Origin: a virus
Strand: one strand, 5' to 3'
DNA length: 29,164 bases
Virus record (IMG/VR): IMGVR_UViG_3300017783_000141
Location: 1 to 29,164 of that record
Part shown: positions 1-29,164 of the stretch, one piece after another
Position numbering within the stretch: position 1 is the stretch's first letter
How the letters are laid out: the number at the start of each line of letters is the position of its first letter
Notes under the pieces: model-generated
Told to the model about the DNA's origin: nothing
Database searches by the model: none
The model's input: only the letters and a program-made list of their open reading frames with translations
Program-made: the position numbers and the translations under genes

Positions 1-29
1 ATATTATAGAAGATACTCCAAACAATTAA
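1..29 (+). CDS. 3' end of an upstream gene (partial)
   Basis: One frame reads IIEDTPNN and stops at TAA (27-29), five bases before the next ATG at 34. The spacing between this stop and the next start is like that of the other genes here, so it may be the C-terminus of a gene that begins before the window. Only eight residues are visible, and nothing can be said about function. Confidence 0.3.
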
Positions 30-33
30 AATT

Positions 34-279
34 ATGATATATACAACACCAAACACAAGTTTATTGACTGAAGTAGATGCAGAGGGAAACCCTGTATGCG
101 ACTTTTCACAAATCGTAGAGGATTCTGCTGCAACTGTTAGAAGGTCTTTAGATGGTACATTATTTATTGCTAAATTTATGGGCGAAACTCCTACTTTTTT
201 AGAGGGCTTAGACCAATATACTCACGAGGAGATATTAGCAATAGTAAGAACAGATGCTTGGACACCTGAGCAAGAATAA
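34..279 (+). CDS. Small acidic protein of unknown function, upstream of portal
   Basis: 81-residue ORF with an ATG in the context AAAATTATG, which is the usual start context in this window. The product is acidic, has no membrane segment or signal peptide, and ends in a short Pro-Glu-Gln-Glu tail. It has one cysteine and no motif I recognise. It lies eight bases before the portal gene in the same direction, so it is probably co-transcribed with head genes and could be a small virion or assembly protein. That is inference from position only. Confidence 0.65.
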   Translation: MIYTTPNTSLLTEVDAEGNPVCDFSQIVEDSAATVRRSLDGTLFIAKFMGETPTFLEGLDQYTHEEILAIVRTDAWTPEQE

Positions 280-287
280 AATAAATT

Positions 288-2309
288 ATGGAAAATATAC
301 TAAGTGTAGATTTATCAAGCGCAACATCTCCGATTATTGAGGAAATTAGGGGTAAAGATTATATAGAGTACGGAACAGAGGAATGGCGAAACCTATATCC
401 ACAGTTTCTTATAGATCTTTATTACAATAGTTCTACTCACGCAGCAATTATTAATGCTACTGCTGAAATGATTGCAGGAGATGATATAGTTATTGATGAT
501 GAAGAAGAAGAACAAAGAGATAACTTAGATAGATTAGTTAAATTAAAAAACTTTTTCTATCACGCAAATGGTAAAGAAACTTTACACGAAGTAATTAAAA
601 AAATTAGTTTTGACTTTAAGCTACAAGGTTCATTCGCTTTACACCTTATATGGAATAAAGCTAAAACGGAAATTGTAGAACTGTATCACGTTCCTGTAGA
701 GAGGGTACGAGCAGCTAAACCAAATGCTATGGGAGTTGTAGATACTTATTATGTATCAGCAGATTGGAGTAATACAAGACAAAACAAACCTACACCTATT
801 GCTGCATTTGATATGAATGATAGAACAAGTCCTAGTCAGTTACTTTATAGTGGATTGTATAGTCCTAATATGGACATTTATCATACACCTGATTACATAG
901 CTGCAAATAATTGGGCATTAGTTGATCAACGTGTAGCAGAGTTTCACTTAAACAACATAAGTAATGGATTTTCAGGCAGTTATATGGTTAATTTCTCGAA
1001 CGGAGTACCGACACAAGAGGAAAGATTAGCTATTGAAAGAAGTCTTACAGATAAATTTACATCAGCAAGTAATTCAGGCAAATTTGTGCTTACGTTTAGT
1101 GACGATAAAACTAGAACTCCTGAGATATTTCCTATATCAGTAAGTAACGCCGATAAACAGTACTTGGCTTTACAAGAATTATTAGTTCAGAACATTTTAA
1201 CAGGACACCGAGTTACATCTCCAATATTATGCGGTATAAAGAGCGACACAGGTCTTGGAAACAATGCTGAGGAGTTAATGAATGCTGCAGACTTTTATTT
1301 AAATTCCGTAGTAAAACCATTCCAAACACATATTATAAAAGTTTTATCAAAAATATTTAAGATAAATAATATGGACTTGCCTGTTTCATTTGTTCAGCTT
1401 AAACCAATTACTTCTAAGTTTACTATTGAAGATATGAGAAGTGTAATGACACAAGATGAGATACGTGAAGAACTTGGATTAGCACCTTTAGAAAAAGAAG
1501 AAGTAGTAGAAGAAGATCTAGCTAAAGTAGGAATGATAGATGGTAAACCTGTATTTGATACTATAGCTGAAGCAGAAGAACAAGCAAAAAAGATTGGGTG
1601 TAGTGGTTATCACGAGCATAATCTAGAAGGCAAGACAGTATATATGGCTTGTGAATCACACGAAGAAATGTTAAATCTAGAAAAGACAGATTTATGTAAT
1701 TGGATAGATCAAGTTGGAGAAGATATACCTGAAGGTTGGGAAATGTTAGATGAAGAAGTAGTTGATGGAGAACATTTAGATTTTGATTTTGAAAAAGAAT
1801 TAAATAGTATAGCAGATGAAAAATATGATTTAGCATCTACTGTAACTGCTAGACCAAATGCTAGAAGTGAGCAAGATGGAGTAAATAAATCTTTTAATGA
1901 TTATTATAAAGTAAGATATGTATATGCTACTGATAACTTTTTAACTAATAAATCAGGTACTAGCAGAGAGTTTTGTCAGAAAATGGTCGAAGCTAAAAAA
2001 CTATATCGTAAAGAGGATCTAGTGAATGTAGATAGTAATAAAGTAAATTTTGGATTTGGACACCCAACAGATGCATATCCTGAAGGAGAACCATATAACG
2101 TGTTTTTATACAAGGGCGGTCCTCAATGTCGCCATTTCTTTTTGAGAAGGATCTTCAAAACTTCTTTAAGAAATGCTAAAAGTAAGATTGATGATAGTCA
2201 GATAATTAGTTATACTAAAGCTAAATCAGAAGGATTTACTGCTAAAAGAAATGATAAGCTAGTAGCAATAGCACCACAAAGAATGAAAAATAACGGATAT
2301 TACAACTAA
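288..2309 (+). CDS. Phage portal protein with long C-terminal extension
   Basis: 673 residues. Residues 1-400 look like an HK97/PBSX-type portal: an N-terminal helical region, a central block with LQGSFALHLIW (112-122), and a late helix around NAEELMNAADFYLNSVVKPF (326-345), typical of the portal stem and wing region. Portals form the dodecameric ring at the capsid vertex where the terminase docks and DNA passes. Residues 401-673 exceed the usual length of this family. They hold an acidic linker, a motif GCSGYHEH (437-444), an acidic stretch (about 477-510), and a block with SREFC (559-563), NFGFG (587-591) and KGGPQCRHFF (609-618). I have seen the SREFC...GGxxCxH type of block in head proteins of Bacteroidota phages, so this looks like a fused accessory head domain. 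The connector gene follows after five bases. Portal call firm; role of the extension unknown. Confidence 0.88.
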   Translation: MENILSVDLSSATSPIIEEIRGKDYIEYGTEEWRNLYPQFLIDLYYNSSTHAAIINATAEMIAGDDIVIDDEEEEQRDNLDRLVKLKNFFYHANGKETLHEVIKKISFDFKLQGSFALHLIWNKAKTEIVELYHVPVERVRAAKPNAMGVVDTYYVSADWSNTRQNKPTPIAAFDMNDRTSPSQLLYSGLYSPNMDIYHTPDYIAANNWALVDQRVAEFHLNNISNGFSGSYMVNFSNGVPTQEERLAIERSLTDKFTSASNSGKFVLTFSDDKTRTPEIFPISVSNADKQYLALQELLVQNILTGHRVTSPILCGIKSDTGLGNNAEELMNAADFYLNSVVKPFQTHIIKVLSKIFKINNMDLPVSFVQLKPITSKFTIEDMRSVMTQDEIREELGLAPLEKEEVVEEDLAKVGMIDGKPVFDTIAEAEEQAKKIGCSGYHEHNLEGKTVYMACESHEEMLNLEKTDLCNWIDQVGEDIPEGWEMLDEEVVDGEHLDFDFEKELNSIADEKYDLASTVTARPNARSEQDGVNKSFNDYYKVRYVYATDNFLTNKSGTSREFCQKMVEAKKLYRKEDLVNVDSNKVNFGFGHPTDAYPEGEPYNVFLYKGGPQCRHFFLRRIFKTSLRNAKSKIDDSQIISYTKAKSEGFTAKRNDKLVAIAPQRMKNNGYYN

Positions 2310-2314
2310 AAATT

Positions 2315-2893
2315 ATGGCAGGATATGTACTATTTATAAGTGAAGATAAGCTAAAAGATTCAACTGCAATCAATATGAATGTAGATGTAAATTTTTTACT
2401 TCCTTATGTAAAAATCGCACAAAAAAAATATGTAGAAACAAAGCTTGGTACTAATCTGTTTGTAGCAATACAAGGTATGATTAGTGGGGGTACTATCAGT
2501 AACCCTGCAAATGCTAACTATAAGCTTTTATTAGATGATTACGTATCTGATATGTTAGTTCACTATGCTTTCTATGAAGTATTGCCTTTTTTAAGATATA
2601 AGGTGCAAAACAACAATGTAGTTAGTAAGACATCAGAAAATGCATTACCATTAAGTAGAGCAGAAGCACAAGATCTTAGATCAGAGATTAGTAATACTGC
2701 ACAATTCTACACAGAACGACTTGTAGATTACTTATGCAACAATAGTAGTCTTTATCCTGAATACTCGACAAATTCAGGAAGTGATGTTTCTCCAAATTCC
2801 AATGCTTACTATCAAGGTATGAATCTTGAAAGACCTGATAAACAAGATAATAAAATAACAATTAGAGATTTTTTAGATACTACATATAATTAA
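2315..2893 (+). CDS. Head-tail connector / head completion protein candidate
   Basis: 192 residues, starting in the context AAAATTATG five bases after the portal stop. It has a predominantly helical N-terminal part, with a segment near residues 28-50 (LLPYVKIAQKKYVETKLGTN) of the kind seen in Bacteroidota phage proteins annotated as head-tail connectors. The C-terminal third is polar and low in complexity (many Ser, Asn and Tyr). Its place directly after the portal is typical for adaptor proteins that sit under the portal ring. The fold assignment is by resemblance and position; no catalytic motif is expected or seen. It could instead be another neck component. Confidence 0.6.
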   Translation: MAGYVLFISEDKLKDSTAINMNVDVNFLLPYVKIAQKKYVETKLGTNLFVAIQGMISGGTISNPANANYKLLLDDYVSDMLVHYAFYEVLPFLRYKVQNNNVVSKTSENALPLSRAEAQDLRSEISNTAQFYTERLVDYLCNNSSLYPEYSTNSGSDVSPNSNAYYQGMNLERPDKQDNKITIRDFLDTTYN

Positions 2894-3036
2894 TGAAGAA
2901 ACATTATAAAGTAAAAGAAGTAAATAAAACAAAATTAAAATCATATTTGACAAATGCCAATACAAAAAACAGTACAGGACACTCTCGAAGTAGCAGCAGT
3001 AAACGGAACAGTTCTAAGTGTAACAACATTCAGTAA
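2893..3036 (+). CDS. Very small overlapping ORF, uncertain
   Basis: A 47-residue ORF starts in a TAATG overlap with the connector stop and runs into the next gene in another frame. The product is Lys-rich at the N-terminus and Ser/Asn-rich after it (STGHSRSSSSKRNSSKCNN), without recognisable motifs. The first 60 bases have no other coding candidate, which is the only argument in favour. The second half is probably just the shadow of the downstream membrane protein. Confidence 0.22.
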   Translation: MKKHYKVKEVNKTKLKSYLTNANTKNSTGHSRSSSSKRNSSKCNNIQ

Positions 3037-3145
3037 TATAGAATTAGCATTAAAAATTGTCTTGCTAGTTATATCTATTGCGTACACAATAGACAAATGG
3101 TATAGTCAAAAGAAAAAGCACAATGAAAAAAAGAAAGCTAAATAG
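2954..3145 (+). CDS. Small single-span membrane protein, holin-like
   Basis: 63 residues. A polar N-terminus (1-27) precedes one hydrophobic helix at about 30-46 (ELALKIVLLVISIAYTI), then a strongly basic tail ending KKKHNEKKKAK. One span plus a lysine-rich cytoplasmic tail is a common layout for small phage holins and related lysis proteins. The gene lies just before the M15-type peptidase, which supports a lysis role. The evidence is topology and neighbourhood only; another small membrane protein is possible. Confidence 0.5.
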   Translation: MPIQKTVQDTLEVAAVNGTVLSVTTFSNIELALKIVLLVISIAYTIDKWYSQKKKHNEKKKAK

Positions 3146-3248
3146 TACGAACCCACGTTATCAAAAGGTAGAAGAAGCAAAGAAAACTACTAAAGTTTTG
3201 ATAAACAATCTTAAAGGGGTAAAAATCTTTGCAGTATTTAATATATAA
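3123..3248 (+). CDS. Small basic protein between holin-like gene and peptidase
   Basis: 41-residue ORF overlapping the end of the upstream membrane protein and stopping at TAA 3246-3248, just before the peptidase start at 3252. The product is basic (MKKRKLNSTNPRYQ...), has a short hydrophobic C-terminus (VKIFAVFNI) and no known motif. It fills a gap of about 100 bases otherwise unassigned in a very dense region, which makes a real gene plausible. Function unknown. Confidence 0.38.
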   Translation: MKKRKLNSTNPRYQKVEEAKKTTKVLINNLKGVKIFAVFNI

Positions 3249-3251
3249 ATT

Positions 3252-3617
3252 TTGAAACATTTTAAAATATCTGAATTTGATAGTCCTGATTTAGAAGGTA
3301 GTGGACAAAAAATGGATAAAGTCTTTTTAAAACTTTTAGATCAAGCTAGAGATAGGGCAGGAGTACCATTTAAAATACTAAGTGGTTACAGGACTATAGA
3401 ACACAATCTAAATGTTGCAGGTGGTAGAGTAGGATCTAGCCACCTTTTTGGTTTAGCAGCAGACATCTATTTACCTAAAAGTTCTAGGGATAGATTTTTA
3501 ATAATAAATGCTTTGTTAGAAGTAGGTTTTAACAGACTAGGTATATCTTTTGATAGAGGATTTATTCACGTAGATAACGATAGAAGTAAGGATAAAAATG
3601 TCATTTGGACATATTAA
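3252..3617 (+). CDS. Peptidase M15A-type endolysin (zinc D-Ala-D-Ala peptidase family)
   Basis: 121 residues from a TTG start; no ATG near the N-terminus keeps the first conserved segment (HFKISEFDSP). The zinc site of the M15A family is visible: His64 and Asp71 in SSHLFGLAADI, and His106 in GFIHVDND. The SGYRT motif (44-48) is also typical. Members cleave peptidoglycan cross-links or stem peptides. In phages they act as endolysins at the end of infection, after a holin opens the membrane. The length is that of a single catalytic domain with no cell-wall-binding module and no signal peptide, so export would depend on a holin. The two flanking small membrane proteins fit this. Confidence 0.87.
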   Translation: MKHFKISEFDSPDLEGSGQKMDKVFLKLLDQARDRAGVPFKILSGYRTIEHNLNVAGGRVGSSHLFGLAADIYLPKSSRDRFLIINALLEVGFNRLGISFDRGFIHVDNDRSKDKNVIWTY

Positions 3618-3636
3618 TTAATTAAAAATAATAAAA

Positions 3637-3819
3637 ATGAAAAACTATTTAATTTTAACGATTTTAAAGTCAAAGAAAGTATGGTTTACTATAGCAGCAA
3701 TAATCGTGCCTTTTATAGCTAGAAGTTTAGACGTAGAAGAAGTACACGTTAGTGAAATGTTTTGGGCTTTAGTTGGTTTGACAGGCGCACAAGGTTTAGC
3801 CGATAGTGGAAAGAAGTAA
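3637..3819 (+). CDS. Small membrane protein, holin candidate
   Basis: 60 residues with two hydrophobic stretches: about 15-29 (KVWFTIAAIIVPFIA) and about 40-54 (EMFWALVGLTGAQGL), separated by an acidic loop and ending in GKK. A two-span protein of this size directly after an M15-type peptidase is a classic holin position. Its last bases overlap the GTG start of the phosphoesterase. Together with the single-span protein at 2954-3145 this gives two lysis candidates, and I cannot tell which one triggers lysis. Confidence 0.55.
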   Translation: MKNYLILTILKSKKVWFTIAAIIVPFIARSLDVEEVHVSEMFWALVGLTGAQGLADSGKK

Positions 3820-4528
3820 TAGATATAGATTAAAACCTAATGAGATAAAGATCCTACAGAAACTAAGAGAGCAAGAAAAAAGTAATGTATTAGTAATAGG
3901 GGACTTGCACGAACCTTTCTGTTTGGATTCTTATCTTGATTGGTGTAAAGAACAGTATGAGGTCTATAATTGCACAGAAGTAGTCTTTATAGGCGATATA
4001 ATCGACAATCACTACTCTAGCTATCACGAGACATCAGCAGATGGAATGGGTGGCTTAGATGAACTAGAATTAGCTATTAAGAGAATCTCTAGGTGGTATA
4101 AAGCTTTTCCAATAGCAAAAGTTATTATAGGTAATCACGACAGAATTATAATGAGAAAAGCACAAACAAGTGCAATCCCTAGTAAATGGATCAAGTCATA
4201 TAAAGAAGTATTAGAAGTTCCTAATTGGGAATTTGTAGAAAGATATGAATTAAACAATGTTCAGTATATACACGGAGAGGGTGGTACTGCAAGAACTAAA
4301 TGTAGAGCAGATATGATGAATACTGTTCAAGGTCATTTACATACGCAATGTTATACAGAACACTATGTTGGAAAAAACTTTAGAGTTTATGGAACACAAG
4401 TAGGTTGTGGTATCAATCACAAGTCGTATGCTATGGCTTACGCAAAATATGGTAAACGTCCTGCAGTTGCTTGTGCAGTTATTCTTAATAATGGACAAAC
4501 TCCATTAAACCTTTTAATGCCCTTATAG
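3806..4528 (+). CDS. Calcineurin-like metallophosphoesterase
   Basis: 240 residues from a GTG start overlapping the previous gene by 14 bases. The metal-binding signature of the family is complete: GDLH (32-35), GDIID (63-67), GNHD (109-112), a His at 156 (IHGEGG) and GHLH (176-179). Such enzymes use two metal ions to hydrolyse phosphomono- or phosphodiesters. In phages the substrate is often unknown (nucleotides, nucleic acid ends or protein phosphates). It is the last gene before a 121-base regulatory gap, so it ends the lysis block rather than belonging to replication. Fold call is firm, substrate unknown. Confidence 0.85.
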   Translation: MERSNRYRLKPNEIKILQKLREQEKSNVLVIGDLHEPFCLDSYLDWCKEQYEVYNCTEVVFIGDIIDNHYSSYHETSADGMGGLDELELAIKRISRWYKAFPIAKVIIGNHDRIIMRKAQTSAIPSKWIKSYKEVLEVPNWEFVERYELNNVQYIHGEGGTARTKCRADMMNTVQGHLHTQCYTEHYVGKNFRVYGTQVGCGINHKSYAMAYAKYGKRPAVACAVILNNGQTPLNLLMPL

Positions 4529-4649
4529 TCAATAAGTTAGGTATTTCTTAAATCTAAATTGTTAATAAGTTAAATAATTATTATGTTAATATAATAGTTA
4601 ATTAAAATATTTATTATATATTTGTAAAGAATTTAAAACAAAAACAATT
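4529..4649 (+). promoter_or_regulatory. Early control region with Bacteroidota -7 box and short repeats
   Basis: The 121 bases between the phosphoesterase and the first early gene are nearly all A and T. TATATTTG at 4617-4624 fits the Bacteroidota -7 consensus TAnnTTTG and lies 25 bases before the ATG at 4650. No clear -33 TTG is seen at the usual distance. GTTAATW occurs at 4561, 4585 and 4597 (intervals 24 and 12), and AATAAGTTA occurs at 4531-4539 and 4564-4572. These could be operator sites for an activator or repressor. Confidence 0.55.
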
Positions 4650-4868
4650 ATGAAACAAAATATAGTAACACATAAATTTAATAAACAAGAATTTTTATTA
4701 AATGAAATAGAAACTGAAAAGTTTTTTGAAAAACAAGACAAAACAAATTATACAGTAAAAACAAAAATATCAATTAAAGATGTAATAAATTTTATTGTAT
4801 GGTTTTTAATTGTAGGTATTGGTTCTGTTGGTTTATTAATGTTAGGTTCTTTATTAGATAGAATATAA
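4650..4868 (+). CDS. Small C-terminally anchored membrane protein, first early gene
   Basis: 72 residues. A polar, Lys/Glu-rich N-terminal part (1-45) is followed by one hydrophobic helix at about 47-67 (NFIVWFLIVGIGSVGLLMLG) and a short charged end. There is no signal peptide. As first gene behind the early promoter it may be a host-takeover or superinfection-exclusion factor, but that is a guess from position. The next gene starts two bases after its stop. Confidence 0.6.
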   Translation: MKQNIVTHKFNKQEFLLNEIETEKFFEKQDKTNYTVKTKISIKDVINFIVWFLIVGIGSVGLLMLGSLLDRI

Positions 4869-4870
4869 TT

Positions 4871-5215
4871 ATGGATATATATAAACCAACACCATTAACT
4901 GATGAAGAATATGCTGAGTTACAAATTCAACATAAAAAAGAAAGAGAAAAAAGATTACTGACTTATGATAATACTAAGGTTGAAGCTAAGTTAGTTTACT
5001 ACAAAGGTACTTCTGCAGCAGTAGGAACTAACTCTTATTTAAATAAACAATTTGCAGATATTAAAAAAGATTGGAACTCTGTAATTATGATAGGAACAAC
5101 TAGACAAAGATGTGCTGATGATACAATAGAGATCACAGGCACATACTCTTTAAATCTTACAGATAAAATGATAAAGGAATATGAAGCTAATGACAAAAAA
5201 CTTTTAATAATATGA
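4871..5215 (+). CDS. Unknown early protein, 114 aa
   Basis: Starts in the context TAATTATGG two bases after the previous stop. The N-terminal half is charged and helical (EEYAELQIQHKKEREKR). The rest looks like a small alpha/beta domain containing TRQRCADDTIEITGTYSLNL. I recognise no family. It overlaps the following gene by four bases (ATGA), which implies translational coupling within the early operon. Confidence 0.6.
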   Translation: MDIYKPTPLTDEEYAELQIQHKKEREKRLLTYDNTKVEAKLVYYKGTSAAVGTNSYLNKQFADIKKDWNSVIMIGTTRQRCADDTIEITGTYSLNLTDKMIKEYEANDKKLLII

Positions 5216-5490
5216 AAACAGAAGATTTAACAGAAGATGATGTAAATAAACTAAAATTGATAAAACAATTATTAGATAAGGAAGAAACATCTAGCAATAT
5301 GATTTACAAAAGAATGAATGATATAAATACTTTTCAATGTGCAGACAATGAATTGTATTTAAGAGGGCAAGATGAAATGGGAGAGGATTTTACAATAGTG
5401 TTTGATGCTTTTGATTTTTTAAGATGGATAGATAGAGAGCAAATACAATACATAAAAAAACAAACAATTAAATATATAAAACAAAAATGA
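5212..5490 (+). CDS. Unknown early protein, 92 aa
   Basis: Begins with MKTEDLTEDDVNKLKLIKQL, an acidic helical start, and ends in a lysine-rich tail (IKKQTIKYIKQK). It has no zinc motif, membrane segment or catalytic motif I recognise. It overlaps both neighbours by four bases (ATGA), placing it firmly in the operon just before the ERF gene. A recombination or replication accessory role is possible from position only. Confidence 0.6.
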   Translation: MKTEDLTEDDVNKLKLIKQLLDKEETSSNMIYKRMNDINTFQCADNELYLRGQDEMGEDFTIVFDAFDFLRWIDREQIQYIKKQTIKYIKQK

Positions 5491-6032
5491 AAAAAGAAAA
5501 CAATTATTTAATAGCTATACAAAGTGAATTAAAAGCACCTAAGAACCAATATAATAGTTTTGGTAAATATAAATATAGAAGTGCAGAAGATATATTAGAA
5601 TCAGTAAAACCTTTATTAAAGAAATACAACTGCTATTTAACAATAACAGAAACTACTAAAGAAATTGCAGGTTATTTAGTTTTAAATTCAAAAGTAGAAA
5701 TATCAGATGGAGAAAAGACTTTATCAGTTGAAGCACAAGCAGGTATTAATCCTGAAAGAAAAGGAATGGATATAGCACAATCTTTTGGATCTAGCAGTTC
5801 TTATGCTAAAAAATATGCACTTGGTAATTTATTTCTATTAGATGATACTAAAGATGCTGATAGTAATAAAGTCAATGAACCTATTGGTAAAAAGGTTTTA
5901 TCAAGTGAAAAGTTTAATGCTATGTTAAAAGCAGCAAATGAAGGTAAAACAGATTTAGTTAAATCTAAAATGAAAGATTATATTTTATCAGATAATCAAC
6001 AAAAGGTTTTAAGTACAACTTTAAATAATTAA
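5487..6032 (+). CDS. erf: ERF-family single-strand annealing protein
   Basis: 181 residues with the hallmarks of the ERF superfamily: FGKYKYRSAEDILESVKPLL (25-44) and MDIAQSFGSSSSYAKKYAL (94-112) followed by LFLLDDTKDAD (115-125). ERF proteins form rings that anneal complementary single strands during phage recombination, genome circularisation and recombination-driven replication. The last 55 residues are a polar linker and a short helical tail, a usual place for interaction with SSB. The SSB-like gene follows directly, a standard pairing. No partner 5'-3' exonuclease was seen in the window. Confidence 0.9.
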   Translation: MKKENNYLIAIQSELKAPKNQYNSFGKYKYRSAEDILESVKPLLKKYNCYLTITETTKEIAGYLVLNSKVEISDGEKTLSVEAQAGINPERKGMDIAQSFGSSSSYAKKYALGNLFLLDDTKDADSNKVNEPIGKKVLSSEKFNAMLKAANEGKTDLVKSKMKDYILSDNQQKVLSTTLNN

Positions 6033-6050
6033 TAATTAATAAATAATAAA

Positions 6051-6380
6051 ATGAAAAATGTAATAGAAGGAAAATTAGTAAAAGTATTTGATTTAGAATC
6101 AGGTACATCTAAAGCAGGTAAGGAATGGAAAAAGCAATCAATCTTAATAGAACAAGATACTAAGTACAATGCTGAGGTTGTAGTTTGTTTTTTTAATGAT
6201 AATGTAAATCAGATAAAATCTAATGAAATAGGAAATATTGTAAGTTGTAATATTAATTTATCATCTAGAGAATTTAATGGTAAGTATTACCACAATATAG
6301 ATGGATATACTTGTAATGTAACTGATATTATAAATAGAGATGAAAGCATAGAAGAAGAAAGTGATGACTTACCATTTTAA
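6051..6380 (+). CDS. Single-stranded DNA-binding protein-like (OB fold)
   Basis: 109 residues. It has an OB-fold pattern: GKLVKVFDLESGTSKAGKEW with following strands, and a conserved-looking core KQSILIEQD (28-36). The C-terminus is EESDDLPF, the acidic tail ending in Pro-Phe through which SSB proteins bind replication and repair partners. It resembles the short SSB-like proteins (DUF3127 type) common in Bacteroidota and their phages. It would coat single strands and work with the ERF protein just upstream. The tail makes the role likely despite the short length. Confidence 0.8.
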   Translation: MKNVIEGKLVKVFDLESGTSKAGKEWKKQSILIEQDTKYNAEVVVCFFNDNVNQIKSNEIGNIVSCNINLSSREFNGKYYHNIDGYTCNVTDIINRDESIEEESDDLPF

Positions 6381-6382
6381 TT

Positions 6383-6901
6383 ATGACAGAAAAAGAAAAA
6401 TTTATAGAAATATGTAATTTAACTACTAATATAGTAGGACTAGATAAAGGATCTTTAGCTGAAAAAACTAGAAAAGAAATAGTACATACACCTAGAATGG
6501 TAGCTAGTCTTGTTGGTAGAATGATAGAAGATATACACCCTACAACTATAGCTAAAATAATTAAAAGAGATAGAACATCTGTTTTGCATTATGAAAAATG
6601 TCATAGTATGTACTATACTTCTGATCCTAAATATAGAGAACTATTTAATAAAGTTTATAATATTTACTTTGATATAATCAAATTAAAGAAAAAATTTGAA
6701 TCAAAAGATAAGATTAGAATGTTATTAGTTAAATCAGGTATAGATGTTAATATTAAGAAACCACAAGTATATATTATAATAAAAAGTGGATCTATAGTTT
6801 ATAAATTAAAAACTAATTATTTTTATTGTTCTGAAAATATTAATACAATAAAAGATGTTTTCAAAGATTATAATTATACTTTAGAAATAAAAACTATATG
6901 A
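6383..6901 (+). CDS. DnaA domain IV-like DNA-binding protein
   Basis: 172 residues. Residues 30-75 resemble the DNA-binding domain IV of the initiator DnaA: TPRMVASLVGRMIED (36-50), then RDRTSVLHYEK (62-72), which parallels the DnaA signature RDHTTVxHAxxK. The AAA+ ATPase part of DnaA is absent. Residues 105-172 form a separate Lys/Tyr-rich region of unknown fold. Such domain-only proteins could bind DnaA boxes to recruit or exclude the host initiator, or act as regulators. It overlaps the next gene, the putative initiator, by four bases, which points to a role in replication start. Confidence 0.72.
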   Translation: MTEKEKFIEICNLTTNIVGLDKGSLAEKTRKEIVHTPRMVASLVGRMIEDIHPTTIAKIIKRDRTSVLHYEKCHSMYYTSDPKYRELFNKVYNIYFDIIKLKKKFESKDKIRMLLVKSGIDVNIKKPQVYIIIKSGSIVYKLKTNYFYCSENINTIKDVFKDYNYTLEIKTI

Positions 6902-7530
6902 AAGAGAAACCAAATTACTATGCTATTTTAACTGCTAATGTTAGATATAATAAAAATCTAACACCTAATGCTAAATTACTTTTTGCAGAAATAACTGCTT
7001 TAGAGAATATGAATGGTCAATGTTTTGCAAGTAATAGATACTTTGCAGATTTATATAATGTATCTAAAACAAGTATATCAAAGTGGATAAGTCAATTAGA
7101 ATCATTTGATTGTATAAAAACTACATATACATACAAAGAGGGTAGTAAAGAAATTGATAAGAGGTATATAACAACTATTAAAGGGGGTATTGAAGAAAAG
7201 TTAAATAGGGGTATTGAAGAAAAGTTAATAGATAATAATACAAGTATTAATAATAATATTACATATAGTAATAAAAGGGAGTTTTTTAAAAAACCAAATG
7301 TTTTAGAAATTAAGGATTATTGTTTAGAAAGAAATAATAATATAGATGCTGATTCTTTTTTTGATTTTTATGAATCTAAAAATTGGTTTGTAGGAAAAAA
7401 TAAAATGAAAGATTGGAAAGCTAGTATAAGAACTTGGGAGAGAAGAAGTTTAGATCAATCTAATAAAAGTAAAATAAAAACACAGGTATCAGAATGGGAA
7501 AAGGCAAAGAAATATATAGAAAAAATATAA
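6898..7530 (+). CDS. Helix-turn-helix replication initiator / replisome organiser candidate
   Basis: 210 residues. The N-terminal domain (about 1-95) is a winged-helix type seen in phage and plasmid initiators: LTPNAKLLFAEITALEN (21-37), then NRYFADLYNVSKTSISKWIS with the recognition helix. A linker (about 95-130) is Asn/Ile-rich and contains the duplicated GIEEKL. The C-terminal domain has FFDFYESKNWFVGKNKMKDW followed by KASIRTWERR, like the DnaD-type C-terminal region of phage replication proteins. By analogy with lambda O it would bind the origin and recruit helicase. The linker-coding DNA carries a perfect 21-bp direct repeat. Confidence 0.72.
   Translation: MKEKPNYYAILTANVRYNKNLTPNAKLLFAEITALENMNGQCFASNRYFADLYNVSKTSISKWISQLESFDCIKTTYTYKEGSKEIDKRYITTIKGGIEEKLNRGIEEKLIDNNTSINNNITYSNKREFFKKPNVLEIKDYCLERNNNIDADSFFDFYESKNWFVGKNKMKDWKASIRTWERRSLDQSNKSKIKTQVSEWEKAKKYIEKI
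7184..7275 (+). repeat. Candidate origin: 21-bp direct repeat plus AT-rich stretch inside initiator gene
   Basis: The 21 bases at 7184-7204 (beginning GGGGTATTGAAG) recur exactly at 7208-7228 with a 24-base period. Directly downstream, 7229-7275 is almost pure A/T (runs of AATAAT and ATATT). Iterons followed by an AT-rich unwinding region in the linker part of an initiator gene is the architecture of the lambda origin. Only two copies are present, fewer than in lambda, so this is a candidate. Confidence 0.45.
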
Positions 7531-7694
7531 TAGAACTAGATGATTATTTTGCATATAGTGGTAAAATTGAAATAAATGGTAAATTTACAAGTAACTATGA
7601 AGAATATAATTACAATAAAAATACCTTTATAAATAATGATATGTCAAAATATGTGCTGAAGGATTACAAAAAAATTAAAACTAAAATTAAATAA
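7494..7694 (+). CDS. Small ORF after the initiator, uncertain
   Basis: 66-residue ORF that starts within the last 37 bases of the initiator gene in another frame. The product is Lys, Asn and Tyr-rich (NYEEYNYNKN...), without motifs. It fills the otherwise empty 7531-7694 stretch. Either it is an independent small gene started by reinitiation, or an extension reached by frameshift from the initiator. I cannot distinguish these. Confidence 0.4.
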   Translation: MGKGKEIYRKNIIELDDYFAYSGKIEINGKFTSNYEEYNYNKNTFINNDMSKYVLKDYKKIKTKIK

Positions 7695-7695
7695 A

Positions 7696-7845
7696 ATGGA
7701 AACAATACTAACAATACTATTAGCATTAGCAACTTATGGATTTGGATTTCTTAGTGGTACTATTTCTAATCAAGATAAAACAGAAATAGAAGAAGATCAT
7801 AATCAATCAGCTATACACTTTAATAGTATAAGCAAAGATGATTAA
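7696..7845 (+). CDS. 49-aa membrane protein, N-terminal anchor
   Basis: Short ORF. ATG at 7696, two bases after the upstream stop; TAA at 7843-7845, overlapping the next ATG at 7838. The product starts METILTILLALATYGFGFL, one hydrophobic helix (3-22), followed by an acidic soluble tail (DKTEIEEDHNQ). Tight spacing on both sides supports a real gene. It has no lipoprotein cysteine. Function unknown. Confidence 0.5.
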   Translation: METILTILLALATYGFGFLSGTISNQDKTEIEEDHNQSAIHFNSISKDD

Positions 7846-8209
7846 GACATTACAAGAAGAAAACAAAAAGGAATTAATTGAAAAGGTAATAGATTTAATA
7901 GGTATAACTTCTGTATCTCTTGGACATAGAATAGATGCAGATACTATTTTTACTTTAGCACAAATATTTGCTGAAGATCTACAAACAGAAAACAGATTTA
8001 AAAGACTGACTTTTAATCAAGTGCAAGATGCTTTTAAAATAGGTGTAAGGTTTAGTGAGTTTGATCCTTATATAAATATTAGAACATTTTACCGATTCGT
8101 AATTAGTCATAAGAAAACCATTGATTCTGCTTACTATGATGTTCATACACTAAATAAGAAACCTGAACAAGTACCTTATTATCAACCACCACAAAAACTT
8201 TTAAGATGA
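7838..8209 (+). CDS. Unknown early protein, possibly replication-associated
   Basis: 123 residues, mostly helical. It contains DADTIFTLAQIFAEDL (33-48), FNQVQDAFKIGVRF (59-72) and INIRTFYRFVISHKKTI (79-95). The pattern of short amphipathic helices with an AF..GVR core resembles small helicase-loader or replisome-adaptor proteins of phages such as the G39P type, but the resemblance is weak. Overlaps with both neighbours place it in the replication operon. The C-terminus is a Pro/Gln-rich tail. Confidence 0.5.
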   Translation: MIKTLQEENKKELIEKVIDLIGITSVSLGHRIDADTIFTLAQIFAEDLQTENRFKRLTFNQVQDAFKIGVRFSEFDPYINIRTFYRFVISHKKTIDSAYYDVHTLNKKPEQVPYYQPPQKLLR

Positions 8210-8502
8210 AAACAAAAGATAAAGTAATATATTGGTTAGATAAATATCCTAAACTTAGAGATGATGATAATAGACTTTGTGCTAATATATGGTCTGAAGA
8301 ATTAAATAATTTAGAAATAACTGCTAAAGATTTTTTAAGGTTATATGCTAGTAATAAATTAACATCAGCACCTAGTATAAAAAGAGCAAGAGCAAAGTTA
8401 CAAGAAGAATGTCCTGAATACAGAGGGAAGAAGTATAATTTAAGAAAAGGAATATTGCAAGATAAATGGAGAAAAGATTTAGGTTATGAAAAAAACTATT
8501 AG
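8206..8502 (+). CDS. Conserved-looking phage protein, 98 aa, unknown
   Basis: A basic helical protein with a distinctive central part: LTSAPSIKRARAKLQEE (52-68) followed by CPEYRGKKYNLRKG. This arrangement is familiar from small uncharacterised phage proteins located beside NinG-type genes, and the basic residues suggest nucleic-acid contact. It starts four bases before the stop of the upstream gene (ATGA) and overlaps the NinG-like gene by 17 bases. No catalytic residues stand out. Confidence 0.58.
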   Translation: MKTKDKVIYWLDKYPKLRDDDNRLCANIWSEELNNLEITAKDFLRLYASNKLTSAPSIKRARAKLQEECPEYRGKKYNLRKGILQDKWRKDLGYEKNY

Positions 8503-8893
8503 CAAACTAAAAAAAGAATTAGACAAATGGTTTAGTTTATATATTCGTTTAAAAGATTCTGATGATTTTGGTATGGTAAAGTGTTATACTTCGGGTAGAT
8601 TTTATCATTATAAACAAATTCACGCAGGTCATTTTATGAGCAGAAGGCACTTAGCAACTAGATGGTGTGATCAAAATGTTAAGCCACAGTCAGCAGCAGA
8701 TAATCTTTTCGGTCAAGGAGAACAGTTTAAGTTTGGAAATCAATTAGATATTGAATATGGAATAGGTACTGCTCAAGAATTACAAATAAAAGCAAGACAG
8801 TCTTGTAAGATTTCTAGAAGTGAATATGAGGAAAAGATAAGTTATTACAAAGAGATTGTTAAAAACTTAAAAAAAGAAAAAAATCTAGAATAA
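8486..8893 (+). CDS. ninG: NinG/Rap-like recombination endonuclease
   Basis: 135 residues matching the NinG (Rap) pattern of lambdoid phages: LKKELDKWFSLYIRLKDS (8-25), then GMVKCYTSGR (29-38), HAGHFMSRRHLATRW (46-60), NVKPQ (64-68) and a C-terminal helix. NinG-type proteins cut branched recombination intermediates. The His and Arg core is kept. In this copy the zinc-type cysteines are mostly gone: the usual CxxC is C33-Y-T-S36, and the usual QCxxCN is QSAADN (68-73). The protein may therefore fold without the structural zinc or have altered activity. It fits with ERF and SSB in a recombination set. Confidence 0.8.
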   Translation: MKKTISKLKKELDKWFSLYIRLKDSDDFGMVKCYTSGRFYHYKQIHAGHFMSRRHLATRWCDQNVKPQSAADNLFGQGEQFKFGNQLDIEYGIGTAQELQIKARQSCKISRSEYEEKISYYKEIVKNLKKEKNLE

Positions 8894-8902
8894 ATATTTC
8901 GT

Positions 8903-8910
8903 TATATTTG
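8903..8910 (+). promoter_or_regulatory. Possible Bacteroidota -7 box (TATATTTG)
   Basis: TATATTTG fits TAnnTTTG and lies four bases before the ATG at 8915, in the 21-base gap after the NinG-like gene. No TTG is seen 17-23 bases upstream. If active, transcription would start at or just after the annotated ATG. The product would then be leaderless, or translation would start at Met10 (8942). Confidence 0.4.
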
Positions 8911-8914
8911 GGTT

Positions 8915-9277
8915 ATGACAAAACCCATTTTTGCAAATACTATGCATCAAATAATTGTCAATGATTATTTAAACTTGATGTTGTCTTTTGTAAAAGAAAT
9001 TTCTACTAAAACAAAATACCAAAATTTTAAAGAAGTACTAGAACTAATTATTGAATATCACAATAGTTATGGAGAAGATGTTACTGTAATTTCAGGTAAT
9101 TGGAATGATTGGTTAATGATAATACCTGTAAATACTTCTGTAATGGTCAATGGTTTTTTTGCAGGTATATCTACTAAAAGCAATTCAGAAATTATAAAGT
9201 CTTATAAACTTTTATTAGACAATAGTTTAGAACTATTAGTAAGAGATTTAAAAGAAATAGAGTTTACTAATGAATAA
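8915..9277 (+). CDS. Unknown protein upstream of sigma-like factor, 120 aa
   Basis: Mixed alpha/beta protein without membrane segment. It has a helical N-terminal half (NDYLNLMLSFVKEIS), a central strand region (VTVISGNWNDWLMIIPV, about 56-72) and a helical end. I recognise no family. The start is uncertain (Met1 or Met10) because a possible promoter sits directly upstream. The last eight bases overlap the sigma-like gene, so the two are translated together, and it may modulate that factor. Confidence 0.58.
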   Translation: MTKPIFANTMHQIIVNDYLNLMLSFVKEISTKTKYQNFKEVLELIIEYHNSYGEDVTVISGNWNDWLMIIPVNTSVMVNGFFAGISTKSNSEIIKSYKLLLDNSLELLVRDLKEIEFTNE

Positions 9278-9824
9278 GATTTATCAAGCAGTAGCAAATT
9301 GTAGAGAAACATTTGTAGAGATGTCTTACACTTTTAGTCAAGATGTAAATGAAATACAAGAAACTGTTTCAGAATTAATGCTTTATTTTTTACAGATGAA
9401 TCCTGATACTCTTAGATCTATTTATGAAAAAGATAATAAAAAAGGTATATTAAGTTATGGCGCAGTAGTTTTAAGAAGAAGTTTTACAAGTCCTAGAAGT
9501 CCTTATTATTATAAATACAAAAAGTATTATACACATATTGATAGTAGATCAAGTAATATAACTTATGATAATTCAGATGTATATCATAAAAAACATTTAT
9601 ATAATATACCAAATCCTAATGAATTTCAACAATGGCAAAAGTTAGAGCAAATCGATAAAGCATTAGATGATTTTTATTGGTATGATAGAGATGTATTTAA
9701 ACTCTATTATTATGAGGGTAATACACTTAGTGGACTTGCAAAGAAAACAGGTATAAGCAGGAACAGTCTGTTTACAACTATAGATAAAGTAAGAGAACAA
9801 TTAAAAGAATTGCTAGATGAATAA
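9270..9824 (+). CDS. Sigma-70-like factor (phage-encoded)
   Basis: 184 residues. Residues 25-45 (DVNEIQETVSELMLYF) suit a degenerate sigma region 2 helix. Residues 139-180 are a convincing region 4 helix-turn-helix: DRDVFKLYYYEGNTLSGLAK, then GISRNSLFTTIDKVREQL. A Tyr-rich, poorly conserved linker joins them. Such proteins redirect host RNA polymerase to phage promoters. The window has five copies of one 17-bp start-site motif in front of structural blocks, a natural target for it. The gene is coupled to both neighbours by overlaps. Region 4 call is good; region 2 is weak. Confidence 0.72.
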   Translation: MNKIYQAVANCRETFVEMSYTFSQDVNEIQETVSELMLYFLQMNPDTLRSIYEKDNKKGILSYGAVVLRRSFTSPRSPYYYKYKKYYTHIDSRSSNITYDNSDVYHKKHLYNIPNPNEFQQWQKLEQIDKALDDFYWYDRDVFKLYYYEGNTLSGLAKKTGISRNSLFTTIDKVREQLKELLDE

Positions 9825-10218
9825 GTTTTTTGTAAGTGATGAGGTTTACAAAGATAGACTTGACATCTGTAAAGGTTGTGATTATTATTTTAGACCTACG
9901 GGTTCTTGTAAAATTTGTTTGTGTTTTATGTCAATCAAGGCACGAATCAGTTTAATGGAATGCCCACAGAAGTATTGGTTAAAGACTAAGGAACTTGAAC
10001 AACCTGTAGGAATACCTGAAGAATTAATTGAAGAAGTATTACTAATATGGGAAGATATTAAAACAGGGATAGCTAAAAATCAAGCAGTAAAAAAGAGAAT
10101 GATTACTCTTTACAACACTATATATGGAACAAATTATAAAACAAACACAAGTTGTGGAACTTGTTTAAATGATACTTTTAAAGGAATTAAAATAATATAT
10201 GAAAAATACAGAAGATAA
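9817..10218 (+). CDS. Cysteine-rich zinc-binding-like protein, 133 aa
   Basis: The N-terminal part has CKGCDYYFRPTGSCKICLCF (18-37), a CxxC plus CxxCxC cluster, with a further Cys at 49. Near the C-terminus is SCGTC (112-116). The paired clusters suggest one or two zinc sites. Similar CKxC...CxxCxCfm proteins are common in Bacteroidota phages and remain uncharacterised. It overlaps the sigma-like gene by eight bases, so it may help in transcription control, for instance as a co-activator. That is inference from context. Confidence 0.62.
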   Translation: MNKFFVSDEVYKDRLDICKGCDYYFRPTGSCKICLCFMSIKARISLMECPQKYWLKTKELEQPVGIPEELIEEVLLIWEDIKTGIAKNQAVKKRMITLYNTIYGTNYKTNTSCGTCLNDTFKGIKIIYEKYRR

Positions 10219-10444
10219 AACACCAAATTATTATACAGGAAAAGTTTATGGATATAAAGCATTTGATATAATAGAGGACTATGCATTAAATTATAATTGT
10301 GCAACTGCACTTACTTACATTTTAAGAAGTGATAGAAAACATAATACACCTGATGAGTGTTTGCAAAAAGCAATAGATCATCTAAATAATGAATTAAAAA
10401 ATTTAAAAAAGAAAAAAAAGAAAGTTAGAATAAGTCATATTTAA
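10199..10444 (+). CDS. DUF3310 family protein (T7 gp1.7-like)
   Basis: 81 residues. It follows the DUF3310 pattern: PNYYTGKVYGYKAFDIIEDY (9-28), a helix with the CATALTYILRSDRK motif (34-47, the counterpart of GNxxKYxxRxxxK), then LQKAIDHLNNEL and a lysine-rich tail. The T7 member gp1.7 is a nucleotide kinase acting on thymidylate-type substrates; most other members are untested. A nucleotide role would fit a phage that alters its DNA precursors. The stop codon lies in the base of the large inverted repeat that follows. Confidence 0.72.
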   Translation: MKNTEDKTPNYYTGKVYGYKAFDIIEDYALNYNCATALTYILRSDRKHNTPDECLQKAIDHLNNELKNLKKKKKKVRISHI

Positions 10445-10499
10445 AGGAGAGTAGGCACAGTGCCTGTAATAATTATTAAATGTTTTTAACTCTCCTTTA
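10442..10499 (+). terminator. Branched inverted-repeat structure closing the early operon
   Basis: An 11-bp stem pairs 10442-10452 with 10489-10499 (core GGAGAG/CTCTCC). Inside are a second hairpin, AGGCA-CAG-TGCCT (10453-10465), and a 12-base perfect palindrome TAATAATTATTA (10467-10478). The 3' flank is TTTTAAAATTA, a weak T run. It could be a terminator with a branched top, an RNA-processing site or a regulatory leader for the zinc-ribbon gene. Confidence 0.6.
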
Positions 10500-10515
10500 T
10501 TTTAAAATTAATACT

Positions 10516-10749
10516 ATGTTAATATATCAATGTAATCAATGTGGAATAAAAAAACAATTAAGTAAAATTGTAATGAAAATAATTGACAACAAGGTTTGTC
10601 ATATTGGTAGTGAATGTCCTAAATGCGGAGAATATATGCAAGAAGTAGAAAAGGAGTTTGGTGGATTTCCTTCTCTTAAAAGGACAGAACCAACTTTATC
10701 TAACAGAAAAGATAAACTATGGGGTGGTGTTAAAGACAGATTAAAATAA
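10516..10749 (+). CDS. Small zinc-ribbon protein
   Basis: 77 residues from the ATG at 10516. A longer reading from 10480 would place the start inside the inverted repeat and add a non-conserved hydrophobic dozen residues, so the inner start is preferred. Cysteines: CNQC near the N-terminus (6-9), then a Cys at 28 and CPKCGEY (34-40), a zinc-ribbon layout. The C-terminus is basic (NRKDKLWGGVKDRLK). It could bind DNA or RNA polymerase. It is expressed between the early terminator-like structure and the first late-type promoter motif. Confidence 0.65.
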   Translation: MLIYQCNQCGIKKQLSKIVMKIIDNKVCHIGSECPKCGEYMQEVEKEFGGFPSLKRTEPTLSNRKDKLWGGVKDRLK

Positions 10750-10760
10750 ATAACAATAAA

Positions 10761-10777
10761 TTCTATTATATACTATG
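10761..10777 (+). promoter_or_regulatory. Late-type promoter motif, copy 1 (before parB-like gene)
   Basis: TTCTATTATATACTATG, whose last three bases are the start codon of the ParB-like gene. It is one of five near-identical copies in the window. If TATTAT is the -10 element, transcription would begin about at the ATG, giving a leaderless message. Confidence 0.65.
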
Positions 10778-11506
10778 AAACTAGAAATCAATAAGTTAAA
10801 ACCAAATCAAGCTAATCCAAGAATTATAAAAGATAAAAAGTTTAAAAAGCTTATTAAGTCTATAAAAGAATTTCCTGAAATGTTAGATCTTAGACCTATA
10901 GTAGTTGATGAAGATATGACAATCTTGGGTGGTAATATGAGATATAAAGCTTGTATAGATGCAGGACTAAAAGAAGTTCCTGTTACTATTGCTAAAGGTT
11001 TAACTGATGCACAAAAGCAAGAGTTTATAGTAAAAGATAATGTAGGGTTTGGAGAATGGGAATGGGATATGTTAGCTAATGAGTGGGATAGTGTTCAACT
11101 TGCTGAATGGGGTTTAGATGTATGGGAAAATCAAGATGATGTAATAGAAGAAGAAGAAGAAACATATACTAGAAAAATTGTAGCACCAACTTATGAACCA
11201 AAAAATAAAAAACCTGAATTAGAAGATTTGTTTAATACAGATAAAGCAGATGAACTTATACATAAAATTAAACAAGCTAAATTAAGTGAAGAAGAAACAT
11301 TATTTTTAAGTCATTGTGCATTAAGACATACAGTATATGATTATAGTAAAATAGCTGATTTTTATGCACATTCAAGTAAAGAAATTCAAAAACTTATGGA
11401 AGATTCTGCTTTAGTTATTATAGACTTTGATAAGGCAATAGAAAATGGATATGTAAAACTGACTAAAGAAATAGCTGCAGCATATAAAAAGAATGGCATA
11501 TTATGA
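10775..11506 (+). CDS. ParB/sulfiredoxin-like domain protein
   Basis: 243 residues. The N-terminal domain (1-110) is a ParB-like fold: LKPNQANPRIIKD (8-20), LRPIVVDEDMTILGGNMRYK (39-58) with the GGNMR nucleotide-site motif (52-56), and VKDNVGFGEWEWDMLANEW. This fold binds or hydrolyses nucleotides, and phage versions are often near methylase, DNA-modification and terminase genes. An acidic linker (about 128-140) leads to a helical C-terminal domain (150-243) with LSHCALRHTVYDYSKIADFY. It overlaps the glycosyltransferase gene by four bases. A DNA-binding or modification-targeting role is likely; partition is unlikely because no ParA is seen. Confidence 0.8.
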   Translation: MKLEINKLKPNQANPRIIKDKKFKKLIKSIKEFPEMLDLRPIVVDEDMTILGGNMRYKACIDAGLKEVPVTIAKGLTDAQKQEFIVKDNVGFGEWEWDMLANEWDSVQLAEWGLDVWENQDDVIEEEEETYTRKIVAPTYEPKNKKPELEDLFNTDKADELIHKIKQAKLSEEETLFLSHCALRHTVYDYSKIADFYAHSSKEIQKLMEDSALVIIDFDKAIENGYVKLTKEIAAAYKKNGIL

Positions 11507-12363
11507 TAGATAAAGATTTTGCAGTATTTATTTTAACTTATGGTAGAGCAAATAATGTTAAGACATATAAAACCTTAAAAAGATTTGGATATACAGGTAA
11601 AATATATTTAATCTGTTCAGATGATGATAAGCAAGTTAAAGATTATAAAGAAAAATATAAAGATCAAGTAATAGTATTTTCTAAAAAAGACTATAAAGAT
11701 AAATTTGATATTGGAGATAATTTTGATGATGAAAGGGTTGTTGTTTATGCTAGAAACTCTTGTTATGATATTGCAAAGAAATTAGGTATAACATACTTTT
11801 TAGTATTAGATGATGACTACACAGACTTCAGCTATAGATTTAATGATGAATTATCTTACAATAAAGGTAGAGGTTATATAAATAAAGTAGATGATATATT
11901 TAAAGCAATATTGAAATATTATAAATCAATTCCTGCAAAAACTATAGCACTATCCCAAAATGGAGATTGGATAGGTGGACAACATAGTGGTTGGGCAAAA
12001 GAATTAAAGCTTAAAAGAAAATGTATGAATAGCTTTTTTTGTAGTACAGAAAGACCATTTAAATTTATGGGTAGAATAAATGAAGATGTTAATGCTTACA
12101 CATTACTTGGAAGTACAGGAGATTTATTTTTAACTATACCTAATGTTTCTTTAAAGCAAACAGATACACAAAGTAATGATGGTGGATTGACAGACATCTA
12201 TTTAGATCAAGGAACTTATGTAAAGTCTTTTTATTCAGTAATGTTTTGTCCTTCATCTGTAAAGGTAGGTATGCTAAATACTGAAAGGTCAAGACTACAT
12301 CACAGAGTAAGTTGGAACAATGCAATCCCTCTTATATTAAATGAAAAATATAAAAAACAATGA
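11503..12363 (+). CDS. Glycosyltransferase, TET/JBP-associated (TAGT)-like
   Basis: 286 residues with a GT-A type pattern: a first strand and loop FAVFILTYGRANNVKTYKTL (6-25), then VYARNSCYDIAKKLG (81-95), a strand ending in the acidic motif LVLDDDYTDF (100-109, Asp103-105) that would hold the metal and sugar nucleotide, and later WIGGQHSG and INEDVNAY segments. The RGRA-like loop, ARN and DDD spacing match the phage TAGT class described by Aravind and colleagues, proposed to glycosylate hydroxymethylated bases in DNA. The position between ParB-like and terminase genes is also what is described for that class. No base hydroxylase or hydroxymethylase is visible here. Other acceptors remain possible. 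Confidence 0.65.
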   Translation: MIDKDFAVFILTYGRANNVKTYKTLKRFGYTGKIYLICSDDDKQVKDYKEKYKDQVIVFSKKDYKDKFDIGDNFDDERVVVYARNSCYDIAKKLGITYFLVLDDDYTDFSYRFNDELSYNKGRGYINKVDDIFKAILKYYKSIPAKTIALSQNGDWIGGQHSGWAKELKLKRKCMNSFFCSTERPFKFMGRINEDVNAYTLLGSTGDLFLTIPNVSLKQTDTQSNDGGLTDIYLDQGTYVKSFYSVMFCPSSVKVGMLNTERSRLHHRVSWNNAIPLILNEKYKKQ

Positions 12364-12713
12364 ACAAAGATAGACACATAAAAAAGGAATCAATATTAGC
12401 AGCATTAGAAAAGTCTTTAGGTGTTGTTACTGTAGCTTGTAAACAAGCAGATGTTCCACGTTCAACATATTACAAGTGGTTAAATGAAGATGAGGAATTT
12501 GCAAAGGCAGTTAAAGATATTGAAAACATAGCATTAGACTTTGGGGAAAGTCAATTACATAAACAAATAGGAGATGGTAATACTTCAGCTACTATATTCT
12601 TTTTAAAGACTAAAGGAAAGAAAAGAGGTTATGTAGAAAGAAATGAAGTAGATCTTACATCAGGAGATGAACCAATTAAAATTAATGTAAATATCAAAGG
12701 GGTTGAATATTGA
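12360..12713 (+). CDS. terS: Terminase small subunit
   Basis: 117 residues. The N-terminal helix-turn-helix (12-50) has ALEKSLGVVTVACKQADVPR and STYYKWLNEDEEFAKAV, typical of small terminase subunits that recognise the packaging site. A central helix (55-75) probably makes the ring, then NTSATIFFLKTKGKKRGY (74-91), which recurs in phage TerS proteins, and a flexible C-terminus for contact with the large subunit. It is coupled to the glycosyltransferase gene by ATGA and overlaps the large subunit by 11 bases. Confidence 0.87.
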   Translation: MNKDRHIKKESILAALEKSLGVVTVACKQADVPRSTYYKWLNEDEEFAKAVKDIENIALDFGESQLHKQIGDGNTSATIFFLKTKGKKRGYVERNEVDLTSGDEPIKINVNIKGVEY

Positions 12714-14013
12714 TACTGAATTTACTCATACTCAAGGACAAGCAATAGAATACTTATTTGATAAGAAAACAACAGAAGTATTATTTGGTGGTGCAGCAGG
12801 TGGTGGTAAGTCTTGGGTAGGTTGTAGTTGGTTAATTCTATTATGTATTAAATATCCTAAGACTAGGTACTTAATGGGTAGGTCTAAGCTAGATAGTTTA
12901 AAAAAGACTACTCTTAATACTTTCTTTGAAGTTTGTCAGACTTGGGGAATCTTAGCTAATAAGCACTACAATTTTAATGCAGGTTCTAACATCATAAAGT
13001 TTTATAATGGTAGTGAGATAATACTTAAAGACTTGTTTCTATACCCATCAGATAGGAACTTTGACAGTCTAGGTTCATTAGAAATTACTGCTGCTTTTAT
13101 AGATGAAGCAAATCAGATAACAGAGAAAGCAAAGAACATAGTAGCTTCTAGAATGAGATACAAGTTAGATCAATATGATTTAATACCTAAACTTTTAATG
13201 ACTTGTAACCCTGCTAAAAATTGGGTTTATACTCAATACTATAAACCTGCTAAAGAAGGAGTAGAGAAAGACCATAGAAAGTTTATACAAAGTCTTGTAG
13301 ATGATAATCAATTTATTTCTAAGCATTATAAATCACAACTACTTACTTTAGATGAATTAAGTAAACAAAGACTATTGTATGGTAATTGGGAATATGATGC
13401 TACTAATGATAACTTAATAGAATATGATGCAATACTAAACTTATTTAATCAAACAGGAATAGAAGGAGATAAATACATAAGTTGTGATGTAGCAAGGTTT
13501 GGAAGTGATAAGACAGTTATAATGTATTGGGAAGGGTTACATATTAAAAAGATAAGAACTATGCTTAAATCAGCTATAAATGAGGTTGTAGAGCAAATAA
13601 GGTTATTACAACAACAATATAGTGTAAGATTGACTAACATAATAGTTGATGAAGATGGAGTAGGTGGTGGAGTTAAAGATTATATGAGATGCAGAGGTTT
13701 TATAAATAACTCTAAAGCTTTAAAAGGAGAAAACTATCAGAACTTAAAAACACAATGTTATTACAAATTAGCTGATTTAGTTAATACTGCACAGATTGGA
13801 ATAGAATGTAGTGATATAAATATTAAGAATCAAATTATTGAGGAGTTAGAGCAGGTAAGAACTAAAGATGCTGATAAAGACAACAAACTAAAGATAATAC
13901 CTAAAGAAACTATTAAAGACATAATAGGTAGATCTCCTGATTATGCAGATGCTATAGCTATGAGAATGTTTTTTGAGTTAGATGCTAATTATGGAAGATA
14001 TTTTGTGCAATAA
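12703..14013 (+). CDS. terL: Terminase large subunit (ATPase and nuclease)
   Basis: 436 residues from a TTG start inside the end of terS; this start keeps the segment ahead of the ATPase. Walker A is GGAAGGGKS (29-37) and Walker B is AAFIDEAN (130-137, Asp134 and Glu135). A coupling motif, MTCNP (166-170), follows. The RNase H-like nuclease has acidic residues in SCDVARFGSDKT (Asp262), IIVDEDGVGG (Asp316/Asp318) and SPDYADA (Asp413/Asp416). The enzyme pumps DNA through the portal and cuts concatemers. All key residues are present. The gene ends where a predicted minus-strand RNA terminates. Confidence 0.95.
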   Translation: MNIDTEFTHTQGQAIEYLFDKKTTEVLFGGAAGGGKSWVGCSWLILLCIKYPKTRYLMGRSKLDSLKKTTLNTFFEVCQTWGILANKHYNFNAGSNIIKFYNGSEIILKDLFLYPSDRNFDSLGSLEITAAFIDEANQITEKAKNIVASRMRYKLDQYDLIPKLLMTCNPAKNWVYTQYYKPAKEGVEKDHRKFIQSLVDDNQFISKHYKSQLLTLDELSKQRLLYGNWEYDATNDNLIEYDAILNLFNQTGIEGDKYISCDVARFGSDKTVIMYWEGLHIKKIRTMLKSAINEVVEQIRLLQQQYSVRLTNIIVDEDGVGGGVKDYMRCRGFINNSKALKGENYQNLKTQCYYKLADLVNTAQIGIECSDINIKNQIIEELEQVRTKDADKDNKLKIIPKETIKDIIGRSPDYADAIAMRMFFELDANYGRYFVQ

Positions 14014-14104
14014 AAAAGGTGTAAAATAAGCAGCTCAAGAATGAACCTGATCTTTGTACTTCTACTTAAATTACACCCTTAATAAACAAAAACTTTATTA
14101 AAAA
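14011..14104 (-). ncRNA. Predicted minus-strand small RNA with intrinsic terminator
   Basis: Read on the minus strand, 14077 down to 14018 folds into one long hairpin. The outer 7-bp stem is GGTGTAA/TTACACC (14071-14077 with 14018-14024). A 6-bp stem with one G-U pair follows (14062-14067 with 14028-14033), then an inner stem CAAAGA/TCTTG with one bulge and a 10-base loop. Six T residues (14017 to 14012) follow the outer stem. The one wobble pair forms only in the minus-strand transcript, and there is no T run on the plus side, so the element points to the minus strand. A promoter lies at the right distance. RNA ends are estimates. Confidence 0.5.
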
Positions 14105-14109
14105 CTGAG

Positions 14110-14138
14110 CAAACATAAGAATTTTAAACTAAAACAAA
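14110..14138 (-). promoter_or_regulatory. Bacteroidota-type promoter on the minus strand
   Basis: On the minus strand TTTG (14138 to 14135) is followed after 17 bases by TATGTTTG (14117 to 14110). This fits the flavobacterial consensus TTG-N17-23-TAnnTTTG in both boxes. Transcription would start near 14104 and run toward the end of terL, through the hairpin to the T run at 14017-14012. Confidence 0.5.
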
Positions 14139-14143
14139 CTAAT

Positions 14144-14160
14144 TTCTATTATATATTATG
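14144..14160 (+). promoter_or_regulatory. Late-type promoter motif, copy 2 (tail operon)
   Basis: TTCTATTATATATTATG ending in the start codon of the tail assembly chaperone gene, 131 bases after the terL stop. It is set back to back with the minus-strand promoter, so it begins the tail transcription unit. Confidence 0.7.
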
Positions 14161-14802
14161 CGATTGAAAATAAATAAAGATGGCAAGGAGAGTGTTTACA
14201 CAATGATAAACAGTTGGAATGATGTAACTCTTGACAAATGGGTAAAGCTTATAAGTAAAAAGGAAAAGACAAAGAGTGAAGAAGCAGTTGAAATAATAAA
14301 TACATTATCTGATATACCTAGAAAGTTAATTAAAGAATTAGGAATACAAGATATAGCAGTTATATTAAAAAGAATTAGCATACTACAACAGAATGCTGAT
14401 AGTAATTTAAATAGAATAATAAAAATAAATGATGTTGAATACGGATTTCACCCGAATCTTGAGGAGATCACTCTTGGCGAATATGCAGATATAGAAACAT
14501 ATTTAAAAAATGGATTAGAGAATAATCTTACTAGACTGTTAGCTATTCTTTACAGACCTATAACAGAAAAGGATAAAGATAATTATTCTATTGAAGCTTA
14601 TGGATTGAGTGATTCTAGAATGAGGGCAAAGAAGTTTGAAACTATGAAAGCAGTAGATGTCAATAATGCTTTGGTTTTTTTTTGGACTTTCGTCAAAGAA
14701 CTATTGAAAACTTTGCTGCCGTATTTAATGGAACAGAATCAGAAGATGCTAAGCAAACCACAGATGACCAATTCGCTGATAAGTGGGGTTGGTTTGGTGT
14801 AA
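14158..14802 (+). CDS. Tail assembly chaperone, short (G-like) product
   Basis: 214 residues in the unshifted frame. Mixed helical protein: an N-terminal part with SWNDVTLDKWVKLISKKEK (19-37), a long helical middle, and GFHPNLEEITLGEYADIETY (96-115). The statement that this is a tail chaperone rests on the gene pair: a T9 run at 14675-14683 falls in frame so that ribosomes can shift -1 into the overlapping downstream ORF. This is the organisation of the lambda G/GT-type genes that escort tape-measure and tube proteins. The last 39 residues after the slip site (WTFVKELLKTLL...) are specific to this short form. Transcribed from the promoter motif that ends in its ATG. Confidence 0.7.
   Translation: MRLKINKDGKESVYTMINSWNDVTLDKWVKLISKKEKTKSEEAVEIINTLSDIPRKLIKELGIQDIAVILKRISILQQNADSNLNRIIKINDVEYGFHPNLEEITLGEYADIETYLKNGLENNLTRLLAILYRPITEKDKDNYSIEAYGLSDSRMRAKKFETMKAVDVNNALVFFWTFVKELLKTLLPYLMEQNQKMLSKPQMTNSLISGVGLV
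14676..14682 (+). other. Slippery site for -1 ribosomal frameshift (T TTT TTT)
   Basis: Within a run of nine T residues (14675-14683) the zero frame reads GTT TTT TTT TGG. Slipping back one base re-pairs both tRNAs perfectly and continues with TTG GAC TTT CGT. A small hairpin, CTTT-CGTC-AAAG (14687-14698), lies four bases downstream and may help. The fused protein would have 175 + 81 = 256 residues. Confidence 0.68.
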
Positions 14803-14927
14803 TGCATAGATTGTGTAATGGAGAGATTATTAATTTAGAAAGAATAACAAATTTAGGTTTATATGAGTGCCTTACTTGGCTAACTTATGAAACAGATTTA
14901 AATGAAACTAAAGCAGTACAAAAATGA
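14682..14927 (+). CDS. Tail assembly chaperone T-like extension (expressed by -1 frameshift)
   Basis: 81-residue reading frame overlapping the previous gene by 121 bases in the -1 frame. It has no good start of its own (TTG inside the T run). It contains DKWGWFGVMHRLCNG (33-47) and LGLYECLTWLTYETD (58-72). The W-x-x-x-x-x-L-x-x-G-x...L-x-E-x-L-x-W/Y-L pattern is typical of the C-terminal T domain of tail chaperones. This domain would bind tube subunits while the upstream part binds the tape measure. It overlaps the next gene by four bases. Confidence 0.7.
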   Translation: MDFRQRTIENFAAVFNGTESEDAKQTTDDQFADKWGWFGVMHRLCNGEIINLERITNLGLYECLTWLTYETDLNETKAVQK

Positions 14928-15418
14928 CATACTTTAAAGATTATAACAACACAGTAGATACCTTAAAACAATTAGGTGCTAATCACTTTCAAATTAAAAC
15001 TACAACTACAGGAGATTTGTGGACACTTGATCTTGAAAAAGAAACTATGTTTCCACTAATGCATATTAATCCTGTAAGTGCAGTAGCAGGTACACATCAA
15101 ATGACATTAAACTTTCAAATATTTGTAATGGATATTGTATTTCCTGATTTGTCAAATGAACAAGAGGTTTTATCTGATTGCCTACAAATTTGTAATGACT
15201 TAATAGGTACATTTAAAAATGGTGAAAGTCTTTTATTATCTAATCAGGATTTAAATAATTTGCCTAAATACTTTACAGAAGGAGATATAACAGTAGAACC
15301 ATTTACAGAAAGATTTTCAAATGCATTAACAGGTTGGGTATTTACTTTACCTGTAATAATAGAGAATGAATATAACACTTGTATAGCACCACAATTAACT
15401 ACAGATGCAATACATTAA
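14924..15418 (+). CDS. Tail completion / terminator-like protein candidate
   Basis: 164 residues, alpha/beta. It has DTLKQLGANHFQIKTTTTGD (12-31), a strand-rich centre (HQMTLNFQIFVMDIVFPD), a helix EVLSDCLQICNDLIGTF and a C-terminal strand region ending in ENEYNTCIAP. This order suits small tail-terminator or completion proteins, and similar proteins lie at this place in other Bacteroidota siphophages. It starts four bases before the end of the chaperone extension. The role is by resemblance and position. Confidence 0.5.
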   Translation: MTYFKDYNNTVDTLKQLGANHFQIKTTTTGDLWTLDLEKETMFPLMHINPVSAVAGTHQMTLNFQIFVMDIVFPDLSNEQEVLSDCLQICNDLIGTFKNGESLLLSNQDLNNLPKYFTEGDITVEPFTERFSNALTGWVFTLPVIIENEYNTCIAPQLTTDAIH

Positions 15419-15486
15419 TGTTTAAATTTAAAATAGGAAAATTAACAATACAACTAATACCACCAAAGATAAGTTATGAATTATGA
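15418..15486 (+). CDS. Tiny ORF, 22 aa, uncertain
   Basis: ATG in a TAATG overlap with the previous stop, ending at TGA 15484-15486 inside the start of the next gene. The product begins MFKFKIGKLTIQLIPPK. It fills a 57-base gap in a region otherwise without gaps. Its only support is the coupling geometry on both sides; it may simply be spacer. Confidence 0.25.
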   Translation: MFKFKIGKLTIQLIPPKISYEL

Positions 15487-15853
15487 AGATTTAGTAGAGA
15501 AGTTAGAAGCAATTAGTATAGAATTAGAAACATATAATGACTATCCTGAATCTGCTAGTAACAATGCTTGTAAGGTACTTAAATGGATAGATAAATATGG
15601 TAGAGATGAAGTTAAAGGAATGACTAGAACAGGACTTGTAAGAGCCAATCAGTTGTGTTCAAAATCAAATATTTCAAGAGATACTATATCAAGAATGGCA
15701 TCATTTAAAAGACATAAAAAAAATGCAGAAATAAACCCTGAATATAAATCTACACCTTGGAAAGATAAAGGATATGTAGCTTGGTTAGGTTGGGGTGGTA
15801 CATCAGGAATAGAATGGGCAATTAATAAATTAAAACAAATAGATAAAAAATAA
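15476..15853 (+). CDS. Conserved phage structural-region domain protein (unknown function)
   Basis: 125 residues with a very recognisable pattern: YPESASNNACKVLKW (23-37), GMTRTGLVRANQLCSKSNIS (48-67), DTISRMASFKRHKKN (69-83) and a C-terminal GYVAWLGWGGTSGIEWA (97-113). This domain occurs alone or fused to head proteins and proteases in many phages and has no assigned function. The basic middle part could bind nucleic acid. Here it stands alone in the tail block rather than fused to the protease. Start ATG at 15476 in context AAGTTATG. Confidence 0.62.
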   Translation: MNYEDLVEKLEAISIELETYNDYPESASNNACKVLKWIDKYGRDEVKGMTRTGLVRANQLCSKSNISRDTISRMASFKRHKKNAEINPEYKSTPWKDKGYVAWLGWGGTSGIEWAINKLKQIDKK

Positions 15854-15855
15854 TT

Positions 15856-16299
15856 ATGGCAGATTTAACGACAACTCTAAGTGAATCAGTAGTATTAAAT
15901 GGTGCAGTTAGAGGAACAACAAACACAGTAACAACTACAGGAATTAATAATGTATATGAAAGAATTGTAACTTGTACTATAGATGAAACAACACATCTAG
16001 CAACTTTTGATTCTGATTCTTTTGGATCAGCAGTTCAAATTGACAAACAAGATGTTAGGTATATTAGAATAACTAATCTTGATGCTACTAACACTTTAGA
16101 ATTAGCAGTAGTTGGTTCAGCTACTAATTATCAAGTATTACTAAAAGCAGGTCAATCACATATACTTTGTGCTGCTACTACAGTTATGTTAGCAGAAGCA
16201 GATACATCTCCTAGCTTTGGAACTATGGCTGACTTAACAAGCATACAAGTACACCCTGTTGCTACATTAGATGTAGAGATATTTGTTGCTAGTGTATAA
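15856..16299 (+). CDS. Virion structural protein, beta-rich, 147 aa
   Basis: Thr/Ser/Val-rich, almost all beta: a repetitive start (LTTTLSESVVLNGAVRGTTN), KQDVRYIRITNLDATNTLEL in the centre (63-82) and a C-terminus ending in LDVEIFVASV. Such proteins are common in tail modules of marine Bacteroidota phages and could be a tail or capsid decoration protein. No enzyme motif. The stop overlaps the next ATG by one base (TAATG). Confidence 0.55.
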   Translation: MADLTTTLSESVVLNGAVRGTTNTVTTTGINNVYERIVTCTIDETTHLATFDSDSFGSAVQIDKQDVRYIRITNLDATNTLELAVVGSATNYQVLLKAGQSHILCAATTVMLAEADTSPSFGTMADLTSIQVHPVATLDVEIFVASV

Positions 16300-16820
16300 T
16301 GAATGCTTTAGAGAATTACTTAAATAGATTTGGTGCTAGTGTAGTAAATAAAACTATTGGTAATCTTAAAAGAAAGAAAAAAGTAGTTACAGGTGCATTA
16401 GTTAATAGTGTAAGTTTTGAACTTAAAAAAACTAATGATGGTTATCAAGTAGATTTTATGATGCTTGACTATGGAGATTTCATTGATAGAGGAGTTTCAG
16501 GAAGTAAAAAGAAAAGATCTTACATAGACTATGAAGGTAAAAAACAAAGCAGTCCTTTTTCTTTTGGTAAGTCAAGAGATGGTGGATTAACTAGAGGATT
16601 AGATAAATGGATTGTAATGAAGGGTATAGCACCTAGAGATGAAAAAGGTAGGTTTATATCAAGAAAGAGTTTAAAGTTTTTAATTGCTAGAAAGATATAT
16701 ACACAAGGTAAAGAAGGTCTAGCATTTTTTCAAAAACCATTAGGTTTAGAATATAAAAGAATGGCAAGTGAAATAGGTAAAGCAGTTAAATTAGATATAA
16801 TACAAAATTTAGGAAAATGA
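16299..16820 (+). CDS. Tail completion protein, HK97 gp10-like candidate
   Basis: 173 residues. A helical N-terminus (LENYLNRFGASVVNKTIGNL) precedes a basic stretch (KRKKKVVTGALVNSV), then DYGDFIDRGVSGSKKKRSYI (57-76). The GxLxxSV...DYGxFIDxGVxG pattern is typical of gp10-like neck or tail completion proteins. A basic loop region and FQKPLGLEYKRMASEIGKAV (145-164) follow. Such proteins finish the neck or tail after assembly. It overlaps the next gene by four bases. Confidence 0.65.
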   Translation: MNALENYLNRFGASVVNKTIGNLKRKKKVVTGALVNSVSFELKKTNDGYQVDFMMLDYGDFIDRGVSGSKKKRSYIDYEGKKQSSPFSFGKSRDGGLTRGLDKWIVMKGIAPRDEKGRFISRKSLKFLIARKIYTQGKEGLAFFQKPLGLEYKRMASEIGKAVKLDIIQNLGK

Positions 16821-18286
16821 GTATAATAATAGAACAAGAACCACTATATAAAACATTACCTGTAGGACAGGATATAATATTTACAGTATCAAGTGATGTA
16901 TTGGTGGCTACAAAATATAATGTAAAATTTACTGCTCAAATATTTATAGATAGAGAATCAAGTAATATTTTTAATCCAACATCTTTAGTAGCAACTTTAA
17001 AAGTAACACCTAATAATACAGGTAGGGGTATATTTAGTTTACAACCTATATTAGAGAGTTATGTATCTCCACAACAAGAGGGAGTTGATTTTTTTCAAGC
17101 TAGTATTAGTCAGTTTAAGGGAACTTACTACTCAGAAGATAACCCACACCCCATACATATAATAGATAAATATTGTGTAAATACTAATAATGTAAGATAC
17201 TTTGGAATATCTTTTAATATAGAATACTATGATACTGCTGATTTAGTTGGAAAACCTAAAAGTTATTTAAAACCTTTTAATTCAATTATCTTTTTATATT
17301 TTAATGGTGTTATAAATTATGATGCAGTATTACAGTATATTAAGGGTAATTATGGTTTTAACTTAAACAAAGATAAATCAGTATTAAATAACTACTATGG
17401 AACTTTAGGTAAGTTTTTAAGTGATGCACCTTTAACACAATATGCTAAATTAACTGACTATGGAACTATATCATTTTTAAATTGGTTAAATACATCATCT
17501 TATAGTTTTGAAGTAGGGGGTACAAGTGCTACTGATAATATGGTTAAAAAGATACAAGTAAGTTTATTTAATAATTTAGGTAATCAAATGGGTGTTTTTG
17601 ATATAGATTGTACTGATGTAAATGGTGGTTTTCAATATAGTACAGATTTTGCAGAAGCTAGATTAATATATTTTGGTGGTTTTCCTGCAAATTTTGATGG
17701 TGCAGGTTATAGTATATGGAACAGTTTTAAAGCAAATACTTCTTTTTATACTTTAGTTGCTTTTGATGATAATAATGATGCTATCAGTCAAACATATACA
17801 GTCAATATAATTGGTAATAGTTGTAAAGGTTTTGAAAGCATAAGACTAACTTGGCTTAATAGCTTTGGTACTTGGGATTATTACACATTTAAAAAGAAGT
17901 CAGTTAAGTCTTTACAAACTAATAGAACATCATATACACAACAAAGTGGTACTTGGAATCAAAAAAAATATAAAATTAGAGGTTACAAAGGGGGTAAGAA
18001 AAACTTTAGAGTAAACACTAAACAATTAATAAGTATAAATACTGACTTCATAGATGAAGATGAAGCAGTATGGTTTGAAAACCTAATAAATAGTACAGAT
18101 GTATATATGCTTAATGGTTATGATGGTAGTTTAGATGATAATAATTTTGGTATTACAAACAAATATGTAGAACCTGTTACAGTAACTACATCAAGTTATA
18201 CTAGAAAGACAAAAGCAAATGACAAATTAATACAATATACATTTTCAATAGAAAAATCACATAATAAAAGAACACAATCAGTATAA
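16817..18286 (+). CDS. Tail protein, distal tail / baseplate-like candidate
   Basis: 489 residues, beta-rich throughout, without signal peptide or enzyme motif. The N-terminal half has several strand-loop units (PVGQDIIFTVSSDVLVATKY). A marked segment GFESIRLTWLNSFGTWDYYT (333-352) precedes a C-terminal third with IRGYKGGKKNFRVNTKQLIS. The FESIRLTWLNSFGTWD-type motif recurs in large tail-tip proteins of Bacteroidota phages. It lies between the completion protein and the 917-residue tip protein, consistent with a distal tail component. Overlaps with both neighbours imply coupled expression. Confidence 0.58.
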   Translation: MSIIIEQEPLYKTLPVGQDIIFTVSSDVLVATKYNVKFTAQIFIDRESSNIFNPTSLVATLKVTPNNTGRGIFSLQPILESYVSPQQEGVDFFQASISQFKGTYYSEDNPHPIHIIDKYCVNTNNVRYFGISFNIEYYDTADLVGKPKSYLKPFNSIIFLYFNGVINYDAVLQYIKGNYGFNLNKDKSVLNNYYGTLGKFLSDAPLTQYAKLTDYGTISFLNWLNTSSYSFEVGGTSATDNMVKKIQVSLFNNLGNQMGVFDIDCTDVNGGFQYSTDFAEARLIYFGGFPANFDGAGYSIWNSFKANTSFYTLVAFDDNNDAISQTYTVNIIGNSCKGFESIRLTWLNSFGTWDYYTFKKKSVKSLQTNRTSYTQQSGTWNQKKYKIRGYKGGKKNFRVNTKQLISINTDFIDEDEAVWFENLINSTDVYMLNGYDGSLDDNNFGITNKYVEPVTVTTSSYTRKTKANDKLIQYTFSIEKSHNKRTQSV

Positions 18287-21039
18287 TGTCAGTACAATTA
18301 GTATTATATCCACAAAGTTATCAAGGTGTTTATTCAACTACATCATATCCTGTATTAAGTGAATATGTAGCAGATGTACCTTTTTTCTTTTTTCTTAATT
18401 GGTTACCTAATTATGATGTAGGCACATCATCTTTAGATCCTTCACTAGATGCAGTTACAAATAATCCACCCATACCTGCTTGGAGAACTTGGAGAAGTAC
18501 AGGTGGTTTTTATGCTAATGTTACTGCACCTAGTCAAAGTTTTTTTGATAGATTGATACTATATTCTAATAATGGTGCTATTTCTAGTAGTGGTGTGTAT
18601 CAAGAAATACAAAACTTAAATGTTGGTATTTTATATGAATTGAGAATTAAAATAACACAATTAGGTTCAGGTGGTACTCTTTTAATAGGAAACCCTAATT
18701 TAAACACTACTCTTGGTGGTGGAATGACTGCAAATCTTTCTACATCAAGCACAACAACACACGTTGTTACTTTTACTGCTGCAAATACAGAAGAAACTTT
18801 AATAGTAGATTATAGAAATAGTAATGGATCAACTATTAATATAGAATTTATAAGTATAAAAGATGCTATTAATCCACCATCACAAGGATATGGAGATTTA
18901 TATGATGGTCAAGTAATATGTGATTTATATGAAGAAGAAGATATACCACTAACATTATCAATAGATAATTTTAAAAATGTAGCTGAAAAAACACAAAGTT
19001 ATTCTAAAGATTTTAACCTACCTGCAACTAAAAGAAATAATAAGATATTTGGTCATATTTTTGATGTTACAAGAACACAAGATGATTTAAGTTTTAATCC
19101 TTATGTAAAAACTAAATGTATATTAAAACAAAATGGATATAATATTTTTGAAGGTTATTTAAGATTAATAGATATATCAGAAAAAGAAGGAGAAATTAGT
19201 TATAATGTAAATTTATATTCTGAACCTGTTGCATTAAAAGATATATTAGAAAATAAAAAATTCAAAGATTTAGATTTTTCAGAGTTAGACCACGATTACA
19301 ATAAAACAAACATTAAAGCAAGTTGGTATGATTCAACAGGTATAACATTAAATAATCCTCTTAGTATTAATTCTAATGCTTACGATTCAGCTTTAGGTGT
19401 AAATAACACTAATGTTTTAAAATATCCTTTTGTAAATTGGGTTGGAGATTATAATAAAGATACTAACAATTATCCTGTTTTAAACACACTTGAAGATGCT
19501 TTTAGACCTTGGATTAATTGTAAATATATTTTAGACTGTATCTTTGATGACACACCATTTACATATAAATCAGAATTTATTAATTCTACTGTTTTTACTA
19601 ATATGTTTATGGATTTTAATTGGGGAACAGGAAATGCACCTAATGACACTATACATACAGGTAAAACACAGTTTCAATATTTACATAGTCAAACTATTAA
19701 TACACCTTGGGTCAATCTAGATTGTAATACTAATAATTTTTCTAATGAATGGGGATATGATCAAACAACTAATGTATTTACTTGTATAGCTGATAACACA
19801 GTTTATGATATAGTAGCAAAAGCAGTATTTAGATGTCAAGTTTCAGGTAATGCAATAAGAGTAAGATTATTACATACTGATACTACAGGCGCACAGACAA
19901 TACATAATTTTCAAAGTCAATATATTTCTAGTACAGGTGGACAATATTCTTACAATACAACTTTAAGTGTAACATTACAAGCTGGTGATACTTTAGAATT
20001 TCAAGCACAATCTTCTGCACTAAATAGTTTTGTTTGTGTTAATTCTAGTCCATATCAATTTGGTGCAAGAATTTATGGTAGTGTTACAATAAATAGAATT
20101 ACTAACTCTATTCTTTTACATACATTAAGAGGAGATTTAGGTCAATGGGAATATATTAAAGGTTTTATAAATATGTTTAATTTGGTTATGTTGCAAGATA
20201 AAGATAATCCTAATAAAATTATAATAGAACCATATAACACTATATTTTCACAAGATGCATTAGGAACAACTTTAATAGAAAGAAATATTAAATATGATTG
20301 GACAGATAAAATAGATGAAACACAAATAAAATTAACTCCTTTAGATTTAGACAATAAAACTATGTTTAAATATGAAGATGATGATGATGATTATCCAACA
20401 ACATATTATAATAGTTTAAGTACAAAAGATTATGGAAGTGAACCACATTTAGGTTTTAATAATGCAATAAGTATATTAGCAGGAGAAAAAGAAATAAGTG
20501 CTAAACCTTTTGCAGCTACAGTTATAAAACCTATTGCTGATTATATAAATGATTTAATAATACCTGTTATATTTAGTAGTAATGATGATCAAACTGAATT
20601 AGAAAGTTTTAATAATAAACCTAGAATATTATATAAAATAGAATCAAGTCCTTTTCAATTTACAGGAAATACAACATATAAAATACCAACACAAAATGGT
20701 GTTTCAGGAGAACAAGCAACAGGGTATTTAAGATTTTCTCATACATCAGACATATTAAGTTCTGCTACAGATACAGATCTAAACTATGGAACAATACAAC
20801 TTTTATGTGGAGATAGTCCTATAGATAATTTATATCAAAAATATTGGAGTAGATATTACAATGAATTATATAATCCTGATACAAAATATATGACATTAAA
20901 AGTAAATTTAGATGCATCAATAATAAATGATTTTGATTTTTCTAAAAATGTAATGATAAAAAATAAAGCATATAGAGTAAATAAAATAGATTATAAACCA
21001 AATGATCTATCAACAGTTGAATTTATACTAATAGGATAA
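18286..21039 (+). CDS. Large tail tip / hub-like protein, 917 aa
   Basis: The N-terminal 200 residues are Ser/Thr-rich with a jelly-roll-like part (SGVYQEIQNLNVGILYELRI), suggesting a carbohydrate-binding-like module. From residue 205 a conserved-looking region begins: DGQVICDLYEEEDIPLTLSI, then TQSYSKDFNLPATKRNNKIF (about 236-255). I know that segment from baseplate-type proteins in Bacteroidota phages. The middle has beta-rich insertions. The last 250 residues (LGQWEYIKGFINMFNLVMLQ) look like a tail-hub domain. A short Asp-rich stretch lies near residue 697. It would form part of the host-contact tip. Fold assignment is approximate. Confidence 0.6.
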   Translation: MSVQLVLYPQSYQGVYSTTSYPVLSEYVADVPFFFFLNWLPNYDVGTSSLDPSLDAVTNNPPIPAWRTWRSTGGFYANVTAPSQSFFDRLILYSNNGAISSSGVYQEIQNLNVGILYELRIKITQLGSGGTLLIGNPNLNTTLGGGMTANLSTSSTTTHVVTFTAANTEETLIVDYRNSNGSTINIEFISIKDAINPPSQGYGDLYDGQVICDLYEEEDIPLTLSIDNFKNVAEKTQSYSKDFNLPATKRNNKIFGHIFDVTRTQDDLSFNPYVKTKCILKQNGYNIFEGYLRLIDISEKEGEISYNVNLYSEPVALKDILENKKFKDLDFSELDHDYNKTNIKASWYDSTGITLNNPLSINSNAYDSALGVNNTNVLKYPFVNWVGDYNKDTNNYPVLNTLEDAFRPWINCKYILDCIFDDTPFTYKSEFINSTVFTNMFMDFNWGTGNAPNDTIHTGKTQFQYLHSQTINTPWVNLDCNTNNFSNEWGYDQTTNVFTCIADNTVYDIVAKAVFRCQVSGNAIRVRLLHTDTTGAQTIHNFQSQYISSTGGQYSYNTTLSVTLQAGDTLEFQAQSSALNSFVCVNSSPYQFGARIYGSVTINRITNSILLHTLRGDLGQWEYIKGFINMFNLVMLQDKDNPNKIIIEPYNTIFSQDALGTTLIERNIKYDWTDKIDETQIKLTPLDLDNKTMFKYEDDDDDYPTTYYNSLSTKDYGSEPHLGFNNAISILAGEKEISAKPFAATVIKPIADYINDLIIPVIFSSNDDQTELESFNNKPRILYKIESSPFQFTGNTTYKIPTQNGVSGEQATGYLRFSHTSDILSSATDTDLNYGTIQLLCGDSPIDNLYQKYWSRYYNELYNPDTKYMTLKVNLDASIINDFDFSKNVMIKNKAYRVNKIDYKPNDLSTVEFILIG

Positions 21040-21878
21040 TGGATTATTTAAAAAACTTTAACATAAAACCTAAAGAGGTTACAAGCACAGGAGAGGTTAT
21101 ATTTACTGATGGCACGTATGAATTTCCACCTAATCAATTAGCTTGTGAATCTTATGGTTATACATTTAATCAAGCAACAGGAACTTGTTCTGCTTTTAAT
21201 TATAATTCTAAATTACAAAATAATTTTTCTAATATTTTAAATAATACAAGTGGTGGTGTAACTGATAATGGAACTAAAAACACTATTCTAAATGGTCAAG
21301 AAAATATTACTAAAGGAAATAACTTTAATAATATAATGAATGGAGAAAAACATCAAATAGATAATGGTATAAACAACACAGTAGTTTTAAATGGTATTTA
21401 TGGTAAAGTAGAAAATCAAGGAGAAGTAGTAATTAGTGGTGGTGGATTTAATGAAGCATTAGGAATGGCTCAGACTTCATTTATACAACAATCAGGAAAT
21501 ACAACAGATGAAACTGAAACTGCTTTACTTGTTCAATATTTACCTTTAACTTATATACAAAAAGTAGCTAATTCAGTAATAGGTTTTGAAGCACACGTTG
21601 TAGGGGTTAATACAGGTGTTGGAGATGGTAGTGCAGGAGATTATGGTTACTTTAAATTAACAGGTGGTGTAAAGTTTACAAATGGTTTAGCTTCTTATTA
21701 CCACGTTGATGTTCACGCAGTAGTTCCTCACGGACATAGTGGTTTAAACCTTACAGGTACAATGAAAGATGTAACTGCAACATCATTTGGTGTTCACGTT
21801 ACAGGATTAGCAGAAACATATATACAATGGACTGCAGATGTTAAACTATGGAGAAATAATATACAACAAACTTTTTAA
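21039..21878 (+). CDS. Tail fibre / adhesin-like protein with repeated Asn-Gly turns
   Basis: 279 residues. The N-terminus (1-50) is probably an attachment part, with Cys35 and Cys50 in ACESYGYTFNQATGTC. Residues 61-136 are a repetitive region of short turns such as NTILNGQENI, NNIMNGEKHQIDNG and NTVVLNG. This resembles the beta-roll of trimeric adhesin heads (YadA-type). The C-terminal domain (about 150-279) has YGYFKLTGGVKFTNGLASYY and several His residues (YHVDVHAVVPHGHSG), which may bind a metal or receptor. It follows the tip protein directly (TAATG overlap), so it is likely a receptor-binding fibre. Confidence 0.58.
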   Translation: MDYLKNFNIKPKEVTSTGEVIFTDGTYEFPPNQLACESYGYTFNQATGTCSAFNYNSKLQNNFSNILNNTSGGVTDNGTKNTILNGQENITKGNNFNNIMNGEKHQIDNGINNTVVLNGIYGKVENQGEVVISGGGFNEALGMAQTSFIQQSGNTTDETETALLVQYLPLTYIQKVANSVIGFEAHVVGVNTGVGDGSAGDYGYFKLTGGVKFTNGLASYYHVDVHAVVPHGHSGLNLTGTMKDVTATSFGVHVTGLAETYIQWTADVKLWRNNIQQTF

Positions 21879-21881
21879 GAT

Positions 21882-23819
21882 ATGGCAGATAAAGAAATAG
21901 TAATGAGTGTAAAAGCAGATATTAAGTCTGCTAAAAAACAATTTGATGATTTAAATAAATCTATAGAAAAGACAGATCAATCACAAAAAGATTTAAATGC
22001 TACTATAAAAGAACAAAATCAAATACTTTTTGAATTAGAAGCTGAATTAATTGAACTAGAAAGAATACAGGCAGAAATAGGTAAAGGTTCTTGGCAAGAT
22101 TCTATGACAGGAACTACTAAAAAACTAGATGCACAAAAATTAGCAATTAAAGACCAAAAATTAGCACTTAAAAATCTTAACCAACAAAGAAAAGATAATA
22201 GTTCTGAATTAAAAGAACAAACAAGTCAATTAGATAAGCTTAATAAGAAACAAAAAGAAAATGACAAGACTATAAAAGATGGTATAGGTAATTTTAGATT
22301 GTTTGGTGTTTCTATAAATGATGTTCAAAAATCTTTAGGCAGAGTAATACCTACTATAAAGTTAATGTTTGCAAGTATCAAAACAGGGATAATGAGTACA
22401 GGTATTGGTGCTTTACTTATTGCATTTGGAACTTTAGCAACTTACTTTACAAGTACAAAAAGAGGTGCTGATGCTTTGTCTGTAGTTTTCGCAGGTTTAG
22501 GTGCAGCAGTAAATGTATTAAGAGATAGAATATCAAAAGTAGGAGAAACATTATTTAACATATTTGATCAACCTATAGCAAAAACATTATTAGGAATTAA
22601 AGATGCTTTTACAGGAATAACAGAAGAAGTTACTAAAGAAGTAGCAATAATGACTGCTTTAGAAAAAAGATTTAAAGCACAAAGAGATGCAGAGATTGAG
22701 TTTTCAGTACAAAGAGCAGAAACTAGAAAAGAAATAGAAAAAGCTAGGTTATTAGCAGAAGATGAAACAAAATCACAAGAAGTAAGAATTGAAGCACTTA
22801 AAAAAGCTTTAGATCTTGAAACACAAACTGTAAATAAAGAACTTGAATTAGCAAAAGAAAAAGTAGCAATTCAGGAAGAACAAATGGAAACTGCTGAAAA
22901 TAAAGTAGAAGCAGAAAAGAAATTAGCAGATTTAAGAGTTGCTTTAATAAACACAGAAACAAAATCATTTAGACTACAAAAAAGAGTACAAACAGAAATA
23001 AATGAATTAGAAAGAGAAATACAAACTGAAAAGGATCAAAGAGCAAAAGATGAGCAAAAAAGATTAGATGATGAAAATCAAAAAATAGAAGATGCTAATC
23101 AGAAAAAGCTAGATCAACAAAAAACATTTGATGAAAAACTTTTAGAATTAAATAATGCAACAGAATTATTACTAATAAGTGATGAAAAAGAAAAACAAGA
23201 TAGATTATTAGAAATTCAGTTAGAAAGTCAAAAAAGAAGTATAGATGCTTTAGATATTTCAGAACAACAAAAAATAGCTTTAAAGACTGCAGCAGATGAA
23301 AAATATAATGCTCAAAAACTTGCTAATGAAGAAAAACTATCTGATGATACTCTTAAAATACAAGAAAAAGTAGAAGAAGCAAAAAAGGGTTTAATTGCAC
23401 AAGGATTTGCAGTTGCAGGAGAATTAGCAGGAGAAAATGCTGCATTGTCAAAAGGAGTTGCAGTAGCACAAACAGTTTATAGTACACAACAAGCAATAAT
23501 GGCGGCATTAGCAGCGACATCAGTAGGAGATAAACTACTACCATATCCTTTAAGATTAGCTAATTCGATTGCGGCAGGGGTTATGGGTGCTGCAGCTATA
23601 AAAAACATATTATCTACAAATCCTGATGGTACAGGTGGTACAGGATCAATGGGTGTAAGTGGTGGTATTACAGGAACACCTGCACCTGAAATGCTTAGTG
23701 GTAAGTTTGAATTAGGTGGTATGCAAGAACAACAACCTGTTCAAGCTTATGTAGTTACAGACAACTTAACAGATAATCAAAACAAACTTGCTTATATAAG
23801 AAGGAGAGCAACAATTTAA
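21882..23819 (+). CDS. Tape measure protein
   Basis: 645 residues. A long coiled-coil N-terminal part (10-130, rich in Lys, Glu, Gln and Leu) is followed by a hydrophobic segment at about 164-188 (ASIKTGIMSTGIGALLIAFG). A second long coiled coil (255-500) and an Ala/Gly-rich hydrophobic C-terminal region (510-580) come next. It ends with PVQAYVVTDNLTDNQNKLAY and IRRRATI, an end I know from Bacteroidota phage tape measures. The protein fixes tail length during assembly and is expelled at infection. At about 1.5 angstrom per residue it would suit a tail near 100 nm (inference). Confidence 0.87.
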   Translation: MADKEIVMSVKADIKSAKKQFDDLNKSIEKTDQSQKDLNATIKEQNQILFELEAELIELERIQAEIGKGSWQDSMTGTTKKLDAQKLAIKDQKLALKNLNQQRKDNSSELKEQTSQLDKLNKKQKENDKTIKDGIGNFRLFGVSINDVQKSLGRVIPTIKLMFASIKTGIMSTGIGALLIAFGTLATYFTSTKRGADALSVVFAGLGAAVNVLRDRISKVGETLFNIFDQPIAKTLLGIKDAFTGITEEVTKEVAIMTALEKRFKAQRDAEIEFSVQRAETRKEIEKARLLAEDETKSQEVRIEALKKALDLETQTVNKELELAKEKVAIQEEQMETAENKVEAEKKLADLRVALINTETKSFRLQKRVQTEINELEREIQTEKDQRAKDEQKRLDDENQKIEDANQKKLDQQKTFDEKLLELNNATELLLISDEKEKQDRLLEIQLESQKRSIDALDISEQQKIALKTAADEKYNAQKLANEEKLSDDTLKIQEKVEEAKKGLIAQGFAVAGELAGENAALSKGVAVAQTVYSTQQAIMAALAATSVGDKLLPYPLRLANSIAAGVMGAAAIKNILSTNPDGTGGTGSMGVSGGITGTPAPEMLSGKFELGGMQEQQPVQAYVVTDNLTDNQNKLAYIRRRATI

Positions 23820-23842
23820 AAATCAAATATTAATTAAAAATA

Positions 23843-23858
23843 TCTATTATATATTATG
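23843..23858 (+). promoter_or_regulatory. Late-type promoter motif, copy 3 (before protease)
   Basis: TCTATTATATATTATG, ending in the start codon of the protease gene and preceded by A rather than T. It sits in the 36-base gap after the tape measure and begins the head-gene unit. Confidence 0.68.
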
Positions 23859-24587
23859 CCTTGTAAAAAATGTGGAAAAAAATGGAAATGGGGAGAAAAA
23901 GGAGAGTGTAAATACGATTCTAAAGAAGCTTGTGAAAAAGCAAACCCAAAACACTATGAAAGTCTTAAAAGCACTAAGATAGTGGAATTAGTAATTAGTG
24001 ATGATAGTGAAGAACTAACTATTGATGCTATTAGTCTAGTAACAAGTCCTGCAATCGAGCAAGACTTTGTATTCTTTGGTAAAGAAAAAAACAACTTAAC
24101 TTTTGCTAAGATAGATGAAGAAAAAAGAATGTTAGTTAGTCCTGCATTAATTCCTAACAAACAGATATTTAGATATGATCCTAATACAGATTCTGATTAC
24201 TATGTCTATTTTTCTAAGGACACAGTAAAACAAGCCGCTGAACTTTATTTAAAACACAATAACCATCATAAAGCAACTTATCAGCACGAGGAAAGAGTAT
24301 CAGGTGTTTTAACTATAGAATCTTGGATTAAAGAAGGAGATATGGATAAGTCAAAAATGTATGGTTATGACTTACCAAACGGAACTTGGTTCGTTAAGAT
24401 GAAGATAGAGAATGATGAGATGTGGGAAAAAATTAAGGGTGGAGAACTTCGTGGTTTAAGTATCGAAGGATATTTTATTGATAAGATGGAGAAGATGTCT
24501 GAAACAGTAAAACCAACTAATGAGGAGATTTTATCAGCACTTAATGAAATCATACAAGACATCAAAAATCAAACAAACGATAAATAA
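23856..24587 (+). CDS. XkdF-like head maturation serine protease
   Basis: 243 residues. The N-terminus (1-34) is a cysteine-rich module, MPCKKCGKKWKWGEKGECKY followed by DSKEACEKANPKH, suggestive of a zinc knuckle. The protease domain runs from about 40 to 212: IDAISLVTSPAIEQDFVFF (56-74) leads into the fold, TYQHEERVSGV carries His144, and LRGLSIEGYF carries Ser202. This His/Ser pair in that order is that of the XkdF/S78-type prohead proteases, which process scaffold and capsid proteins during maturation. The scaffold-like gene and the major capsid gene follow. The third catalytic residue is not assigned. Confidence 0.8.
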   Translation: MPCKKCGKKWKWGEKGECKYDSKEACEKANPKHYESLKSTKIVELVISDDSEELTIDAISLVTSPAIEQDFVFFGKEKNNLTFAKIDEEKRMLVSPALIPNKQIFRYDPNTDSDYYVYFSKDTVKQAAELYLKHNNHHKATYQHEERVSGVLTIESWIKEGDMDKSKMYGYDLPNGTWFVKMKIENDEMWEKIKGGELRGLSIEGYFIDKMEKMSETVKPTNEEILSALNEIIQDIKNQTNDK

Positions 24588-24600
24588 TTCTATTATATTA
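24588..24600 (+). promoter_or_regulatory. Late-type promoter motif, copy 4 (before scaffold-like gene)
   Basis: TTCTATTATATTA, one base after the protease stop. Unlike the other copies it does not end in the start codon; the ATG is at 24616, leaving a short leader. This separation indicates that the motif is a promoter rather than just a translation-start context. Confidence 0.6.
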
Positions 24601-24615
24601 AAAAAAGAACTCACA

Positions 24616-25317
24616 ATGGATTTAAAAAAACAAATATTAGTAGCACTTGGTCTTGATAAGCAAGATGAGGTAGCTTTAGAATATCAAGCAAAGTTAGAGG
24701 ACGGTACTTTAATAGTATCTACTTCTACAAATTTAGAAGCAGGTGTGGATATATCTGTTTTAACTGAAGATGGCAGCACAATGCTATTGCCGATTGGTGA
24801 ATACAAGACCGAAGAAGGTCAAAGATTCAAAGTAGAAAAGGAAGGTGTTGTGGCTGAACTTTATGAAGATGAAGTTGAAAAGGAAACAGAAGGAGAACCT
24901 GTTAATGAGGAAATGGGTAATGATAAAGAAGAAGATGAGTATGAAGATGATGGTAAAGAAGCTGATGTAGAAGATTGGGCAGGTATGGAAAAACGTATCA
25001 AAAACCTTGAAGATGCAGTAGCTGATTTAAAGAAAGACAAAGTAGGAAATGATGAAACTGAAGAATCAGATGTAGAAATGGAATCTGAAACTACAGAAGA
25101 ACCAACTCCTAAAAAAGTAAAAACTACAGAGGAGATAGAATTTGAATATCAAGCTAAGATAGATGAATTAAAATCTAAGGTTGTAGAGTTATCTAACCAA
25201 CCTGCTGATACTCCTGTAGATACTAATAAGTTTAGCACAGACAAAAAAGATTTTACTCCTGATCTAAGAAAAATGACTAAGAGAGAAAGAATCTTATATA
25301 ATTTAACTAATAACTAA
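24616..25317 (+). CDS. Scaffold-like capsid assembly protein
   Basis: 233 residues from the ATG at 24616. An in-frame ATG at 24520 lies inside the protease gene and upstream of promoter copy 4, so it is not used here. The protein is very acidic (about 80-140), with coiled-coil segments MEKRIKNLEDAVADLKKD and EYQAKIDELKSKVVELSNQ. The C-terminus has DFTPDLRKMTKRERILYNLT, probably the part that docks on the capsid protein. Its place between protease and major capsid, plus acidity and coiled coil, fits a scaffold that is removed at maturation. Resemblance is general. Confidence 0.66.
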   Translation: MDLKKQILVALGLDKQDEVALEYQAKLEDGTLIVSTSTNLEAGVDISVLTEDGSTMLLPIGEYKTEEGQRFKVEKEGVVAELYEDEVEKETEGEPVNEEMGNDKEEDEYEDDGKEADVEDWAGMEKRIKNLEDAVADLKKDKVGNDETEESDVEMESETTEEPTPKKVKTTEEIEFEYQAKIDELKSKVVELSNQPADTPVDTNKFSTDKKDFTPDLRKMTKRERILYNLTNN

Positions 25318-25334
25318 TTTAAAAAAATAAAAAA

Positions 25335-26249
25335 ATGAGTTTTACAGTAACATCAAATTATGCAGGTAAGGCGGCGGGATTTTACATCAGCGCAGCACTT
25401 AAAGAAGCAACTTCTTTAGATCACTTAACTGTTTTACAAAATATAAAATATAAAGAAAATTTGCAGAAGGTTGCAGGATCTTCGTTGGTTAGGAACGCAG
25501 ATTGTAATTTTACAAATCACGGAACTCTTGCATTGACTGAATCAATTCTAGAACCAAAGAACTTACAAATTAATATGGAAACTTGTAAGGACACTTTATT
25601 AAGTTCTTGGGAAGCGGACACAATGAGAGCAGGTGCTATGAATAACAACTCTCCAAAATTTGAGGACTATGTTATTTCATACTTCACACAACATATTGCT
25701 GATGCAGTTGAATCTTCAGTATGGAGTGGTGCTGCTGCAACTAATGGAGAGTTTGAAGGGTTTTTAACTGCTACTACAGGTGCTTTTGCAGTAAATGGTA
25801 ATGTAATTCAAACTGATAATGATGGTGGTGCAGGAACTTCATATACTGCTGCAAACATTATTGCAAACTTACAAACTATTGCTGCTGCAATTCCTTCTAC
25901 AGTTTATGGTAGAGAAGATCTAAGAATCTATATGAATTGGAAAACTTACAGATTATATGTTTCAGCAATTTCATCTTTAGGATATGTAAATATGTATTCA
26001 ATGAATAATGACTATGAAGCTACTTTTGAAGGCATCAAGTTATCAGTTGTTTATGGTATGCCAGATGATAAATTAGTTGCTGCACAAACATCTAACTTAT
26101 TCTTCGGTACTGACCTTGTTTCTGATACGACACAGGTAAAAATGCTCGATATGAGTCCACTCGACGGAAGTGAGAACCTAAGATTTGTCGCTAAGTATTC
26201 AGGTGGTGTTCAAGTAGGAATAGGTGCTGAAGTAGTACAACAAGACTAA
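25335..26249 (+). CDS. Major capsid protein (HK97-like fold candidate)
   Basis: 304 residues, starting in AAAAAAATGAG. The content is that of an HK97-type coat: an N-terminal helix (AAGFYISAALKEATSLDHLT), a spine-helix region around FEDYVISYFTQHIADAVESS (113-132), a Gly/Ala/Thr-rich middle and a strand-rich end (ENLRFVAKYSGGVQVGIGAE). The first codons carry GCGGCGGG and GCGCAGCAC, unusually rich in G and C for this window, perhaps for efficient translation. It follows protease and scaffold and is followed by a hairpin. I base the call on layout and composition, not a sequence match. Confidence 0.78.
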   Translation: MSFTVTSNYAGKAAGFYISAALKEATSLDHLTVLQNIKYKENLQKVAGSSLVRNADCNFTNHGTLALTESILEPKNLQINMETCKDTLLSSWEADTMRAGAMNNNSPKFEDYVISYFTQHIADAVESSVWSGAAATNGEFEGFLTATTGAFAVNGNVIQTDNDGGAGTSYTAANIIANLQTIAAAIPSTVYGREDLRIYMNWKTYRLYVSAISSLGYVNMYSMNNDYEATFEGIKLSVVYGMPDDKLVAAQTSNLFFGTDLVSDTTQVKMLDMSPLDGSENLRFVAKYSGGVQVGIGAEVVQQD

Positions 26250-26262
26250 TAACTAATTATAT

Positions 26263-26287
26263 GGAGAGAGGGTTTTTCCCTCTTTCC
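26263..26287 (+). terminator. Hairpin after the capsid gene
   Basis: A 10-bp stem pairs GGAGAGAGGG (26263-26272) with CCCTCTTTCC (26278-26287) around a TTTTT loop, with one G-U pair. It lies 13 bases after the capsid stop. The downstream tract is TTAACTTTT, so termination may be partial, keeping tail-tube mRNA lower than capsid mRNA or protecting the capsid message. Confidence 0.62.
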
Positions 26288-26310
26288 TTAACTTTTAAAA
26301 CATAAAATAA

Positions 26311-26874
26311 ATGGCTTGTGATTTAACAAAAGGGAGAGGAATCCCTTGTAGAAACCTTATAGGAGGTGTAAAGTATATTTATTTTGCTCAATTTGACCAA
26401 GTTGGTGCTATAACAACAACTGCATCAGAAATTACTGATGTAGATATGGGTGCTAACAATATATATAGATATTCAATTAGAAGGGGTAATGCTTCAATTA
26501 CAGAAACTATTACAGGTTCTACGGAGAATGGTACTGTAGTTTATGCGCCTACTTTAAATCTAAAGCTAACAGGGTTAAGTAAAGAAGATCAAAATGAATT
26601 AAAATTAATTGCACAAAGTAGAGTTGTTGCTTTTGTTCAATTAAATCAAGTATTAACTAATGACCACAATGTAATTATGTGTTTAGGTGCAACTAATGGT
26701 TTAGACCTTAATACAGGATCTAATGTAAGTGGCGCTGCATTCTCAGATTTAAATGGTTACGAATGGACATTTGAAGGACAGGAATTTGCACCAATGCAAA
26801 CAGTATTAGATTATACTGCAACACCATTCGATAATTTAGATAGTGGTGCGCAAATACCTATTGTAACTTCTTAA
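26311..26874 (+). CDS. Major tail tube protein candidate
   Basis: 187 residues, beta-rich. MACDLTKGRGIPCRNLIGGV at the start is a signature I know from Bacteroidota phage tail-tube proteins. It is followed by strands and a loop (SITETITGSTENGTVVYAPT), LKLTGLSKEDQNELKLIAQS (89-108) and a C-terminal SDLNGYEWTFEGQEFAPMQT. This resembles the two-sheet tube fold that polymerises around the tape measure. Note that it lies far from the tape measure, after the head genes. The strong terminator just downstream ends the unit. Confidence 0.7.
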   Translation: MACDLTKGRGIPCRNLIGGVKYIYFAQFDQVGAITTTASEITDVDMGANNIYRYSIRRGNASITETITGSTENGTVVYAPTLNLKLTGLSKEDQNELKLIAQSRVVAFVQLNQVLTNDHNVIMCLGATNGLDLNTGSNVSGAAFSDLNGYEWTFEGQEFAPMQTVLDYTATPFDNLDSGAQIPIVTS

Positions 26875-26895
26875 TCAGATATTACATATAAATTT

Positions 26896-26926
26896 AAAGG
26901 AACTACTTCGGTAGTTCTTTTTTTTT
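26896..26926 (+). terminator. Rho-independent terminator with TTCG loop
   Basis: Stem GAACTAC/GTAGTTC (26900-26906 with 26911-26917) with the stable TTCG tetraloop, extended by A/T pairs on the outside, and followed by nine T residues in a row (26918-26926). It is the clearest intrinsic terminator in the window. A promoter motif copy begins 20 bases later. Confidence 0.9.
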
Positions 26927-26945
26927 CCAAACAAATCTGTCTTTT

Positions 26946-26962
26946 TTCTATTATATAGTATG
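26946..26962 (+). promoter_or_regulatory. Late-type promoter motif, copy 5 (before fibre block)
   Basis: TTCTATTATATAGTATG, ending in the ATG of the next gene, 20 bases after the strong terminator. The terminator makes a new promoter necessary here, which is good support for the motif's function. Confidence 0.72.
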
Positions 26963-27445
26963 ATACACGGACAATATGGTCAAGCTTATAGATTTTACAC
27001 TACAACTGAGGAGAAAAGAATAGATAAAGCAGTACCTAGTTCACAGATAAGGTTTTTATATAAGTTTACTAATGGTATGGATAGAAATGTGGTTTATGCT
27101 TATGGGCAAAATCAAATAGTAAACAACAGATACACAAGAGTTGATATGACACCAAATACAACAGAAGATGTATTTACAGGAAATATTGACTTTATGCCTA
27201 ATGGCTATTGGGAGTATGAGATCTATGAAGTAAGTTGGCAAGATGGTGGAACACCTACAGTAGCTACAGGATATGCACCAATAAATGAAACAGATGTATT
27301 AACACCACCTGCAGCAGACAAAGGAATAGTACAAGGAAGGGTAGAGATAGGGAAGTTATACATTACAGAAGCAACAGGACAAGAAGAAGTACAGTATGAG
27401 GAATATGTAAGACCTACACAAACAAATTATATATACGTAAGTTAA
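26960..27445 (+). CDS. Virion structural protein, 161 aa
   Basis: Beta-rich protein with RFYTTTEEKRIDKAVPSSQI, a central MDRNVVYAYGQNQIVNNRYT and NGYWEYEIYEVSWQDGG (92-108), then a Pro-rich linker and VQGRVEIGKLYITEATGQEE (124-143). Similar small proteins sit near fibre genes in flavobacterial phages. I assume a virion component such as a tail or neck accessory protein; no enzyme motif is visible. Transcribed from promoter copy 5, possibly without a 5' leader. Confidence 0.58.
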   Translation: MIHGQYGQAYRFYTTTEEKRIDKAVPSSQIRFLYKFTNGMDRNVVYAYGQNQIVNNRYTRVDMTPNTTEDVFTGNIDFMPNGYWEYEIYEVSWQDGGTPTVATGYAPINETDVLTPPAADKGIVQGRVEIGKLYITEATGQEEVQYEEYVRPTQTNYIYVS

Positions 27446-27455
27446 AAATAAAAAA

Positions 27456-27719
27456 ATGGGAATAAAAAATACACAAGCATTATTAAATGAGCAATTAGGT
27501 GGTTTAGGAGAAATAGAAGTATTTACAACTACTGCACAAACAGGGAAAGATTATTATGCAATCTACTTTGTGCAAGAGAGTGTTATATCTTTAATCACTA
27601 TGACTAATACTACAGGGGCAAGTAACTTGGTTACAACAATACCTGCAGGAATGACTTTATTTGGTAACACGACTGCAATAACTCTGACTTCAGGTTTAGC
27701 AATCGGCTATAAAAACTAA
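27456..27719 (+). CDS. Small structural protein, 87 aa
   Basis: All-beta, Thr/Gly-rich: KNTQALLNEQLGGLGEIEVF at the start, then KDYYAIYFVQESVISLITMT (31-50) and a Thr-rich end with PAGMTLFGNTTAITLTSGLA (64-83). This layout resembles small spike or plug proteins in front of fibre genes in Bacteroidota phages. It lies between the previous structural gene and the LamG adhesin with tight spacing. Exact role unknown. Confidence 0.55.
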   Translation: MGIKNTQALLNEQLGGLGEIEVFTTTAQTGKDYYAIYFVQESVISLITMTNTTGASNLVTTIPAGMTLFGNTTAITLTSGLAIGYKN

Positions 27720-27722
27720 TAT

Positions 27723-28664
27723 ATGTTAGCATTAGCAAACAAGCTAACCCTATCAACACAACCTACCTATAGGTTTGTAAATAAGTATTCTATTGACTTT
27801 GATGGAGTAGATGACTGTATAGTTACTGATGGTGCAGATACTGTAGCACAACCAACTACTTATTCTTTTTGGTGTAAAACAAGTACGACTACTCAAAATT
27901 TTGTTTTTGGACACGGTAGTGTGTTTATGGGTGGTTTTCAATTAAATAATTCAGGTAACCCTAGACCTCTTTTATATTTAGGTCTTAGTAATTATAGATA
28001 TTGGACAGACATACCTGCACAATATGATGGAGAATGGCATCATTGGGTAGTATATTCAGACACTAACGACATAACAAATTCAAAACTTTATGTAGATGGT
28101 GTTTTACAAGCTGTTACAAGTACTGTTACAGGAAGTACGACAGCATACACAGAATCATTAACTATAGGTGGCGATAAAGCATCAGGTGGTAATTACTTTG
28201 AAGGCAAGATAGATGAGTTTGCAGTATTTGACAGAGAACTTACACAAGATGAGATTACTCGTATGTATAATACTTACTACTCTCCAAACCGAGTAGCTAA
28301 TGGTAACTTTAGTCAGATAGGTAATGAAGAAGTAACTAATGGAGATTTTAGTCAGATAGGTAGTGAGTTAGTAACTAATGGCGATTACAGTTCAGGAGAT
28401 GCAGGTTGGTCAACTTCATCAGGTTGGACTTTTAATAATATTGATGCTAGTTTTGATGGTCTTGCATATCAACCTATAAGACAAGATGTAGGTCTAGTAA
28501 CAGGTAAAATATATAAAATAACATTTACTTTGAATATAAGTAGTGGTAATATGTTTTTTCAACTAGGTGGTGGTAGCACATCATATACAACAAGTGATAC
28601 ATATACTATTTATGAAGAAGCTACATCACACGCAACACTATCTGCATTTATAAGTATTTTTTAA
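27723..28664 (+). CDS. LamG-like adhesin / tail fibre, N-terminal part, ended by in-frame TAA
   Basis: 313 residues before the TAA at 28662. Residues 18-190 form a concanavalin-like LamG domain: KYSIDFDGVDDCIVTDGA (21-38), YSFWCKTS, DGEWHHWVVYSD, SKLYVDGVLQAV and the closing FEGKIDEFAVFDRELTQDEI. Next come three VTNGDFSQIG-type repeats (from about residue 191) and the start of a carbohydrate-binding jelly roll (AGWSTSSGWTF...). The frame then meets TAA, yet the same frame stays open and protein-like afterwards. It would bind host surface glycans. The short form may be a real product, or the gene may be disrupted. Confidence 0.72.
   Translation: MLALANKLTLSTQPTYRFVNKYSIDFDGVDDCIVTDGADTVAQPTTYSFWCKTSTTTQNFVFGHGSVFMGGFQLNNSGNPRPLLYLGLSNYRYWTDIPAQYDGEWHHWVVYSDTNDITNSKLYVDGVLQAVTSTVTGSTTAYTESLTIGGDKASGGNYFEGKIDEFAVFDRELTQDEITRMYNTYYSPNRVANGNFSQIGNEEVTNGDFSQIGSELVTNGDYSSGDAGWSTSSGWTFNNIDASFDGLAYQPIRQDVGLVTGKIYKITFTLNISSGNMFFQLGGGSTSYTTSDTYTIYEEATSHATLSAFISIF
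28293..28394 (+). repeat. 39-bp tandem repeat in adhesin gene
   Basis: Two full 39-base units begin at 28293 and 28332 and a third, diverging copy at 28371. Each encodes a VTNGDFSQIG-type unit of 13 residues. The in-frame period allows copies to be gained or lost without breaking the gene. Confidence 0.7.
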
Positions 28665-29164
28665 ACAATAACTTCAGCATTTACAATAGACAACGTATCA
28701 GTAAAAGAGGTTGGGCAAGATTGGACTTTTGGTACAGGTTGGAGTATGGGAGATAATAAGGCAGTATTTAGTGGAAGTGCTTTTGCTAATTTAGAACCTA
28801 CAGTTGCACCTATAACATCAGGAAAACATTATAAAGTATCTTTAACAGCAGTTGTTACTAATGGGTCTTTTAAACTACAAAATAATGGGGTAGATATAAT
28901 AAGCGAAAACACAAGTAATTCTTATACTGCATATTTCACTGCAGGTTCAACTACTTTTAATATTGCAAGAGCAAGTGTAGGAGTACAAAATGATTTTACA
29001 ATAACAGACATAACAATCAAAGAAGTAGGGCAGCATTGGACATTAAATAATGGTGCAATAGTATCTAATGATAGTTTAAGTTTACCTGCAAGTAGTAGTT
29101 TGGTTAGTGCAGTATCAAATGTGGGAACTCAATATGCTAAAACTTTTAAATTAACATATACAAT
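28665..29164 (+). pseudogene. Adhesin continuation after TAA: carbohydrate-binding repeats (partial, runs off window)
   Basis: Directly after the TAA the same frame is open for 166 codons to the window end. The sequence is clearly protein: FTIDNVSVKEVGQDWTFGTG, then a jelly-roll module, then FTITDITIKEVGQHWTLNNG, a second copy of the same boundary motif. The first ATG is at 28746, within the module, so this part would hardly be made alone. It is the rest of the LamG adhesin, reached by readthrough, or cut off by a nonsense mutation or a sequencing error. The end is missing. Confidence 0.65.

Follow-up and report, generated by a model that had tools for sequence, protein, structure and literature searches.

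TAGT glycosyltransferases associated with TET/JBP proteins were reportedly proposed by Iyer, Aravind and colleagues in 2013, and they belong to the same glycosyltransferase family as the protein described here. The TAGT of phage T6 extends glucosyl-hmC in DNA by a further glucose (PMC13216743). According to a 2026 survey, 288 of 753 phage genomes encode a solitary TAGT, one unaccompanied by an alpha- or beta-glucosyltransferase; the survey did not assign these enzymes a role (PMC13216743). ParB-fold proteins of unknown role have been described as neighbors or fusion partners of DNA-modifying phage enzymes (PMC12783734, PMC12704722), and the pairing of ParBc with CmoX is a comparable arrangement of ParB and a DNA-modifying enzyme (PMC12783734). 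Our literature search, which had the 2013 proposal outside its scope, returned no work joining ParB, a glycosyltransferase and DNA hypermodification, nor any nucleoside analysis of a phage with the gene pair described here.

We analysed a window of 29,164 nucleotides (positions 1 to 29,164 of IMG/VR virus record IMGVR_UViG_3300017783_000141), in which a TAGT gene lies within a run of four overlapping plus-strand genes. The first-pass annotation had read these as encoding a ParB-like protein, a TAGT and the two terminase subunits, and both ORF coordinates and profile matches agree with that reading. ORF calling placed a 243-aa protein with a ParB fold and a C-terminal domain (CTD) first in the cassette (10775..11506), followed by the 286-aa TAGT, a GT-A glycosyltransferase (11503..12363), terS (117 aa; 12360..12713) and terL (436 aa; 12703..14013), with overlaps of 4, 4 and 11 bases between consecutive ORFs. 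The terminase genes are neighbors that provide context only; the large subunit matched Terminase_3 (PF04466, E 3.7e-17), and the small subunit matched Sf6_terminase weakly (E 3.6e-4) and PHROG 309, terminase small subunit (3e-10). The overlap of the ParB and TAGT genes is not a chance event, because virtually all viral loci with space for it have a ParB/CTD gene directly 5' of the TAGT, and because a reciprocal scan with the CTD, described below, returned the same pairing.

The assignment of the 286-aa protein to the TAGT family was borne out by profile search, in which Pfam TAGT (PF20691) scored 116.9 bits against a curated cut-off of 27.5 (E 1.5e-33); the same profile was detected in 32 of 33 records, T6 included, and not in T4. 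The motifs noted earlier as YGRA, ARN and DDD are present as R15, A83-R84-N85 and D103-D104-D105, which are invariant in 48 relatives together with E194-D195 and H266-H267. D103-D104-D105 (11809..11817) is the metal/donor motif, which reads DDT in the T6 TAGT, and E194-D195 (12082..12087) is the probable catalytic pair, judging from its conservation and from the ED at this site in T6. T6 gp043, a beta-glucosyl-HMC-alpha-glucosyltransferase (PF20691, phrog_842), shares its family and its DDx, R and ED motifs with the window TAGT, but it adjoins the gene 42 hydroxymethylase and has no CTD partner. In a quick tree, the TAGTs of T6 and Aeromonas 65 were very distant. At the sequence level, the window TAGT found no relative in the PDB; the AF2 model (pLDDT 85.7) matched GT-A structures at Z 11-13, including GlcNAc-TI (Z 13.2), ppGalNAc-T2 (Z 13.0) and the polysaccharide fucosyltransferase WrtF, which was the top Foldseek match. 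Protein glycosyltransferases are among the best of these matches, and the fold match does not determine the acceptor.

The upstream gene carries the ParB-like domain that had been proposed for it: ParB_N (PF02195) scored 33.2 bits against a cut-off of 26.3 (E 5.4e-8), and residues 1-94 of the AF2 model matched M. xanthus ParB-CTPgammaS at a VIA Z of 12.8, with CTP-bound ParB structures closest. The canonical ParB architecture (TIGR00180) reached 25.4 bits, below its cut-off of 58.45, and the only PADLOC hit was a weak one, between the ParB part and a methyltransferase. This ParB/sulfiredoxin-fold N-terminal domain (aa 1-95; 10775..11059), identified by Pfam and structure match, is an exchangeable module that is missing from many cassettes. 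In the full model (pLDDT 79.9), the linker is poorly modelled, with residues 118-135 under 50, and the helical CTD is modelled confidently. The alignment of CTDs revealed a conserved linker motif, Y[TS]xKxxxPxYxPxxxxP (aa 131-147; 11165..11215; low model confidence), a possible docking peptide or acceptor in which Y131 is kept in 89, S/T132 in 88, P138 in 90 and Y140 in 89 of 91 non-redundant CTDs. The CTD itself (aa 149-239; 11219..11491), delimited as a helical TAGT-partner domain by conservation, adjacency to TAGTs and co-divergence with them, retains R184, A194, Y197 and D217 in all 91. When the full-length model was used for structure search, the ParB domain filled the match lists and residues 149-239 gave no usable match; the CTD is apparently a partner domain undescribed so far.

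The real partner of the TAGT is the CTD of this "ParB" protein and not its ParB domain. We scanned 84,980 species genomes with a profile built from an alignment of CTDs alone, without TAGT sequence, and obtained 43 loci; a TAGT lay directly downstream or one gene off in all 43, the seed alignment having been drawn from TAGT-linked CTDs. These loci span Bacteroidota, Bacillota, Pseudomonadota, Actinomycetota, Kiritimatiellota, Cloacimonadota and others. With a free-standing CTD as query against the phage collection, 28 records were recovered, every one of which is also a TAGT record. CTDs without a ParB domain were encoded by 28 ORFs in the first-scanned loci, mostly stand-alone and about 130-150 aa long (a few are cut by a contig end), and in the 191-195 kb Vibrio phages the gene upstream of the TAGT is 139 aa and consists of the CTD alone. 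Across 62 non-redundant ParB-CTD-TAGT cassettes, CTD distances correlated with TAGT distances (Mantel r 0.38, p 0.001), whereas ParB-domain distances did not (Mantel r -0.03, p 0.63). Because only the CTD co-diverges with the TAGT, and because it is found without ParB, the ParB domain is exchangeable and the CTD is the constant partner; the CTD-TAGT pairing is obligate, and ParB domains are swapped among cassettes. Overlapping ParB-TAGT pairs occur in Lactobacillus phages jlb1, c5 and phiLdb, haloarchaeal HHTV-2, Nocardia NTR1, a Porphyromonas phage and Rac-type prophages of E. coli. When eight phages from unrelated hosts were compared by all-against-all BLAST, ParB-CTD and TAGT were the only families common to all, and no third shared gene was detected.

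The genomic setting of the cassette varied with its architecture. In cassettes that include the ParB domain, terminases make up most of the next large genes; CTD-only cassettes have DnaB, the beta clamp, PolA and helicases as neighbors, and in the 195-kb Vibrio phages the cassette lies in the replication region. The first-pass annotation had tied glycosylation to packaging, a connection that proved positional only, and packaging was rejected as a constant feature of cassette function because CTD-only cassettes and those of the Vibrio giants adjoin replication genes. In Mycobacterium phage Nigel the slot before the terminase is occupied by ParB and TET/JBP, and in Bacteroides phage BS-TP3 by ParB and a ParB-methyltransferase. 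In both, a ParB-fold gene immediately precedes the gene of a DNA-modifying enzyme, and terS and terL follow, an order that the window shares with its TAGT in the enzyme's place. Unlike the window version, the Nigel ParB has no CTD.

Several cassettes also contained additional genes. Two to three tandem TAGTs were present in some prophage cassettes, and one locus (L057) had a CTD-TAGT-CTD-TAGT duplication. A UDP-galactopyranose mutase gene touches the TAGT in loci L130 and L152, the former with TIGR00031 above its cut-off. In L132 the cassette is joined by an NAD-dependent sugar 4,6-dehydratase-like gene, and in L131 by a cytidylyltransferase. Genes for radical-SAM enzymes lie between TAGT and terminase in eight loci, and in some cassettes CTD and TAGT are separated by a class-I methyltransferase that could not be aligned with the BS-TP3 ParB-methyltransferase. 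These extensions support real sugar transfer that varies by phage and is sometimes directed onto chains or altered sugars.

We searched the window and its relatives for enzymes that make the acceptor of known DNA glycosylation. As the first-pass annotation had stated, profile search detected no TET/JBP or hydroxymethylase in the window, nor were any detected in its complete relatives. Tet_JBP was absent from all 46 records examined (the window, viral records and complete named phages), with the control phage Nigel detected, and C5 DNA methyltransferase was absent from all 25 records searched. The thymidylate-synthase-type enzyme (PF00303) matched only T4, T6, Aeromonas 65 and one 195-kb Vibrio phage, and the T4 alpha- and beta-glucosyltransferase profiles (PF11440, PF09198) matched the T4 control alone. 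Since many of the IMG/VR records are fragmentary, it is the complete genomes that carry the conclusion that known acceptor-making enzymes are absent. Two close relatives (G001 and G002), which have nearly the whole gene set of the window, end in exact terminal repeats (96 and 99 bp) and are therefore complete circles, about 28.1 and 30.0 kb in size; neither has Tet_JBP, Thymidylat_synt, DNA_methylase, AGT or T4-Gluco-transf. The idea that a phage enzyme encoded outside the window makes an oxidised or hydroxymethylated base was not upheld, as the known makers are absent from these terminal-repeat relatives and from complete named phages. In this respect the class differs from the TET/JBP-associated TAGTs: its complete relatives lack TET/JBP, C5-methyltransferase and hydroxymethylase alike.

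A DUF3310-like gene upstream (10199-10444) had been taken as a further sign of altered nucleotides. Its product matched PHROG 'nucleotide kinase' families (phrog_236, E 6.9e-9), but it did not match DUF3310 in a Pfam search and was not constant with the cassette. Because two other relatives (G003 and G004) keep the cassette without a counterpart of this gene, it is not part of the cassette, and nucleotide supply through it was rejected as a cassette component.

We consider it probable that the CTD and TAGT constitute a two-component phage glycosylation cassette, in which the CTD brings the TAGT to phage DNA and a sugar is placed on a base before packaging. The CTD, here behind a ParB fold of the NTP-binding type, would hold the TAGT as a putative targeting subunit; in terminase-side versions the ParB clamp-like domain would bring the TAGT to phage DNA, and in CTD-only versions the replication neighborhood would do so. 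The TAGT would take its sugar from a nucleotide-sugar donor and attach it to a base once the phage DNA has been replicated and before it is packaged, and the sugar could mask phage DNA from restriction in the next host. By analogy, DNA appears to be the likeliest acceptor, because TET or methyltransferase genes occupy the same pre-terminase slot in other phages, because CTD-only forms sit among replisome genes, and because the T6 TAGT glucosylates DNA. We infer that DNA is the acceptor, the CTD the targeting subunit and protection the purpose. Of the earlier proposal of DNA base glycosylation, the TAGT family and DNA as the likeliest acceptor stand, and a hydroxymethyl or oxidised base made by another phage enzyme is not supported.

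Ordinary DNA glycosylation would lack a substrate here, because no known acceptor-making enzyme is present. Tentatively, and with some doubt, we suggest that the CTD and TAGT could be a self-sufficient DNA glycosylation machine that places a sugar on an unactivated base without a hydroxymethyl handle; the sugar might then be Galf, a deoxysugar, or methylated or chain-extended in some phages, and exchange of targeting domains might have carried the cassette through viruses of both bacteria and archaea. It is rather unlikely that DNA is the acceptor but an unrecognised phage or host helper makes a hydroxymethyl or other hydroxyl-bearing base for the TAGT to glycosylate. The T6 enzyme, the DNA-acting TAGT with a known product, does use hydroxymethylated, already glucosylated DNA, and the radical-SAM or methyltransferase genes of some cassettes could supply a handle; however, the eight unrelated phages share no family besides ParB-CTD and TAGT, complete genomes lack known handle makers, and a range of hosts from haloarchaea to Nocardia makes a single host helper improbable.

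A protein acceptor, in which the TAGT glycosylates its partner, for example at the linker Y-[S/T] motif, and the glycoprotein is the active product, is a serious rival reading that we nonetheless consider unlikely. The strict one-to-one pairing of CTD and TAGT, the near-invariance of Y131 and S/T132 in a stretch modelled as disordered, and the fold matches to protein glycosyltransferases would all suit such a reaction, as would the radical-SAM genes, which resemble peptide maturases among other families. There is also a precedent in GREB1, for which O-GlcNAcylation of a protein is reported in work cited by PMC10908778, and RefSeq labels the E. coli TAGT 'GREB1-related' or hypothetical. The linker motif could nevertheless just as well serve as a docking peptide, the partner protein of the Porphyromonas phage (L091) deviates from the motif although a TAGT is still present, and the replisome and terminase settings, together with the ParB-TET and ParB-methyltransferase analogues, favour DNA. 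Surface or small-molecule glycosylation of the serotype-conversion type, unrelated to DNA, is highly improbable. The GT-A fold, the WrtF match and the UDP-Galf and dehydratase genes, which serve surface glycans too, are consistent with it, but terminases or replication proteins are the commonest recurring neighbor families, a partner with a ParB fold is of a cytosolic type, and the GT-A model takes up all 286 residues, with no separate membrane domain.

The cassette is a widespread, domain-swapping, two-gene glycosylation unit, which we provisionally group with phage DNA glycosylation. The TAGTs of this large class are not solitary, since they come with an obligate partner domain; acceptor-making enzymes are missing, and some of the phages have sugar-nucleotide genes of their own. 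In E. coli, copies lie in Rac-type prophages in the order trkG, ynaK, TAGT and terminase. Full-length Rac-type prophages resemble the window in carrying ParB-CTD (ynaK), TAGT and terminase, in contrast to the Rac prophage of E. coli K-12, which has only a truncated ynaK. If DNA is the acceptor, this would imply unknown DNA-sugar chemistry in common prophages, as the pair is intact (at least 80% of the query) in 885 of 5,426 complete E. coli genomes, about one in six, counted as DNA matches that include some copies with broken frames.

In two of the scanned loci, a gene for UDP-galactopyranose mutase is joined to the cassette of ParB-CTD and TAGT genes (L130, positions 7216-8301; L152, positions 7249-8397), and since this enzyme is joined there, galactofuranose is suggested as the sugar donor for these two cassettes. 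In gut prophages, genes for radical-SAM enzymes were found between TAGT and the terminase (L138, L139, L142, L143, L153, L154, L155, and L157), and the enzymes of these eight loci are weakly similar to MoaA, peptide maturases, and viperins. A further exchange partner in the slot before the terminase is the 'DNA modification methylase' of Streptococcus phage Javan28 (L160, 3477-4556), which combines ParB_N and DUF4417 domains and has a terminase downstream. G002, a relative of the window phage, carries ORFs at 16526-18158 that were named by eye as putative DPPY-type DNA methyltransferase-like and PAPS-reductase-like, whereas the window lacks both.

Within the phages of Lactobacillus delbrueckii (L088, L093), the cassette is decaying: in phiLdb the annotation gives TAGT as a pair of ORFs, the cassette of Ld17 lacks ParB, and Ld25A has only remnants. 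In E. coli KN12-1, ynaK (L162, 8001-8258) is annotated as truncated and the adjoining TAGT is intact. A 45.8-kb phage contig, G011 (IMGVR_UViG_3300008952_000091), has four TAGT-like and three ParB-fold genes (intervals given, 6752-7249, 9038-9460, 24584-25249, and 27856-28374), with the CTD present in only one TAGT/ParB pair.

The Lactobacillus phage PMBT4 gene named 'adenine-specific methyltransferase' (L089, 2238-3011) actually encodes a ParB-CTD protein, and Mycobacterium phage Nigel gp2 (L099, 776-1744), a 'queuine tRNA-ribosyltransferase' in RefSeq, had Tet_JBP as its sole match (E = 4e-6, under the curated cut-off). The label 'beta-glucosyl-HMC-alpha-glucosyltransferase' has also been put on TAGTs from phages without an HMC pathway.
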